64,000 bases of DNA from Microbacterium paulum (GTDB lineage Bacteria > Actinomycetota > Actinomycetes > Actinomycetales > Microbacteriaceae). Positions 1-64,000 of this stretch are shown here, in pieces. The notes beneath the pieces are model-generated. The model had not been told where the DNA came from and ran no database searches. It saw only the letters and a program-made list of their open reading frames with translations. Made by a program: the position numbers and the translations under genes. The DNA is taken from the NCBI RefSeq assembly GCF_015707995.1, contig NZ_JAAGRY010000003.1, positions 1 to 64,000 of the forward strand. Direction: 5' to 3'. Within the stretch, counting starts at the first letter, position 1. Each line of letters begins with the position of its first letter.

Positions 1-1424
1 CCGCGCCGAGCGCCGGGGCCCCGCACGCGTCGCAGGGCGACGGTGCGTACGCCGCGCAGCCCCCGTACACGGCGCCGCGCGTGCCGTCGTACGCCGAGGC
101 ATCCGCGCACGCTGCGTCCACGACCCCGTACGGCACCCACCCCGCGCACGCGGGTCACCCGGGGCACCCCGGCGCGCAGGGACCGTCCACCCCGCAGGCC
201 CACACGGAGGGCGGGAACCAGGGCTCCGCGCCCGGACAGTCCTCGGGCCAGATCGGTGCGGGAAAGGTCGTCGGCATCATGGTCGCCGCGGCCCTCGTCG
301 GCGGCGCTGCGGGCATCGGCACTGCCGCGGCCGGCGCGTCGTTCTTCCCGCAGTCGCAGACCGTCGTGACGACGGGCCCGTCGATCGTCAACAACACCGA
401 GTCGGTCAACCAGACCACCGCCATCGCCGCGAAGGTGGTGCCCTCCGGCGTCACCATCTCGGTCACATCGGGGTCGTCGGGCGGCACGGGTTCGGGCGTC
501 GTGCTCACCGCCGACGGCTACGTCGTCACCAACACGCACGTCGTCACGCTCGACGGCGAGACGGCGGATGCCACGCTGCGCGTGACGACCTCCGACGGCA
601 AGGTCTACGCCGCCACGATCGTCGGCACCGACCCGACGTACGACCTCGCCGTCATCAAGCTGACGGACGCATCGGGCCTGACCCCGATCGAGTTCGCCGC
701 CTCGAGCAAGCTCAACGTGGGCGACCCGACGGTCGCCGACGGCGCACCGCTCGGGCTGTCGAACACCGTCACGACCGGCATCGTCAGCGCACTGAACCGC
801 TCGATCCAGATCGCCTCGTCGGCCGCTCCCGAGGGCGACCCGCAGGAGCAGGGCCAAGGCGAGTCGCCGTTCCAGTTCGACTTCGGTCAGGGCCAGCAGC
901 AGTCGGCGAACGGATCCATCTCGATCGTGGTGATCCAGACCGACGCCGCCATCAACCCGGGAAACTCCGGCGGCGCGCTCGTGAACGGCGACGGCAAGCT
1001 CATCGGCATCAATGTCGCGATCGCGTCGACGGGCGGGTCCAACTCGTCCGGTCAGGCCGGCTCGATCGGCGTGGGATTCTCGATCCCGTCCGACATCGTC
1101 AAGCGCGTGACCGACGAGATCATCAGCGACGGCAAGGCCACGCACGGTCTGCTGGGTGCCATGGTCGGCGACGCGGCCGCGCAGGAGAACGCCACGATGG
1201 TGGGCGCGTACATCATCGACGTCACCCCTGGCGGTGCTGCAGCCTCCGCGGGCCTGAAGAAGGGCGACATCGTCACCTCGTTCAACGGGTTCCCGATCAC
1301 CAACGCCACCGACCTGACCGCGCAGGTGCGGGCCCTCGCCGGTGGCAGCACCGCGCCGATCGTCTACGTCCGCGACGGCAAGACGGTCTCGGCGGAGGTC
1401 ACCCTCGGCACGCTGACACAGTAA
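1..1424 (+). CDS. HtrA/DegP-like trypsin-family serine protease with PDZ domain (5' end outside window)
   Basis: The reading frame is open from base 3, so the true start lies upstream. The visible order is a Pro/Ala/His-rich cytoplasmic stretch, one hydrophobic segment (VVGIMVAAALVGGAAGIG, about bases 270-320), a trypsin-like domain, and a C-terminal PDZ domain from about base 1140. The catalytic triad is seen as His in NTHVVT (537-539), Asp in TYDLAV (642-644) and Ser in NPGNSGGAL (966-968). The family degrades or refolds damaged envelope proteins; the anchor implies an extracytoplasmic catalytic domain. An acidic Gln-rich insert (about 825-915) lies between Asp and Ser. The family assignment is firm; the substrate is unknown. 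Confidence 0.93.
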   Translation, partial: APSAGAPHASQGDGAYAAQPPYTAPRVPSYAEASAHAASTTPYGTHPAHAGHPGHPGAQGPSTPQAHTEGGNQGSAPGQSSGQIGAGKVVGIMVAAALVGGAAGIGTAAAGASFFPQSQTVVTTGPSIVNNTESVNQTTAIAAKVVPSGVTISVTSGSSGGTGSGVVLTADGYVVTNTHVVTLDGETADATLRVTTSDGKVYAATIVGTDPTYDLAVIKLTDASGLTPIEFAASSKLNVGDPTVADGAPLGLSNTVTTGIVSALNRSIQIASSAAPEGDPQEQGQGESPFQFDFGQGQQQSANGSISIVVIQTDAAINPGNSGGALVNGDGKLIGINVAIASTGGSNSSGQAGSIGVGFSIPSDIVKRVTDEIISDGKATHGLLGAMVGDAAAQENATMVGAYIIDVTPGGAAASAGLKKGDIVTSFNGFPITNATDLTAQVRALAGGSTAPIVYVRDGKTVSAEVTLGTLTQ

Positions 1425-1433
1425 GGCAGAGAG

Positions 1434-1453
1434 CGGTGCCCGCACGGGCACCG
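1434..1453 (+). terminator. Hairpin after the htrA-like gene
   Basis: Two perfect 9-base arms (CGGTGCCCG and CGGGCACCG) are separated by two bases, 10 bases after the stop codon. There is no U-tract. It is probably a termination or RNA-stabilising hairpin. Confidence 0.55.
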
Positions 1454-1475
1454 GAGAACAGACGTCACCGCGCGA

Positions 1476-1487
1476 TAGGCTCGCACG
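1476..1487 (+). promoter_or_regulatory. -10 box TAGGCT, leaderless start
   Basis: TAGGCT at 1476-1481 is followed by six bases and then the GTG at 1488. This spacing would place transcription start at the start codon itself. No Shine-Dalgarno sequence is visible. Confidence 0.6.
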
Positions 1488-2744
1488 GTGGCGTCTTTCT
1501 CGTTCGGCGCCGGCAACGCCGGAAAGATCCTGCGCATCCCGCTCTACGCACTGGGGCGCGCGGCGACCCTCGTGATCCCGCGTACGAGCGACGTCTGGGT
1601 GTTCGGCTCGGCCGTGGGGGTCGCCGACGGCGGGCTCGCCCTGCAGCGCTTCGCGGCGGACCGCGGCGAGCGCACGCTCTGGCTCACCGGATCGGCGGAC
1701 GAGGGCGCCGAGGCGCGCCGCCTCGGCATCCATTCCGTCGCCAAGCAGTCCCTGCGAGGGTTCTGGGCGACGGCCCGCGCGCGGGTGATCGTGATCTCGC
1801 ACGGCTTCGGCGACGTCAACCGCTACGCGGCGACCGGCGGGGTGATCGTGCAGCTCTGGCACGGCATCCCGCTGAAACGGATCGGGCTGGATGCCGCGGT
1901 CACGACCGCGAGCCCGCTGCCGATCGCGCGGGGTGCCGCCGCACGCGTGCTGGGCGCGCTGTACCGGCGCACGCAGCACCGCATCAGGGTGCTGCCGGCC
2001 GCGTCGGAACTCGTGCGGGGGCGCCTCGAGTCGGCGTTCGGACTCGACACGCGCCGCGTGCCGGTGACGGGCGAGCCCCGCACCGACACCCTCTCGCAGG
2101 GCACCGCGGCGGAGCGGCGCCTGGCGGCCCGCGCGCGCCTGGGGGCCCTGCTCGGCGATGCCTCGGGCGTCGGCGGTGACGCTCCGGTCGTGCTGTACGC
2201 CCCGACGTGGCGCGACGGGGCGCCCGATCCCGCACCGCCGAACGGCGTCGAGTTGGCGGGCCTGCAGACGCTGCTGGCCCAGACGGGCGCGCTGCTGCTG
2301 GTGCGCTCGCACCACCTCGGTGGGGGCGGCGGCGCGCTCGAGGGGCCCCGGGTGCACGGCTTCGGCAGCGAGGTCGTGGCCGACATCACGCCGCTCCTCC
2401 CGGGTATCGACGCGCTCGTCACCGACTACTCTTCGCTCGCCTTCGACGCGGCCCTCGCCGGCGTGCCCACGCTCTTCCACGCCCCCGACCTCGCCGCCTA
2501 CGAACGCTCGCGCGGCTTCTACGGCACCTACGCCGACGTGGCGGGTGACGATGCGGCATCCGACTGGGCGACGATTCTCGCGCAGCTGCGGGCGCTCCTC
2601 ACCGACCCGTCGGTGCGCGCCGAGCGCGTGCGGCGCGGCGACGCCCTCAGCGCGCGCGTGCACGCGTTCCGCGACGGGCGCAACACCGAACGGGTGTACC
2701 GGGCGATCCGGCAGCTCGTGACATTCACCGAGAGGGTCTCATGA
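1488..2744 (+). CDS. CDP-glycerol glycerophosphotransferase family protein (TagF-like)
   Basis: A 418-residue member of the family that moves glycerol phosphate (or a related alditol phosphate) from CDP-glycerol onto a growing wall glycopolymer at the inner face of the membrane. Family landmarks are QLWHGIPLKRIG (about residues 122-133), LYAPTWRDG (about 235) and LVTDYSSLAFDAALAG (about 310). It lacks the long N-terminal glycosyltransferase region of full-length TagF. The GTG start is chosen because a TAGGCT -10 box ends six bases before it. It overlaps the next gene by ATGA, so the two are probably translationally coupled. The exact acceptor and polymer cannot be told from sequence. Confidence 0.88.
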   Translation: MASFSFGAGNAGKILRIPLYALGRAATLVIPRTSDVWVFGSAVGVADGGLALQRFAADRGERTLWLTGSADEGAEARRLGIHSVAKQSLRGFWATARARVIVISHGFGDVNRYAATGGVIVQLWHGIPLKRIGLDAAVTTASPLPIARGAAARVLGALYRRTQHRIRVLPAASELVRGRLESAFGLDTRRVPVTGEPRTDTLSQGTAAERRLAARARLGALLGDASGVGGDAPVVLYAPTWRDGAPDPAPPNGVELAGLQTLLAQTGALLLVRSHHLGGGGGALEGPRVHGFGSEVVADITPLLPGIDALVTDYSSLAFDAALAGVPTLFHAPDLAAYERSRGFYGTYADVAGDDAASDWATILAQLRALLTDPSVRAERVRRGDALSARVHAFRDGRNTERVYRAIRQLVTFTERVS

Positions 2745-4201
2745 CCGCGACAGCCCGCATCGACGACTCCGGCGCCACCCCCGCACTCGTGCTCTCGGGG
2801 TCGGGCGCGCGTCCGCAGGCTGCGGTGCTCGACGGCCGGCGCGCCCGTGTCGACGGATCGCTCACCGGTCGCGGGGTGACGTGGACGGCGCGGTTGCCCC
2901 TCGCGGCGTCACGCTGGAGCGGGCCGCTCCTTCCGCTGCCGAGCGGCGACTACGTCGTCCGCGTCACCGCCGCCGACGGCGAGCCGGTGCCGGTCGACGC
3001 GACGATCGACGAGACGATGACCCCGACGCTGCGCGTGCGACTCGATGACGGTGTGCTGCACGTCGCCCCGCCCATCGATCCCGCCTACGAGTCGGGCGAG
3101 GGCCAGGCGGCGCTCGAACGGCGCTACGCGAACCGCCCGGGCGGGCTCGAGAACGCGGTCTTCTTCGAGAGCTTCTACGGGCGCAACGCGAGCTGCAATC
3201 CGCGTGCCATCGACCGTGAACTCGCGCGTGTGGCGCCCGGCGTCACACGGTACTGGAGCGTCGTCGACCTCTCGGTCGAGGTGCCCGACGGGGCCGTTCC
3301 GGTCGTCGAGGGCAGCCCGCAGTGGTGGCGCGCGCGTGGCGAGGCGCGCCTGCTCGTCGTCAACGACTGGTTGCGTCGGCGATACGAGCGCCGGCCCGGG
3401 CAGGTCGTGCTGCAGACCTGGCACGGCACTCCGCTCAAGCGACTGGCGCTGCACCGGCCGGGCTTCGACCCCCGGCGGGCCCTCGCGGTGCTGCGCGAGA
3501 GCCGGCGCTGGGACGTTCTGCTGGCACAGAACCCGTACGGTGAGCGGATCATGCGCAAGGCCTACGCGTTCCTGCGGCGCCCGGTATGGGTCGAGGGCTA
3601 TCCGCGGAACGACGTACTGAAGGGCGCGGACGGGGGAACGGCGACCCGCGCGGCTCTCGGCATCGGCGCCGACGAACGCGTCGTGCTCTACGCGCCCACG
3701 TGGCGCGACGATCGCGACGAGATGATCGACGACCTCGATCCGGCCCGGCTCGCCGCCGACACCGGCGCGATCGTGCTCGTGCGGGGCCACTCCCGCACGA
3801 TCCTTCCCGGGCGCGACGCGCATGGCGCCCGGGTGCTCGACGTGACCGCGTACCCCGACATGTCCGACCTGCTCGTCGTGGCTGATGCCTTGGTCACCGA
3901 CTACTCGTCGGTGATGTTCGATTTCACCGCGACCGGCAAGCCGATCTTCTTCTTCGCCCCCGACCTCGCGCACTATCGCGAGCAGCTGCGCGGGTTCTAC
4001 TTCGACCTCGTGGCGCACGCACCCGGCCCGCTCACGACGACGCAGGCCGAACTCACCGAGGCCCTCGCGAGCGACGGCATCCCGGCGGCGTACGTCGACC
4101 GCTACGCCGACTGGCGCGCCCGGTTCAACCTGCGCGACGACGGACACGCTGCCGAGCGGGTCGTCGCACGCATCCTCGACCAGGGCTTCGTCGACCGCTG
4201 A
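2741..4201 (+). CDS. CDP-glycerol glycerophosphotransferase family protein (TagF-like), second copy
   Basis: A 486-residue second family member, overlapping the first by four bases. About 120 N-terminal residues look like a separate beta-rich domain. The catalytic region follows, with LQTWHGTPLKRLAL (about 223), LYAPTWRDDRDEM (about 313) and LVTDYSSVMFDFTATGKP (about 383). The two coupled paralogs suggest sequential steps, for example priming and polymerisation, in making a poly(alditol phosphate) or teichoic-acid-like wall polymer. This division of labour is inferred. Transcription meets that of the convergent glycosyltransferase 57 bases downstream. Confidence 0.88.
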   Translation: MTATARIDDSGATPALVLSGSGARPQAAVLDGRRARVDGSLTGRGVTWTARLPLAASRWSGPLLPLPSGDYVVRVTAADGEPVPVDATIDETMTPTLRVRLDDGVLHVAPPIDPAYESGEGQAALERRYANRPGGLENAVFFESFYGRNASCNPRAIDRELARVAPGVTRYWSVVDLSVEVPDGAVPVVEGSPQWWRARGEARLLVVNDWLRRRYERRPGQVVLQTWHGTPLKRLALHRPGFDPRRALAVLRESRRWDVLLAQNPYGERIMRKAYAFLRRPVWVEGYPRNDVLKGADGGTATRAALGIGADERVVLYAPTWRDDRDEMIDDLDPARLAADTGAIVLVRGHSRTILPGRDAHGARVLDVTAYPDMSDLLVVADALVTDYSSVMFDFTATGKPIFFFAPDLAHYREQLRGFYFDLVAHAPGPLTTTQAELTEALASDGIPAAYVDRYADWRARFNLRDDGHAAERVVARILDQGFVDR

Positions 4202-4258
4202 CCCGACCCGGACGCCCGCTGACCGTCAGCACAACGGAGCGGTCGGCGCACGGCGGAA

Positions 4259-5350
4259 TCAGGGGAGCGGCGTGTTGCGGCGCAGTCGCGAGGTGTCGAC
4301 GTTCTCGCGCGCGCCGCGCGCGGCACCGCCGAGAAAGCCCGCGCCCCAAGCGAGGTGCATCGAGGGGATCACGACGAGCGCCCACAGGCGTTCGCGAAGG
4401 CCCGGGCCCGCGCGCCGGCTGCCGGCATAGCCGATGACGACGAGCAGGTAGGCGACCAGCGGCACGTAGACGAGCGAAGCGATGACCGACCAGACGCCGT
4501 GCAGCAGGCCGGTCAGCTGTGCGATCGCGACGACGAGCGCGAGGGCTGTGACCACGAGCAGTGCCGGAGGCGCGAAGAAGCGCAGCGAGTTGCGGCGCCC
4601 GTAACGGCGCACGAGCTCACCGCGCCACGTGCCGGTCGAGCGGAACTGCCGCACGAGCCGGCTCCACCGCTCGCGCGGCCAATACGCGACCGCCAGGTCG
4701 GGATCGAACCACACGCGGTAGCCGGCGCGGCGGATGCGCAGGTTCAGCTCCCAGTCCTCGCCGCGACGGATCGTCTCGTCGAAGCCGCCCACCTCGTCGA
4801 GCACCGCGCGGCGCATGACGCCCAGGTAGGCCGATTCGGCGGGGCCGTCCGCTCCGCCGGAGTGGTACGCGCCGCCCCCGAGACCGATGCGCGAGTTGTA
4901 CGCGTGCGCCACGGCGCGCTGGAACGGCGTGCGGCCCTCGGCGCGCATCACCCCGCCGACGTTCGCCGCGCGCATCCGCGCCAGGGTCGCCATCGCACGG
5001 CGGGTGTAGCCCGGTTCGAGCGCGGAGTGCGCATCGACCCGCACGATCGTCGGATAGACCGACGCCGCGATCGCGCGGTTGAGGCCGACCGGGATGTCGG
5101 CGGCGGGGTTCGAGATCAGACGGATCCGCTCGTCGCCCGCGGCGAGGCGCTGCGCGAGGGCATCCGTGCCGTCGGTCGACGGACCGAGCGCGAGGATGAG
5201 TTCGAACGGGCCGTCGACCTCTTGGGCGAGCACGCTCGCCACGGCGGTGTCGAGATAGCGCTCCTCGTTGAGCACGGGCATGACGAAGCTGACCCCCGAA
5301 CCGGTCGCGGGAACGGGGGCATCGCGCTGGCCGGGGGTGTGCACGTGCAT
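4259..5350 (-). CDS. Glycosyltransferase family 2, ExoA-like, membrane-associated
   Basis: A 363-residue GT-A fold enzyme. The N-terminus carries VSFVMPVLNEERYLDTA, then STDGTDALA, and an acidic metal/nucleotide site VRVDAHSAL. Further on is the acceptor-side motif RGEDWELNLRIRRAGY. The last 120 residues hold about three hydrophobic segments, as in ExoA-type enzymes that add sugars to lipid-linked precursors. It lies convergent to the TagF-like pair and divergent from a third family member, so it most likely decorates or builds the same wall glycopolymer. The ATG start has a CATGAT -10-like box six bases away. Donor and acceptor sugars are unknown. Confidence 0.85.
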   Translation of the reverse strand: MHVHTPGQRDAPVPATGSGVSFVMPVLNEERYLDTAVASVLAQEVDGPFELILALGPSTDGTDALAQRLAAGDERIRLISNPAADIPVGLNRAIAASVYPTIVRVDAHSALEPGYTRRAMATLARMRAANVGGVMRAEGRTPFQRAVAHAYNSRIGLGGGAYHSGGADGPAESAYLGVMRRAVLDEVGGFDETIRRGEDWELNLRIRRAGYRVWFDPDLAVAYWPRERWSRLVRQFRSTGTWRGELVRRYGRRNSLRFFAPPALLVVTALALVVAIAQLTGLLHGVWSVIASLVYVPLVAYLLVVIGYAGSRRAGPGLRERLWALVVIPSMHLAWGAGFLGGAARGARENVDTSRLRRNTPLP

Positions 5351-5400
5351 CCGTCGATCATGTCACGCCGCACACATCGGCCCCCCGGGGGGCGCCTCGT

Positions 5401-5412
5401 TAGGCTGGTGGG
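5401..5412 (+). promoter_or_regulatory. -10 box TAGGCT, leaderless start
   Basis: TAGGCT at 5401-5406 is followed by six bases and then the GTG at 5413, the same layout as at 1476. This decides the GTG start. Confidence 0.6.
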
Positions 5413-6693
5413 GTGGGACTGATATCGGATGCCGGCAAAGCGCTCGCCCTCGTGCGGCGCGCGTTGCGCGCTCGCGCGGCGACCCGCGACGTGCGGTCGC
5501 GTCTGGCCCGGCGCGCACCCGCACCCACCGCGCACTTCCGCGTCGCGGTGTACTTCGCCGACGGCGAAGTGAACATGTACCAGCTCCGTCAGTGGTACCG
5601 CCCGCTGCAGCACCTCGCCCGCACGTGGCCGGTGGTCGTGCTCTCCCGCAGTGCCACGGGCGCACAGGCGCTGCTCGCCGACGACGCGCTCCCGGTCGCG
5701 TTCGTGCCCACCGTGCGCGATCTCGAAGACTACGTCGCCTCTCAAGACATCCGCGTCGTGCTGTACGTCAACCAGAACACCCGCAACTTCCAGATGTTCC
5801 GGTACGGCCGTCGCTGGCACGTGTTCATCAACCACGGCGAGTCCGACAAGATGTACATGACCACCAACCAGTTCAAGGCCTACGACTACGCGCTCGTCGC
5901 CGGCGACGCCGCCCGTGAGCGGTTGTCGCGGGTGCTGTGGGACTACGACATCGACCAGCGCACGATCGAGATCGGTCGCCCGCAAGCCGATTACTACGCG
6001 GGCGATCTGCCCTACACGCCCGACGAGCGCACGGTCGTGCTCTATGCGCCGACCTGGGAAGGCGACCGTCCCTCGGCGCACTACGGGTCGATCCGCACGC
6101 ACGGCGAGGCGCTCGCGCAGAGCATCCTCGCGTCGCCCGCGCATCGCCTGATCTATCGTCCGCACCCGCGCTCCGGGGTGGTCGACGCCGAGTACGGTGC
6201 GGCCAACGAGCGGATCATCGCCGCGATCGCCGCGGCGAACGCCGTCGATCCGACCGCGCAGCACGTCTACGACGCCCGGCCCGAGCTCGGCTGGCAGCTC
6301 GCCGCGGCCGACGTCGCCGTTGTCGACATCTCGGCGATGGTCTACGACCGGCTCGCCGCCGACAAGCCGCTGATGGTGACGCGCCCGGTCGACCCCGAGG
6401 CGCTCATCGACACGCACGGGTACCTCTCGCAGGCCGAGTGGCTCACGGCCGATGGGGCGCCGCGGATCGTCGACGAGGCGGCGCGCCTGTTGTCGGACCC
6501 CGAGTCCGTCAGCGCCCTCGACGGGTGGGTGCGCCGCTATTTCGGTGACACGTCGCCGGGGGCGGCGACAGCGCGGTTCGAAGGGGCGATCCGGGTGCTC
6601 ATGGAGCGCTGGGAGTACTGGCACCTCGCGTCGACGGGTGCGGACGACGAGTCGGCGGATGTCGCGGAGGCGGCCGAGCTCGACGACGAGTGA
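5413..6693 (+). CDS. CDP-glycerol glycerophosphotransferase-like protein, divergent member
   Basis: A 426-residue protein of the TagF fold. It keeps VLYAPTWEGDR (about residue 213) and a C-terminal UDP-binding-like half. The usual WHG(T/I)PLK motif is replaced by FINHGESDKMYMTT (about 137), and the usual TDYSS by VVDISAMVYDRL (about 305). The active site is therefore altered. It could use another nucleotide-activated donor or have a non-catalytic role. It shows an acidic tail (ADDESADVAEAAELDDE). Its position beside the glycosyltransferase and TagF-like pair supports a wall-polymer role. The family is clear; the reaction is not. Confidence 0.75.
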   Translation: MGLISDAGKALALVRRALRARAATRDVRSRLARRAPAPTAHFRVAVYFADGEVNMYQLRQWYRPLQHLARTWPVVVLSRSATGAQALLADDALPVAFVPTVRDLEDYVASQDIRVVLYVNQNTRNFQMFRYGRRWHVFINHGESDKMYMTTNQFKAYDYALVAGDAARERLSRVLWDYDIDQRTIEIGRPQADYYAGDLPYTPDERTVVLYAPTWEGDRPSAHYGSIRTHGEALAQSILASPAHRLIYRPHPRSGVVDAEYGAANERIIAAIAAANAVDPTAQHVYDARPELGWQLAAADVAVVDISAMVYDRLAADKPLMVTRPVDPEALIDTHGYLSQAEWLTADGAPRIVDEAARLLSDPESVSALDGWVRRYFGDTSPGAATARFEGAIRVLMERWEYWHLASTGADDESADVAEAAELDDE

Positions 6694-6733
6694 CCGCGCG
6701 CGGCTGGTCAGCGCCGCCGGGCGGCCCGCGGGT

Positions 6734-8065
6734 TCACCGTGCCGAGAGCCGCGCGACGGCCGACAGCGGGATCTGCAACCAGTCGGGACGGTGGCGCGCC
6801 TCGTAGATCGCCTCGTACACGGCTTTGTCGAGTTCGAGGGCGTCGAGCAGGGCGCCTTGCGGGGAAGCACCCGTCGCGGCGCGATAGCCGCCCAGAAAGG
6901 CCGAGCGGGCCGCGGCGGCCCACGCGCGGGCGCTGTCGTCGTCGGGGTCGGGCCGGTCGGTGGCATCCGGAGCGGATGTCTGCGCGCGCGCGAGCGCGAG
7001 TGATCCTTCGACGTAGTCGAAGGAGCGCAGCATGCCGGCGAGGTCGCGCAGGGCCAGGTCGGGTGCGCTGCGTTCGCCCATCGGACGCATCGGCTCGCCC
7101 TCGAAGTCGAGCAGCACCCATCCGCGTCCCCGCACCTGCAGCACCTGCCCGAGGTGGTAGTCGCCGTGGATGCGCTGCAGGCGCGGCCAGTCGGTCGCCT
7201 CTGCCGCCGCGTAGCGCCACCGGATGTCAGCGGCGAACGGTGCCAGCTGCGGCACCTCGTCGAGCGCGATCGACAGGCGTCGGTGCCACGACCCGACGAT
7301 CGCGCGGCGTTCGTCGGCGCCCGCTTCGGGGTTCGGGAACAGTCGGGCCAGGTCGAGGTGCGCCTCGGCGGTCGTGCGACCGAGGGCATCCGCCGCGTCG
7401 GCGAAGTCGACGCCCTCGCGCGCCGCGCGGAGCGCCACGCGCCAGGCGTCGTCGACGCCGGGGAAGAACTCCTGCGCGAAGGCCAGCGACCCGTGCAGGG
7501 TGAGGGTCGCATCTTCGGGATCGCCCCACGAGCCGTCCATGCGGCCGACGACCCGCGGCACGTGCGGTGAGCCGGCTGCGGCCAACGCGCTCTGCAGCTC
7601 GATGTCGGGGTTGAGCCCCGCGTGCAGCACCCGGAACACTTTGCAGATCACCGGGGTGAGGCCGGGTGCGTCCGCGAAGCGATAGATGATCGACGTGTTC
7701 GACTGTTCGCCACTCAAGACCTCGGCCGTGGGGTGTGGTGCATCCGGCGCGACGTGTCGCAGCAAGGCGCCGGTGAACGCGGGGTCGTGCGGTCCGTCGA
7801 TGAGCGCCGAGCCGTCGTCGCGCACGGCGATGAGCCCGGGGAGGATGTCGGTGTCGCCGGCCGGTCGCTCGACGAGAGGGAGTTGGTAGACGACGGGCCT
7901 CGCCGGAGCGTCGTCGACGACGACCAACACCCGCACGCGCACGAGCGGGTCGGCGCTCTCAAGGGGGGACTCCCCGATCACGCGCAGGCGCGGCGCGACG
8001 GTCGACCCGGCGAACCACCGCTGGCGGGGCAGCCAGAGTCGAAGGCTCTCGAGGGTGGCGTCCAT
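6734..8065 (-). CDS. Maltokinase-like phosphotransferase (Mak/Pep2 family)
   Basis: A 443-residue APH-fold kinase. Family signs are LRLWLPRQRWFAG near the start, the mid-protein GEQSNTSIIYRF, the catalytic loop RIHGDYHLGQVL (Asp-Tyr-His) and the metal-binding WVLLDFEGEP. Maltokinases phosphorylate maltose to maltose-1-phosphate, which feeds GlgE-dependent alpha-glucan synthesis from trehalose. The ATG at 8065 is preferred over the GTG nine bases upstream because a TAGCGT -10 box (8073-8078) would overlap that GTG and lies seven bases before the ATG. The usual partner treS is not adjacent, so the specificity is inferred from motifs only. Confidence 0.8.
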   Translation of the reverse strand: MDATLESLRLWLPRQRWFAGSTVAPRLRVIGESPLESADPLVRVRVLVVVDDAPARPVVYQLPLVERPAGDTDILPGLIAVRDDGSALIDGPHDPAFTGALLRHVAPDAPHPTAEVLSGEQSNTSIIYRFADAPGLTPVICKVFRVLHAGLNPDIELQSALAAAGSPHVPRVVGRMDGSWGDPEDATLTLHGSLAFAQEFFPGVDDAWRVALRAAREGVDFADAADALGRTTAEAHLDLARLFPNPEAGADERRAIVGSWHRRLSIALDEVPQLAPFAADIRWRYAAAEATDWPRLQRIHGDYHLGQVLQVRGRGWVLLDFEGEPMRPMGERSAPDLALRDLAGMLRSFDYVEGSLALARAQTSAPDATDRPDPDDDSARAWAAAARSAFLGGYRAATGASPQGALLDALELDKAVYEAIYEARHRPDWLQIPLSAVARLSAR

Positions 8066-8072
8066 GCGTTCC

Positions 8073-8078
8073 ACGCTA
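8073..8078 (-). promoter_or_regulatory. -10 box TAGCGT for the maltokinase-like gene
   Basis: Read on the minus strand, TAGCGT ends seven bases before the ATG at 8065. It supports the shorter start and a leaderless mRNA. Confidence 0.5.
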
Positions 8079-8125
8079 GTGCGTCGGGGGAGCGCGCCGA
8101 GTGGGCTGATCCGCGCGCTCGCGGC

Positions 8126-8347
8126 TCAGACGCCGACGACGAGGGCGACGATCGCGGCGACCGCCGACGCCGCCGCGAGCAGCAGCGCGATGCCGATCAG
8201 TACGGCGTGCACGATCAGGAAGCGCGTGGGCCGCCCGGCGGCATCATGTGCGCGCGGGTCTTTCGCGACGCGGCCATAGAACCGGGGCCACGCGACCACG
8301 TTGAAGAGGGCGTTGAGAAACAGCAGGGTGATCAGGAGCGCGGCCAC
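8126..8347 (-). CDS. Small two-helix membrane protein, SCO4848-like
   Basis: A 73-residue protein with an N-terminal hydrophobic helix (ALLITLLFLNALFNVV), a polar loop with WPRFYGRVAKDPRAHD, and a C-terminal helix (ALLLAAASAVAAIVALVVGV). The loop sequence matches my memory of the SCO4848 membrane family found across actinobacteria. No function is known. A TAGGCT box (8354-8359, minus strand) ends six bases before the GTG, giving a leaderless start. Confidence 0.8.
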   Translation of the reverse strand: MAALLITLLFLNALFNVVAWPRFYGRVAKDPRAHDAAGRPTRFLIVHAVLIGIALLLAAASAVAAIVALVVGV

Positions 8348-8353
8348 GCATCG

Positions 8354-8359
8354 AGCCTA
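8354..8359 (-). promoter_or_regulatory. -10 box TAGGCT, leaderless start
   Basis: On the minus strand TAGGCT is followed by six bases and the GTG at 8347. Confidence 0.55.
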
Positions 8360-8388
8360 ACCGCGCCGGCATGCCGCCTGTCCCAGGC

Positions 8389-8652
8389 TCAGCCGGCGTC
8401 GGCGCCCGACCCGGCGTCGTCGGCGAACCCCGCGTCGAGGGCCGTGGTCTCGATCGGCACCGCGACGAACGCGTGGCCCGTCGCGGCCGCGTCGAGCGCC
8501 CCACCCCAGCCGAGGGCCGCGGGGTCGAGTGGGTCGAGCGAGTCGATCGGGGCGGAAGGAAGAACCTCGCCGGGAACGCGCGGCTCCCAGGGCTCTGCGG
8601 GCAGCCCGGCCCATTCGTCCGGCTCTTCGGGGCGGCTCTGGAAGATTCCCAT
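8389..8652 (-). CDS. Small acidic protein of unknown function
   Basis: An 87-residue acidic, Pro/Ala-rich protein starting MGIFQSRPEEPDEWAGLPAE. It has no membrane segment and no recognisable domain. Gene prediction rests on its codon pattern, an ATG with a CACAAT -10-like box six bases upstream, and neat placement between neighbours on the same strand. It resembles short actinobacterial hypothetical proteins I have seen but cannot name. Confidence 0.65.
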   Translation of the reverse strand: MGIFQSRPEEPDEWAGLPAEPWEPRVPGEVLPSAPIDSLDPLDPAALGWGGALDAAATGHAFVAVPIETTALDAGFADDAGSGADAG

Positions 8653-8697
8653 GACCCCATTGTGCGCCTTGACGGCGGGGGTGGGCTGAGCCCCCGA

Positions 8698-8982
8698 TCA
8701 CGTCGTGAAGGCCCAGCAGTACTCGTCATCGGTGCGCCAGCGATACCAGGCGAGCGTCACGCGCAACTGGCCCGGATCGGCGGTGCAGAGACACACCGAC
8801 AGCTCTTCGCCCGGCAGCACCTGCCCCCAGTGCTCACCGCTGCCGTCGGGCCGGAAGACCCGCACGAAGTCGGCGGGTTCGCCGCTGGCGTTGCGCACCA
8901 CCGGGTGCCGTTCATCGCGGCGATCGACCTGCCACGGCACACGGTAGGGGCGGGATCGGGAGGCGTCGAGAGTGCGGAGCAT
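8698..8982 (-). CDS. Conserved-looking small protein of unknown function
   Basis: A 94-residue protein. A beta-rich composition is suggested by SGEPADFVRVFRPDGSGEHW and LRVTLAWYRWRTDDEYCWAF. There is no signal peptide. An upstream in-frame ATG at 9003 is possible. The ATG at 8982 is preferred because a TAACGT box (8990-8995, minus strand) ends seven bases before it. The function is unknown. Confidence 0.6.
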   Translation of the reverse strand: MLRTLDASRSRPYRVPWQVDRRDERHPVVRNASGEPADFVRVFRPDGSGEHWGQVLPGEELSVCLCTADPGQLRVTLAWYRWRTDDEYCWAFTT

Positions 8983-9090
8983 GCCCGCGACGTTAGAGAG
9001 CACTCCCGACGCCCGCGCGCCGATTCGGGCCGGAATCGGCCAGGCTGTGGAGAACCCGCGAAATCTGGGTACGGGGGAGGAGGCGGTGGG

Positions 9091-10086
9091 TTACGGAGCG
9101 GAAGCGACGTCGTCGACCGCGGCATCCTCGCCGGCACCGGTGGCATCCGCATCGTCCGCGTCGTCTTTGCCGCGCCGCCGGCGCCCCGGCGCTGCCGAGG
9201 CGACAGCCCCGACGGCGCCGCCGACCGCAGACCCCACCGCGCCCGCGACCCGGCGCCCGCCCGCACCGATCGCGGTTCCCGCGCGGCGTGCCGTGCCGAA
9301 GGCGGATGCCTCGAGCCTCGACGCCCCGGGGCGCGGCTCGAGCTCGACCGGATAGGTCGTCGGCGGCGCGCCGAACGCCCGCCGCGATCCGACGATCACC
9401 CGCCGGCCGAGGAGGTGGTTGCCGGTGCCCCCGACGGCGGCACCGATGCCGAACGGCAGGGCCTTGCCGATGACCGAGGCGCTGCCCTTCGCCGCGAACT
9501 GGTGCAGGAACGCGGTCTTGAGGCGGTCGACGAGCGGCCCCACCGCGGCGCGGGGGAGCGACTTCGTGACGAGCTCGCCCCAATAGGCCGTGCGGGTTCC
9601 GCCGCGCCCGGTCGCCTGGCGGGTGAGCTGCGCCACGAGGTCGACGCCCTCCTGGCCGAGCATGAGGGTGAGCACCAGCGCTCGCGCGCGATCGGGATCG
9701 TCGACGGGAATGCCGTGCAGTTCGGCGAGCGACTGGGCGAACAGCGCCGTGGCATCCAAGAAGACGACCGTCTCGACGCCCGAGAGGGCGAGGGTGACGC
9801 CCGTGGTGATGCCCGGCACGACGGCGGTCGCCCCCACCGCCGCGCCTCCGGTCGTGACGGCGGCGAGGTACCGGCGCTCGAGCATGCGCACGATCTCGGC
9901 GGTGCTGGCGTTCGGGTGACGCAGTCGGATGCTGCGCAGGTGCGCGACGACTGCGGGGCGCTGTACGCGCAGCACGCCGTCGAGCGCACGGATCGTCCGC
10001 GGATGCTCGGGCGAGCCCTGCGGCGGCAGACCGCCCGCCCACGGGGCGTCGTCGGTCATCGAATGGATGCGGTGGACCTTGGCCAT
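9091..10086 (-). CDS. Unknown protein with hydrophobic core and Gly/Ala plus charged tail
   Basis: A 331-residue protein. After a polar N-terminus comes a hydrophobic stretch (YLAAVTTGGAAVGATAVVPG and TTGVTLALSGVETVVFLDAT). An alpha-helical middle follows, with LGQEGVDLVAQL, then a glycine-rich segment FGIGAAVGGTGNHLLGRR. The low-complexity C-terminus is rich in Gly/Ala and then Asp. The layout recalls EcsC-like proteins, but I cannot confirm that. A TAGGAT box lies ten bases before the ATG. The coding call is good; no function is claimed. Confidence 0.7.
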   Translation of the reverse strand: MAKVHRIHSMTDDAPWAGGLPPQGSPEHPRTIRALDGVLRVQRPAVVAHLRSIRLRHPNASTAEIVRMLERRYLAAVTTGGAAVGATAVVPGITTGVTLALSGVETVVFLDATALFAQSLAELHGIPVDDPDRARALVLTLMLGQEGVDLVAQLTRQATGRGGTRTAYWGELVTKSLPRAAVGPLVDRLKTAFLHQFAAKGSASVIGKALPFGIGAAVGGTGNHLLGRRVIVGSRRAFGAPPTTYPVELEPRPGASRLEASAFGTARRAGTAIGAGGRRVAGAVGSAVGGAVGAVASAAPGRRRRGKDDADDADATGAGEDAAVDDVASAP

Positions 10087-10138
10087 GACGGGGCCGATCC
10101 TATGGACGCCCGCTGAACGGGCGCTGTGCGAATCGCGT

Positions 10139-10831
10139 TCAGACGAACTGGTTGGCGCGCTCGAGGTCTTCGGCGAAGTCGACCTCGACGGCGTACAGGT
10201 CGGAGATGTCCATCGGTTCGAGCAGCAGCCCGTTCTCGGCGATGGCGAGTTCGAGCCCGCGCTCGAAGTAGTCCTGGTCGTCGACGCGGCCGAGCTGCGC
10301 GATGAGCGCTCGCTTGTCGCGGCTCGAGATGTAGTTGATGCCCACGGCCTCGCCGATGCCGCCGACGACGGTCTTCGACAGTTCCTTGATGTAGCCCTCT
10401 GCGGTGACGGTGTACTTGACCTCTTCGTCGCTGACCTGGGCGGTGTTGACCGTGACGAACGACTGGTCGCGCTCGATGTAGCCGATCGCGCGGCCGAGCA
10501 CGCGCGGGTCGAACACGACGTCGCCGTTCATCCACAGCACGCCGCCGCGACCGGTCGCCTTGAGCGCGCGCAGGAGGCTCTTCGACGTGTTCGTCTGGTC
10601 GTAGCGCTCGTTGTGCACGTAGTCGGCGTGGGGGAACGCGTCGATGATCGTCTCGGCCCGGTAGCCGACGACCGCGGTGATGCGGGCGTCGTCACCGAAG
10701 GCCGCGCGGATGTTATCGTGCTGCTGGCCCATGATGGTGCGGCCGTCGCCGAGTTCGGTGAGTGGCTTGGGCAGGCTGCGCCCGAGGCGCGAGCCCATGC
10801 CGGCGGCGAGGATGACGGTCTGAAGAGTCAA
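10139..10831 (-). CDS. Sugar-phosphate/phosphocholine cytidylyltransferase-like NTP transferase (LicC-like)
   Basis: A 230-residue single-domain nucleotidyltransferase. The nucleotide-binding start QTVILAAGMGSRLG is followed by LPKPLTEL and a metal-binding acidic motif WMNGDVVFD. NTSKSLLRAL also resembles LicC-type enzymes. Such enzymes make CDP- or UDP-activated alcohols or sugars; with TagF-like enzymes 4 kb away, a CDP-alcohol for wall polymers is plausible. The start is TTG (complement of 10829-10831), supported by AGGAG nine bases upstream. The frame continues upstream but has no coding character there. The substrate is not determinable by eye. Confidence 0.82.
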   Translation of the reverse strand: MTLQTVILAAGMGSRLGRSLPKPLTELGDGRTIMGQQHDNIRAAFGDDARITAVVGYRAETIIDAFPHADYVHNERYDQTNTSKSLLRALKATGRGGVLWMNGDVVFDPRVLGRAIGYIERDQSFVTVNTAQVSDEEVKYTVTAEGYIKELSKTVVGGIGEAVGINYISSRDKRALIAQLGRVDDQDYFERGLELAIAENGLLLEPMDISDLYAVEVDFAEDLERANQFV

Positions 10832-10863
10832 AAGGGGGTACTCCTGGAGGATCTGTTCACTGT

Positions 10864-10901
10864 CCGTTCGACAGCTGGACACTCCTTCGTGCCGTTCGAC
10901 A
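10864..10901. repeat. Two 10-bp direct repeats in the leader of the NTP transferase gene
   Basis: CCGTTCGACA occurs at 10864-10873 and 10892-10901, 28 bp apart start to start. It lies 33-70 bases upstream of the TTG start, probably inside the untranslated leader or promoter. The repeats could be protein-binding sites. Confidence 0.5.
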
Positions 10902-11016
10902 TGGTAACGAAGACGACTGGGAGGAGGCAGGAAGTGGCCGGTCCGTTGCCATTTCGTGACAATAGCGGGCGCCGTCACGCTGTGGAATACCCAGGGTGCA
11001 TGTCGGGTGCGCTTGC

Positions 11017-11028
11017 TAGGTTGGACGG
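11017..11028 (+). promoter_or_regulatory. -10 box TAGGTT, leaderless start
   Basis: TAGGTT at 11017-11022 is followed by six bases and then the GTG at 11029. Confidence 0.55.
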
Positions 11029-12561
11029 GTGACAGCCTCGCTCCCGCTCCCCGACGATGATGCCGGTGCGCGGGAAACAGCGATCCCACCGCTGCCCCGA
11101 TTGAGTGCTGCGGATGCCGCGGCCGGCGCCCCGGCCGCGCGACCGGCACGCCCCGCGAAGAGCCCCACTCCGCGGACCGCGACCAGCAAGAAGAGGGCAC
11201 CCCGTACGCCCCGGCGAGCGGCCTCGACGCCCGTCCCGCGCGACCTGCCGCCCGTGCCCCCGCCGCCGCCCTCGGTGCCCGCGTCCGTCGCCGCGGCGCG
11301 GTTCGTCGAGCCTGTCGTGGGCGTCGAGCCGGTCGTCGAGGTGGAGGACGTCGCCGTTGCCGAGGACGCGACCGAGACCCCGACCTCGGCCGTCCCCGTG
11401 GCGGAACCGCTGGTCGCAACGCAGCCGGATCCTGTGGCCACGCCTGATCCCGAGCCGGAACCAGAGACTGAGCCCGAGCCGGAGCCCGAGCCCGAGCCCG
11501 AGCCCGAGCCTGAGGCTGAGTCCGAGCCGCGGATCGATGACGAGCCGGAACTCGAGGCCGAACCGGAGGTTGAGCCCGCGCCGGCGGCCGAGTCCGGTCC
11601 TGAACCGGCCTCCGAGCCCGAACCCGAGCGCGACCTCGAGGCCGAGACATCGGACCTCGATCTGCCTGAGCTGTTGTCGGCGCTCGAGCTCGACGACGCC
11701 CTCGACGAGGTGGCCGCGATCGACGCGGAGCGGTCCGCGACCGATGTCGCGGAGGCGGTGGCATTCGCTCGCCTCGACGACGAAGACGACCCCGACGCGC
11801 AGGGCGCGGCATTGCGCATGCGCGGTGTGACCAAGTCGTTCGGTCAGACGCGCGCGGTCGACCGGATCGACCTCACGGTCCCGGCCGGCACGTTCTACGG
11901 CATCGTGGGGCCCAACGGCGCCGGCAAGACCACGACGCTGTCGATGATCGCCGGCCTGCTGCGCCCCGACCAGGGCGTGATCGAGGTCGCCGGAATCGAC
12001 CTCCGCGCCGCTCCGGCGCGCGCGAAGCGGCAGATGGGCATCCTTCCCGACCGGCTGCGCACGTTCGACCGGCTCACCGGTCGCCAGCTGCTGCACTACT
12101 ACGGCGTGCTGCGGGGGCTCCGCTCCTCGGTCGTCGAGTCGCGCACCGCCGACCTCGCCCGCGCGTTCGACCTCACCGACGCGCTGGGGCGCACGGTGTC
12201 GGACTACTCCACGGGCATGACGAAGAAGATCATGCTCGCGGGCGCCATGATCCACTCGCCGCGCGTGCTCGTGCTCGACGAGCCGTTCGAGTCGGTCGAC
12301 CCGGTGTCGTCGGCGGTGATCCTCGACATCCTCGCGGCGTACGTCGACCACGGTGGCACCGTGATCCTCTCGAGCCACGGCATGGAGCTCGTCGAGCGGG
12401 TCTGCAGCGGCGTCGCGGTGATCGTGGCCGGTCAGGTGCTCGCGCAGGGCACGGTCGACGCGGTGCGCGGCGACCTGACGCTCGAGCAGCGCTTCATCGA
12501 GCTGGCCGGCGGCCTCGGCGACGCGGAGGGGCTGGAGTGGCTGCACACCTTCTCCGACTGA
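11029..12561 (+). CDS. ABC transporter ATP-binding protein with long Pro/Glu-rich N-terminal extension
   Basis: A 510-residue protein in two parts. Residues 1-260 are low complexity: an Ala/Pro/Arg-rich start, then an acidic run of Pro-Glu repeats (bases 11445-11530) and a Glu/Asp-rich linker. Residues 261-510 are a normal ABC ATPase with Walker [10 protein letters not shown], signature [10 protein letters not shown], Walker B VLVLDEPF and switch HG in [10 protein letters not shown]. The ATPase is of the exporter type paired with a separate permease, and the permease gene overlaps its end by 25 bases. An ATPase of this family is usually 230-310 residues, so the extension nearly doubles it. 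The transported substrate is unknown. Confidence 0.9.
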
Positions 12562-14093
12562 GGCTCGATCTGCTCGTCGGCGCGCTGCGCGGCGACACCC
12601 GCCACCGGGTGCGCGTGCTCGTCGGCGTGGCGCTCCTGATCCTCGTGGTGGTCGGCGTGTTCCTCGGCACCTCGCGGCTGCAGGCCGCGGGGGTCGACGT
12701 GTCGGCCGCCGTCACGGTCGTCGCGGGTTCCGCGCTGACCCTCGGCGTGTTCGTCGCCGCGTTCATGGGCGGGATCGACGACCAACTCGACCCGCGCCGG
12801 TTCGCGGTGTTCGGGTTCTCACCGTTTTCGGTCGCCCTCTCAACCCTCGCCGCCGGCATCATCAGCGTCCCCGTTCTGGCGCTCATCGCCGTCGGGATCG
12901 CGGTCGCGCGCCTGTGGATCCGGCTCGGGGCATCCGTGCCCCTCACGGTGCTCGCCGTGGTGCTCGGCGTGATCACCTGCCTCCTCGTCGCCAAGGTCGC
13001 GCTCGCCCTCGCGGGCCTCGTGTTGCCCGGGCGGCGATCGCGCGAGCTGACCGGCGTGTTCCTCGTCGCGGTGCTCGTGCTCGTCATTCCCGTCGTCCTG
13101 TTCTTCGCGTCGCTGCAGTGGCACGGGCAGGTGCCCTCGGCGCTCCGCGAAGCGGTGGATGTGCTCGCGGTGACCCCGCTCGGCGCCGCGTGGGCGATTC
13201 CCGCCGCCTCTCTCACCGGGGCGGTCGCGCTGCCGATCGCGATCGCGGCAGCGACGGTGCTGGGGCTCGGATGCCTGTGGGTGTGGCTCGTGCACTTGCT
13301 GCTGACGACCGCCGAGCGCCCGACGGCCACGCGCGAGCGCGGCGGTCTCGGCTGGTTCGCACTCACGCCCAGCACGCCCGGCGGCGGCGTCGCCGCCCGC
13401 AGCCTCATCTACTGGCTGCGCGACCCGCGGTATGTCGTCAACCTCGCGATCGTTCCCGTCGTCGCCGTGCTCGTCGTCGTGCCGCTCCTCATCGTCGGCG
13501 TGCCGACGTCCTACGTCTCCCTCGTCCCCGCGCCGCTCATGGCCCTGTTCTTCGGCTGGCTCGTGCACAACGACCTGGCCTACGACTCGACCGCGCTGTG
13601 GATGCATGTCGCGAGCGCGGTGCGCGGGGCCTCCGACCGGATCGGCCGGCTGGTGCCGGTGCTGCTCATCGGCGTCGCCTCGCTCGCCGTCGTCGTGCCG
13701 CTGTCGGTCTCGCTGCACGGGCGCTGGGCGATCCTGCCCGCCGTGGTGGGCGCCTGCGCCAGCCTCTTCTTGTGCGGCGCCGGGCTGTCGTCGATCTCGT
13801 CGGTGATGTCGCCCTACGCCGTCTCGCGACCGGGCGACAGTCCCTTCCAGCAGCCGCAGCGCACCCACGGCGGACTGTCGCAGGGCGTCGTGCTCGTCGG
13901 GGCGCTGCTGCTGAGTACGCCCGTGCTGTGGTGGGCGTGGCGCGCCGTCGCGATCGACGCGGCCGACGCCTGGCCGGCGCTCTGGTCGGGCCTCTCGATC
14001 GGGCTCGTGGTGCTCATCATCGGCGTGTTCGCCGGAGGGGCGGTCTTCGAGCGTCGGGGCGGCCGATTGATGGAGTTCGTCGAGTCGACCTGA
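12537..14093 (+). CDS. ABC transporter permease, large polytopic membrane protein
   Basis: A 518-residue membrane protein with roughly ten to twelve hydrophobic segments, such as [18 protein letters not shown] near the start and [14 protein letters not shown] near the end. The GTG start lies inside the end of the ATPase gene, so translation is coupled. Together they form one export-type ABC system. The protein does not show the conserved core of MacB or ABC-2 small permeases that I could name. The substrate is unknown. Confidence 0.82.
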
Positions 14094-14118
14094 CCGCCCC
14101 CGCGTCGTGGCCCGCGGC

Positions 14119-14132
14119 TAGACTCGAATGCC
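14119..14132 (+). promoter_or_regulatory. -10 box TAGACT for the DUF3039 gene
   Basis: TAGACT at 14119-14124 is followed by eight bases and the ATG at 14133. A leaderless or near-leaderless transcript is expected. Confidence 0.5.
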
Positions 14133-14405
14133 ATGAGCACCCTCGACGAACCCGGTGGCCCGGAACAGGGCGGCACCCTCACGCTCGATCGTGAGCTCGA
14201 AGAGCTGCTGCGCGAAGAGAACATCGAGCCCGGCGATCACGAGCGCTTCTCGCACTACGTCAAGAAGGACAAGATCCTCGAGTCGGCGATCACCGGCAAG
14301 CCGGTGCGGGCGCTCTGCGGCAAGAAGTGGACGCCGGGGCGCGACCCCGAGAAGTTCCCCGTCTGCCCCACCTGCAAAGAGATCTACGAATCCCTGATGG
14401 GCTGA
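14133..14405 (+). CDS. DUF3039 family protein, probable zinc-binding
   Basis: A 90-residue protein with the DUF3039 pattern: DHERFSHYVKKDKILESA, then ALCGKKWTPGRDPEKFPVCP and TCKEIYE. The Cys and CxxC pair, plus a His, look like a small zinc-binding site. The family is widespread in actinobacteria with no proven function. Its stop lies four bases from that of the convergent pncB. Confidence 0.88.
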   Translation: MSTLDEPGGPEQGGTLTLDRELEELLREENIEPGDHERFSHYVKKDKILESAITGKPVRALCGKKWTPGRDPEKFPVCPTCKEIYESLMG

Positions 14406-14408
14406 GCC

Positions 14409-15725
14409 TCACGCCTCTTCGTAGACGGTCGGCAGCGCCGGGTCGGAGCGGCTGAGCGCGAGACCCGTGATGGGCAGCTCTTCGCGTACGACGGCGTGGT
14501 GCGCGCGCGCGAGCGCGACGCCGCCGGGGCCCTCGAAGGAGGCATCCGTCTCACCCTCGTCGACGAAGGTCACCTGCAACGGACGCGCGTCGGGGTGGTC
14601 TGCCGCCGTCTCGACCTGCTCGAACCCGTCCGAGACGGCGATCAGCTCGCTCGTCGCGGTGCCCCGGCTGAGGGTGCGGAACGCGGCCTTGCGGCCCCCC
14701 TTCGAGCCCTTGTCGGCGGATGCCTTGGCCACCGCCACCCAGCCGCCGGCGGCATCTTGGCGTGCGACGAGCTTGTAGACCATGCTCGCGGTGGGCGACC
14801 CCGAGCCTGTCACCACCGACGTGCCGACGCCGTAGGAGTCGACGGGCGAGGCGGCGAGGGCCGCGATGGCGAACTCGTCGAGGTCGCTCGTCACGGTGAT
14901 CTTCGTGCCCGTGGCGCCGAGCTCGTCGAGCTGGGTGCGCACGGCGGCGGCGACCGTGGGCAGGTCGCCCGAGTCGATGCGCACGCCGCCGAGCCCGGTG
15001 CCCGCCACTCGGATCGCGGTCGCGACGCCCTCGCGGATGTCGTACGTGTCGATGAGGAGCGTCGTTTCGACACCCAGAGCATCGATCTGACTGCGGAACG
15101 CGAGCTCTTCGGTGTCGTGCAGCAGGGTGAACGAGTGCGCGGCGGTACCCATCGTCGGGATGCCCCAGGTGCGCCCCGCCTCGAGGTTGCTCGTGGCGCC
15201 GAACCCGGCGATGTAGGCGGCGCGTGCCGCGGCGACGGCCGAGCGCTCGCCCGCGCGACGCGACCCCATCTCGGCGAGCGGGCGGTCGCCGGCGGCGATG
15301 CTCATGCGCGCTGCGGCGGTCGCGACGGCCGAGTCGTGGTTGAGGATCGACAGCGCGAGGGTCTCGAGCACGACCGCCTCGGCGAAGGTGCCCTCGATCG
15401 TCAGGATCGGCGAGCCGGGAAAGTACAGCTCGCCCTCGCGGTAGCCGCGGATCGAGCCGGTGAAGCTGTAGTTCTCGAGATAGGCGACGGTCTCGGGGCT
15501 GACGACCGCGTGGTCGCGCAGGTAGCGCAGTTCGTCGTCGCCGAAGCGGAAGTCGCGCAATTCCTGCAGCAGGCGGCCGGTGCCCGCGACCACCCCGAAC
15601 CGCCGCCCGCCGGGCAGGCGCCGGGCGAACAGCTCGAACACGCAGGGGCGGCCCGCCGTGCCGTCGCGCAGCGCCGCATCGATCATCGTCAGCTCGTACC
15701 GGTCGGTCAGCAGTGCCGTGGACAT
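14409..15725 (-). CDS. pncB: Nicotinate phosphoribosyltransferase
   Basis: A 438-residue enzyme that joins nicotinate and PRPP to nicotinate mononucleotide, the Preiss-Handler salvage step to NAD. Seen: [18 protein letters not shown] at the N-terminus, [15 protein letters not shown], the central [31 protein letters not shown], and [10 protein letters not shown]. Length and order fit the family. The ATG is preceded on the minus strand by a TAGAGT -10 box six bases away. The gene is divergent from murI with 38 bp between start codons. Confidence 0.93.
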
Positions 15726-15763
15726 GCCGTCACTCTATCGACGGCCGGGTAGGCTGGACGATC
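15726..15763. promoter_or_regulatory. Divergent pncB/murI promoter region
   Basis: The 38-bp gap holds TAGAGT on the minus strand (15732-15737, six bases from the pncB ATG). TAGGCT lies on the plus strand (15750-15755, eight bases from the murI GTG). Both -35 regions must fall inside the opposite gene, so the two polymerases would compete. Confidence 0.55.
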
Positions 15764-16591
15764 GTGACGGACGCGCCGATCGGGATCTTCGACTCCGGGG
15801 TCGGCGGACTGACCGTCGCGCGGGCGGTGTCTCAACTGCTGCCGCGCGAGTCGATCGTCTACATCGGCGACACGGCACATTCCCCGTACGGCCCGAAGCC
15901 CATCGCCGACGTGCGTCGCTACGGACTCGAGGTGCTCGACACGCTCGTCGACGAGGGCGTCAAGATGCTCGTGATCGCCTGCAACACGGCATCCGCGGCG
16001 ATGCTCCGCGATGCGCGCGAGCGCTACGACGTGCCGGTGGTCGAGGTGATCGGCCCGGCCGTCCGCACCGCACTGTCGACGACCCGCAACCGCCGGATCG
16101 GCGTGATCGGCACCGAGGGCACGATCGGATCAGGCGTCTACCAGGACATGCTCGGCGTCGACGCGACCCTCGAGGTGTTCGCCCAGGCCTGCCCGCGCTT
16201 CGTCGAGTTCGTCGAGGCGGGCGTCACCGATTCGCCCGAGGTGCTGCGCGTCGCCGAGGAGTACCTGGCGCCCCTCCGCCACGCCGGCGTCGACACGCTC
16301 GTGCTCGGCTGCACGCACTACCCGTTCCTCGAGGGCGCGATCAGCTACGTGATGGGCGAGGGCGTCTCGCTCGTCTCGAGCGACACCGAGACCGCCAAAG
16401 ACGTCTACCGGCAGCTCGTCTCACGCGGGCTGCTCGCCGGGCCGGATGCCACGGCCTTGCACACCTACGAGGCGACCGGCGACTCGGCCGAAGACTTCCT
16501 CCGCCTCGCCGACCGGCTGATGGGTCGCGGCGTCTCCGCCGTGCGCCTCGTGCAGACCGGTGCCATCGACCTTCCGAAGGGAACACCATGA
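15764..16591 (+). CDS. murI: Glutamate racemase
   Basis: A 275-residue enzyme that converts L- to D-glutamate for peptidoglycan. The two catalytic cysteines are seen as Cys73 in IACNTASA and Cys183 in [10 protein letters not shown]. The start [17 protein letters not shown] and the segment [11 protein letters not shown] are family hallmarks. The GTG at 15764 is chosen because it follows the TAGGCT box and matches the family N-terminus; an upstream in-frame ATG would add 17 unlike residues. It overlaps rph by ATGA. Confidence 0.95.
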
Positions 16592-17337
16592 CCGAGCCCA
16601 CCACCCGTGCCGACGGCCGCACCGTCGACCAGCTGCGCCCCGTGACCATCGAGCGGGGGTGGAGCGCGCACGCCGAAGGGTCGGCGCTCATCTCGTTCGG
16701 CGGCACCAAGGTTCTCTGCACCGCTTCGTTCACCGGCGGCGTGCCGCGCTGGCTGACCGGCAAGGGCAAGGGGTGGGTCACCGCCGAATACGCGATGCTG
16801 CCGCGCGCGACCAACAGCCGCAACGACCGCGAGTCGATCAAGGGCAAGGTCGGCGGTCGCACGCACGAGATCTCCCGCCTGATCGGCCGCGCCCTGCGCG
16901 CCGTCGTCGACACGAAGGCGCTCGGCGAGAACACGATCGTCATCGACTGCGACGTGCTGCAGGCCGACGGCGGCACCCGCACCGCCGCGATCACGGGTGC
17001 GTACGTCGCCCTCGCCGACGCGATCGAGTGGGGCCGAGCGAAAGGCCTCGTCGGAAAGAACGCGAAGCCGCTGATCGACTCGGTCTCCGCCGTCTCGGTC
17101 GGCATCATCGACGGCGAGCCGATGCTCGACCTCGCCTACGTCGAAGACGTGCGCGCCGAGACCGACATGAACGTCGTCGTCACCGGCCGGGGCCTGTTCG
17201 TCGAGGTGCAGGGCACGGCCGAGGGAGCGCCGTTCGACAAGCGCGAGCTCGACGCGCTGCTCGAGCTCGGTGTCGCCGGCTGCGCCGACCTGCGTGAGGC
17301 TCAGCTCGCCGCACTCGGCGCGACCCGCGAGGCCTGA
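16588..17337 (+). CDS. rph: Ribonuclease PH
   Basis: A 249-residue phosphate-dependent 3' exoribonuclease that trims tRNA precursors. Family blocks: [68 protein letters not shown], and [18 protein letters not shown]. The start overlaps the murI stop, and the stop is three bases before rdgB. The murI-rph-rdgB order is common in actinobacteria. Confidence 0.95.
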
Positions 17338-17350
17338 GCGATGGCTCAGG
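17333..17350 (+). promoter_or_regulatory. Stem-loop holding the rdgB start codon in its loop
   Basis: CCTGAGC (17333-17339) and GCTCAGG (17344-17350) are perfect complements. The four-base loop GATG contains the rdgB ATG, and the left arm contains the rph stop codon. In RNA this would hide the start until ribosomes finishing rph open it. Confidence 0.5.
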
Positions 17351-17955
17351 TCGTCCTCGCGACGCACAATCCGCACAAGGTCGAAGAGTTCGCCGCGATC
17401 GTCGCTGCGACGCGCCCCGACCTCACCGTCATCGGCTACGACGGCCCCGAGCCGGTCGAAGACGGCGTGACCTTCGCCGAGAACGCGCTCATCAAGGCGC
17501 GGGCCGCCGCGGCGCACACGGGGCTCCCCGCCCTCGCCGACGACTCCGGCGTCTGCGTCGACGTGCTCGGCGGCGCGCCGGGCGTCTTCTCCGCCTACTG
17601 GGCGGGCCATCGCAAAGACGCCGTCGCGAACCTCGACCTGCTGCTCGATCAGCTCTCCGACATCGACGACCCGCACCGCACCGCGCAGTTCGTCTCGACG
17701 ATCGCCCTCGTCATCCCGGGCGCGAGCACGGCCGGTGGCGCCGTCGAGCACGTCGTCGAGGGCGTGTGGCCGGGCCGCCTCGCCCGCGCCGCAGCCGGAG
17801 CCGGGGGGTTCGGCTACGACCCGATCTTCATCCCCGACGACCAGCCCGGTGGAGCGCAGCGCACGGCGGGGGAGTTCTCTGCCGCCGAGAAGAACGAGGC
17901 ATCCCACCGCGCCCGCGCCTTCACGGCGCTGGTGCCGTTGCTCGGCGCACTCTGA
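17341..17955 (+). CDS. rdgB: Non-canonical purine NTP pyrophosphatase (RdgB/HAM1)
   Basis: A 204-residue house-cleaning enzyme that hydrolyses dITP, XTP and dHAPTP to monophosphates. Motifs: LATHNPHKVEEF at the start, VTFAENALIKARAAA, ADDSGVCVDVLGGAPGVFSA, and GFGYDPIFIP near the end. It starts three bases after the rph stop, with the start codon in a hairpin loop. Confidence 0.94.
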   Translation: MAQVVLATHNPHKVEEFAAIVAATRPDLTVIGYDGPEPVEDGVTFAENALIKARAAAAHTGLPALADDSGVCVDVLGGAPGVFSAYWAGHRKDAVANLDLLLDQLSDIDDPHRTAQFVSTIALVIPGASTAGGAVEHVVEGVWPGRLARAAAGAGGFGYDPIFIPDDQPGGAQRTAGEFSAAEKNEASHRARAFTALVPLLGAL

Positions 17956-17990
17956 TCAGAACGCGCGCTCAGGGCGCTCTGATCGCCCGC

Positions 17991-18026
17991 GTGCCCCGAT
18001 CGCTCCGCGTGCCCCGATCGCTCCGC
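17991..18026 (+). repeat. Two tandem copies of an 18-bp unit
   Basis: GTGCCCCGATCGCTCCGC occurs twice head to tail, with a degraded third copy just before it. It fills part of the 149-bp gap between rdgB and the cation transporter. I see no gene here. Confidence 0.7.
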
Positions 18027-18092
18027 GCGGCGAGTGAGAATCACGATCATTCCCGAGTAGCCCGAACACGCGTGCCGCCGGCCGGGCGGGCA

Positions 18093-18104
18093 TAGCCTCG
18101 ACAC
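18093..18104 (+). promoter_or_regulatory. -10 box TAGCCT, leaderless start
   Basis: TAGCCT at 18093-18098 is followed by six bases and the ATG at 18105. Confidence 0.55.
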
Positions 18105-19019
18105 ATGCACGATCACGCGCACGACGTCAGCGGGGTGAGGGGCCAGGCCAACCACCGGCTGCTCGCGATCTCGCTGAGTCTGACCTCGATCGTCATGATC
18201 GTGCAGATCGTCGGGGCGATCCTCACCGGATCGCTCGCGTTGCTCGCCGACGCGGCGCACATGTTCGCGGATGCCTCGGCGCTCGTCATCGCGCTGATCG
18301 CGAGCGTCATCGCGGCGCGCCCCGCGAACGAGCGGAACACCTACGGCTACCAGCGCGCCGAGGTGTTCGGCGCCCTGATCAACGCCGTTCTGCTGATCGT
18401 GCTGTGCGTGTGGATCGCGATCGAGGCGATCCAGCGGCTGCTGCACCCGAGCGAGCTCGAGGTCGCCGGCGGGCTGATGATCGTGGTCGCCACCGTCGGC
18501 CTCGTCGCCAACGCGATCTCGATGTGGCTGCTGTCGGCCGCCCAGCGCACTTCGATCAACGTGCGCGGCGCCTACCTCGAGGTGCTCGGCGACCTCATCG
18601 GGTCGGCCGTCGTCATCGTCGCCGCGATCGTGATCGTCGTGACGGGATGGATGCCGGCGGACGCCCTGGCATCCCTGCTCATCGCCGTCATGATCGTGCC
18701 GCGTGCGATCACGCTCTTGCGCGAGGTTTTCGCCGTGCTCGGAGAACGCGCGCCCGAGGGCACCGATGTCGCGACGATCCGCGAGCACATCCTCGCCGCC
18801 GACGGGGTCGCCGATGTGCACGATGTGCACGTCTGGCAGCTCACCCGCGGCGCGCCCGTGTTCACGGCGCACGTCGTCGTCGAACCCGAGGTGCTCACCG
18901 CGGGCCGGAGTGCGCGGCTGCTGTCGCAGTTGCAGTCGTGTCTCGCCGATCATTTCGACGTCGAGCACTCGACCTTCCAGTTCGAGCCCGTCGGGCACCG
19001 CGAGCCCGAGGCGCACTGA
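18105..19019 (+). CDS. Cation diffusion facilitator (CzcD-like) metal/proton antiporter
   Basis: A 304-residue membrane protein with six hydrophobic segments and a cytosolic C-terminal domain. The metal site in helix 2 is ADAAHMFADASALV (His/Asp). In helix 5 the matching segment reads LEVLGDLIGSAVV, with Glu where many zinc transporters have His, so metal preference could differ. The N-terminus MHDHAHD is His-rich and may bind metal. The C-terminal VADVHDVHVWQL is typical of the family. The role is export of Zn, Co, Cd or a similar divalent ion from the cytosol. Confidence 0.9.
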   Translation: MHDHAHDVSGVRGQANHRLLAISLSLTSIVMIVQIVGAILTGSLALLADAAHMFADASALVIALIASVIAARPANERNTYGYQRAEVFGALINAVLLIVLCVWIAIEAIQRLLHPSELEVAGGLMIVVATVGLVANAISMWLLSAAQRTSINVRGAYLEVLGDLIGSAVVIVAAIVIVVTGWMPADALASLLIAVMIVPRAITLLREVFAVLGERAPEGTDVATIREHILAADGVADVHDVHVWQLTRGAPVFTAHVVVEPEVLTAGRSARLLSQLQSCLADHFDVEHSTFQFEPVGHREPEAH

Positions 19020-19053
19020 CGGCACCGCTTCGGCGTGTGCGACGATGCAGGGG

Positions 19054-19956
19054 ATGACTTCTCCCCACGATGAGCTCGCGGCGCTGCGGGCCCGCGCCTA
19101 CGGCCCCGCCGCCGACATCGACGGCGATCCGGAGGCGCTCGCCCGGCTGCGTGATCTCGAGATCGCGGCGCGCGAAGGGCAGACAACCACCGACGGGGCA
19201 AGCCGGACGGCCGCAGCCGAGACGAGCCGGACGGATGCCGCGTCCGTCGACGCGGTGACGGAGTCGCTGTTCGGTGTCGCCGGCACGAGCGGCGACGAGC
19301 CGGAAAGCTCTCCGGCGCAGGCCGCGTCCGGCTCCGCGGCGGCGGCTACAAGCCCCGAGGCCGTGCCTGCCCCGCCTCGGCAGCCGCGCCCGATCGCGGC
19401 CCGGTGGGCCGTGGCGTGGGCGGCATCGATTGCCGTGGTCGCCGTCATCGTGGGCGGCCTCGTGTTCGGCCTCGCCCGCATCTCGCCCGTGGTCACCGCC
19501 TCGGGCGCGCAGCAGGTCGCTACTCTCGACGATCCGCTCGAGGCGAGCGATCGGCTGAGGCAAGGGGTGGGGGGCGAGACCATGCGCGCCTTCGCGTTCG
19601 AAGGGCTGACCGTGGTGCGGACCCCGTGGGCGCCGTTCGCTCAGGGCAGCGACGGCGAGTGCCTTCTCGTGTTCTCAGACGAGCAGCTCAGCGCGGACGG
19701 AGCGATCTCGGGGGCCATCTACACGGGATGCCGGGCGGGGAGCTTCCCCGCGACGGCCGAGCTCGTCGTCGGGGACGACTCTCCGCAGCCGTTGCGCGAT
19801 CGATTCGGCGGCGGTACCGCGCTGCAGTTCGTGCTCGACGGCGACGTCGTCGGGGTGTTCGTCGGTTCGCCGACCGCCACGCCGACTCCGACGGTCGGGG
19901 CCGCGGCGCGCGCGCAGCTCCCCGTGACCTCAGTCCCGGGCGACGTCCGCGGGTGA
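19054..19956 (+). CDS. Single-pass anchored protein of unknown function
   Basis: About 300 residues. A charged, Ala/Thr/Ser-rich N-terminal cytoplasmic region opens DELAALRARAYGPAADIDGD. One transmembrane helix follows (WAASIAVVAVIVGGLVFGLA, about residue 125). The extracytoplasmic domain has two cysteines (GECLLVF and YTGCRAG) that could form a disulfide. The start could also be the ATG nine bases upstream. The last 27 bases overlap the end of ligD on the other strand. I recognise no family. Confidence 0.7.
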   Translation: MTSPHDELAALRARAYGPAADIDGDPEALARLRDLEIAAREGQTTTDGASRTAAAETSRTDAASVDAVTESLFGVAGTSGDEPESSPAQAASGSAAAATSPEAVPAPPRQPRPIAARWAVAWAASIAVVAVIVGGLVFGLARISPVVTASGAQQVATLDDPLEASDRLRQGVGGETMRAFAFEGLTVVRTPWAPFAQGSDGECLLVFSDEQLSADGAISGAIYTGCRAGSFPATAELVVGDDSPQPLRDRFGGGTALQFVLDGDVVGVFVGSPTATPTPTVGAAARAQLPVTSVPGDVRG

Positions 19957-22446
19957 CATGTCGGCGCGTACGCCGCGCCAGCGGGCGTGGCGCAACGTGC
20001 CGCCGGGGGTGAACTCGGCGAACTCGACCTCGCCGACGACCTCGGGGCGCAGCCACAGGGCATCCGAGGCATCCGCTGCCGGCACGTCGAGGAACGGGTC
20101 GGCGTCGGTGCGGAGCGGCCGCAGCAGCGCGTCGAGGCGGGCGAGCTCGCGGTCGCTGAACCCCGAGCCGACCCGGCCCACGTAGTGCAGGCCGTCGGCG
20201 GCGGGGATGCCGAGCAGGAGCGAGCCGATCGACCCGGCACGCGCACCACGGCCGGGCCGGATGCCCCCGATGACGACATCGTGCGTGCGGGTGAGTTTGA
20301 CCTTGAGCCAGTCCTCCGACCGTGCGCCGCGCCGATACCTTGACGCCGGGTTCTTCAGCACGACGCCCTCGAGCGACAGCTCGCGCGCGGCGTCGAGGGC
20401 CGCATCGAGGTCGTCGGTCACCGGCGGTAGCACGACTGCCGGTGCGGGGGTTCGCGTGATGCGTTCGAGAAGCGCTCGGCGCTCGCGGAGCGGCCGCGAC
20501 GCGACGTCGTCGTCGCCGAGCCGCAGTACGTCGAAGAGCAGCAAGCGTACGGGGGTGCGGGATGCCTCGCGCTCGATCTCGCGCGGCTTCGTGAGGTGCA
20601 TGCGCGCCTGCAGCCTCGTGAAGTTCGGCCGATCCGACGCGTCGAGTGCCACGATCTCGCCGTCGACGACGGCGGGCTCGTGACCGAGTCCTGCGTCGAT
20701 ACCGGTGAGTTCGGGGTAGCGGGCGGTGATGTCGGTGCCGCTCCGCGCCCGCAGCGTGAGCCGGCTCCCGTCCCACGTGCCGATCGCGCGGATGCCATCC
20801 CATTTGAACTCGACCCACGGCTCGCCCCACCGCACGGCGGCCGCCGCCGCGAGCGCCGGTGTCGAGGCCGTCGCGAGCATCGGCGCGTCGCCCGTGGCGC
20901 CCGCCCCCGCGCTCGGGGAGGTCGGCGCGGTGGTCGCCTTCGTCGCGGCATCCGGTCGGTGGGTCTTCGCCTCGGGCGCGCGCTGCGCGGGTTCCGGCTG
21001 GCGCGACGCATCCGATGCCATCCGGTGCAGCAGCCACTGCGACTTCTCGCCGGCGCCCGAGGTGCGGATGAGGGCAAGTTTCGCGGTGCCGAGCGGCCCG
21101 CCCGGTCGGCCGGTCAGGGTGACGATGACCTCGTCGTCGCGCCACTTCTCGGTGTCGTACACCCCGGCATCCCACACCGTCATCCTGCCCGCGCCGTACT
21201 GGCCCGCGGGAATGGTGCCGGCGAAGTCGAGGTACTCGAGCGGATGCGGCTCGGTCATGACCGCGAGGTGGTTGCGGTCGGGGGAGTCCGGCACCCCGCG
21301 CGGCACCGCCCAACTCACGAGCACCCCGTCCCGCTCGAGCCGCAGGTCGTAATGCAGCCGCCGCGCATGGTGCTCCTGAATCACGAACCGCCACGTTTCG
21401 TCCGGGCCGCCATGTTCTGGCGGGCCGGAGCGTAGCGGCTCGGACGAAACATAGCGGCTCGGGGAGGTGAGGGGAGCGGGGGGAGTGGAGGGAGTGGGGA
21501 AGGGCTCGGGGGTCGCGCCGCGCGTGCGCTTGGCGAGGTACGAGGTGAGCGCGTGCGAGGCATCCGGTTCGACGGGGGCGAGCGGGTCGCCGTCGGCGGC
21601 GACGCGCGCGAGTACCTCGTCGAAGCGCAGCTGGCGCAGCTCGGGCGCATCGAGTTCGGCCCAGGTGCGAGGCGCGGCGACCGTCGGCTCCGCACGCCCG
21701 CGGAGCGAATAGGGGGCGATGGTGGTCTTCGCGGCGTTGTTCTGACTCCAGTCGACGAACACCCTGCCCGCGCGCACCGCTTTCGTCATAGCGCTGACGA
21801 CGAGGTCGGGGTGATCGGCCTCGAGAGCGCGCGCCAGCTCGCGCGCGAACGCCGAGATCTCCTCCGACGTGCGCGTGCCGTCGAGGCCCGCATAGAGATG
21901 GATGCCTTTCGACCCGCTCGTCACGGGCAGGGGCTGCATGCCCACGCCGTGCAAGATCTCGCGCGCCCACCGGGCGACCTCGGCGCATTCGGCCAGCCCC
22001 GTGCCGGGACCGGGGTCGAGATCGAGCACGAGCCGATCGGGCTTTCCTCGACCGCCCTCCGTACCGGCGGGCGGTTCGAACCGCCACTGCGGGGTGTGCA
22101 GTTCGAGGCTCGCGACCTGGGCGAGATACACCAGCCCCGCCACGTCGTCGACGACGGGATAGTCCTTCGCGCCGCCGGAGTGGTCGATCGGGTGGCGCCC
22201 GAGCCAGTCGGGGGCGCCCGCCTCGAGATCCTTCGCGAAGAAGGGCGGATGCCCCGTGCCTTCGGGCCACCGCAGCCGGGTCACGGGACGACCGCGCAGG
22301 TGCGGCAGCAGGGCGGGCGCGATCCGCGAGTAGTAGTCGATCACCTCGCCCTTGGTGGTGCCGGTGGCGGGGTACAGCACCTTGTCGAGGTTCGTCAGGC
22401 GCAGGCGCCGGCCGTCGATCTCGACGAGCTGACCGCGCGTGGGCAT
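19930..22446 (-). CDS. ligD: Multifunctional ATP-dependent DNA ligase LigD (POL-PE-LIG)
   Basis: About 838 residues in the mycobacterial domain order. The primase-polymerase domain (about 1-300) has NLDKVLYPATGTTKGEVIDY and LVLDLDPGPGTG. A linker follows (about 305-345). The phosphoesterase domain (about 345-470) has VIQEHHARRLHYDLRLERDG. The ligase domain has the nucleotidyl-lysine motif VEFKWDGIRAI (Lys about 548) and DSWLK-like EDWLKVKLTR. It fills and seals double-strand breaks with Ku, whose gene starts 96 bp away in the opposite direction. The ATG at 22446 is chosen because TACCCT lies six bases before it. The linker contains a REP-like repeat in frame. Confidence 0.95.
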   Translation of the reverse strand: MPTRGQLVEIDGRRLRLTNLDKVLYPATGTTKGEVIDYYSRIAPALLPHLRGRPVTRLRWPEGTGHPPFFAKDLEAGAPDWLGRHPIDHSGGAKDYPVVDDVAGLVYLAQVASLELHTPQWRFEPPAGTEGGRGKPDRLVLDLDPGPGTGLAECAEVARWAREILHGVGMQPLPVTSGSKGIHLYAGLDGTRTSEEISAFARELARALEADHPDLVVSAMTKAVRAGRVFVDWSQNNAAKTTIAPYSLRGRAEPTVAAPRTWAELDAPELRQLRFDEVLARVAADGDPLAPVEPDASHALTSYLAKRTRGATPEPFPTPSTPPAPLTSPSRYVSSEPLRSGPPEHGGPDETWRFVIQEHHARRLHYDLRLERDGVLVSWAVPRGVPDSPDRNHLAVMTEPHPLEYLDFAGTIPAGQYGAGRMTVWDAGVYDTEKWRDDEVIVTLTGRPGGPLGTAKLALIRTSGAGEKSQWLLHRMASDASRQPEPAQRAPEAKTHRPDAATKATTAPTSPSAGAGATGDAPMLATASTPALAAAAAVRWGEPWVEFKWDGIRAIGTWDGSRLTLRARSGTDITARYPELTGIDAGLGHEPAVVDGEIVALDASDRPNFTRLQARMHLTKPREIEREASRTPVRLLLFDVLRLGDDDVASRPLRERRALLERITRTPAPAVVLPPVTDDLDAALDAARELSLEGVVLKNPASRYRRGARSEDWLKVKLTRTHDVVIGGIRPGRGARAGSIGSLLLGIPAADGLHYVGRVGSGFSDRELARLDALLRPLRTDADPFLDVPAADASDALWLRPEVVGEVEFAEFTPGGTLRHARWRGVRADMSPADVARD
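21431..21461. repeat. Half of a REP-like element inside the ligD linker
   Basis: CGTAGCGGCTCG (21431-21442) and CATAGCGGCTCG (21450-21461) are separated by GACGAAA. The same 12-mer with the same 7-base spacer forms one arm of the palindrome after serA (63876-63906). Here it is read in frame on the minus strand and encodes RYVSSEPLRS, near ligD residue 330. Confidence 0.8.
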
Positions 22447-22452
22447 GTCGTC

Positions 22453-22458
22453 AGGGTA
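22453..22458 (-). promoter_or_regulatory. -10 box TACCCT for ligD
   Basis: On the minus strand TACCCT ends six bases before the ATG at 22446. It supports that start over an in-frame ATG 33 bases upstream. Confidence 0.45.
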
Positions 22459-22541
22459 GCGGGCGCGACCCCGCGGCATCCGCGCACCTCCGCTCGCCCC
22501 GGCCCTGGCGCCGACCGGCGCGCGCGGTGTTCACTGGGGTG

Positions 22542-23459
22542 ATGCGAACGATTTGGAAAGGCGCGCTGACCTTCGGGCTCGTGAATGTGCCGGTCAAGGT
22601 GTATTCGGCCACCGAAGACCACGACGTGCCGCTGCACCAGGTGCACGCCGCCGACGGCGGGCGCATCCGCTACCAGCGGATCTGCGAACTCGACGGCGAG
22701 GTCGTGCCCTACGCCGACATCGACAAGGCCTACGACGACGGTGAGCGCACCGTCGTGCTCACCGCCGACGACATCGCCTCGCTCCCCGCCGAGCGGTCGC
22801 GCGAGATCGAGGTCGTCGAGTTCGTGCCGAGCGACCAGATCGACCTGCTCACGCTCGACAAGGCCTATTACCTCGAACCCGATTCGACCTCACCCAAGGC
22901 CTACGTGCTGCTGCGTCAGACGCTCGAGCAGACCGACCGCACCGCGATCGTGCGCTTCTCGCTCAGGCAGAAGACGCGGCTCGCGGCGCTGCGCGTGCGG
23001 GGCGACGTGCTCGTGCTGCAGACGCTCCTCTGGGCCGACGAGGTGCGCGAGCCCGCCTTCCCGGCCCTCGACGAGCCCGTGAAGATCTCGGCGAAAGAGC
23101 TGGAACTCTCGGCATCTCTCGTCGAGAGCTTCTCGGGCGACTTCGACCCTGACCAGTTCGTCGACGAATACCAGCACGAGCTCCGCACCCTGATCGACGC
23201 GAAGCTCAAGAAGGGCGATGCGCTCGACACCGCCGAGACCTTCGGTGAGCAGGCCGAGAAGGATGCCGGGGGCGAGGTCATCGACCTGATGGCGGCCCTC
23301 AAGGCCAGTGTCGAGCGCAGCCGTGCCGCGCGCGCCGAGTCGGCCGGCGACGACGGGGCGCGCGGTGCGGAGGCATCCGACACCGCGTCGAAGACGGCGA
23401 AGGGTGCGAGACCCGCCAAGGGTGCGAAGCCCGGCACGAAGGCGAAGAAGGCGTCCTGA
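22542..23459 (+). CDS. ku: DNA end-binding protein Ku
   Basis: A 305-residue bacterial Ku. It begins MRTIWKGALTFGLVNVPVKV and has SLPAERSREIEVVEFV, the bridge segment LDKAYYLEP and the conserved end ELRTLIDAKLKKGD. The homodimer threads onto broken ends and recruits LigD, encoded divergently. The last 70 residues are a Lys/Ala-rich tail (KTAKGARPAKGAKPGTKAKK) of the kind that binds DNA in actinobacterial Ku proteins. A GTG-type start 15 bases upstream is possible, but the ATG matches the family. Confidence 0.95.
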   Translation: MRTIWKGALTFGLVNVPVKVYSATEDHDVPLHQVHAADGGRIRYQRICELDGEVVPYADIDKAYDDGERTVVLTADDIASLPAERSREIEVVEFVPSDQIDLLTLDKAYYLEPDSTSPKAYVLLRQTLEQTDRTAIVRFSLRQKTRLAALRVRGDVLVLQTLLWADEVREPAFPALDEPVKISAKELELSASLVESFSGDFDPDQFVDEYQHELRTLIDAKLKKGDALDTAETFGEQAEKDAGGEVIDLMAALKASVERSRAARAESAGDDGARGAEASDTASKTAKGARPAKGAKPGTKAKKAS

Positions 23460-23471
23460 TTCGGGGGAGCC

Positions 23472-24194
23472 TCAGGCGGGCAGGTCGCCGTCGATCGGCT
23501 CGGCGGGCTGTGCCGTGATGCCGGCTTCGCGCTCCTGGCGCACCTTGCGGCGCTCCGAGAAGTAGTGCCACAGGGTGACGAGAGCGGTGCCTCCGACGGC
23601 GGCGAGCAGGATGAGGTCGATGTAGTGCTCGACGAACGTCGCGACCGGCGGGATGAAACCGATCAGGTAGCCGAACATCGTGAGCCCGAAGCCCCACAGG
23701 ATCGCGCTGATGAGGTTGTAGAGCGTGTAACGCCGCCACGGCATGTGGCCGACGCCCGCCGCGACCGGGGCGAACGTGCGCACGATCGGCACGAACCGGG
23801 CGAGGATGACGGTGAGCCCGCCGTACTTCTCGAAGAACGCGTTCGTGCGGTCGACGTTCTTCTTGCTGAACAGGCCCGAGTCTTTCCGCTCGAAGACCGC
23901 CGGACCGCCCTTGTGGCCGATGTAGTACCCGACCTCGCCGCCGAGGAACGCGGCGAGACCGATGAGCAGCGCGACCCACCAGACGCTCAGACCGAACACA
24001 CCGTGCGGGAGCGTGTCGGTCGAGTGCGACAGCAGCCCCGAGATCACGAGCAGCGTGTCGCCCGGCAGCAAGAAACCGATCAGCAGACCGGTCTCGGCGA
24101 AGACGATGAAACACACCACCAGCAGTGCCCAGGGGCCTGCGCCTTCGATGATGGCCGCGGGGTCGAGCCACGGGATGAGGGCCAGAGAGTGCAC
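23472..24194 (-). CDS. DedA family membrane protein
   Basis: A 240-residue integral membrane protein. Family motifs are FAETGLLIGFLLPGDTLL, GGEVGYYIGHKGG, FFEKYGGLTVILARFVPIVR and APVAAGVGHMPWRRY. DedA proteins are linked to lipid-carrier flipping (undecaprenyl phosphate) and proton-motive-force maintenance. The GTG start has no good Shine-Dalgarno. A TACGCT box about 55 bases upstream could be its -10. Confidence 0.88.
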   Translation of the reverse strand: MHSLALIPWLDPAAIIEGAGPWALLVVCFIVFAETGLLIGFLLPGDTLLVISGLLSHSTDTLPHGVFGLSVWWVALLIGLAAFLGGEVGYYIGHKGGPAVFERKDSGLFSKKNVDRTNAFFEKYGGLTVILARFVPIVRTFAPVAAGVGHMPWRRYTLYNLISAILWGFGLTMFGYLIGFIPPVATFVEHYIDLILLAAVGGTALVTLWHYFSERRKVRQEREAGITAQPAEPIDGDLPA

Positions 24195-24270
24195 GGAGGT
24201 CCCGTCAGTGTCGGTGGGCGGGGAAGGTGTCGGCGGCGCAGACGGTTAGAGCGTAACCTGCGTCACCCTG

Positions 24271-24352
24271 TGCGGAAGGTGGGACTTGAACCCACACGCC
24301 CGAAGGCACAGGAACCTAAATCCTGCGTGTCTGCCGATTTCACCACTCCCGC
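24271..24352 (-). tRNA. tRNA-Leu (anticodon UAG)
   Basis: Read on the minus strand, GCGGGAG pairs with CTTCCGC as acceptor stem, with A73 at 24271. The anticodon arm is CAGGA-TTTAGGT-TCCTG, giving UAG. A long variable arm (GTGCCTTCGGGCGT) marks a class II leucine tRNA. The T arm is GTGGG-TTCAAGT-CCCAC. CCA is not encoded. Confidence 0.96.
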
Positions 24353-24362
24353 GGGGGAGTGC

Positions 24363-25211
24363 TCAGTCTACCGGGGCCGGTTCGGCGACGCCTGCGCGCG
24401 CGTGTGCTGCTGACGCGTGGGCGTCGGTGCGAGGCATCCGCGGGGAACCGCCGATCACCCAGTAACCGACGCCGACGATCAGGGCACCGCCGACGAGGTT
24501 GCCGAGGCCGACCCAGAGCAGGTTCGTGCCGAAGAGGGCCCAAGTCGCGTTCGGGTCGCCGGAGAAGAGGCCGATGCCGTAAGTCGTCATGTTGGCGACG
24601 ACGTGCTCGAAGCCGGAGGAGATGAAGGCGAGGATCGCGGCGAAGATCAGGAGGATCTTCGCGACGTCGGAGCGCACCCGCGCGCACATCCAGATCGCGA
24701 GGCACACGAGCATGTTGCAGAGGATGCCGCGGACGAAGAGCTCGACGGGCCCTTCGGATGCCTTGGCCGCGAGCATGTCGGAAAGCATCTGACCTGCAGC
24801 GGCGTTTGCGTGCAGCACGCCCGAGGCGACGATGAGGGCGGCGAACACGAGGGCACCGACGAGGTTGGCGACGAGCGTCGCCACGAGCACGCCGAGCGCG
24901 CGCCACGGTCCGATCGCGCGCATCAGTGCGCCCTGGGGGAGGATCATCATGGCGCTCGTCAGGAGGTCTGCCCCCGCGAAGACGACGAGGGTGAGGGCGA
25001 CGCCGAAGACGAGGCCGCTGACGAGCTTCGCGAGTCCGTCGCCCGCGGCGATCAGGGGGCCGGCGGTGGCGACCATGAGAATCACACCGATGCCGATGTA
25101 GGCGCCGGCGAGCATGCCCGACGCGAGGAAGCGGCCGGGGGAGCGCAGCGCGTCGGACTTGTGGACGGCGGCGGCCGCCTGCGCGTCGAGGGTTTCGGGG
25201 ATGCTCAGCAC
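24363..25211 (-). CDS. Formate/nitrite transporter family protein (FocA/NirC-like)
   Basis: A 282-residue, six-helix pentameric channel family member. Seen: AGAYIGIGVILMVAT, VFAGADLLTSAMMIL, FVRGILCNMLVCLAIWM, SSGFEHVVANMTTY and NLLWVGLGNLVGGALIVGVG. The family moves formate, nitrite, lactate or hydrosulfide. Two GTG starts are possible (25217 and 25211). The second is preferred because TAGACT ends eight bases before it. Its promoter carries a FadR/GntR-type palindrome in the -35/-10 spacer, so a GntR-family repressor responding to an organic acid is likely. Confidence 0.88.
   Translation of the reverse strand: MLSIPETLDAQAAAAVHKSDALRSPGRFLASGMLAGAYIGIGVILMVATAGPLIAAGDGLAKLVSGLVFGVALTLVVFAGADLLTSAMMILPQGALMRAIGPWRALGVLVATLVANLVGALVFAALIVASGVLHANAAAGQMLSDMLAAKASEGPVELFVRGILCNMLVCLAIWMCARVRSDVAKILLIFAAILAFISSGFEHVVANMTTYGIGLFSGDPNATWALFGTNLLWVGLGNLVGGALIVGVGYWVIGGSPRMPRTDAHASAAHARAGVAEPAPVD
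24365..24370 (-). promoter_or_regulatory. -10 box TAGACT of tRNA-Leu within the transporter's last codons
   Basis: On the minus strand TAGACT lies 12 bases before the tRNA 5' end and covers the final codons of the upstream transporter gene. Confidence 0.5.
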
Positions 25212-25219
25212 GGTCACGC

Positions 25220-25249
25220 AGTCTACTTGTGGTCTGACCACAGGGTCAA
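25220..25249 (-). promoter_or_regulatory. Promoter of the formate/nitrite-type transporter with GntR/FadR-type operator in its spacer
   Basis: On the minus strand TTGACC (25249-25244) and TAGACT (25225-25220) are 18 bases apart. The spacer holds the perfect palindrome TGTGGTCTGACCACA (25228-25242). Its core TGGTCTGACCA fits the TGGTNNNACCA site of FadR-subfamily GntR repressors. A bound protein would block polymerase. Confidence 0.75.
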
Positions 25250-25304
25250 GGTGTGGCTGTGGATAACTCCGGCAGGCGGCGGCTGGTCTTGTGAGGATGC
25301 CGGG

Positions 25305-26492
25305 GTGAGCTTCGCCGCATCCGTCCTCCCCGCCCCCGTCGTCGACGCGGTGGCCGAGCGGGTGCGCGGCAGGCTGCGCGACGAGCAGGTCGACCCGGTG
25401 CGCCAGCCCGGCCGCGCCGCCGAGATCGCCGACGCCGAAGTGCGCCGGCACAACGACTTCGCCCTCGCCCGCGGGCTCGAAGACATCGACGACGAAGCCG
25501 CGTGCGTGCGCGATGTGCTCGCCCGCGTCACGGGATACGGGTCGCTGCAACCCCTGCTCGACGACCCCGAGGTCGAAGAGATCTGGATCAACGATCCGCA
25601 GACGATCTTCGTCGCCCGCGCCGGGCGCAGCGAGCGGGTGCCGCTCCGGCTCAGCGCCGATGCCGTGCGCGACATCGTTGAGCGCATGCTGCACGCGACC
25701 GGGCGCCGGGTCGATCTGAGCCAACCGTTCGTCGATGCGTCACTTCCGGACGGGTCGAGGCTGCACGTCGTGATCCCGGATGTCACGCGCGCGCATTACG
25801 CCGTCAACATCCGCAAGTTCCTCGCCGCGCGCCGGACCCTCGACGATCTCGTCGACGCGGGTGCTCTGCCCGCGCACATCGCCGCGATGCTGCGCGAGGC
25901 GATGGCCGACGGGCGCAACGTGCTCGTCTCGGGCGCCACGCACGCCGGAAAGACGACCCTCCTCGCGGCGCTCATCGGAGCCTGCCCGCCCGAGCACCGC
26001 GTCATCACGGTGGAAGAGACGTTCGAGCTCGCGGTGACCGCCCCCGATGTCGTGGCGCTGCAGGGGCGTCAGCCGAGCCTCGAGGGAACCGGCGCGGTGA
26101 GCCTGCGCCGACTCGTGAAAGAGGCGCTGCGCATGCGCCCCGATCGACTCGTCGTCGGCGAGGTGCGCGACGCCGAGGCCCTCGATCTGCTCCTCGCGCT
26201 GAACACGGGTGTGCCGGGTTGCGCAACCATCCACTCCAACTCCGCCGACGACGCGCTCCGCCGACTCGCGGCGCTGCCGTTGCTGGCCGGCCGCAACATC
26301 GACGCGGGCTTCGTGGTGCCCGCGATCGCGACCGGCGTCGACCTCGTCGTGCACTGCCGACGCAGCGCCGACGGACACCGCCACGTCGAAGAGATCGTCG
26401 AGACGACCGGCCGCGTCGACGGCCAGCTCGTCGAGACCCGCTCGGTCTACCGGGCGGGGCGTAGCGCCGAGCGAGCGCGGGTCGCGTCATGA
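25305..26492 (+). CDS. Tad/CpaF-family pilus assembly ATPase
   Basis: A 395-residue secretion ATPase (TadA/CpaF type) that powers Flp/Tad pilus assembly. Seen: YGSLQPLLDDPEVEEIWIND, Walker A SGATHAGKTTLL, the Asp-box region VITVEETFELAV, Walker B RLVVGEVRD, and CATIHSNSADDALRRL. The GTG start follows GAGGATGCCGG, a weak ribosome site. It overlaps the next gene by ATGA and leads a seven-gene pilus cluster. Confidence 0.92.
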   Translation: MSFAASVLPAPVVDAVAERVRGRLRDEQVDPVRQPGRAAEIADAEVRRHNDFALARGLEDIDDEAACVRDVLARVTGYGSLQPLLDDPEVEEIWINDPQTIFVARAGRSERVPLRLSADAVRDIVERMLHATGRRVDLSQPFVDASLPDGSRLHVVIPDVTRAHYAVNIRKFLAARRTLDDLVDAGALPAHIAAMLREAMADGRNVLVSGATHAGKTTLLAALIGACPPEHRVITVEETFELAVTAPDVVALQGRQPSLEGTGAVSLRRLVKEALRMRPDRLVVGEVRDAEALDLLLALNTGVPGCATIHSNSADDALRRLAALPLLAGRNIDAGFVVPAIATGVDLVVHCRRSADGHRHVEEIVETTGRVDGQLVETRSVYRAGRSAERARVAS

Positions 26493-27346
26493 CCGTCGTC
26501 TGGGGCGCCGTGCTCGCGGCCGGCGTGTTGCTCACCGCCTCGCCGTGGCTGTGGCCTACGGGTGAGAAGACCTCGAGCCCCACGAGCGACGGCCGCCTCG
26601 CCCGGCTGCTGCAAGAGGCGGGTTTCGCGCACGCGCCGACGGCGCGACCCGGGGTGATCGCCGCCGTTCTCGCGGCGGTCTGCGCCTCGGCGGCGTGGCT
26701 GGTGACGGGCCTCCCCGCCGTTGCGCTCGTCGCCGGTGCAGCCGGCGCGGCGGCGCCGTTCTCGTGGCTGAAGGCGCGAGCACGGCGGCTGCGCCGCTCG
26801 CGCCGCGCGCTGTGGTCGGATGTCTGCGACCTTCTCGTCTCGGCGGTGCGTGCCGGCATGTCTCTCCCCGACGCCGTCGCGGCGCTGGCGGTCAGCGGAC
26901 CGCCCGCCCTGCGCGGGGCGTTCTCGCGGTTCGCGGCCGACATGGCGGCATCCGGTCACTTCGACTCGAGCGCCCTGCGCCTCAAGGCGACGCTCGCCGA
27001 TCCCGTCGCCGATCGCATCATCGAGACGCTCCGCATGGCCCGGCACGTGGGAGGCACCGAACTCACGAGCGTGCTGCGGGCTCTCTCGTCGTCGGTGCGG
27101 GCGGATGCCACGCTCCGCGCCGAAGTCGAGGCTCGGCAGTCCTGGGTGCGCGGTGCCGCCGTCGTCGGCGTCGTCGCGCCGTGGATCGTCCTGGGGCTGC
27201 TGGCGATCCGGCCCGAGGGCGCCGCGGCCTACTCCACTCCCGCGGGCGTCGTCGTCGTGCTCGCCGGGGCGGTCGTGTCTGTGCTCGCGTATCGGCTCAC
27301 GATCCGGCTGGGGCGCCTGCCCGAACCGCAGCGGTGGTTCGGATGA
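26489..27346 (+). CDS. TadB-like inner-membrane platform protein (type II secretion F domain)
   Basis: A 285-residue protein with hydrophobic helices at the start, around residues 55-90 and at the end. The T2SSF domain lies between, with AVRAGMSLPDAVAAL and ARHVGGTELTSVLRALSSSV. It forms the membrane platform for pilin extrusion with the TadC-like partner next to it. Start and stop both overlap neighbours by four bases, so the operon is tightly coupled. Confidence 0.88.
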   Translation: MTVVWGAVLAAGVLLTASPWLWPTGEKTSSPTSDGRLARLLQEAGFAHAPTARPGVIAAVLAAVCASAAWLVTGLPAVALVAGAAGAAAPFSWLKARARRLRRSRRALWSDVCDLLVSAVRAGMSLPDAVAALAVSGPPALRGAFSRFAADMAASGHFDSSALRLKATLADPVADRIIETLRMARHVGGTELTSVLRALSSSVRADATLRAEVEARQSWVRGAAVVGVVAPWIVLGLLAIRPEGAAAYSTPAGVVVVLAGAVVSVLAYRLTIRLGRLPEPQRWFG

Positions 27347-28269
27347 GCCCGGTCACGGTCGCCGCCTGCGCGGTCATCCTCGGCGCCGCCTTCGCCGCGG
27401 GGGCGCTCCTCATCGCGCAGCGCATTCCGCGGTGGGCCGCGCCGAGCCTCAGCCGCCGCATCGCGCCGTACGTGCGCGATGTGGCCGACCCGGTGGGGCT
27501 CACGCCGCTGCATCCCCTCCCCGCATGGCAAGGGTGGCGCACGGCGCGCGACCGACTGGCCAGAGGGTGGGGCGGCGGCGCCAACGGCGACGCGCTGGCG
27601 CAGCGGCTGCGGCAGGCAGGGCTCGCGCCCGATGTCGTCGGGTTCCGCGCCACCCAGTTGGGTTGGGCGGTCGCAGGGCTGGCTCTGGGCGGTGTGCTCG
27701 CCGTCGTCCTCACCCTCAGTGGGCGCGGCGGGCTCGTCGCCGTACTGCTGCCGCCGCTCGGGGCGGTCGCGGCGATCGTCATCTGCGAGCAGCGGCTCAC
27801 GACGCGCGCCCGGCGCCGCATCGCGCGAATCGACGACGAACTGCCGACCGTGCTGGAGTTCCTCGCGCTGTGCCTCGCCGCCGGTGAGGGCCTCCGCGAC
27901 GCGCTGCGGCGCGTCGGCGAGGTCGGTTCGGGCGTGCTGACCGAAGAGCTGCGGGCCGCCGTGCTCGCCAGCGGCACGGGCTCGAACCTCTCCGACGCGT
28001 TGCTCGGCCTCGCCAAGAACGTCGACGTGCCCGCACTGTCGCGTGCCGTCGAGCACCTCGTCGCGGCGATGGACCGCGGTGCGCCACTCGCGCAGGTGCT
28101 GCAGGAGCAGGCCGTCGACGCCCGCGAAGACGCCAAGCGTGCACTCATCGAGTCGGCCGGCCGCAAAGAGATCCTCATGCTCCTGCCGCTCGTCTTCCTC
28201 ATCCTTCCCCTGTCGGTGCTGTTCGCCGTGTTCCCGGGGATCGTCATGCTCAAGCTCGGAATCTCATGA
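27343..28269 (+). CDS. TadC-like inner-membrane platform protein (type II secretion F domain)
   Basis: A 308-residue second T2SSF protein. It has two central hydrophobic segments (LGWAVAGLALGGVLAVVLTL and LVAVLLPPLGAVAAIVIC) and a C-terminal one. The family pattern is LPTVLEFLALCLAAGEGLRD and RGAPLAQVLQEQAVDAREDA. It overlaps tadB by ATGA. Confidence 0.88.
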   Translation: MSPVTVAACAVILGAAFAAGALLIAQRIPRWAAPSLSRRIAPYVRDVADPVGLTPLHPLPAWQGWRTARDRLARGWGGGANGDALAQRLRQAGLAPDVVGFRATQLGWAVAGLALGGVLAVVLTLSGRGGLVAVLLPPLGAVAAIVICEQRLTTRARRRIARIDDELPTVLEFLALCLAAGEGLRDALRRVGEVGSGVLTEELRAAVLASGTGSNLSDALLGLAKNVDVPALSRAVEHLVAAMDRGAPLAQVLQEQAVDAREDAKRALIESAGRKEILMLLPLVFLILPLSVLFAVFPGIVMLKLGIS

Positions 28270-28295
28270 CCGGCGACGGTCGGAAGGAGGCGGAC

Positions 28296-28487
28296 ATGAT
28301 CCGCACGGTATGGGGACGGCTGCGCGCCGCCCTGACAGACACGATCGACGACGAGCGCGGCGACGTTCCCGGCTGGGTACTCGTCACGCTCATGACGGCG
28401 GGGTTGGTCGTCGCGATCTGGAGCCTCGCCGGGCCGGCACTGGCCGACCTCTTCGAGCAGGCCCTCAGCCGCGTCTCGGGGCTCTGA
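28296..28487 (+). CDS. Flp-like small pilin candidate
   Basis: A 63-residue protein with a charged N-terminus (IRTVWGRLRAALTDTIDDERG) and one hydrophobic helix (GWVLVTLMTAGLVVAIW). Size, position after tadC and single helix fit an Flp-type pilin. It lacks the usual Glu+5-Tyr of Flp prepilins. The ATG at 28296 is chosen because AAGGAGG lies five bases before it. An in-frame ATG at 28266 overlaps the tadC stop and would add ten residues. Confidence 0.65.
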   Translation: MIRTVWGRLRAALTDTIDDERGDVPGWVLVTLMTAGLVVAIWSLAGPALADLFEQALSRVSGL

Positions 28488-28493
28488 CCCGCG

Positions 28494-28913
28494 ATGCGGT
28501 GCCTTGAGCGGGAGAGCGCGCGCAGCGGCCGCGACCTGAGCGATGAGACCGGTTCGGCGCCGGTCGAGTTCGTTCTCGTCGGGCTGCTGCTCACGGTGCT
28601 GACCCTCGGGGTGCTGCAACTCGCGCTCGCGGTCTACGTCCGCAACGTCGTGCACGACGCGGCCGTCGAGGGTGCCTACCACGGCGCTCTCGCCGACACC
28701 GAGCCCGCCGACGGCGCCGTACGCACGACGCGGCTCATCAGCGCCGCGGTGGGCGGGGCGTTGGATGCCCAGGTCAGCGCCGTGGCGACCGACGGTGCCG
28801 CAGGCCCCGAGGTGCAGGTCACGGTGGTCGCGACATTCCCGCTCGTGGGACTGCTGGGCATCCCGTCCGGAATGGAGGTGACCGCGTATGCGCCGCGTGA
28901 GAGCTTCGACTGA
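28494..28913 (+). CDS. TadE-like pseudopilin
   Basis: A 139-residue protein with a pilin-like signal: a short charged leader, then DETGSAPVEFVLVGLLLTVL, where Gly precedes the cut and Glu is at +5. One N-terminal helix is followed by a small extracytoplasmic domain. TadE/TadF pseudopilins are needed for Flp pilus biogenesis. It overlaps the next gene by 26 bases. Confidence 0.82.
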   Translation: MRCLERESARSGRDLSDETGSAPVEFVLVGLLLTVLTLGVLQLALAVYVRNVVHDAAVEGAYHGALADTEPADGAVRTTRLISAAVGGALDAQVSAVATDGAAGPEVQVTVVATFPLVGLLGIPSGMEVTAYAPRESFD

Positions 28914-29406
28914 TCTGCCCGCGACCCCGGAGGCGGGCTCGGTAGCGCAACACATGACGGGCGACGGCCAGGGCTCCGACGAGGGCTCGGCCGCACTGGA
29001 GTTCATCCTCGTCGGCCTCGTGCTGCTCGTGCCGATCGTGTATCTCATCGTCGCGCTCGGTTTGATCCAGGGGCAGTCGCTCGGTGTCGAGACGGGCGCG
29101 CGCCAGTTGGCGCGCACGATCGCCGAATCGCCCGACGCGGCGACCGCAGACGCCCGCGGAAAGCGCGTGCTCGACGCGATCGTCGCCGAATACGGCCTCG
29201 ACCCCGCCGCGGTGAGCGTCTCGATCGACTGCGACCGATCGTCGCCCGAATGCCCCGCGGCCGGCGCGATGCTGTCGGTCACCGTGCGCACCTCGGTGCC
29301 GTTGCCGCTCGTTCCCGCGGTGCTCGGCCTCGACCAGCTCGCCCGCGTGCCCGTCGAGGCGGCCTCGGTGCAGCGCGTGTCGCGCTTCTGGGGAGTGGCG
29401 CCGTGA
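28888..29406 (+). CDS. TadE/TadF-like pseudopilin, second
   Basis: A 172-residue protein. DEGSAALEFILVGLVLLVPI shows the same Gly/Glu+5 pilin-type signal. Two cysteines (SIDCDRSSPECPA) could form a disulfide outside the membrane. The N-terminal leader of about 30 residues could be shorter, as there is an ATG at 28954. It overlaps the next gene by GTGA. Confidence 0.8.
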   Translation: MRRVRASTDLPATPEAGSVAQHMTGDGQGSDEGSAALEFILVGLVLLVPIVYLIVALGLIQGQSLGVETGARQLARTIAESPDAATADARGKRVLDAIVAEYGLDPAAVSVSIDCDRSSPECPAAGAMLSVTVRTSVPLPLVPAVLGLDQLARVPVEAASVQRVSRFWGVAP

Positions 29407-29831
29407 CCACGCGCACACCCGACGCCGACGCCCCCGACGACGAGGGCTCCGTGCTGCTCCTGACGCTCGGTTACGCCTTGCTCGCGATCGCCCTCGTGCT
29501 CGTGTGCGTCGACTCCACGAGTCTGTATCTGACGCAGAAGCGGGCGGATGCCGCGGCCGACGCCGCTGCGCTGGCGGGGGCCGACGGCTTCACCCTCACC
29601 GTCGACGGCGGCTCCGCCTCGGCGCGGCTCACCGACGAGGGCGTGTACGACCAGGCATCCGACATCATCGACGCGCTCGGCACGGCCACGCTCGTCGAGG
29701 CCGGCACCCCCGACGGCGTCTCGGCGCGGGTGCGGGTCGAAACCGTGTGGCATCCACCGGTGTTGACCGTGTTCGTTCCCGACGGATGGACGATCGAGGC
29801 CACGGCGACGAGCCGCACGGCGCTTCGCTGA
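29403..29831 (+). CDS. TadG-like helix-anchored pilus locus protein
   Basis: A 142-residue protein. DEGSVLLLTLGYALLAIALV is an N-terminal helix of the kind seen in Rv3654c/TadG-like proteins, then QKRADAAADAAALAGADGF, a conserved pattern of that group. The start is GTG overlapping the previous stop. It is the last gene of the pilus cluster. No prepilin peptidase or secretin-like gene is present nearby. Confidence 0.78.
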   Translation: MTTRTPDADAPDDEGSVLLLTLGYALLAIALVLVCVDSTSLYLTQKRADAAADAAALAGADGFTLTVDGGSASARLTDEGVYDQASDIIDALGTATLVEAGTPDGVSARVRVETVWHPPVLTVFVPDGWTIEATATSRTALR

Positions 29832-29853
29832 ACCGGCGCAAAGCGACGCCGCG

Positions 29854-31149
29854 TCAGTCGGGCGAGCCCGGCCGCGCCCGCGGCACGAAGCGCGGCACCC
29901 AGCGCACGAACGCCGCTGCGCCGAGCAGGCCCACCACGCCGATCGCCCCTGTCGCGACCGAGAGCGAGAACGCCGCCGACAGCGCGGAGAAGAGCAGTGG
30001 GGCGATCGCTCCGCCGGCATCGGTGAGCGTGCGCCACGACCCGAGGAAGGGCGCCGGGTCGTCTTGCGGGGCGACGTCGGCGCCGAGGGTGAGCAGAATG
30101 CCGCTCGAGAGGCCGTTGCCCACACCGAGCACCGCGGCGAAAAGGGCGTACCACATCGCCGCCTGTGGCAGATCGTGCGTGAACGAGAGCGCGAGAAATC
30201 CGAGACCCATGAGGATCATCGCGGGAAGGGCCGCCCAGAGCCGCCCGAAGCGGTCCATCACCTGGCCGCTCGCGTAGAACAGGGCGAAGTCGATCGCGCC
30301 CGACACACCCACCACGAGCGCGATGGTCTGCGCGTCGAGACCGATCGACACGCCCCAGAGCGGCAGGACCACTTGGCGCGCCGACCGCACCGCCGACAGC
30401 GACGCGGCCGCAATGCCGAGCCGCGCCAGCACGCCGCGGTGCAGCCACATCGTGCGAAAGACCCCGACGCGTTCGGGGGTGGGGATCGCTCCGGTGACCG
30501 GCTCGCCCGAGTCTTCGGCGATGCGCGGGTCTCGGGCGCTCGCCCGCGGCGCCGCGACCTGCAGCTCGGGGTCGGGGCCGAGCAGCACCAGCAGCACCGC
30601 GCCGATGAGACACACCCCGAAGAACCACACGGTCGCGTGCTCGTCGCCGAACACGCCGATCAGCAGCGCCGCGAGGAACGGGCCGACGAACATGCCGAGT
30701 CGGAAGGTGCCGCCGAGCAGCGACAGCGCGCGCGCACGGAACTCGAGCGGCACCCGGGTGGTCATGAACGAGTGCCGCGCGAGGCCGAACGCGGCGGCGC
30801 TCAGCCCGATGACGAAGACGGATGCCGTCAGCACGAGCAGGTTCGGCGCGAGGGCGAGCCCGACGACGCCGAGGAGCGCGACGACGCCGCCCACGGCCAT
30901 CGTCACCCGTTCGCCGATGCGGGCGACGGCCCACCCGGCAGGGAGGTTTCCGAAAAGTTGCCCGACGACGAGCGCCGAGGCGACAAGCGCCGCCGTCGGA
31001 ACATCGGCGCCGAGGTTCGCCGCGAAGATCGGCAGCAGAGGGATGACCGCGCCCTCGCCGAGGGCGAAGAGCACCGTCGGGCCGTAGATCACCGGGGCGA
31101 GCCGGCGGATCATCCTCCGGATCGACTCGGGGGTGGAGGCATCCGTCAT
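29854..31149 (-). CDS. MFS transporter
   Basis: A 431-residue, 12-helix major facilitator. Seen: [20 protein letters not shown] in helix 1, [16 protein letters not shown] in the loop 2-3 signature region, and [21 protein letters not shown] longer polar loop of about 45 residues lies between helices 6 and 7. The substrate is unknown; drug or metabolite export is typical. The ATG at 31149 is preferred because TAACGT ends seven bases before it. It is divergent from prfB, and the two -10 boxes overlap. Confidence 0.88.
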
Positions 31150-31156
31150 CCCATCC

Positions 31157-31166
31157 ACGTTAGTCT
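31157..31166. promoter_or_regulatory. Overlapping divergent -10 boxes of MFS gene and prfB
   Basis: In ACGTTAGTCT, the minus strand reads TAACGT (31162-31157) for the MFS gene. The plus strand reads TAGTCT (31161-31166) for prfB. They share two bases. Each sits 7-8 bases from its start codon. Confidence 0.65.
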
Positions 31167-31174
31167 GGACTGTC

Positions 31175-32287
31175 ATGCTTGATTTCGATCCCTCCGCCGA
31201 CATCCAGGCCCTGCGCGCCACGTTCTCCGACATCGCGGCGGTGGTCGACGTTCCGGCGCTCCGCGCCGAGATCGACCGGCTCTCCGAAGAGGCCGGCGCC
31301 CCCGACCTGTGGGACGACGTCGAGAAGGCCCAGAAGGTCACGAGCGCCCTCAGTCACCGCCAGGCCGACCTTAAGCGGGTCACCGACGTCGAGCAGCGTC
31401 TCGACGATCTCGACGTGCTCGTCGAGCTCGCCCTCGAGATGGACGACGAAGACACGGCCGCCGAGGCGCGGCGTGAGATCTCCGACCTGCAAGAGGTCAT
31501 CGGCCAGCTCGAGGTGCAGACGCTCCTCGACGGCGAGTACGACGACCGCCCCGCGGTCGTGACGATCCGCTCGGGTGCGGGCGGCGACGACGCCACCGAC
31601 TTCGCCGAGATGCTGCTGCGCATGTACCTGCGCTGGGCCGAGCGGCACAAGTATTCCGTCAAGGTCATGGACACGTCCTACGCCGAAGGCGCCGGCATCA
31701 AGTCGGCGACCTTCGAAGTGGATGCCCCGTATGCCTACGGCACCCTGTCGGTCGAGGCCGGCACGCATCGCCTCGCACGCATCAGCCCCTTCGGCGGCGC
31801 CGACAAGCGCCAGACCTCGTTCGCGGCGGTCGAAGTGATCCCCGCGCTCGAAGAGGCCGTCGAGGTCGAGGTGCCCGAGAACGACATCCGCGTCGACGTC
31901 TTCCGCTCGTCGGGCCCCGGTGGCCAGTCGGTCAACACCACCGACTCCGCTGTGCGCATCACGCACCTTCCCACCGGCCTCGTCGTCTCGATGCAGAACG
32001 AGAAGAGCCAGATCCAGAACCGTGCCGCCGCGATGCGCGTGCTGCAGACCCGCCTGCTCCTGCTCAAGCGTGAAGAAGAGGCGGCGAAGAAGAAGGAACT
32101 CGCCGGCACGATCACGGCGAGCTGGGGCGACCAGATGCGCTCGTACTTCCTCTACGGCCAGCAGCTGGTGAAAGACCTGCGCACCGGCTACGAGGTCGGA
32201 AACCCCGCCGTCGTCTTCGACGGCGACCTCGACGGCCTGATCGCGGCCGGCATCCGCTGGCGCAAGCGCAAAGACGACGACGACTGA
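31175..32287 (+). CDS. prfB: Peptide chain release factor 2
   Basis: A 370-residue factor that reads UGA and UAA stop codons. The GGQ loop is [20 protein letters not shown] and the stop-reading SPF motif is [14 protein letters not shown]. The [16 protein letters not shown] block is family-typical. There is no in-frame UGA, so the programmed frameshift of enteric prfB is absent. It heads the prfB-ftsE-ftsX-smpB order common in actinobacteria. Confidence 0.96.
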
Positions 32288-32345
32288 CGCGCCGCGGGAA
32301 CCGCGACGCGCGGGCGCGTCGCCCGGCATCCCGCGCCCGCCCGCT

Positions 32346-32360
32346 TAGGCTCGTCGGGTC
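32346..32360 (+). promoter_or_regulatory. -10 box TAGGCT before ftsE
   Basis: TAGGCT at 32346-32351 is followed by nine bases and the ATG at 32361. ftsEX therefore probably has its own promoter apart from prfB. Confidence 0.5.
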
Positions 32361-33446
32361 ATGATCCGGTTCGAGCACGTCACCAAGAAGTACCGCGGGA
32401 CGAACAAGCCGGCGCTGAGCGACGTCGACTTCGAAGTGCAGCGCGGGGAGTTCGTCTTCCTCGTGGGCGCGTCGGGGTCGGGCAAGTCGTCGTGCCTGCG
32501 CCTCATCCTCCGCGAGGACACCCCCAGCGAGGGACGCGTGGTCGTGCTCGGGCGCGACTTGCACACCCTGTCGACCCGCAAGGTGCCGTACTTCCGCCGG
32601 CACATCGGATCGGTGTTCCAGGACTTCCGGCTGCTGCCGAACAAGACCGTCTTTCAGAACGTCGCCTTCACTCTGCAGGTGATCGGCTCGTCGCGGGCCT
32701 ACATCCAGCAGGCGGTCACCGAGGCGCTCACCCTCGTCGGCCTCGACGGCAAGCAGAAGCGCCTGCCGCACGAGCTCTCCGGCGGTGAGCAGCAGCGCGT
32801 CGCGATCGCCCGTGCCATCGTGAACCGGCCGCAGATCCTGCTCGCCGACGAGCCGACCGGAAACCTCGACCCCGCCACCTCTATCGACATCATGCAGTTG
32901 CTGGCCCGCATCAACGAGGGCGGCACGACCGTGGTCATGGCCACGCACGAGGCCGGCTTCGTCGACCAGATGAAGCGACGGGTCATCGAGCTGAAGGGCG
33001 GCGTGATGGTGCGCGACGACCGCCATGGCGGCTACGGCGACCGCTCGTCGCTGCCCACGCTCGCCCCGCAAGAGGAGAAGGGCGCCGCGGCGACCGCTGC
33101 CCTCACCGCGGTGCTCGAGCTGCAGCGCGAGATCGCCGCATCGACCGTCGACGGCACGACCGCCGTCCCCGCCGCCGCGGTGGCCGAGGCGGTCTCAGAC
33201 GCGGTCGCGGCTTCGGCCGTCGCAGCCGCAGTGGCCGTCGCCCCGGAGGTGTCGCCGCCGCTCACGCAGCCGCCTCTCACGCGAGAGCCCGCCGACGCGC
33301 CGCCGTCCGAGCCGGCTCCCTCTACGCGCCCCATCCACATCGCCGCGCCCGCCGTAGAGATCGAGGGTCTCGACCTCGACGGTCTCGGCGTCGCCGACCG
33401 GCTGGGCCTGGCATCTGACGACGACGAAGTGGGGCCGACCTCGTGA
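32361..33446 (+). CDS. ftsE: Cell division ATP-binding protein FtsE with long C-terminal tail
   Basis: The first 230 residues are standard FtsE: MIRFEHVTKKYRGTNKPALS, Walker A GASGSGKSS, FQDFRLLPNKTVFQNVAF, signature LSGGEQQRVAIARAIV and Walker B ILLADEPTGNLDP. FtsEX regulates peptidoglycan hydrolases at the septum. After that come about 130 residues rich in Ala, Val and Pro with no domain I recognise. FtsE is normally about 230 residues. The stop overlaps the ftsX start. Confidence 0.95.
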   Translation: MIRFEHVTKKYRGTNKPALSDVDFEVQRGEFVFLVGASGSGKSSCLRLILREDTPSEGRVVVLGRDLHTLSTRKVPYFRRHIGSVFQDFRLLPNKTVFQNVAFTLQVIGSSRAYIQQAVTEALTLVGLDGKQKRLPHELSGGEQQRVAIARAIVNRPQILLADEPTGNLDPATSIDIMQLLARINEGGTTVVMATHEAGFVDQMKRRVIELKGGVMVRDDRHGGYGDRSSLPTLAPQEEKGAAATAALTAVLELQREIAASTVDGTTAVPAAAVAEAVSDAVAASAVAAAVAVAPEVSPPLTQPPLTREPADAPPSEPAPSTRPIHIAAPAVEIEGLDLDGLGVADRLGLASDDDEVGPTS

Positions 33447-34357
33447 GAGTGCGCCTGATCCTCGCCGAGGCGCTTTCGGGCCTGCGGCGCAACGCCTCGA
33501 TGGTGATCTCGGTCATCTTGGTGACCTTCGTGTCGCTGACCTTCGTCGGTGCGGCGATGCTCATGCAGATGCAGATCGGCAAGATGCAGTCGTACTGGGC
33601 CGAGCGCGCGCAGGTATCGATCGTGATGTGTCGCGACGATTCCACGGCCACGACCTGCGCCGACGGCGCAGCGAACGACGAGCAGCGCCAGGTCGTCGCA
33701 GACCGCCTCGCGAGCCCGGCGCTCGAGGGGATCGTCCGCGATGTGCGCTTCGAATCGGCCGACGAGGCGTATCAGAACCTCATCGCGCTCTACGGTGACG
33801 AGTACAAAGACTATGTGACACCCGCACAGCTGGGCGACACCTACTGGGTCGGGCTCGTCGACCCGGGCAAGTCCGATGTCATCACCGAGGCCTTCACCGG
33901 CACGCAGGGCGTCGAGGCGGTGAAGAACCAGATGCAGTACCTCGAACCGCTCTTCTCTGCGCTGACGATCGCCACCTACATCGCGGTCGGCATCGCCGTG
34001 CTCATGCTCATCGCGGCGGTGCTCCTGATCGCGACGACCATCCGGCTGTCGGCGTACGCGCGACGACGCGAAGTCGGCATCATGCGACTGGTCGGTGCGT
34101 CGAACAGGTTCATCCAGACACCATTCATCCTCGAGGGCGTGTTCGCCGCGTTCATCGGTTCGGTGCTCGCCGGCGGCGCCATCCTCGCGGGCGTGCACTT
34201 CGGTGTCGAAGGCTACCTGCAGGGTCGGGTCACCTTCATCACCGACTGGGTGAATGTGTGGGATGCCGCGGTCGTGATCCCCATCATCATCCTGATCGGT
34301 CTCGTGCTCGCCGCGCTGTCGGCCGGCTTCGCGATACGCCGCTGGCTGCGCGCCTGA
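33443..34357 (+). CDS. ftsX: Cell division protein FtsX
   Basis: A 304-residue, four-helix membrane partner of FtsE. Helix 1 is followed by a large extracytoplasmic loop (about 50-170) with two cysteines (VMCRDDSTATTCADG). The conserved cytoplasmic segment RLSAYARRREVGIMRLVGAS lies before helix 3. The GTG start overlaps the ftsE stop. The loop is where FtsX contacts RipC-type hydrolases in actinobacteria. Confidence 0.94.
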   Translation: MRVRLILAEALSGLRRNASMVISVILVTFVSLTFVGAAMLMQMQIGKMQSYWAERAQVSIVMCRDDSTATTCADGAANDEQRQVVADRLASPALEGIVRDVRFESADEAYQNLIALYGDEYKDYVTPAQLGDTYWVGLVDPGKSDVITEAFTGTQGVEAVKNQMQYLEPLFSALTIATYIAVGIAVLMLIAAVLLIATTIRLSAYARRREVGIMRLVGASNRFIQTPFILEGVFAAFIGSVLAGGAILAGVHFGVEGYLQGRVTFITDWVNVWDAAVVIPIIILIGLVLAALSAGFAIRRWLRA

Positions 34358-34382
34358 CGAGGGGCGCTGCCCCGTGAAGGGG

Positions 34383-34388
34383 TAGACT
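34383..34388 (+). promoter_or_regulatory. -10 box TAGACT before smpB
   Basis: TAGACT lies 42 bases before the smpB ATG. The transcript would have a short leader with AAGGAG (34421-34426), unlike the leaderless neighbours. Confidence 0.5.
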
Positions 34389-34430
34389 GACGGGCTGCCG
34401 TGTCTGCGGCATCCGGATCAAGGAGTCACC

Positions 34431-34907
34431 ATGCCCAGGGAACGCGGGGAGAAGGTCGTTGCGACCAACCGTCGCGCGCGCCACGAGTACGCCATCGAGA
34501 AGACCTATGAGGCGGGCCTGGTGCTCACCGGCACCGAGGTGAAGTCGTTGCGCGAAGGGCGCGCCAACCTCAGCGACGGTTACGCCTACATCGACGGTGA
34601 GGAGGCCTACCTCGATGCCGTGCACATTCCGGAGTATTCGCAGGGGCACTGGACGAACCACTCGTCCAAGCGCACGCGCAAACTGCTGCTGCACAAAGCC
34701 GAGATCATCAAGCTCTCGCACGCGATCAGCGCCGGTGGCTACACGCTGATCCCGCTGAAGCTGTACTTCTCGGACGGGCGCGCGAAGGTCGAGATCGCGG
34801 TCGCGAAGGGCAAGCGCGAGTACGAGAAGCGCCAGACCATCCGTGAGCGCGAAGACAAGCGCGAGGCCGAACGGGCGATGCGCTCTCGCAATCGACTCGG
34901 CGACTGA
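34431..34907 (+). CDS. smpB: SsrA-binding protein SmpB
   Basis: A 158-residue trans-translation cofactor that carries tmRNA to stalled ribosomes. Seen: EKTYEAGLVLTGTEVKSLRE, NLSDGYAYIDGEEAYL, HIPEYSQGHW, and the basic tail KGKREYEKRQTIREREDKRE. AAGGAGTCACC gives a clear ribosome site. The ssrA gene lies 0.8 kb downstream. Confidence 0.96.
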   Translation: MPRERGEKVVATNRRARHEYAIEKTYEAGLVLTGTEVKSLREGRANLSDGYAYIDGEEAYLDAVHIPEYSQGHWTNHSSKRTRKLLLHKAEIIKLSHAISAGGYTLIPLKLYFSDGRAKVEIAVAKGKREYEKRQTIREREDKREAERAMRSRNRLGD

Positions 34908-34938
34908 GTCCGGCGCACCGCGGCCGGCGTGCAGACCC

Positions 34939-35598
34939 TCAGCTCGCGGTGAAGCGCGCTTCGACGGCGGCGGTGACGACGATGTCGGCCGGGCGGAAAT
35001 CGACGGCGGGCGCCGCCATGTCGGCCGATGCGGCGCGGGCAAACATGCGCGGTGCCGGGTTCGACGACGCGCCGTTACCGAGCAGGCCGGTGTCGGCGAT
35101 CTCGATCGGGGTCACCGCGCTCTTGCCGAGAGCGGTGGCGTAGGCGGTCGCCCGTTCGATGGCGACGGCGACCGCACGCGTGGCCGTCTCGCGCTCGATC
35201 CGTGCGGTGGTCTCCGGGGTGAGCTCCCACTGCACGGCGCCCACCTGCAGGCCGTCGACGGCCGCGACCGTGTTCAGCCAGTCAGACAGGGCGAGGGTGT
35301 CGGTGAACGTCGCCGTGATCTCGACCGAGGCGTGATGGACGAGGTCGAGTTGCTTCCCGTCGGCATTCCACGGCCGGTCCGACCAGACCGAGGCGCGCTG
35401 ACTCGACCAGTCGGCGACGGAGCCTGCGTCTTTGCGTGAGGCGAGCCCTGTGCGCACGGGCTCGGCGAGGGCGGCGAGGCGTTCGACGACCTCGCCGCGG
35501 GCGGCGCCGTCGACCGAGGCATTCACGTGCGCGACGGCCCGCTCGGGGGCGACACGGGTCTGCGCTTCTCCGCGCACGGTGAGGGTGACATGGCTCAT
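34939..35598 (-). CDS. SIMPL domain protein (DUF541)
   Basis: A 219-residue protein of the SIMPL/DUF541 (Oxidative-stress-defense-like) fold. It starts SHVTLTVRGEAQTRVAPERA, and has HHASVEITATFTDTLALSDW and AVAVAIERATAYATALGKSA, both family features. There is no signal peptide. The ATG at 35598 is chosen because TACAGT ends seven bases before it. It is divergent from ssrA, and the -10 boxes overlap. The molecular role is unknown. Confidence 0.85.
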   Translation of the reverse strand: MSHVTLTVRGEAQTRVAPERAVAHVNASVDGAARGEVVERLAALAEPVRTGLASRKDAGSVADWSSQRASVWSDRPWNADGKQLDLVHHASVEITATFTDTLALSDWLNTVAAVDGLQVGAVQWELTPETTARIERETATRAVAVAIERATAYATALGKSAVTPIEIADTGLLGNGASSNPAPRMFARAASADMAAPAVDFRPADIVVTAAVEARFTAS

Positions 35599-35602
35599 GG
35601 GG

Positions 35603-35611
35603 TAGACTGTA
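35603..35611. promoter_or_regulatory. Overlapping divergent -10 boxes of ssrA and the SIMPL gene
   Basis: TAGACTGTA reads TAGACT on the plus strand (35603-35608) for the tmRNA precursor and TACAGT on the minus strand (35611-35606) for the SIMPL gene. Three bases are shared. Confidence 0.6.
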
Positions 35612-35700
35612 ACGCTCGGATGCTTCGGCACCCGAGCATGCAACTCCACAGTGTGACAGTGGCTCACCCTGCCGCGAGGCCGAAAGGCTGACAGGCTCCA

Positions 35701-36067
35701 GGGGCTGATCGGTTTCGACAGCGCCTGTGACGCTGCGGGAAGCGGGCCGAGGATGCAGGGTTATCTCGTAAACGATCTCTGCGAACCAATAGTTGCCGAT
35801 GCAAAGCGCAACGACTTCGCCCTCGCTGCCTAAGCGAGTCCGATAGTCCGTCAGACCGTGGGTGATCCCGCCACGGACCCTGGCGTCATCTAGGGATCTT
35901 GCTGTGTGACGGGGTCTCGACGTCACGCGGGACTCTTCTGAGACTGGGCTCGTCGACTTAGGTGTCTGTGACAAAGGTCGGAGCCGAGCAGAACGTCTCC
36001 ACAGACTGCGCCCGGAGAAGACGCAGCATTTCAGCGCTGGACGGGGGTTCGATTCCCCCCAGCTCCA
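35701..36067 (+). ncRNA. ssrA: tmRNA (transfer-messenger RNA)
   Basis: It begins GGGGCTGATCGGTTTCGACA and ends GGGTTCGATTCCCCCCAGCT plus CCA73. Acceptor halves GGGGCTG and CAGCTCC pair. The tag frame starts at GCC 35795 and stops at TAA 35831-35833, encoding ADAKRNDFALAA. The ALAA end is the protease degron. The genome has CGA, not CCA, at 36068-36070, so CCA must be added after processing. An 86-base leader from the TAGACT promoter would be cut by RNase P. Confidence 0.97.
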
Positions 36068-36097
36068 CGACGCCGCTGTCACACGATATGTGGATGC

Positions 36098-36137
36098 CAC
36101 GAAGGCCGAGCCCGCGCAGGGCCCGGCCTTCGTCGTG
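36098..36137. terminator. Hairpin terminator after ssrA
   Basis: CACGAAGGCCGAGCCC and GGGCCCGGCCTTCGT form a long stem around GCGCA with minor mismatches. It lies 30 bases after tmRNA and 12 bases before the end of the convergent lipoprotein gene. It may stop transcription from both sides. Confidence 0.75.
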
Positions 36138-36148
36138 TGCGGCCCCCG

Positions 36149-36739
36149 TCAGCTCGCGGGGCGCTGGATCAGCAGGAGGCTCTGCTTGAGGTCGGCGACC
36201 GTCACCCAGCCGTCACCGAACTCGTAGGTCATGCCGTACCCGTTCTCGTCGGTGGTCGGGGCCTGCGTCGGGTCTTCGGTGATGTAGACGACGTCGCCGC
36301 TCTCTTCGCGCCGCCAACCCTTGGCTTCGAGCCCCCGCTGCATCGACGCGGCCTGGTCGGTGGTGATCGGCGCCCAGCCGAAGATCATCAGGTTGCCCGA
36401 CGGCACCGCGTAGTCGGCCCAGGTGCACTGCAGCCCCTTGGTGAGGGTCACTCCGCCGGCGGCGAACGGCGTCTCTTTGGCCGTCCACCCCTTCGCCTGC
36501 AGCTCGGCGAGCAGGTCTTCCTGCACGAGGTTTTCGCACGTCACGGCTTCGGCCGTCGTCGTCGGCGATGCCGTGGGCTCGGTGACGACCTCGGTCGGGG
36601 CCGTCGTCGGGGCATCCGTGCCGACCGTCTCTGTGGGGGCGGGTGCGGCGCTCGTGCTGCAGCCGGTGAGGAGCATCGCGGCGAGGCTCAGAGAGGCGAC
36701 GGCGGCGAGGACGGTGGAGCGGGTGCGGGGGAGGGTCAT
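36149..36739 (-). CDS. Putative lipoprotein of unknown function
   Basis: A 196-residue secreted protein. The signal peptide TVLAAVASLSLAAMLLTGCS has a lipobox with the lipidated Cys. A Thr/Pro-rich linker follows, then a small domain with two cysteines (VTCENLVQ and LQCTWADY). It overlaps the HisN-like gene by ATGA, so the two are co-transcribed. No family recognised. Confidence 0.8.
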   Translation of the reverse strand: MTLPRTRSTVLAAVASLSLAAMLLTGCSTSAAPAPTETVGTDAPTTAPTEVVTEPTASPTTTAEAVTCENLVQEDLLAELQAKGWTAKETPFAAGGVTLTKGLQCTWADYAVPSGNLMIFGWAPITTDQAASMQRGLEAKGWRREESGDVVYITEDPTQAPTTDENGYGMTYEFGDGWVTVADLKQSLLLIQRPAS

Positions 36740-37584
36740 CGTGTGGGTCCGGTCGGGGAGGGGGTGGTGAGGAGGGCGAGGAAATCTTCGTGCAGGGCGC
36801 CGTTGGTCGCGAGCGACGAGCGCGAGGCGATGCTGTCGGCGCCGTCGATGTCGGTGAAGCGGCCGCCCGCCTCCATGACGATCGGCACGAGAGCGGCGAT
36901 GTCGTACTCTTTGACGCCGAACTCCGCGACGAACTCGAGGCGCCCCTCGGCGAGCAGCATGTATGGCCAGGTGTCGCCGTAGCCGCGATCGCGCCAGACC
37001 GCACGACTGAGCCGCAGCAGATCGTCTGAGCGGCCCACCTCGTCCCACTGGGCGATGGACTGGAAGCTGACGCTCGCATCGGCGAGGTTCGTCACGCCCG
37101 ACACCGCGAGGCGCGCCGGTTCGCCGTCGGGGGTGTTCGTCCAGGCGCCGAGCCCTGTCGCCGCCCACCAGCGCCGCCCGAGGGCGGGCTGGCTCGCCAC
37201 GCCGACGCGCGGCACGCCGTCGATCGCGAGGGCGATGAGGGTCGTCCACATCGGGATGCCCTTGAGGTAGTTCGCGGTGCCGTCGATGGGGTCGATGATC
37301 CACTGCCGCGCCGGGTCGCCGCTCGTGCCGAACTCTTCGCCGAGCACGCCGTCACCGGGGCGCTCGGTCGAGAGGATGCCTCGGATCGCGCGCTCCGTCG
37401 CGAGATCGGCCTCGGTGACGTGCGTCGCGTCGGCCTTCACCTGCACGTCGAGGTCGGCGGCGTCGAAACGGGCCATCGTGACCGCGTCGGCCGCGTCGGC
37501 CAGTCGCAGCGCGAGAGCGAGATCGTCCGTCAGGTCGCCGTCGAAGGGCGCGTTCCACGAAGCAGATGCGGCGGGGGAGGTCAC
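36736..37584 (-). CDS. Inositol-monophosphatase family phosphatase, probable histidinol-phosphatase (HisN-like)
   Basis: A 282-residue metal-dependent phosphatase. Metal-binding motifs are GEEFG, WIIDPIDGTANYLKG and the late EYDIAALVPIVMEAGGRF. The sequence around YGDTWPYMLLAEGRLEFVAE resembles actinobacterial HisN (histidinol-phosphate phosphatase). The alternatives are inositol or fructose-bisphosphate phosphatase. There are no other his genes in the window. The GTG start lies six bases after TATTCT. Confidence 0.85.
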   Translation of the reverse strand: MTSPAASASWNAPFDGDLTDDLALALRLADAADAVTMARFDAADLDVQVKADATHVTEADLATERAIRGILSTERPGDGVLGEEFGTSGDPARQWIIDPIDGTANYLKGIPMWTTLIALAIDGVPRVGVASQPALGRRWWAATGLGAWTNTPDGEPARLAVSGVTNLADASVSFQSIAQWDEVGRSDDLLRLSRAVWRDRGYGDTWPYMLLAEGRLEFVAEFGVKEYDIAALVPIVMEAGGRFTDIDGADSIASRSSLATNGALHEDFLALLTTPSPTGPTR

Positions 37585-37590
37585 CTCACC

Positions 37591-37596
37591 AGAATA
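37591..37596 (-). promoter_or_regulatory. -10 box TATTCT, leaderless start
   Basis: On the minus strand TATTCT is followed by six bases and the GTG at 37584. Confidence 0.55.
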
Positions 37597-37640
37597 CGGG
37601 GCGCCGCATGCTCGATTGGCGATGAACGCCGTCGTGATGG

Positions 37641-37646
37641 TAACGT
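37641..37646 (+). promoter_or_regulatory. -10 box TAACGT for tRNA-Lys
   Basis: TAACGT lies 51 bases before the tRNA 5' end. TTGGCG at 37616-37621 is a possible -35. Confidence 0.4.
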
Positions 37647-37697
37647 TGTCCCTCGGTTCGCCCCACTGGTTTTCACCGGATCAGGCGGCCGCGGAAC

Positions 37698-37770
37698 GCA
37701 CCTCTAGCTCAATCGGCAGAGCAACTGACTCTTAATCAGTGGGTTCTGGGTTCGAGTCCCAGGGGGTGCA
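37698..37770 (+). tRNA. tRNA-Lys (anticodon CUU)
   Basis: The acceptor stem is GCACCTC with GGGGTGC, and A73 is at 37770. The anticodon arm ACTGA-CTCTTAA-TCAGT gives CUU. The T arm is CTGGG-TTCGAGT-CCCAG. CCA is not encoded (CCG follows). Confidence 0.97.
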
Positions 37771-37778
37771 CCGGTGAG

Positions 37779-37824
37779 AAACACCCGGTAGGAATCCACG
37801 GATTCTGACCGGGTGTTTTCCTTT
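37779..37824 (+). terminator. Intrinsic terminator after tRNA-Lys
   Basis: AAACACCCGGT and ACCGGGTGTTT pair, extended inward by GGAATCC/GGATTC, and followed by TTTTCCTTT. This is a rare U-rich terminator for this GC level. Confidence 0.85.
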
Positions 37825-37883
37825 GATCGCGAAGGGATCTCCCGCGGCGCCGCACGATGCCGGAGCGGCGTAGCAGCCACGAG

Positions 37884-37911
37884 AACGGCCCCGGATCACT
37901 CCGGGGCCGTT
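37884..37911. terminator. Second hairpin between tRNA-Lys and the MFS gene
   Basis: AACGGCCCCGGA and TCCGGGGCCGTT form a perfect 12-bp stem with loop TCAC. It lies 22 bases from the end of the convergent MFS gene and probably terminates that transcript. Confidence 0.75.
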
Positions 37912-37933
37912 GTCGTGAACTTCGATCGGTGGG

Positions 37934-39160
37934 TCAGGCGGCGTCGCCCACGAGCACGGCGGCCGCCTCTTCGGTGGCATCCGCTTCGTGCACGTCGATT
38001 CTGCGCAGGGCGCGGCGACCGAACAGGATCACACCGGCCGAGATCAGCACCGAGACCGCGGCGAAGCAGAACGGCACCGAGGCGTTGAAGGCGTGCCACA
38101 GGGCGGCGGCGATCGGCGGGGCGGCGGCGCCGCCGAGGAAGCGCACAGCCGAGTACGACGACGACGCGACCGAGCGCGGCAGGTCGGTGGCCTCCATGAC
38201 CGATTCGGTGAGGATCGTGTTCATCAGGCCGAGCAGCAGGCCGCCCACGATGATGCAGGCCACGAGCGCCGGCGCCGATTCGACGACGAGCGCGGCGACG
38301 ATCAGGTCGATGGCCAGCAGGGGCAGCACGATCAGCATGGCGGTGCTGCGCTTCATGGTTCGAAGGAGCACCGGCGCGACCCACACGCTCGTGACGGCGA
38401 GCGCGACACCCCAGCCGAAGAACGTCAGGCCGATGCCCATCGCCCCGAACCCGAGCGGGAAGGGCGAGAACGCGAGCAGCACGAAGAACCCGATGTTGTA
38501 GAACAGCGCGGCGATCGCGAGCACCGCGAGCGCCGGCTGGCGCAGCGCCCGGAACGGAGCCGAAAGAGGCACCGGCGTGCGCTTCTCGCCCGAGTTGCGG
38601 ACGAGCGCGAGCACCGCGATGAACCCGATCGCCATGAGCACGACGACGCCGAAGAACGGGCCGCGCCAGCTGATCTCGCCGAGCACGCCGCCAACGAGGG
38701 GGCCGATCGCGATGCCGAGGCCGAGGGCCGCTTCGTAGAGGATGATCGCGGCCGATGACCCGCCCGAGGCGGCGCCGACGATCGTCGCGAGCGCCGTCGA
38801 GATGAACAGGGCGTTGCCGAGACCCCACCCGGCGCGGAAGCCGATGATCGCGTCGACGCTGCCCGACAGGGCGCACAGCAGCGCGAACACCACGATCAGG
38901 CCGAGACCGATCAGAAGCGTCGCCTTCGTGCCGATGCGTGAGGAGATCCAACTCGTGAAGAGCATCGCGACACCCGTGACGACGAGGTAGCTGGTGAAGA
39001 GCATCTCGGTTTCGACGGGGGAGGCCTGCAGTGATTCGGCGATCGCGGGAAGGATCGGATCGACCAGCCCGATGCCCATGAAGGCGATGACACAGGCGAA
39101 GGCGACCGCCCACACCTGAGCGGGCTGGCGCCACACGCTGACCTTCGCGGCGGCGCTCAT
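37934..39160 (-). CDS. MFS transporter, probable drug efflux
   Basis: A 408-residue 12-helix transporter with helix 1 AVAFACVIAFMGIGLVDPIL. It has the loop 2-3 segment TSWISSRIGTKATLLIGLGL and the helix 5 antiporter-like stretch GLGIAIGPLVGGVLGEISWR. Drug:proton antiporters carry a similar motif. It overlaps the MarR gene by ATGA, so the regulator and pump share one transcript. That pairing usually means induction by the pump's substrate. Confidence 0.88.
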   Translation of the reverse strand: MSAAAKVSVWRQPAQVWAVAFACVIAFMGIGLVDPILPAIAESLQASPVETEMLFTSYLVVTGVAMLFTSWISSRIGTKATLLIGLGLIVVFALLCALSGSVDAIIGFRAGWGLGNALFISTALATIVGAASGGSSAAIILYEAALGLGIAIGPLVGGVLGEISWRGPFFGVVVLMAIGFIAVLALVRNSGEKRTPVPLSAPFRALRQPALAVLAIAALFYNIGFFVLLAFSPFPLGFGAMGIGLTFFGWGVALAVTSVWVAPVLLRTMKRSTAMLIVLPLLAIDLIVAALVVESAPALVACIIVGGLLLGLMNTILTESVMEATDLPRSVASSSYSAVRFLGGAAAPPIAAALWHAFNASVPFCFAAVSVLISAGVILFGRRALRRIDVHEADATEEAAAVLVGDAA

Positions 39161-39588
39161 CGGGTGACCTCCGCCGTGCGCGTGCGCGCGTCGACGACGT
39201 CGGCTGCGCGACGGATCGCGGCCCAGTCGTCGGCGTCGAGATCGCTGAAGCGGGGGGCGAGGGCGGCACCGAGCACCTGAATCCACTCGTCGAGCGCGGT
39301 GAGGCCCGCCGGAGTCACCGACACGACCGTGGCCCGCGAGTCGTGCTCGTCGTGCCCGCGTTCGAGCAGCCCCGCCTCGGTCATCTGCGCGACGAGTCGC
39401 GTCATGCCGGGCTGGGTCACGCGGCTCAGCGCAGCGAGGTCGCCGATGCGCTGCGGGCCGTGCTCGCGCAGCAGGCTGAGTGTGCGCCACTGCGCCGCCG
39501 GCGCTTCGTTTCGGGTCTCGAGCGAGGCGACGCGCGCGAGCGCGTGGGCCCCGAGGACGAGACGAAGGAGATCGTCTTCGTTTTGCAT
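39157..39588 (-). CDS. MarR family transcriptional regulator
   Basis: A 143-residue winged-helix regulator. Seen: QWRTLSLLREHGPQRIGDLA and LSRVTQPGMTRLVAQMTEAG (recognition helix), then the wing HDEHDSRATVVSVTPAG. It is leaderless: TATACT ends six bases before the ATG. A 28-bp dyad covers the -10 and start codon, which points to autorepression together with the MFS pump. Confidence 0.9.
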   Translation of the reverse strand: MQNEDDLLRLVLGAHALARVASLETRNEAPAAQWRTLSLLREHGPQRIGDLAALSRVTQPGMTRLVAQMTEAGLLERGHDEHDSRATVVSVTPAGLTALDEWIQVLGAALAPRFSDLDADDWAAIRRAADVVDARTRTAEVTR

Positions 39589-39613
39589 ACCGCCAGTATA
39601 TACCGCAGGTATG
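39586..39613. promoter_or_regulatory. MarR-type operator over the marR -10 and start codon
   Basis: CATACC (39586-39591) and GGTATG (39608-39613) flank GTATATAC (39596-39603), all centred on 39599.5. The minus-strand -10 TATACT (39600-39595) lies inside. Bound repressor would cover the promoter. Confidence 0.7.
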
Positions 39614-39671
39614 TAATGACGGATGCCGCCGCGCGGTTACCGGATCGTGATGGATGCCGCGCGTGCTGCAT

Positions 39672-39700
39672 TTGACACGGACCGGCGGCCCGAACAAGAT
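39672..39700 (+). promoter_or_regulatory. Promoter of the Liv-type transporter operon
   Basis: TTGACA (39672-39677), 17 bases, then CAAGAT (39695-39700). It is one of few consensus -35 boxes in the window. Transcription would start near 39707. Confidence 0.6.
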
Positions 39701-39706
39701 GGCACT

Positions 39707-39726
39707 ACCTGAATCACATCTCAGGT
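39707..39726. promoter_or_regulatory. Inverted repeat at the transcription start of the Liv-type operon
   Basis: ACCTGA and TCAGGT are separated by eight bases, right at the expected +1. A dimeric regulator such as the TetR protein encoded in this operon could bind here. Confidence 0.5.
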
Positions 39727-39754
39727 CTACCTTCCAACGGTGAAAGGCACGCAC

Positions 39755-40966
39755 ATGCGGGTTACGAAGAAGTTGCTCCCTGGGGTCGTGATGGCATTCG
39801 CCGCCACGGCCGCCCTCGCCCTGTCGGCGTGCGCGCCGACCGCGGCCACCCCCGACGCCTCGGGCTCGGGCGCCGCCGGCCCCGCCGACATCACCGTCGG
39901 CGTCATCACGAGCGAAACCGGACCGCTCGCCGGCTACGGCAAGCAGTACCTCGACGGCTTCAAGGCCGGGCTCGACTACGCCACCGGCGGCACCAACGAG
40001 GTGGGCGGCACCAAGATCACCGTCGACTACCGCGACGACGCGGGCGACCCCGACACCGCCGTCGGCGCCGCGAAGGAGCTCATCGGCTCGGGCGTGAACA
40101 TCCTCGCCGGCAGCGCCTCGTCGGGCGTCGCCGCCGCGGTCGCCGAGCAGGCCGGGCAGAACAAGGTGCTGTTCATCTCGGGCCCCGCCGCCGCCGACGC
40201 GCTCACCGGCATCAACGGCTACACGTTCCGCAGCGGCCGCCAGTCGGCGCAAGACGTTGCGACGGCCGGCACCTTCCTCGGCGACGTCAAGGGCAAGAAG
40301 ATCACGGTGCTCGCCCAGAACAGCGCCTTCGGTCAGGGCAACGTCGCCGCCGTCACCGCCATCCTCGGCGGCAAGGGTGCGACCGTCGAGAGTGTGCTGG
40401 TCGCCGAAGACGTCACCGAGTTCACGCCGTTCGCCCAGCAGGTGCTCGCCGGCACCCCCGACCTCGTGTTCGTGGCGTGGGCCGGAGCGACCTCCGGCGC
40501 GATGTGGCAGGCGATGAGCCAGCAGGGCGTGCTCGACGCGGTGCCGGTGGTCACGGGCCTCGGCGACTCGGCGACATTCGGTGCCTACGGCGAGGCATCC
40601 GAGAAGATCAGCTTCCTCAACTACTACTTCCCGGGAGCACCCGACAATGACGTGAACACGGCGATGATCGACGCGGTCGAGAAGGCCGGCGGCACCCCCG
40701 ACCTCTTCACCCCCGACGGCTTCAACGCCGCCATCATGGTCGTGCAGGCCATCAAGGAGGGCAAGGGCGACGTCGACGCGATGGTGGCATCGCTCGAAGG
40801 CTTCACGTTCGACGGCCCCAAGGGCTCGCTCACGGTGCGCGCCGGTGACCACGCCCTGCTGCAGGACATGTACCAGGTGAGGCTCGTCGCGGACGCCGGA
40901 TCGTTCATTCCGGAACTGGTCAAGACCGTCCCGGCGGACGACGTCGCCCCGGCCGAAGCGCAGTAG
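39755..40966 (+). CDS. ABC transporter substrate-binding lipoprotein (Leu/Ile/Val-type, Peripla_BP_6)
   Basis: A 403-residue solute receptor. The signal peptide ends in lipobox ALALSAC. The mature part starts ITVGVITSETGPLAGYGKQY and includes GGTKITVDYRDDAGDP and ILAGSASSGVAAAVAEQAGQ, as in LivJ/LivK-type receptors. The ligand could be an amino acid, amide, aromatic acid or other organic acid; downstream genes favour a short hydroxy or keto acid. The ATG at 39755 follows AAAGG by seven bases; the upstream GTG at 39740 is less likely. Confidence 0.9.
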   Translation: MRVTKKLLPGVVMAFAATAALALSACAPTAATPDASGSGAAGPADITVGVITSETGPLAGYGKQYLDGFKAGLDYATGGTNEVGGTKITVDYRDDAGDPDTAVGAAKELIGSGVNILAGSASSGVAAAVAEQAGQNKVLFISGPAAADALTGINGYTFRSGRQSAQDVATAGTFLGDVKGKKITVLAQNSAFGQGNVAAVTAILGGKGATVESVLVAEDVTEFTPFAQQVLAGTPDLVFVAWAGATSGAMWQAMSQQGVLDAVPVVTGLGDSATFGAYGEASEKISFLNYYFPGAPDNDVNTAMIDAVEKAGGTPDLFTPDGFNAAIMVVQAIKEGKGDVDAMVASLEGFTFDGPKGSLTVRAGDHALLQDMYQVRLVADAGSFIPELVKTVPADDVAPAEAQ

Positions 40967-40994
40967 ACGCGCACGAGCGAGGCATAGCACCACG

Positions 40995-41771
40995 ATGAGC
41001 ACCCCACTCCCGTCCGCGCTCAGGATCGAAGGCCTCGGCCTGAAGATCGGCGGCGCCACCATTCTGAAAGATGTCGATCTCGACGTCGCACCCGGCAGCA
41101 TCGTCGGCGTGATCGGCCCCAACGGAGCCGGAAAGACCACGTTGTTCAATGTGATCTCCGGTGTCGCGCGGCCCACCGAGGGTCGCATCGTGATGGACGG
41201 CGACGACATCACCCGCAGCTCCGTTCCGGAGCGGGCGCGGGCGGGACTGGGGCGCACGTTTCAGACCTCGAGCCTCTTCCCACGGCTCAGCGTGCTCGAG
41301 AACGTGCGCCTGGCCGCCCAGGTCTCGCTCGGCGGCAACTATTCGCTCGTGCGATTTCCGCGCCGAACGGATGCCGCGACAGCCCACGCCCTCGAGCAGC
41401 TGACCAAGGTCGGACTCACCCACAAACTCGACACCGCCGCCGGCGACATCTCGCACGGCGACAAGCGCAAGCTCGAGATCGCGGTGCTGCTCGCGACGCG
41501 CTCGAAGATCGTGTTGCTCGACGAGCCGATGGCGGGCGTCGCCTCGGGCGACGTCGCCGGCCTCGTCGACAACATCCGCGACCTGCAGCGCGAAACCGGG
41601 TGCACGGTCCTCATGGTCGAGCACCACATCGACGTGCTCATGGGTCTCGTCGAGCGCGTCGCCGTCATGTACGCCGGCTCGATCATCGCTTTCGACACCC
41701 CCCAGAGGATCATGGAGAACACCCTCGTGCAGAGCGCCTACCTCGGTCGGGCGCAGGGGAGCGCGGCATGA
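40995..41771 (+). CDS. Branched-chain-type ABC transporter ATP-binding protein (LivG-like)
   Basis: A 258-residue ATPase. Walker A is [29 protein letters not shown] is LivG-typical. The signature region reads ISHGDKRKLEIAVLLATR, where the usual LSYG is ISHG. Walker B is IVLLDEPMAGV. It pairs with the LivF-like gene that overlaps it by ATGA. Confidence 0.92.
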   Translation: MSTPLPSALRIEGLGLKIGGATILKDVDLDVAPGSIVGVIGPNGAGKTTLFNVISGVARPTEGRIVMDGDDITRSSVPERARAGLGRTFQTSSLFPRLSVLENVRLAAQVSLGGNYSLVRFPRRTDAATAHALEQLTKVGLTHKLDTAAGDISHGDKRKLEIAVLLATRSKIVLLDEPMAGVASGDVAGLVDNIRDLQRETGCTVLMVEHHIDVLMGLVERVAVMYAGSIIAFDTPQRIMENTLVQSAYLGRAQGSAA

Positions 41772-42508
41772 ACGCCCCCGCGCCGACCCCGATCCTCACC
41801 GTCTCGCACCTGAGCGCGTCGATCGCCGGCCAGCAGGTCGTCGAAGACGTCAGCTTCGAGGTCCCCGCCACCGGCATCACCGCGGTGCTGGGGCGCAACG
41901 GCGTAGGCAAGACGTCCACGATCCGCGGCATCCTGGGGCTCATCCACCGCCAGGGCGAGGTCACCCTCGCGGGCGAGCGGATCGACGGCCTGCCCACCCA
42001 CCGCATCGTGCAGCGCGGCGTCGGGTACGTGCCCGAAGACCGCGAGGTCTTCGCCGGGCTCACCGTCGCCGAGAACCTCGCCCTCGCGGAGCGCGGGTCG
42101 CGCCTGCGCGGCGAGGCCAACCCGCGGCGCGCCTTCGTCGCCGAACTCTTCCCCGACCTCGTCGCGCGGCGCGCGCAGCAGGCCGGCACGTTGTCGGGCG
42201 GGCAGCAGCAGATGGTCTCCGTCGCCCGCGCGCTGCTCAACGACAACCGCATCCTGCTCGTCGACGAGCCGACCAAGGGGCTCGCCCCCAAGATCGTCGA
42301 CGAAGTCGCCGACGCGCTCGAAGAGGCATCCACGATCGTTCCGATCCTGCTGGTCGAACAGAACCTCGACGTGGTGCGCCGCCTCGCGACCAGCGCCGTC
42401 GTCATCGCCGGTGGGCGTGTCGTGCACACGGGGCCGGCACGCGAGATCCTCGACGACGAGGCGCTCACGATGCGCCTGCTCGGCGTCAGCGCGGAGGCCC
42501 ACGCATGA
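41768..42508 (+). CDS. Branched-chain-type ABC transporter ATP-binding protein (LivF-like)
   Basis: A 246-residue ATPase. Walker A is GRNGVGKTS, the signature is LSGGQQQMVSVARALL and Walker B is ILLVDEPTKGLAP. GYVPEDREVFAGLTVAENL is typical of LivF. It overlaps both neighbours by four bases. Confidence 0.92.
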   Translation: MNAPAPTPILTVSHLSASIAGQQVVEDVSFEVPATGITAVLGRNGVGKTSTIRGILGLIHRQGEVTLAGERIDGLPTHRIVQRGVGYVPEDREVFAGLTVAENLALAERGSRLRGEANPRRAFVAELFPDLVARRAQQAGTLSGGQQQMVSVARALLNDNRILLVDEPTKGLAPKIVDEVADALEEASTIVPILLVEQNLDVVRRLATSAVVIAGGRVVHTGPAREILDDEALTMRLLGVSAEAHA

Positions 42509-43380
42509 GCAGCATCGTCCTGATCCTCATCACTGGCATCGGCCTCGGTGCGCTGTACTTCCTCGTCGCCTCGGGCCTCAGCCTCATCTACGGCCTCATG
42601 CACGTGTTGAACTTCGCGCACGGCGCCTTCCTCACCCTCGCCGCACTCGTCGGCTGGCAGGTCGCCCGCGCGCTCGGCACCGAATCGTGGGGCTCGTTCC
42701 TCGCCTCGGTGCTCGTCGGCGCCGTCGTCGGTGCGATCTTCGCGACCCTCACCGAACTCGTGCTCATCCGTCCCCTGTACGAACGTCACATCGAGCAGGT
42801 GCTCGTCACGGTCGGGCTCTCGTTCGCCGCGGTCGCGCTGTTCGAGGGGATCTGGGGCACGGATGCCATCACGGTGGCCGGCCCGAGCTGGCTGAAGGGC
42901 ACCACCGACGTGCTCGGCGCCCGCATCCCGAACACCTACTGGGTGCTCATGATCGCGGCGGCGCTCGTGCTCGTCGCCCTCGTGCTGTTCCTCAAGAAGA
43001 CGCGTTACGGCATGATCATCCGCGCCGGCGTCGAGAACCGCGCGATGGTCACCGCGCTCGGCATCGACGTACGGCGCAGCTTCACCCTCGTCTTCGCGAT
43101 CGGGGGCGCGGCAGCCGGCATCGGCGGCGTGCTCGCGATGCACTACACGACGTTCGTCTCGGCGCACCTCGGTGCGACGCTCCTGATCTTCGCCTTCATC
43201 GTCACGGTCATCGGCGGGCTCGGCTCGCTGACCGGAGCCGCGATCGCCTCGGTGCTCGTCGCCGTACTGCAGCAGTTCGCCAACGTCTATCTGAACGGCA
43301 CGGGCGACTTCATCGTCGTCGCCCTGCTCGCCGTCGTCCTGCTCGTGCGACCGAGCGGCCTCATGGGGAGGAAAGCATGA
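42505..43380 (+). CDS. Branched-chain-type ABC transporter permease (LivH-like)
   Basis: A 291-residue permease with about eight helices. LSLIYGLMHVLNFAHGAFLT near the start and RAGVENRAMVTALGIDVRRS (coupling region) are LivH hallmarks. The end, VLLVRPSGLMGRKA, is also typical. It overlaps LivF- and LivM-like genes. Confidence 0.93.
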   Translation: MSSIVLILITGIGLGALYFLVASGLSLIYGLMHVLNFAHGAFLTLAALVGWQVARALGTESWGSFLASVLVGAVVGAIFATLTELVLIRPLYERHIEQVLVTVGLSFAAVALFEGIWGTDAITVAGPSWLKGTTDVLGARIPNTYWVLMIAAALVLVALVLFLKKTRYGMIIRAGVENRAMVTALGIDVRRSFTLVFAIGGAAAGIGGVLAMHYTTFVSAHLGATLLIFAFIVTVIGGLGSLTGAAIASVLVAVLQQFANVYLNGTGDFIVVALLAVVLLVRPSGLMGRKA

Positions 43381-44519
43381 CCGTCACCACCGGGGTGCCC
43401 ACCCTCGTCCGCGGCCGCGCCGGCCGGTACCTGCCGTTCGTCGCGGGCGCCGTGCTCGTCGTCTTCATGGCGCTGCTGCCGCTCTTGAACATCTCGATCC
43501 CCGGCATCCTGCCCGGCGCCACCTACACGCCCGGCACCCTCGCGCTGCTGTCGCTGTGCATGGTGTTCGCGGCGCTCGCACTCTCGTACAACCTGCTGCT
43601 CGGCACGGGCGGCATGCTGTCGTTCGGGCACGCGCTCTACTTCGGAGCGGGTGCGTACGGCCTCGGCATCGCCCTGCAGTACCTCGGGGTGCCGCTCTGG
43701 CCGGGCGTCATCATCGCCCTCGTCGGCGGGCTGGCGATCGCCCTGTTCACCGGCGCGATCTCGATGCGTGTGTCGGGCATCCCGTTCGCGATGGTGACCC
43801 TCGCCTTCGCCCAGGCGGGATCAGTGCTCGTGCGCCGCAACCAGCAGATCACCGGCGGCGAAGAGGGCATGCGCCTGCCCACCGCGCAGGTGCCCGAGTG
43901 GCTCGTCGGGGTGGTCAACACGCGGAACCTCTACTGGGTGACCCTCGCCGTGCTCGTGATCGTCTACCTCGTCGTGCTGTGGGTCGACCGGTCCCGGCTC
44001 GGCCACCTCGCACAGGCCACGCGCGAGAACGAGCTGCGCGTGCAGGTGCTCGGGCTGAGTCCTTACCGGGCGAAGCTGACGGTGTTCGTCGTGGCGGCGC
44101 TGTGCGCCTCACTCGCCGGCGTCGCCTACATGCTGCTGCAGTCGGGCACGCAGCCCTCGAGCGTCGGAGCCGACCTGACGATCACCGTGCTCGTCATGGT
44201 GGTGCTCGGTGGCGTCGGATTCCGCTGGGGTGCGATCGTAGGCGGTGTGCTCTACACGATCCTCGATCAGCGCCTCACCGTGCTCGCCCGCGCCGACTGG
44301 ATCCACGCCCTGCCCGACGTGCTGCGCATCCCGCTCTCCGAGCCGCTGTTCATCCTTGGCGCGCTGTTCATCCTCGTGGTGATGTTCCTGCCCGGCGGCA
44401 TCGCCGGCACCGTCGACACGTGGGTGCGGCGCCGCCGCGGTGAGCGCACCCGCTCGCCGCTTCGCCAGCTCGCCGACGTCGACGAGAAGCTCGACGAGCC
44501 CGTCGAGGTGAAGTTGTGA
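43377..44519 (+). CDS. Branched-chain-type ABC transporter permease (LivM-like)
   Basis: A 380-residue permease. Family segments: LALSYNLLLGTGGMLSFGHA, ATRENELRVQVLGLSPYRAK (coupling region) and VLGGVGFRWGAIVGGVLYTI. A polar C-terminal tail of about 30 residues follows the last helix. It overlaps the acyl-CoA synthetase start by GTGA. Confidence 0.93.
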   Translation: MTVTTGVPTLVRGRAGRYLPFVAGAVLVVFMALLPLLNISIPGILPGATYTPGTLALLSLCMVFAALALSYNLLLGTGGMLSFGHALYFGAGAYGLGIALQYLGVPLWPGVIIALVGGLAIALFTGAISMRVSGIPFAMVTLAFAQAGSVLVRRNQQITGGEEGMRLPTAQVPEWLVGVVNTRNLYWVTLAVLVIVYLVVLWVDRSRLGHLAQATRENELRVQVLGLSPYRAKLTVFVVAALCASLAGVAYMLLQSGTQPSSVGADLTITVLVMVVLGGVGFRWGAIVGGVLYTILDQRLTVLARADWIHALPDVLRIPLSEPLFILGALFILVVMFLPGGIAGTVDTWVRRRRGERTRSPLRQLADVDEKLDEPVEVKL

Positions 44520-46149
44520 ACGCGCAGGCTGAGCGCGAGACGGATGCCGGGGCGCGCGGCACCGCGCTGGATGCCGACCCGCGCGGCGCCGCACACGCCG
44601 ATGGCAGCGCCGAGCCCGACGGCGCGCACACCATCGGCCGGTGGCTCACCGACCGTGCCGCCGCCTCACCCGATCACCCGGCGATCGACGACCGCGGGGT
44701 GACGATCGGCTACGCCGACCTCGAAGAGCGCGCGTGCGAGCTCGCCTTCGCGCTCCGACGCGCCGGCTACGGACCGGGCGACCGCGTCGCGACGATCTCG
44801 GGCAACTCGATCGACCACGTTGTCGCGTTCTTCGCCTGCGCGAAGAGCGGCGTCGCCTTCGTGCCGCTGTCGTGGCGTCTCACGCCGCGCGAGCTCGCCG
44901 ACGTGCTGGAACGCTCCGAGCCGGCCCTGGTGCTCGTCGAAGACGAATACGAGGGCATCGCCGCCGAAGCGCTCGATCGCACCCCGGGGCGCCCGTCCGT
45001 CACCGTCCTGGGGACGACCGGTGTCGAGGCATCCGTGCCCGATCGCGTCGGGCCCGCCGTGCCCGCGCGGGCCGTCCGCGACGACGACGCGCTGCTCGTC
45101 ATCTACACGTCGGGCAGCGAAGCGGCGCCCAAGGGCGTCGTGCTCACGCACGGCAACTGCTTCTGGAACAACCTGGCCCTCGCCGGTGCGCAGCAGCTCA
45201 CCGCCGACGACGTCGTGCTGTCGATGCTGCCGCAGTTCCATGTCGCAGCCTGGAACTGTCAGCCGCTGCTGGCATGGTGGGTGGGTGCCACGGTCGTCCT
45301 CGAGCGGTCGTTCCAGCCGCGTCGTGTTCTTCAGCTTCTCGCCGAGCGGGGGTCACCGCGATGATGGGCGTTCCCACGCAGTACCGTCTGCTCGCCGACG
45401 ACCCCGCGTTCGCGCAGATCGCCTCGGGGCCGCTGCGCCAGGTGCTCGTCGGGGGAGCGACGGTGCCCCACGAGCTCGCCGCGCGGTGGGCCGCCGCAGG
45501 TGCTCCGCTGACCCAGGGCTACGGACTGACCGAAGCGGCGCCGAACGTGCTGTGCCTTCCGGCATCCGACAGCGCGCGCCTGCCGGGCGCCGTCGGGCGC
45601 CCCTACCCGCACGTCGACGTCTGCGTCGCCGACCCGTCGACCGGACTCGTGCTCGACGGCCCCGCGACGGGCGAGCTGTGGGTACGAGGGCCGAGCGTCT
45701 TCGCCGGCTACCTGCACGATCCCGACGCGACAGCGCGCACGAGGGTCGGTGATTGGCTGCGCACCGGCGACATCGTGCACCGCGACGACGAGGGCATCTT
45801 CCGCGTCGTCGACCGGCTGAAGGACATCTTCATTTCGGGCGGTGAGAACGTCGCGCCCGCCGAGGTCGAACGCGCGCTCGGCCTGCACCCCGCCGTCGCC
45901 GAAGCCGCGGTCGTCGGTGTCGCCGATCCCGTGTGGGGTGAGCGGGGCGTCGCGTTCGTCGTGCGCGCCGAGGGCCGCACACTCGGCGAGGACGAACTGC
46001 TCGCGCACGCGCGCACCGAACTCGCCGGGTTCAAAGTGCCCGTGCGCATCGCCTTCGTTGACGCGCTGCCGAAATCGACCATCGAGAAACTCGCCCGCTC
46101 CCGCCTGCGCCGACGCGCGGCGGAGCTCGTGAAGGGGAACACCGCATGA
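44516..46149 (+). pseudogene. Acyl-CoA synthetase (AMP-binding), interrupted by one-base frameshift
   Basis: The first 275 residues lie in one frame and include the ATP-binding loop LLVIYTSGSEAAPKGVVLTH. The rest lies in the -1 frame: QGYGLTEAAPNV, GELWVRGPSVFAGYL, WLRTGDIVHRDDEG, RLKDIFISGGENVAPAEVER and the catalytic-lysine region LPKSTIEKLARSRLR. The switch falls at a run of five G (45348-45352). A sixth G would restore ERGVTAMMGVPTQY and a 544-residue enzyme. As read, it stops at 45362-45364. All else is intact, so the lesion is recent, a sequencing error, or a slippage site. The family activates a carboxylic acid to its CoA thioester. Confidence 0.9.
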
Positions 46150-46865
46150 CCACGACCGAGCAGTTCGACCAGACGGCGCCGTTCGGTGCCGACGCGTCGC
46201 TCGCACCCGTCGCAGCGCTGTCTGCGACGGGCAAACCCCTCACCAAGCGCGGCGAAGCGACCCGGCGCAAACTGCTCGAAGCGGCAGAGGAGGTGTTCGC
46301 GGGTCTCGGGTACCACGAGGCATCCATCGTGAAGATCACCGAGCGCGCCGGCATCGGCCTCGGCACGTTCTACCTGTACTTCGACAGCAAGCAGCAGATC
46401 TTCGAAGAGCTCGTCGTCGACCTGAACCGGCGGGTGCGGCACTCGATGGCCGAGGCGATGGCGGGGGCCAGCAACCGCATCGACGCCGAACGCGCCGGGT
46501 TCGAGGGGTTCTTCCGGTTCACGGCCGCCCACCCCGCGCTCTACCGCGTCGTGCGCGAGGCCGAGTTCGTCTCACCCGACATGCTGCGGCTGCACTATAC
46601 GCGCATCGTCGAAGGCTACGAGGCCGGTCTGCGCGCCGCGCAGCACGACGGCGACGTCGACGCGGCGCTCGACCCCGAGGTGACCGCGTGGGCCCTCATG
46701 GGCGCAGGCGAGCTCATCGGCATGCGCTTTCTGCTGTGGGAACGCGACGGCGCGGGGCGCCCGCCCGAGGCGATGCCCGACGAGATCATCGACCACATGA
46801 TGCGGTTCATCCGCAATGCCCTCGCCGTGCGCGGCGACGCGACAGAAGGAGCGACGGATGCCTGA
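46146..46865 (+). CDS. TetR family transcriptional regulator
   Basis: A 239-residue regulator. The HTH (about 32-80) reads RGEATRRKLLEAAEEVFAGL then ITERAGIGLGTFYLYFDSKQ. The N-terminal 30 residues are a polar extension. The C-terminal ligand domain has FEGFFRFTAAHPALYRVVRE, as in regulators of fatty-acid or organic-acid genes. It is inside the operon, overlapping both neighbours. The inverted repeat at 39707 is a candidate target. Confidence 0.9.
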   Translation: MTTTEQFDQTAPFGADASLAPVAALSATGKPLTKRGEATRRKLLEAAEEVFAGLGYHEASIVKITERAGIGLGTFYLYFDSKQQIFEELVVDLNRRVRHSMAEAMAGASNRIDAERAGFEGFFRFTAAHPALYRVVREAEFVSPDMLRLHYTRIVEGYEAGLRAAQHDGDVDAALDPEVTAWALMGAGELIGMRFLLWERDGAGRPPEAMPDEIIDHMMRFIRNALAVRGDATEGATDA

Positions 46866-47610
46866 GTACGACCTGCAGGGCCGCCGCGCCCTGGTCACCG
46901 GCGGTGCGAGCGGGATCGGACTCGCGTGCGTGCACGAGTTCGCGGGGCGCGGGGCGACCGTCATCGTCGCCGACTTCAACGCCGACGCGGCGCACGAGGT
47001 GGCGGACGCCGTCGGTGGAGAAGCGTGGGTCGTCGATCTCTCCGACACCGCGGCCCAAGAAGAGCTGGCTCTCGACGTCGACATCCTGGTGAACAACGCC
47101 GGCATCCAGACCGTCGCACCCATCCACGAGTTCGACCCCGACCGCTGGCGCTTCATGCACCGGTTGATGGTCGAGTCGCCGTTCCTGCTCATCCGCGCCG
47201 CGCTGCCGGGCATGTACGAACGCGGCTGGGGCCGCATCGTCAACGTCTCGAGTGCGCACGGGCTGCGCGCGAGCGCCTACAAGTCGGCGTACGTCGCGGC
47301 CAAGCACGCACTCGAAGGGCTGTCGAAGGTGACCGCGCTCGAGGGCGGCCCGCATGGCGTCACGAGCAACTGCATCAATCCGGCGTATGTGCGCACCCCG
47401 CTCGTCGAGAAGCAGATCGCCGATCAGGCGGCGCTGCACGGCATCGCCGAGAGCGAGGTCGTCGAGAAGATCATGCTCACCGAGACGGTCGTCAAGCGTC
47501 TCGTCGAGGCCGACGAGGTCGCCTCGCTCGCCGGCTGGCTCGTGTCGGATCGCGCCGGCATGGTCACCGGTGCGAGCTTCACGATGGACGGCGGGTGGAC
47601 GGCGCGATGA
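46858..47610 (+). CDS. SDR oxidoreductase, probable 3-hydroxybutyrate dehydrogenase
   Basis: A 250-residue short-chain dehydrogenase. The NAD site is VTGGASGIGLA; NNAG and the catalytic Ser/Tyr/Lys are in VNVSSAHGLR and SAYVAAKHAL. The segment NPAYVRTPLVEKQIADQAAL is a strong mark of D-3-hydroxybutyrate dehydrogenases, which make acetoacetate. AAGGAG precedes the ATG, which lies eight bases inside the tetR gene. The CoA-transferase/thiolase operon nearby would use the product. Confidence 0.85.
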   Translation: MPEYDLQGRRALVTGGASGIGLACVHEFAGRGATVIVADFNADAAHEVADAVGGEAWVVDLSDTAAQEELALDVDILVNNAGIQTVAPIHEFDPDRWRFMHRLMVESPFLLIRAALPGMYERGWGRIVNVSSAHGLRASAYKSAYVAAKHALEGLSKVTALEGGPHGVTSNCINPAYVRTPLVEKQIADQAALHGIAESEVVEKIMLTETVVKRLVEADEVASLAGWLVSDRAGMVTGASFTMDGGWTAR

Positions 47611-48560
47611 GCAGGCCGGCGCGCGCCGTCGCCGTGCCCGTGCCGGGCGGTGACCTTCAGGTGGGGGTGTGGGATGCCTCTGACGCGGGCGAGCCCGGTG
47701 GCGACGCGCCCACCATCATGGCGATCCACGGCGTGACGTCATCGCACCTCGCGTGGGAGCTGCTGGCGGAGCAGCTGCCGGGAGTGCGGATCGTCGCCCC
47801 CGACCTGCGCGGCCGCGGGCGCAGCAACGAGCTCGAGGGCGCCGCCGGTATGGTGCGGCACGCCGACGACCTCGCCGCCGTCTCGCGCGGGCTCGGCCTC
47901 GGCCCCGTCGTCGTCGTAGCCCACTCGATGGGCGCCTTCGTCGCGATGGTGTTCGCCGCGCGGCATCCCGATCTCGTGGCGCGGCTGGTGCTCGTCGACG
48001 GCGGCTTGCCGCTCGACGCGCCCGCCGGTCTCTCGCCCGACGAGCTCGTCGACGTGATCCTCGGCCCGACCGCCGCACGCCTCACCCTGCGGTTCGACTC
48101 GACGGCCGACTACCTCGACTTCTGGCGGCCGCACCCCGCGTTCCAGAACGACTGGTCTCCCGCGCTGGAGCGGTATCTCGCCTACGATCTCGTGCCCGCG
48201 GTGGGCGAGTCCAGCGCCAGTGGTGGCCTGCTTTTGCGGCCCGCGACGTCGTACGCGACGACGGTCGAAGACACGATCGACATGAACACGACCTCGACGA
48301 TCGCCGACGCCGTCGCGGCGCTTCATCGCCCGGCGACCCTCGTCACGGTGCCGCGCGGTCTGCAGAACGAAGAGCCCGGGCTCTACCCCGAGCCGTATCT
48401 GCAGGGACTTCTCGCCGCGAATCCGGCGATCGTGCACGAGCGCTGGCCCGACTTCAACCATTACACGGTCGTGCTGAGCGACGCCGGCGCCGCGCGCCTG
48501 GCCGCGCTCGCCCGCCGTGAGCTCGCGCAGGCGCCCGCCGAGAGACCACTCGCGCGCTGA
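47607..48560 (+). CDS. Alpha/beta hydrolase
   Basis: A 317-residue hydrolase. MAIHGVTSSHLAW is the oxyanion loop and VVAHSMGAFVAMV holds the nucleophile Ser. APDLRGRGRSNE is family-typical, and a late His (DFNHYTVVL) completes the triad. In this operon it might cleave an ester such as a 3-hydroxybutyrate dimer or oligomer; that is inferred from context. It overlaps the SDR gene by ATGA. Its stop codon is in one arm of an 11-bp inverted repeat. Confidence 0.82.
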   Translation: MSRPARAVAVPVPGGDLQVGVWDASDAGEPGGDAPTIMAIHGVTSSHLAWELLAEQLPGVRIVAPDLRGRGRSNELEGAAGMVRHADDLAAVSRGLGLGPVVVVAHSMGAFVAMVFAARHPDLVARLVLVDGGLPLDAPAGLSPDELVDVILGPTAARLTLRFDSTADYLDFWRPHPAFQNDWSPALERYLAYDLVPAVGESSASGGLLLRPATSYATTVEDTIDMNTTSTIADAVAALHRPATLVTVPRGLQNEEPGLYPEPYLQGLLAANPAIVHERWPDFNHYTVVLSDAGAARLAALARRELAQAPAERPLAR

Positions 48561-48604
48561 GACACCACCGCAAACGTGTTTCTCGGGCTTAAGGCTCAGC
48601 GCGC
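48550..48604. terminator. Inverted repeat spanning both convergent stop codons
   Basis: CGCGCGCTGAG (48550-48560) and CTCAGCGCGCG (48594-48604) are perfect 11-base complements with a 33-base loop. The left arm carries the hydrolase stop and the right arm the IclR stop. It is probably a two-way terminator. Confidence 0.55.
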
Positions 48605-49387
48605 GCCCGCGGCGACGCGCGTGGAGAGCTGGTGCGCGTGGGCGAGCAGCAGCCGGCCGAGCTCGGTGATCCGCTCGGGCGAGAAGCGGAACTCCACCCC
48701 GGTGAGGCTCAGCGCCCACTGCGGGTGGCCCGTCTTCGTGAACACGGCAGCGCCGAGGCCGTAGCTGCCCTCGACGATGAGCCCGGGATTGAGGGCGAAC
48801 CCGCGCGCCTGCGTCTCGCGCAGGCGCGCCCGCAAGCGCGGCTCGGCATGGGAAGACCCGTGCCGCTCGGCGAGTTCGGGGTGACGCTCGAAGTAGGCGT
48901 CCACATCGTGAGGCGGCAGGAACGCCAGGATCGCGAGGCCCGCCGAGGCGACACCGAGCGGAAAGCGCACGCCCTCCGACAGCACGAACGAGCGGATCGG
49001 AAAGCTGCCGTCTTCGCGGATCAGGCAGACGGTCTCGTCGCCGCGACGCACCGAGAGGAACGCGCTCTCTTCGGTGCGCACGGCGAGCGAGCGCACGATG
49101 TCGCGCGCGATGGCGGTGATGTCGTAGCGGGATGCCGCCACAGTGCCCATCAGGTACAACTCGGGCCCCGGCATCCATCTGCCCGTCTGCTCGTCTTGGT
49201 CGACGAGCCCCTCGTGGCGGAGGGCGCTCAACAGGCGGTGCGCCGTCGGACGCGACAGGTCGGCGCGACGGGCGAGCTCGGCGGCGGAGATACCCTCATC
49301 GCCTGCCCCCGTCACGAGCCGGAGGAGCGCGGCGGCGCGTGCGACCGCCTGCGCGCCCGGGACGGTTCTCGTGACAGCGGTGTCCAT
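48596..49387 (-). CDS. IclR family transcriptional regulator
   Basis: A 263-residue regulator. The N-terminal HTH is AAELARRADLSRPTAHRLLS. The C-terminal ligand domain has LSEGVRFPLGVASAGLAILA. It is divergent from the CoA-transferase operon, a usual layout for IclR regulators of acid catabolism. The ATG at 49387 is chosen because TAGTGT ends seven bases before it. A perfect palindrome covers the start codon, so autoregulation is likely. Confidence 0.9.
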   Translation of the reverse strand: MDTAVTRTVPGAQAVARAAALLRLVTGAGDEGISAAELARRADLSRPTAHRLLSALRHEGLVDQDEQTGRWMPGPELYLMGTVAASRYDITAIARDIVRSLAVRTEESAFLSVRRGDETVCLIREDGSFPIRSFVLSEGVRFPLGVASAGLAILAFLPPHDVDAYFERHPELAERHGSSHAEPRLRARLRETQARGFALNPGLIVEGSYGLGAAVFTKTGHPQWALSLTGVEFRFSPERITELGRLLLAHAHQLSTRVAAGAR

Positions 49388-49400
49388 GATGTGGACACTA
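49380..49400. promoter_or_regulatory. IclR-type operator over the iclR start and -10
   Basis: GTGTCCA (49380-49386) and TGGACAC (49392-49398) are perfect arms around TGATG. The minus-strand -10 TAGTGT (49400-49395) overlaps the right arm. Confidence 0.65.
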
Positions 49401-49490
49401 CGCGCGAGAGCGACCACATGGCAAACGTCCGCGTGCGATCGGGCGCAGGGGCGCGCACGATGGAGGGGCGACACGAACAAGGGAGTACAC

Positions 49491-50309
49491 GTGATCGACA
49501 AGACCTACGTCTCGGCGGCCGACGCGGTCGCCGACATCCCCGACGGCGCCTCGCTCGCCGTCGGCGGCTTCGGCCTCTCGGGAAACCCCATCGCCCTCAT
49601 CGAGGCGTTGCTCGCCCAGGGCACGCGCGACCTCTCGATCGTCTCGAACAACTGCGGCGTCGACGACTGGGGTCTCGGGGTGCTGCTGAACGCCAAGCGC
49701 ATCCGCAAGATGACCTCGTCGTACGTCGGCGAGAACAAGGAGTTCGAACGGCAGTTCCTCTCCGGTGAGCTCGAACTCGAACTCACCCCGCAGGGCACGC
49801 TCGCCGAGAAGCTGCGCGCCGGGGGAGCGGGCATCGCCGCCTTCTACACCCAGACGGGTGTCGGCACGCAGGTCGCCGAGGGCGGTCTGCCCCGACGTTA
49901 CGACGGGCAGGGCGGGGTCGCCGCGGCATCCCCGCAGAAAGACGTGCGCACGTTCGCGCCCGGCGGCGCCGAGGGCGAGTACGTGCTAGAAGAGGCGATC
50001 GTCACCGACTACGCCCTCGTGCACGCGGCGCGCGGCGACGTGCACGGCAACCTCGTGTTCCACAAAGCAGCGCGCAACTTCAACCCGCTGGCCGCGATGG
50101 CCGGGCGCGTCTGCATCGCCCAGGTCGAAGAGCTCGTGCCCGCGGGCGCGCTCGACCCCGACAGCATCCACCTGCCCGGCATCTACGTGCACCGCATCGT
50201 CGAGGTCGGTACGGGCATCGAGAAGCGCATCGAGCGGCGCACCGTGTCGGTCGAGAGCGCCCTGACGAACTCCGACGGCACGCGCCGCAACATCCCCGAA
50301 GGAGCCTGA
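49491..50309 (+). CDS. scoA: 3-oxoacid CoA-transferase, subunit A
   Basis: A 272-residue subunit. Seen: [78 protein letters not shown] and [20 protein letters not shown]. These fit succinyl-CoA:3-ketoacid (acetoacetate) CoA-transferase better than the shorter 3-oxoadipate enzymes. The GTG start follows AAGGGAG by five bases. Subunit B begins one base after its stop. Confidence 0.9.
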
Positions 50310-50310
50310 C

Positions 50311-50964
50311 ATGGCACTCACCCGCAACGAGATGGCCGCCCGCGCGGCCGCCGAGCTCGCCGACGGCTCGTACGTGAACCTCGGCATCGGTCTGCCGACG
50401 CTCGTCCCGAACTATGTGCCCGCCGGTGTCACGGTGGTGCTGCAGTCCGAGAACGGCATTCTCGGCGTCGGACCCTACCCGACCGAAGAGAACGTCGACC
50501 CCGACCTCATCAACGCAGGCAAAGAGACCGTCACGGTGCTGCCCGGCGCCGCGTTCTTCGACTCGGCGCTGAGCTTCGGCATGATCCGCGGCGGCAAGAT
50601 CGATGCCGCGATCCTCGGCGCCATGCAGGTGTCGGCCACCGGCGACCTCGCCAACTGGATGATCCCCGGGAAGATGGTCAAGGGTCCGGGCGGGGCGATG
50701 GATCTCGTCCACGGCGCCGGGCGGGTCATCGTGCTCATGGAGCACGTCGCCCGCGACGGGTCGGCGAAGATCGTCGACGCGTGCTCGCTGCCCCTCACCG
50801 GGCGCGGCGTGGTCGATCGGATCATCACCGATCTCGCCGTCATCGATGTGACCGATGATGGACTCGTGCTCGTCGAGACCGCGCCGGGCGTCACCGTCGA
50901 CGAGGTCGTTGCGGCCACCGAGCCCGCCCTCCGCATCGCCGACTCGCTGAAGGAGATCGCATGA
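50311..50964 (+). CDS. scoB: 3-oxoacid CoA-transferase, subunit B
   Basis: A 217-residue subunit carrying the catalytic glutamate in [14 protein letters not shown] (about Glu47). [20 protein letters not shown] and [20 protein letters not shown] are family-typical. GAAGGAG precedes the ATG. With subunit A it moves CoA from succinyl-CoA to acetoacetate. It overlaps the thiolase gene by ATGA. Confidence 0.92.
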
Positions 50965-52157
50965 CCGACCGCACCGCACCCGACGACATCGTGATCGTCG
51001 CCGCCGCCCGCACGCCGCAGGGCCGCCTGAAGGGCGCGCTCGCCTCGTTCACCGCCCCGGAGCTCGGCGGTTTCGCGATCGCCGGTGCCCTCGCGCAGGG
51101 CGGCATCGACCCCGCCGAGGTCGACGCCGTCATCCTGGGCCAGGTGCTTCCGGCCGGCTCGGGGCAGAACCCGGCCCGCCAGGCCGCCCTCGCCGGCGGC
51201 CTCGGGTGGGACGTTCCCGCGTCGAGCGTCAACAAGGTGTGCCTGTCGGGCCTCACCGCGATCATCGACGCGAAGCGCATGATCGCCACCGGCGACGCTC
51301 GCGTCGTCGTCGCGGGCGGCATGGAGTCGATGACCCGCGCCCCGCACCTGCTGATGGGTTCGCGCGACGGCTGGTCGTACGGCTCCGTCGAGGTGCTCGA
51401 CCACATGGCCTACGACGGGCTGACGGATGCCTATGACAAAGAATCCATGGGCGCCTCGACCGAACGGTTGAACCCCACCTTCCACATCACCCGCGAGGCG
51501 CAGGACCGCGTGGCGGCGCTGTCGCACCAGCGCGCCGCGGCGGCGCAGCGCGACGGTCTGTTCGACGCCGAGATCGTCACGGTCGAGGTGCCGCAGCGGA
51601 AGGGCGACCCACGGCTCGTGACCGCCGACGAGGGCATCCGGCCCGAGACGACGGAGGAAACGCTCGCGAACCTCCGGCCCGCGTTCGCCAAGGACGGCAC
51701 GATCACCGCGGGGAACGCCTCGCAGATCTCCGACGGCGCGTCGGCGGTCGTGCTGACGACGCGCGCGCACGCCGACGAGCGCGCGTGGCCCGTGCTCGCG
51801 GTCGTCGGCGCCGCCGGTCAGGTCGCCGGCCCCGACAACTCGCTCCACGCACAGCCGGCGCGCGCGATCGCTCAAGCGCTCGAGCGGCAGGGCCTTCAGG
51901 CATCCGACCTCGACCTCGTCGAGATCAACGAGGCCTTCGGCGCGGTCATCGTGCACTCCCAGCACGAGCTCGGAATCTCAGAAGACGTCGTCAACGTGCA
52001 CGGCGGCGGCATCGCACTCGGTCACCCGATCGGTGCGTCGGGAGGCCGCCTCGTCGTGCACGCCGTGCACGAGCTGGTGCGCCGCGGCGGCGGCACCGCT
52101 GCGGTGGGCCTGTGCGGCGGTGGTGGCCAGGGCGAGGCGCTCATCCTCAGCCGCTGA
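50961..52157 (+). CDS. Acetyl-CoA C-acetyltransferase (thiolase)
   Basis: A 398-residue thiolase. The nucleophile Cys94 is in NKVCLSGL, and further active-site motifs are [26 protein letters not shown] and [10 protein letters not shown]. It would split acetoacetyl-CoA to two acetyl-CoA, completing the route from 3-hydroxybutyrate. A 3-oxoadipyl-CoA thiolase is the main alternative. It is the last gene of the operon. Confidence 0.92.
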
Positions 52158-52349
52158 CACGACGAGCCACGGGGCGCGGCAGGCGGCGGGGCGGCCGCCG
52201 CCGACGGCCTGCACGGCGCGATCGCCCGCGACGACTTCGGGCAGCCGGTCGGGTTCGTGCACCGGCTTCATCCACTACGAGCTCGCGCTCTGACGCCTGG
52301 CGCGCGGGCGCATCGGTACGATGGAGTCTCCACGAGTGCGGAGGATCCC
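52158..52349. other. Intergenic stretch without a supported gene
   Basis: This 192-bp stretch is GC-rich and has no frame with convincing start, length and codon pattern. The only item seen is GGAGG (52341-52345) serving the small gene that follows. Confidence 0.5.
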
Positions 52350-52469
52350 ATGTGCTACCCGGTGACGTGCGCGAACTGCGGCAAGACGACCTGGGCGGGC
52401 TGCGGCGAGCATGTCGACAGCGCCCTCGCGGGCGTCGCGGTCGCCGACCGCTGCACCTGCCGGCGCTGA
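52350..52469 (+). CDS. 39-residue Cys-rich zinc-ribbon-like protein
   Basis: It begins MCYPVTCANCGKTTWAGCGE and ends with a Cys pair (RCTCRR), six cysteines plus a His in all. The spacing suggests a small zinc ribbon. I recall very similar short proteins (MCYPV...CGKTTW.GCG) in many actinobacteria, with no known role. GGAGG lies seven bases before the ATG. Confidence 0.75.
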   Translation: MCYPVTCANCGKTTWAGCGEHVDSALAGVAVADRCTCRR

Positions 52470-52487
52470 CGATCCGGGGGCTCCGGC

Positions 52488-52739
52488 TCAGCGGCGCAGA
52501 CGCTTCTCGAGGAGTTTCTGCTCGTCGCCGTGGACCGGCGAGTCGGTCGGGATCAGCTTTCCCTGCGATGCCCGTCGCGCGTCGACGACCGATCCGATCG
52601 CGAGGGCGAGCGTGATGCCCCAGCTGAGCCAGGCGAGCGCCTGACGCCAGGTGAACGGCGCATCGTCACGCGCCGCGCGCAGCAGCGCCAGACCGCTGGT
52701 GATCGACGACAGCAGGCCCGACCCGAAGAAAATGCGCAT
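52488..52739 (-). CDS. Small membrane protein of unknown function
   Basis: An 83-residue protein. A hydrophobic N-terminus is followed by a helix ALAWLSWGITLALAIGSVV and a charged C-terminus (GDEQKLLEKRLRR). TAACGT ends six bases before the ATG, and GGAGG falls in between. Its -10 overlaps that of the divergent otsA. No family recognised. Confidence 0.65.
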   Translation of the reverse strand: MRIFFGSGLLSSITSGLALLRAARDDAPFTWRQALAWLSWGITLALAIGSVVDARRASQGKLIPTDSPVHGDEQKLLEKRLRR

Positions 52740-52745
52740 ACCTCC

Positions 52746-52755
52746 ACGTTAGCCT
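52746..52755. promoter_or_regulatory. Overlapping divergent -10 boxes of otsA and the small membrane protein gene
   Basis: ACGTTAGCCT reads TAGCCT on the plus strand (52750-52755) for otsA and TAACGT on the minus strand (52751-52746). Two bases are shared, as at 31157. Confidence 0.6.
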
Positions 52756-52782
52756 GGAGACACGCCCGCCGAGAGGAGCCTC

Positions 52783-54291
52783 GTGCGCGAGGCCACCGCG
52801 GCCGGCGCCGGGAACAGCATCATGGACACCACTGCCCAGGCAGACTTCGTCGTCGTCTCCAACCGCCTTCCGGTCGATCGATCGGGAGATGACGACGGGT
52901 GGCGCCGCTCGCCCGGCGGGCTCGTCGCGGCACTCGAACCGATGATCCAGTCGACCGGCGGAGCGTGGGTCGGCTGGCCCGGTCAGCCGGGCATCGAGGT
53001 CGAACCGTTCGAGTTCGACGGCATGCGGCTCGCGCCGGTGGCGCTCTCGACCGACGATGTCGAGCTGTTCTACGAGGGTTTCTCGAACGACACCATCTGG
53101 CCGCTGTACCACGACGTGATCTCGCCGCCCGCCTACCACCGCGAGTGGTGGGACGCGTACGTGCGGGTGAACGAGCGGTTCGCTCGCGCGGCGGCGGCGG
53201 CCGCCGCGCCGGATGCCACGGTGTGGGTGCACGACTACCAGCTGCAGCTCGTGCCGCGTCTGCTGCGTGAGCTTCGCCCCGACGTCGTGATCGGGTACTT
53301 CCACCACATCCCGTTCCCCGCCTACGGCATCTACGCGCAGTTGCCGTGGCGCACGCAGGTGCTCGAGGGCCTGCTCGGCGCCGACGTGATCGGCTTTCAG
53401 CGGGTGGCCGACGCGGGCAACTTCGCCCGCGCGGTGCGGCGGCGGCTCGGCTTCGAGACGAAGGCCGGCTCGATCCGCGTGCCGACGGCGGACGGCGGCG
53501 TGCGCACCGCGATCGCGAAGGCGTATCCCATCTCGATCGACGCCGCGGCCTACGACGAGCTCGCCCGCCGGCCCGATGTGCAGGCCCGGGCGCGTGAGAT
53601 CCGCGAGAGCCTCGGCGATCCGAAGACGGTGCTGTTCGGCGTCGACCGACTCGACTACACCAAGGGCATCGGGCACCGGCTGAAGGCCTATGGCGAATTG
53701 CTGCGGGAGCACCGCCTCGACGTCGAGGACGTCACCCTCGTGCAGGTGGCGAGCCCCAGCCGGGAGCGCGTCGCGGCCTACATGCAGCTGCGCGACGAGA
53801 TCGAGCTCACGGTGGGACGCATCAACGGCGACCACGACACCGTGGGGCACACCGCGATCCGCTACCTGCACCACGCCTACCCGCGTGAGGAGATGGTGGC
53901 GCTCTACCTCGCGGCCGACGTCATGCTCGTGACGGCCCTGCGCGACGGCATGAACCTCGTCGCGAAGGAATACGTCGCGAGCCGTGTCGACGGGCTCGGC
54001 GTGCTGGTGCTGAGTGAGTTCACCGGCGCGGCCGACGAGCTCACCCAGGCCGTGCTCGTGAACCCGCACGACATCGACGGGCTGAAGGATGCCATCGTCA
54101 CGGCGATCGACATGCCCGTCACCGAGCAGCGCCGCCGCATGCGGGCTCTCCGCCGCCGCGTCCGCGACCACGATGTGGCCGACTGGTCGCGGTCCTTCTT
54201 GCACGACCTCACGGCCGTCCGCGAAGCCCGCGACAGCGACGGCACGGATGGCACCGAGGACGCCGAGGGCACCGAGGACACGCGCGCATGA
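52783..54291 (+). CDS. otsA: Trehalose-6-phosphate synthase
   Basis: A 502-residue GT20 enzyme joining UDP-glucose (or ADP/GDP-glucose) and glucose-6-phosphate. Seen: VVVSNRLPVDR, the acceptor loop RRSPGGLVAALEP, WVHDYQLQLVPRLLRE, GVDRLDYTKGIGHRLK and ALRDGMNLVAKEYV. The GTG at 52783 is chosen because AGGAG lies four bases upstream; an ATG at 52822 has none. An acidic repeat (DGTDGTEDAEGTEDT) ends the protein. It overlaps otsB by ATGA. Confidence 0.95.
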   Translation: MREATAAGAGNSIMDTTAQADFVVVSNRLPVDRSGDDDGWRRSPGGLVAALEPMIQSTGGAWVGWPGQPGIEVEPFEFDGMRLAPVALSTDDVELFYEGFSNDTIWPLYHDVISPPAYHREWWDAYVRVNERFARAAAAAAAPDATVWVHDYQLQLVPRLLRELRPDVVIGYFHHIPFPAYGIYAQLPWRTQVLEGLLGADVIGFQRVADAGNFARAVRRRLGFETKAGSIRVPTADGGVRTAIAKAYPISIDAAAYDELARRPDVQARAREIRESLGDPKTVLFGVDRLDYTKGIGHRLKAYGELLREHRLDVEDVTLVQVASPSRERVAAYMQLRDEIELTVGRINGDHDTVGHTAIRYLHHAYPREEMVALYLAADVMLVTALRDGMNLVAKEYVASRVDGLGVLVLSEFTGAADELTQAVLVNPHDIDGLKDAIVTAIDMPVTEQRRRMRALRRRVRDHDVADWSRSFLHDLTAVREARDSDGTDGTEDAEGTEDTRA

Positions 54292-55064
54292 GCGACGACG
54301 AGGCTCTGGCCGCCCTCGCCCGCACGCCGCGCCTGCTCGTGGCCCTCGATTTCGACGGCACCCTTTCACCCCTGGTCGACGAACCGATGGCGGCGCGCAT
54401 GCTTCCCGCCGCGCGCGACGCGGTCGCCGCCCTCGTGGCCGCGCCCGACACGACCGTCGCGCTCGTGTCGGGGCGGAGCCTGCCCGATCTGCGGGTGATC
54501 GCCGAGCACGACGACGACTCGCCGATCCTGCTCGTCGGCTCGCACGGCGCCGAGCACTGGGTGCCGGGTGCTGGCGAGCTCCCTCGCACCGACGACGCCG
54601 CGGCGCTCGCCCTGCGCGACCGGTTGCGGGCCGAGGCCGAAGATCTCGTCGCCGACGTACCGGGCGCCTGGATCGAACCGAAGACGTTCGGCTTCGCGGT
54701 GCCCACCCGCACGGTCGCGCCGAGCGACCGCGCCGGGGTGGAGGCATCCGTCGACGCCCTCGTCGCCGCGCGCGCGCCGCAGTGGCGCCGCCGCACGGGG
54801 CACCACATCGTCGAGTACGCGTTCCGCACCGAGGGCAAAGATGCGGGCGTCGCGTGGTTGCGCGAGCGCACGGGCGCGACCGGGGTGCTGTTCGCCGGCG
54901 ACGACGTCACCGACGAAGACGCGCTCCGCGCGCTCCGGCCCGGTGACCTCGGCGTGCGGGTGGGCGCGGGCGAGACGGCGGCGAAGATTCGTGTCGATGA
55001 CATCTCAGAGCTCGCGGCACTCCTTGTGCGTCTCGCGCACGAGCGCGTCGCGGCGCGGGAATAG
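54288..55064 (+). CDS. otsB: Trehalose-6-phosphate phosphatase
   Basis: A 258-residue HAD phosphatase. The nucleophile motif is LLVALDFDGTLSPLVDEP. ALVSGRSLPDLR and the late FAGDDVTDEDALR are the other family motifs. It dephosphorylates trehalose-6-phosphate to trehalose. Its TAG stop is the first half of the ilvD -10 box. Confidence 0.94.
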   Translation: MSDDEALAALARTPRLLVALDFDGTLSPLVDEPMAARMLPAARDAVAALVAAPDTTVALVSGRSLPDLRVIAEHDDDSPILLVGSHGAEHWVPGAGELPRTDDAAALALRDRLRAEAEDLVADVPGAWIEPKTFGFAVPTRTVAPSDRAGVEASVDALVAARAPQWRRRTGHHIVEYAFRTEGKDAGVAWLRERTGATGVLFAGDDVTDEDALRALRPGDLGVRVGAGETAAKIRVDDISELAALLVRLAHERVAARE

Positions 55065-55073
55065 ACTGCGGGA
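55062..55073 (+). promoter_or_regulatory. -10 box TAGACT of ilvD, overlapping the otsB stop codon
   Basis: TAGACT at 55062-55067 is followed by six bases and the ATG at 55074. The first three bases are the otsB stop codon. A leaderless ilvD transcript is expected. Confidence 0.6.
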
Positions 55074-60199
<5,126 letters not shown>

Positions 60200-60281
60200 C
60201 CCTCACCCCCAGACCCTCGGCACACCCGCCGAGTCTGTCGCTCATCGACCGGCGCCGTGCGCGCCGACCGAGACCGCCACG

Positions 60282-60313
60282 CGGCCCGGCCCTCCCACAA
60301 GGGGGCCGGGCCG
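60282..60313 (+). terminator. Hairpin terminator after ilvC
   Basis: CGGCCCGGCCCTC and GGGGGCCGGGCCG form a 13-bp stem with one G-U pair around a six-base loop (CCACAA). No U-tract is present. Confidence 0.7.
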
Positions 60314-60372
60314 TCGGCGTTCACGGACCGGGGCGTCAGGCCGTGTGCCGGTCTGCGTTCGGCCGTCTTCGC

Positions 60373-60385
60373 TAACGTGGAGCGC
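60373..60385 (+). promoter_or_regulatory. -10 box TAACGT for cutC
   Basis: TAACGT at 60373-60378 is followed by seven bases and the ATG at 60386. Confidence 0.5.
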
Positions 60386-61099
60386 ATGACCGTTGCGCTC
60401 GAGATCGCCGTCCAAGACCCCGCCGGAGCACGCGCCGCCGTCGCCGTTGGCGCCGATCGGCTCGAGCTGTGCCAAGCGCTCGGCGTCGGCGGTCTCACCC
60501 CGTCGATCGCGCTCATCGAGGCCGCGGTCGCCGCGGTGGGCGGTGACCGGGTAAACGTGCTGGTGCGCCCGCGCGGCGGCGGCTTCGTCTACGACGGCGA
60601 CGAGATCGACCTCGTCGCAGCCGACATCGCGGCGGCGGTCGCTGCCGGCGCCGGGGGAGTGGTCGTCGGGGCGCTGACCCCGACTGGGCAGGCCGACCTC
60701 GCCGCGGTCGCCCGGTGGCGCGACGCCGCCGGGACGGCGACCCTCGTCTTCCACCGTGCGATCGACGCCACGCCCGACCCCCTCGCCGTACTGGCACAGC
60801 TCCGCGGCGCCGGCGTCGACCGCGTGCTCACCTCGGGCGGGGCCGTGCGCTCCATCGACGGGCTCGACACGCTCGCCGCGATGGTCGCCGAGCGCGGCGC
60901 CGTCGAGATCATGGCGGGAGGCGGCATCCGCACGGAAGACATCCCCGCGATCGTCGGGACGGGCGTGCAGGCGGTGCACCTGTCGGCGCGCGGGCAGGCA
61001 GGCCTCGACGCACCGTCGGGCCCGGGCGGCGGCACGGCCGGGCACGACGTCACCGACGCGGCGCTCGTCGTCGCGGCGCTGGCCGAGACGCGCGGCTGA
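60386..61099 (+). CDS. cutC: CutC family protein (copper homeostasis, TIM barrel)
   Basis: A 237-residue single-domain barrel. It shows GADRLELCQALGVGGLTPS, VNVLVRPRGGGFVYDGDEID, FHRAIDATPDPLAVLAQL, RVLTSGGAVRSIDGLDTLA and IMAGGGIRTEDIPAI, all CutC landmarks. The family was linked to copper tolerance, but its real role is unsettled. The ATG is chosen from the -10 position; longer in-frame starts cross the terminator. Confidence 0.92.
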   Translation: MTVALEIAVQDPAGARAAVAVGADRLELCQALGVGGLTPSIALIEAAVAAVGGDRVNVLVRPRGGGFVYDGDEIDLVAADIAAAVAAGAGGVVVGALTPTGQADLAAVARWRDAAGTATLVFHRAIDATPDPLAVLAQLRGAGVDRVLTSGGAVRSIDGLDTLAAMVAERGAVEIMAGGGIRTEDIPAIVGTGVQAVHLSARGQAGLDAPSGPGGGTAGHDVTDAALVVAALAETRG

Positions 61100-61107
61100 T
61101 CCGCCGC

Positions 61108-61120
61108 TACGCTGAACCTC
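61108..61120 (+). promoter_or_regulatory. -10 box TACGCT, leaderless start
   Basis: TACGCT at 61108-61113 is followed by seven bases and the GTG at 61121. Confidence 0.5.
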
Positions 61121-61669
61121 GTGAACACCGGACGCGACGAAGACGCCCTGCGCTGGGACGGTGACGACGATCCGACGCTCGATGTCGGAACGCGCACCTC
61201 GGGCGCCGACCCGACGCCCGACGCGACCGGGCACGACGGCGCGTCGGCGGAGGACGCTCCGCCGCTCGCCCTGCCCGACGGCTTCACGGCGGTCGGAAAG
61301 GACAGCGACACGGTCGGCCACATCGAGGCCGACGGCACCGTCGTCATGCCGGGCGACAAAGCGCCGCTGTCGAGCCCGATGCTCATCACCCTCGGCATCC
61401 TCGCCGGCGTCTACCTGCTCTTCACGATCGGCTGGATCGTCGGCGGGCTGCGACTGCAGGGCACCGCGCAGTTCCTCGTGAGCCCCGTCGGCTACCAGGT
61501 CGCGCTGTGGCTCGCGGTGGCCGCTCCCGCCCTGTGGTTCGTGACGGCCTACGCGCTCACCCGCGCGTCGAAGAGCTGGGTGCGGATCGTGTGGCTGCTG
61601 GCCGGGCTCGTCGTGCTCGTCCCGTGGCCGTTCATCATGGTGGGCGCGGTCGGGACGGTGGCGCGATGA
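61121..61669 (+). CDS. Membrane protein of unknown function, three helices
   Basis: A 182-residue protein. About 85 acidic polar residues are followed by three hydrophobic segments (MLITLGILAGVYLLFTIGWI, VALWLAVAAPALWFVTAYAL and IVWLLAGLVVLVPWPFIMVG). It overlaps the next membrane protein by ATGA, so they probably act together. No family recognised. Confidence 0.78.
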   Translation: MNTGRDEDALRWDGDDDPTLDVGTRTSGADPTPDATGHDGASAEDAPPLALPDGFTAVGKDSDTVGHIEADGTVVMPGDKAPLSSPMLITLGILAGVYLLFTIGWIVGGLRLQGTAQFLVSPVGYQVALWLAVAAPALWFVTAYALTRASKSWVRIVWLLAGLVVLVPWPFIMVGAVGTVAR

Positions 61670-62061
61670 ACGCGCGTGCGGCGCGGGGCGCCGAGAAGAC
61701 GCAGCAGAAGACGGCAGACGGGGCGGCGAGCACCCGGAAGCCCCGCATCATGCCGACGTGGGCGATCGTCACGATCTCGGTGATCTTCGGCCTGTTCTAC
61801 GCCTACTTCGTCTGGAACGCGATCGACTTCCTCATCACGCAGGCCACCGGAACGCTCTCGCTCAACGGCTACGGCTGGTTCGTGCTGCTGTTCGCCGTCG
61901 TGTTCCCCCTCATCGCGTTCGGCATCGCGTTCGCGATCGGCTGGCGACGGGTGTGGTGGGAATTCAGCCTCGTGCTCCTGAGCGGTCTCGGCGTGGTCGC
62001 GGTGTTCTGGCTCGACGTGCTGGCCTACAGCGCGACCAACGGCGCCTCGATGCTCGGCTGA
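61666..62061 (+). CDS. Membrane protein of unknown function, three helices
   Basis: A 131-residue protein. A basic N-terminus is followed by three helices (WAIVTISVIFGLFYAYFVWN, WFVLLFAVVFPLIAFGIAFA and FSLVLLSGLGVVAVFWLDVL). Coupled to the previous gene by a four-base overlap. The pair just before serA is reminiscent of other Microbacteriaceae, but that is from memory. Confidence 0.78.
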   Translation: MNARAARGAEKTQQKTADGAASTRKPRIMPTWAIVTISVIFGLFYAYFVWNAIDFLITQATGTLSLNGYGWFVLLFAVVFPLIAFGIAFAIGWRRVWWEFSLVLLSGLGVVAVFWLDVLAYSATNGASMLG

Positions 62062-62102
62062 GCACCCGCGTCACACGGTCATCGGGCCCTCTCGCGGGCC
62101 GC

Positions 62103-62108
62103 TAGGCT
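62103..62108 (+). promoter_or_regulatory. -10 box TAGGCT of serA, with leader
   Basis: TAGGCT lies 81 bases before the serA GTG, so this transcript should have a leader of about 75 bases, unlike its neighbours. Confidence 0.5.
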
Positions 62109-62189
62109 GGGCGTGTCTCGCCCCCGATGGCGTGCGGCGAGCGGTCCCACCCGTGCGCATCCGCGCGAAAGCACCGAAGGTCAGCCGCC

Positions 62190-63794
62190 GTGTCTCAGCC
62201 CGTCGTCCTCATCGCCGAAGAACTCTCTCCCGCCACGATCGACGCCCTCGGGCCGGATTTCGACATCCGCACCGTCGACGGCGCCGACCGCTCGGCGCTC
62301 CTCGCCGCGATCGGCGATGCCGACGCGATCCTCATCCGCTCGGCGACGAAGGTGGATGCCGAAGCCATCGCCGCGGCATCCAACCTCAAAGTCGTCGCGC
62401 GCGCCGGCGTCGGCCTCGACAACGTCGACATCAAGGCCGCGACCGCCGCGGGCGTCATGGTTGTCAACGCCCCCACCTCGAACATCATCTCGGCCGCCGA
62501 ACTCACGGTCGGCCACATCCTCTCGCTCGCACGGCACATCCCCGCCGCGCACGCGTCACTGGCCGCCGGGGCCTGGAAGCGCAGCTCGTTCACGGGCACC
62601 GAGCTGTTCGAGAAGACGATCGGCATTGTCGGCCTCGGCCGCATCGGAGCGCTCATCGCGGCGCGGCTGCAGGGCTTCGGCGTCACGGTCGTCGCCTACG
62701 ACCCCTACGTCACGCCCGCCCGCGCGCAGCAGCTCGGCGTCACGCTGCTGCCGCTCGATGACCTGCTCGCGCAGAGCGATTTCGTCACGATCCACATGCC
62801 CAAGACGCCCGAGACGACCGGCATGATCGGCGCCGAGCAGTTCCGCATCATGAAGCCGACCGCGTACGTCGTGAACGTCGCGCGCGGCGGCCTGATCGAC
62901 GAGGAGGCGCTCTACACCGCCCTCACGACCGGCGAGATCGCCGGCGCGGGCCTCGACGTGTTCACGTCGGAGCCGCCGAAGGCGGACGGCACCGCGTTCC
63001 CGCTGCTGTCGCTGCCGAACGTCGTCGTCACGCCGCACCTCGGGGCGTCGACCGACGAGGCGCAGGAGAAGGCCGGCATCTCGGTCGCCCGCTCGGTCAA
63101 GCTCGCGCTCGAAGGCGACCTCGTGCCCGACGCGGTCAACGTCGCCGGCGGCGTGATCGACCCGTTCGTGCGCCCCGGCATCGCGCTCGTCGAGCAGCTC
63201 GGCCAGGTGTTCTCGGGGCTCGCCGCGAGCGCGCTGACGAGCCTCGACATCGAGGTGCGCGGAGAGCTCGCCGCCTACGACGTCAGCGTCTACCGGTTGG
63301 CCGCACTCAAAGGCATCCTGTCGAAGATCGTCAGCGAGAACGTCTCGTACGTCAACGCGCCGCTGTTCGCCGAGCAGCGCGGCATCGAGACCCGCCTTAT
63401 CGTCGAGGCCGAGAGCCCGCTGTACCGCAATATCACGATCCTGCGTGGCACCCTCTCGGACGGCTCGGTGCTGACGGTCGCCGGTACCCTCGCGGGCACC
63501 CGCATGGTGCCGAAGATCGTCGCGATCAACGGGTACGAGATCGAGGTGCCGATCGAGCAGCACCACATCGTGATGCGTTACGCCGACCGCCCCGGCATCG
63601 TCGCGATCTACGGTCAGAAGCTCGGCGAGGCCGGCATCAACATCGCGGGGCTCTTCGTCGCGCAGCCGGATGCCTCGGGCCGCGCGCTCTCGGTGCTCAC
63701 GGTCTCTTCGCCGGTGCCCGAGCAGATCCTCGAAGACATGCGCGAGGCCGTGGGCGCCGACCTCTTCCGCCAGATCGAGATCACCGAGTCCTGA
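62190..63794 (+). CDS. serA: D-3-phosphoglycerate dehydrogenase
   Basis: A 534-residue enzyme for the first step of serine synthesis. Order: substrate half (ILIRSATKVDAEAI), NAD-binding VGLGRIGALIAARLQGFGVT, catalytic Arg in NVARGGLIDEEAL, His in VTPHLGASTDEAQEKAG, the allosteric substrate-binding domain of long actinobacterial SerA, and a C-terminal ACT domain (YADRPGIVAIYGQKLGEAGI). The GTG at 62190 matches the family start and has GAAGG upstream; in-frame upstream residues are not family-like. Confidence 0.95.
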   Translation: MSQPVVLIAEELSPATIDALGPDFDIRTVDGADRSALLAAIGDADAILIRSATKVDAEAIAAASNLKVVARAGVGLDNVDIKAATAAGVMVVNAPTSNIISAAELTVGHILSLARHIPAAHASLAAGAWKRSSFTGTELFEKTIGIVGLGRIGALIAARLQGFGVTVVAYDPYVTPARAQQLGVTLLPLDDLLAQSDFVTIHMPKTPETTGMIGAEQFRIMKPTAYVVNVARGGLIDEEALYTALTTGEIAGAGLDVFTSEPPKADGTAFPLLSLPNVVVTPHLGASTDEAQEKAGISVARSVKLALEGDLVPDAVNVAGGVIDPFVRPGIALVEQLGQVFSGLAASALTSLDIEVRGELAAYDVSVYRLAALKGILSKIVSENVSYVNAPLFAEQRGIETRLIVEAESPLYRNITILRGTLSDGSVLTVAGTLAGTRMVPKIVAINGYEIEVPIEQHHIVMRYADRPGIVAIYGQKLGEAGINIAGLFVAQPDASGRALSVLTVSSPVPEQILEDMREAVGADLFRQIEITES

Positions 63795-63828
63795 CCCCCG
63801 CGCCCTCCCTCCCTCTCACCTTCTTCCG

Positions 63829-63906
63829 CGAGCCGCTACGAACTGGTCGAGCCGCTACGTTTCGGCCCGCCGGATCGTAGCGGCTCGGCCGAAACGTAGC
63901 GGCTCG
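63829..63906. repeat. REP-like palindrome of four 12-mers after serA
   Basis: CGAGCCGCTACG occurs at 63829-63840 and 63848-63859, and its complement CGTAGCGGCTCG at 63876-63887 and 63895-63906. All four are exact, with seven-base spacers and a common centre at 63867.5. Pyrimidine-rich (left) and purine-rich (right) flanks extend the pairing. It lies between two convergent genes and could end both transcripts. Confidence 0.85.
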
Positions 63907-63939
63907 CGAAAGAGGGAGGGGGAGAAGCGAGGGGCGGGG

Positions 63940-64000
63940 TCAGCGGGTGGCGCGCTCGACGAGGGCGACGAGCGCGTCGAGGCCGGCGCCGCGGGGGACG
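63940..64000 (-). CDS. C-terminal fragment of an unidentified gene
   Basis: The minus strand has an open frame from the window edge ending VPRGAGLDALVALVERATR and a TGA at 63942-63940. The codon pattern looks coding. Only 19 residues are visible, too few for a function. It is convergent to serA, with the palindromic repeat between them. Confidence 0.5.
   Translation of the reverse strand, partial: VPRGAGLDALVALVERATR

What the first reader, a model, noticed from the sequence alone, without database searches (positions are those of the whole stretch)
21425..21465. REP-like half element captured in frame as part of the LigD linker
Two 12-mers with a seven-base spacer, matching 31 of 33 bases with the palindrome after serA, lie between the polymerase and phosphoesterase domains of ligD. 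They add RYVSSEPLRS plus flanks to the protein. This is a repeat that is normally intergenic entering a coding region at a tolerant interdomain site. It may change linker length between strains.
Basis: seen in the sequence. Interest (0 to 1): 0.62.

Follow-up and report, generated by a model that had tools for sequence, protein, structure and literature searches.

The report
Four-unit palindromic repeat inside ligD
A 78-base palindromic repeat that normally sits just behind genes has landed in frame in the linker of a DNA-repair enzyme in a few Microbacterium species, and it looks like one member of a widespread repeat family whose recognition letters change between species.

Summary
The repeat in ligD is real but larger than reported. 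It is a complete 78-bp element (21384-21461), not a half: four 10-bp units (CGAGCCGCYA type), two direct and two inverted, at fixed spacing. The match to the serA copy is 28 of 31 bases (30 of 33 with one flanking base each side), not 31 of 33. It encodes residues 340-366, between the polymerase and phosphoesterase domains. G000 has seven copies, six of them outside ligD.

Five Microbacterium genomes carry it in ligD at the same site; a sixth (G281) has what looks like a deletion remnant. The other LigD loci inspected lack it, including G000's closest relative found (M. lacticum), so G000 gained it separately or by transfer.

A search for only the CGAG tags and spacing matches 190 of 366 Microbacterium genomes (reversed control: 10). 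Cores differ between genomes but usually agree within an element. Examined copies mostly lie just behind stop codons. Units stay constant while spacers diverge, suggesting recognition by an unknown sequence-specific factor at gene 3' ends (inferred). The RAYT-type transposase family hits 1 of 366 genomes, so these are not typical REPs. The ligD copy is best read as a tolerated passenger.

The parts
19930..22479 (-). ligD, 849 aa; Pfam: polymerase domain residues 42-299, phosphoesterase 368-458, ligase 533-728, ligase C-terminal 747-840
21384..21461 (.). complete tetrad element in ligD; encodes residues 340 (part) to 366 (part)
   Evidence: residue numbers
21384..21393 (+). unit 1, CGAACCGCCA (its first bases also encode the conserved R-F of LigD)
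21403..21412 (+). unit 2, CGGGCCGCCA
21433..21442 (-). unit 3 (inverted), read on + as TAGCGGCTCG
21452..21461 (-). unit 4 (inverted), read on + as TAGCGGCTCG
21462..21499 (+). purine-rich tract in the G000 linker, absent from the ligD copies of G080 and M. hominis; purine-rich flanks also follow G000's other copies
62190..63794 (+). serA (D-3-phosphoglycerate dehydrogenase), gene before the second window copy
63829..63906 (.). second tetrad in the window, intergenic, behind serA and facing a convergent TetR-type gene

Best explanation
A complete copy of a Microbacterium intergenic repeat sits in frame in ligD, in the linker between the polymerase and phosphoesterase domains. It adds about 27 residues (plus a purine tract in G000) and is tolerated there because this linker varies in length and is probably unstructured (shown: position, frame, species distribution; inferred: tolerance). 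The repeat belongs to a family that I call CGAG-tagged tetrads: four 10-bp units, two direct and two inverted, 19 bp apart within each pair. In the copies examined the family mostly sits within tens of bases behind stop codons. Constant units and spacing with freely changing spacers point to recognition of the units by a sequence-specific factor. The most likely job is a two-way 3'-end element: a transcription terminator or roadblock, or a processing signal between neighbouring genes (inferred, about 45%). How copies spread is unknown. The ligD copy is a passenger, not a functional part of LigD (inferred, about 80%).
For: Seven copies in G000 by BLAST, pattern and model. 48 of 49 examined places in four genomes have the four units; spacing 19 bp within both pairs in 48 of 48, although 15-24 was allowed. 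Twelve pairs of copies at matching places keep 400 of 432 unit bases but 229 of 420 spacer bases; random between-genome pairs 0.89 and 0.49. Context of the 48: 28 tandem, 14 convergent, 3 divergent, 3 inside a gene (all ligD); 26 of 28 tandem copies within 60 bp of the upstream stop. Core-blind pattern: 190 of 366 genus genomes against 10 for the reversed control; 21 of 29 genus loci inspected have agreeing cores, all 21 in convergent or tandem gaps. In ligD the insert is in 5 genomes, with an apparent in-frame deletion form in G281. Low predicted confidence for residues 307-362.
Against: 176 of 366 genus genomes do not match the core-blind pattern. No T run follows the element in either direction, 0 of 45. 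Three copies lie in divergent gaps, one of them upstream of rpoB. No binding protein was found. Units 1 and 4 match each other slightly more than shuffled (p 0.035) and hairpins are very stable, so structure may matter too. Copies were collected with a model of intact copies, which favours constant units. The M. hominis ligD copy has 4 unit mismatches, so that copy is not kept as a site. The structure model is also poor over most of the phosphoesterase domain.
Confidence: 0.6

Rival explanations
1. The family is a non-autonomous mobile repeat (REP- or MITE-like) without host function; units stay constant because a transposase recognises them, and each genome's core marks its own amplified family.
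For: Copies in a genome share a core while genomes differ. Size is in the MITE range. Only part of the copies have counterparts at matching places: of G000's seven, ligD and serA matched in G080, the other five matched none of the fetched places in G080, G081 and G037. Units within a copy resemble each other more than shuffled.
Against: Copies at matching places keep units while spacers are near random, which passive copies would not do. The Y1 (RAYT) family is in 1 of 366 genomes. Elements were not found in viral contigs. Other transposase families and target duplications were not systematically searched.
Confidence: 0.3
2. The element acts only as an RNA hairpin (terminator or mRNA 3' stabiliser); no sequence-specific factor is needed.
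For: Predicted RNA folds have z -5.1 to -12.8 in 11 of 12 sequences folded. 3'-end location. In several other genomes the inner arm is nearly perfectly palindromic.
Against: A hairpin alone does not need the same core in every copy of a genome. Facing spacers do not co-vary within genomes (p 0.99 and 0.78), and units 2 and 3 do not (p 0.45). No T run.
Confidence: 0.2
3. The insert is kept because it improves LigD, for example by a longer linker.
For: It has persisted in a clade of several species and stays in frame in all five carriers.
Against: G281 appears to have lost most of it; linker sequence and length vary freely in other LigD proteins; non-unit residues of the insert change between carriers.
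Confidence: 0.1
4. History: G000 received the insert by local transfer of a ligD segment from the clade of M. hominis and G080, rather than by a second insertion at the same site.
For: Near the linker G000 sides with that clade at 32 of 49 informative sites, against 77 of 215 elsewhere (Fisher p 2e-4; bins chosen after seeing the data). GTG ATT codons beside the insert are shared with G080, G262, G196 and G281.
Against: The tree of the 303-column tract is unresolved, no starred branch. The G000 insert has spacers and a purine tract like G000's own intergenic copies. G000 groups with G037 in the LigD protein tree (97/95), 77/95 in the DNA tree of the rest of the gene.
Confidence: 0.45

Closest known systems
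REP elements, GTAG and CGTC superfamilies (PMC3733652, passages read)
   Same: Short palindromic repeats, tagged by a tetranucleotide, mainly intergenic, sometimes in frame inside genes, DNA-repair genes included; CGTC REPs also lack a dedicated transposase
   Different: Tag CGAG, four units in 78-79 bp at fixed spacing instead of a single short stem-loop; core changes between species; the passages searched name no actinobacteria; Y1 family nearly absent
Rickettsia palindromic elements, RPE (seen in passages of PMC3733652)
   Same: In-frame insertion into genes for functional proteins
   Different: Other bacteria; of the 48 CGAGCCGCYA copies only the ligD ones are coding; sequences were not compared
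MITEs (size and TIR range from a passage of PMC3733652)
   Same: Size class, inverted symmetry, no coding capacity
   Different: No target duplication recognised by eye; no parent IS searched for; units kept at old positions
Intrinsic transcription terminators (recalled)
   Same: Strong hairpin just behind stop codons, often between convergent genes
   Different: No T run; same sequence core in many copies of a genome

Membership tests
REP (GTAG/CGTC) | GTAG or CGTC tetranucleotide at one end | tested here: not met
   Units begin CGAG; definition from passages of PMC3733652
REP (GTAG/CGTC) | single stem-loop of 20-40 bp (possibly dimers) | tested here: not met
   78-79 bp, four units at fixed spacing in 48 of 48 copies, two of them 10 bp shorter at the centre
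REP with RAYT transposase | Y1-type transposase in the genome (GTAG class only) | tested here: not met
   PF01797: none in G000, 1 of 366 genus genomes
REP / RPE | mostly extragenic with occasional in-frame coding copies | tested here: met
   45 of 48 intergenic, 3 inside ligD; insert in frame in five genomes
MITE | terminal inverted repeats with target-site duplication | tested here: inconclusive
   Inverted symmetry present; filled and empty ligD sites compared by eye show no clear duplication
Intrinsic terminator | GC-rich hairpin followed by a T run | tested here: not met
   Hairpin yes; at least 4 T in the first 8 bases in 0 of 45 copies in either direction
CGAG-tagged tetrad (defined here) | CGAG at the start of four units, 19 bp within each pair, agreeing cores, behind a stop codon | tested here: inconclusive
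   The serA copy meets all. The ligD copy meets the spacing and has units with 2 mismatches in all (CGAA and CGGG in units 1 and 2), so it fails the exact tag and lies inside a gene

The most novel reading that the evidence does not exclude
Microbacterium genomes carry an undescribed class of 3'-end elements, CGAG-tagged tetrads, whose recognition core switches between species and sometimes within one genome while tag and spacing stay fixed. This implies a fast-evolving sequence-specific binding system at gene ends that does not depend on RAYT. The ligD inserts are its rare coding captures.
Probability: 0.5. Interest if true: 0.75.

Novelty: new variant of a known kind. Interest (0 to 1): 0.55.

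Why it matters
In-frame capture of a palindromic repeat by a repair protein has precedents. What is less expected is the family behind it: repeats with constant tag and spacing but species-specific cores, kept at old positions behind genes, in a genus with almost no RAYT. If a factor reads them, the natural series of cores offers a test of how a binding protein and its sites change specificity together, and of how these high-GC bacteria separate neighbouring genes. The ligD site adds an example of an interdomain linker that takes up DNA repeats.

Tried and rejected
Half element: rejected, all four units are present. RAYT-type REP: rejected on tag and transposase. Phage-borne repeat: the exact CGAGCCGCYA tetrad is in 0 viral contigs. 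The core-blind pattern hits 16 contigs, none with inverted pairs of agreeing cores; two are plain tandem repeats, and one of these, L387, reaches my agreement score of 4.0, so that score alone is not proof. Known RNA family: Rfam at gathering scores gives only a tmRNA and two tRNAs in the window. Covariation of a long hairpin as the sole explanation: not supported, with weak exceptions told in the report. A cognate gene beside the elements: no family recurred at unrelated places among the neighbours clustered, and the 18 neighbours scanned with Pfam are ordinary. One ancestral insertion with many losses: least parsimonious, not excluded. Literature: searches by sequence strings and by topic showed me no description of these elements; the library holds open-licence papers only, long lists were cut, and I saw listings, plus passages of three papers. 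A repeat motif recalled from memory (TTCGACRRGCTCAGGGACC) was not in the window.

Dropped rows: one of 49 places (L261, G037) had no four-unit reading and was left out. Three G081 hits of the model at E 0.002-0.008 were not fetched. Of the G000 model hits weaker than the seven copies (C11, C86, C3:69719, C45) only C11 looks like a tetrad by eye (for C11 and C86; the other two were not read). Some model hits in other genomes are palindromes without the full four-unit layout (by eye). G080/G081 copies L233/L242 match on one side only and were not used as a pair. The LigD regex failed on 14 of 139 loci, 12 Curtobacterium, one Plantibacter and one unnamed Microbacteriaceae; the DNA scan covered them.

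Full report
What is in the sequence. ligD lies on the minus strand at 22479-19930 (849 aa). Pfam places the polymerase domain at residues 42-299 and the phosphoesterase domain at 368-458. In register with its relatives it runs from 21384 to 21461, 78 bp, and encodes residues 340-366.

Copies in the same genome. BLAST, a pattern and a covariance model agree on seven copies in G000 (3.2 Mb, 147 contigs): ligD, behind serA, and on C10, C30, C40, C42 and C52. A weaker model hit, C11:8322 (E 7.7e-6), has by eye the same arrangement with another core, CGARTCACCA. The genus is Microbacterium, judged by the named LigD relatives. G037 is taken to be M. lacticum DSM 20427 and G081 M. hominis NBRC 15708, because contig lengths and linker DNA agree.

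Anatomy. I read 49 places in G000, G080, G081 and G037 by script; 48 have four units GAGCCGCYA (usually preceded by C), two direct and two inverted. The script allowed 15-24 bp within a pair and found 19 bp in 48 of 48 for both pairs. The central distance is 29 or 30 bp in 46 and 19 bp in 2. Over all 192 units, eight of ten unit positions carry 1.6-2.0 bits and the other two 1.3 and 0.9; spacer positions carry 0.1-1.3. Twelve pairs of copies at matching places (eleven with both neighbours or ligD itself matching, one with one neighbour) keep 400 of 432 unit bases and 229 of 420 spacer bases; random pairs between genomes keep 0.89 and 0.49. So the spacers are close to saturated while the units are not. 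A caveat: the copies were found with a model made from G000 copies, which favours intact units.

Pairing. Predicted RNA hairpins are strong: z -5.1 to -12.8 in 11 of 12 sequences folded (two of these are the two strands of the ligD copy) and -2.8 for the M. hominis ligD copy. Facing spacers do not co-vary within genomes (p 0.99 and 0.78). Units 1 and 4 agree slightly more than shuffled (p 0.035; their variable pyrimidine p 0.046); units 2 and 3 do not (p 0.45 and 0.98). Neighbouring spacers within a copy resemble each other more than shuffled ones (p 0.010 and 0.032), and the start of the central spacer against spacer 3 gives p 0.006. No correction for the number of tests was made. I read this as sequence-specific recognition rather than pairing alone, without excluding a role for the hairpin.

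Place in the genome. With a codon-usage gene finder written here, the 48 copies lie 28 in tandem, 14 in convergent and 3 in divergent gaps, and 3 inside a gene, all ligD. Other neighbouring gene pairs in the same loci are 89 tandem, 16 convergent and 22 divergent. Tandem copies lie 7-320 bp after the upstream stop, 26 of 28 within 60 bp. The flank after the element is G-rich in both directions, without a T run. Genes beside the G000 copies are ordinary, among them serA, a photolyase and, across a divergent gap, rpoB.

A family with changing cores. The model search over 149 genus genomes matched 40; by eye many of the matches read had the same layout with other cores, and some lacked the full layout. 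A second, sequence-only model matched 65 of 366. A core-blind pattern that fixes only CGAG or CTCG in the four units matches 190 of 366 genus genomes, up to 21 places in one genome; the reversed pattern matches 10 of 366, 11 places in all (my count of its table). Single matches may be chance. I inspected one locus in each of 29 genomes, the first listed and not a random draw: 21 have a mean core agreement of at least 4 of 6 bases, while random sets of four CGAG cores average 1.83 with a 99th percentile of 3.17. All 21 lie in convergent (12) or tandem (9) gaps; 20 lie within 61 bp of a gene's 3' end (one of them overlaps it by 48 bp) and one at 212 bp. Cores differ between genomes, for example TGCACG, ACCCCC, CCGCCA and CGGGCA. 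Some genomes show two or more cores, such as G029 and G107. In 228 genomes of the family 23 match and the control matches 4. Twenty of the 23 are outside the genus; of 17 outside-genus loci inspected only two, in G542 and G485, have agreeing cores, so most of those matches are chance.

The insert in LigD. Of 139 LigD loci from three searches (some genomes appear more than once), 125 could be read at the phosphoesterase start. Eight loci from five genomes, G000, G080, G262, G196 and G081, have the insert, and a DNA scan of all 139 finds the tetrad in the same eight only. Of the 254 genus genomes with a match only the 30 best were fetched. In a LigD tree without the linker, G081, G281, G080, G262 and G196 form a supported clade. 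G281 lacks the insert, but by eye its linker resembles the insert with an in-frame internal deletion. G000 groups with G037, which lacks it (97/95). The tree needs at least three changes, so G000 had a second insertion or a transfer unless many lineages lost it. Sites near the linker lean to transfer, but the tract tree is unresolved, and the purine tract and spacers of the G000 copy look like its own intergenic copies. I leave this open.

Protein side. Codons ending in A or T are more frequent in the insert than in the rest of ligD: 7 of 27 against 84 of 801 (p 0.02) in G000, 10 of 27 in G080 (p 0.001), 9 of 27 in G262 and in G196 (p 0.01 each), but 4 of 27 in G081 (p 0.29). This fits a sequence acquired at the DNA level. 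The AlphaFold model from 25 sequences gives low confidence to residues 307-362 in LigD numbering, but also to most of the phosphoesterase domain (mean pLDDT 71, pTM 0.41), so it only agrees with a loose linker. A review says that long loops between LigD domains are likely flexible (PMC8656161, passages).

Comparison with what is known. PMC3733652 (passages) describes GTAG- and CGTC-tagged REPs, some lying in coding regions such as uvrA and uvrB, and argues that modular proteins may tolerate them; it also mentions in-frame RPEs of Rickettsia. The ligD event is a new case of that kind. The tetrads differ in tag, number of units, fixed spacing and the near absence of the Y1 family (1 of 366). My searches showed no description of them, which is a limited test.

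Noticed in passing
L126 (G000 C11:8322-8450): A tetrad-like palindrome in the same genome with another core, CGARTCACCA; suggests more than one core family in G000.
   Followed up: partly
L269, about 1751-1820 (ligD of G311): The LigD linker of G311 carries a Pro-rich stretch (PAPVPEPAPVPEPVEG) from a short direct repeat, a different expansion at the same linker.
   Followed up: no
L231 and L232 (G080): Two copies have a central distance of 19 bp instead of 29 or 30, about one helical turn shorter; the copies at matching places in G081 have 30 and 29.
   Followed up: partly
L278 (ligD of G281): Linker looks like the insert with an in-frame internal deletion.
   Followed up: partly
L353 (G041 C15:20980-21342): The only Y1 transposase family hit among 366 genus genomes.
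   Followed up: no
window 35701-36070, 37698-37770, 24271-24352: tmRNA and two tRNA genes by Rfam.
   Followed up: no
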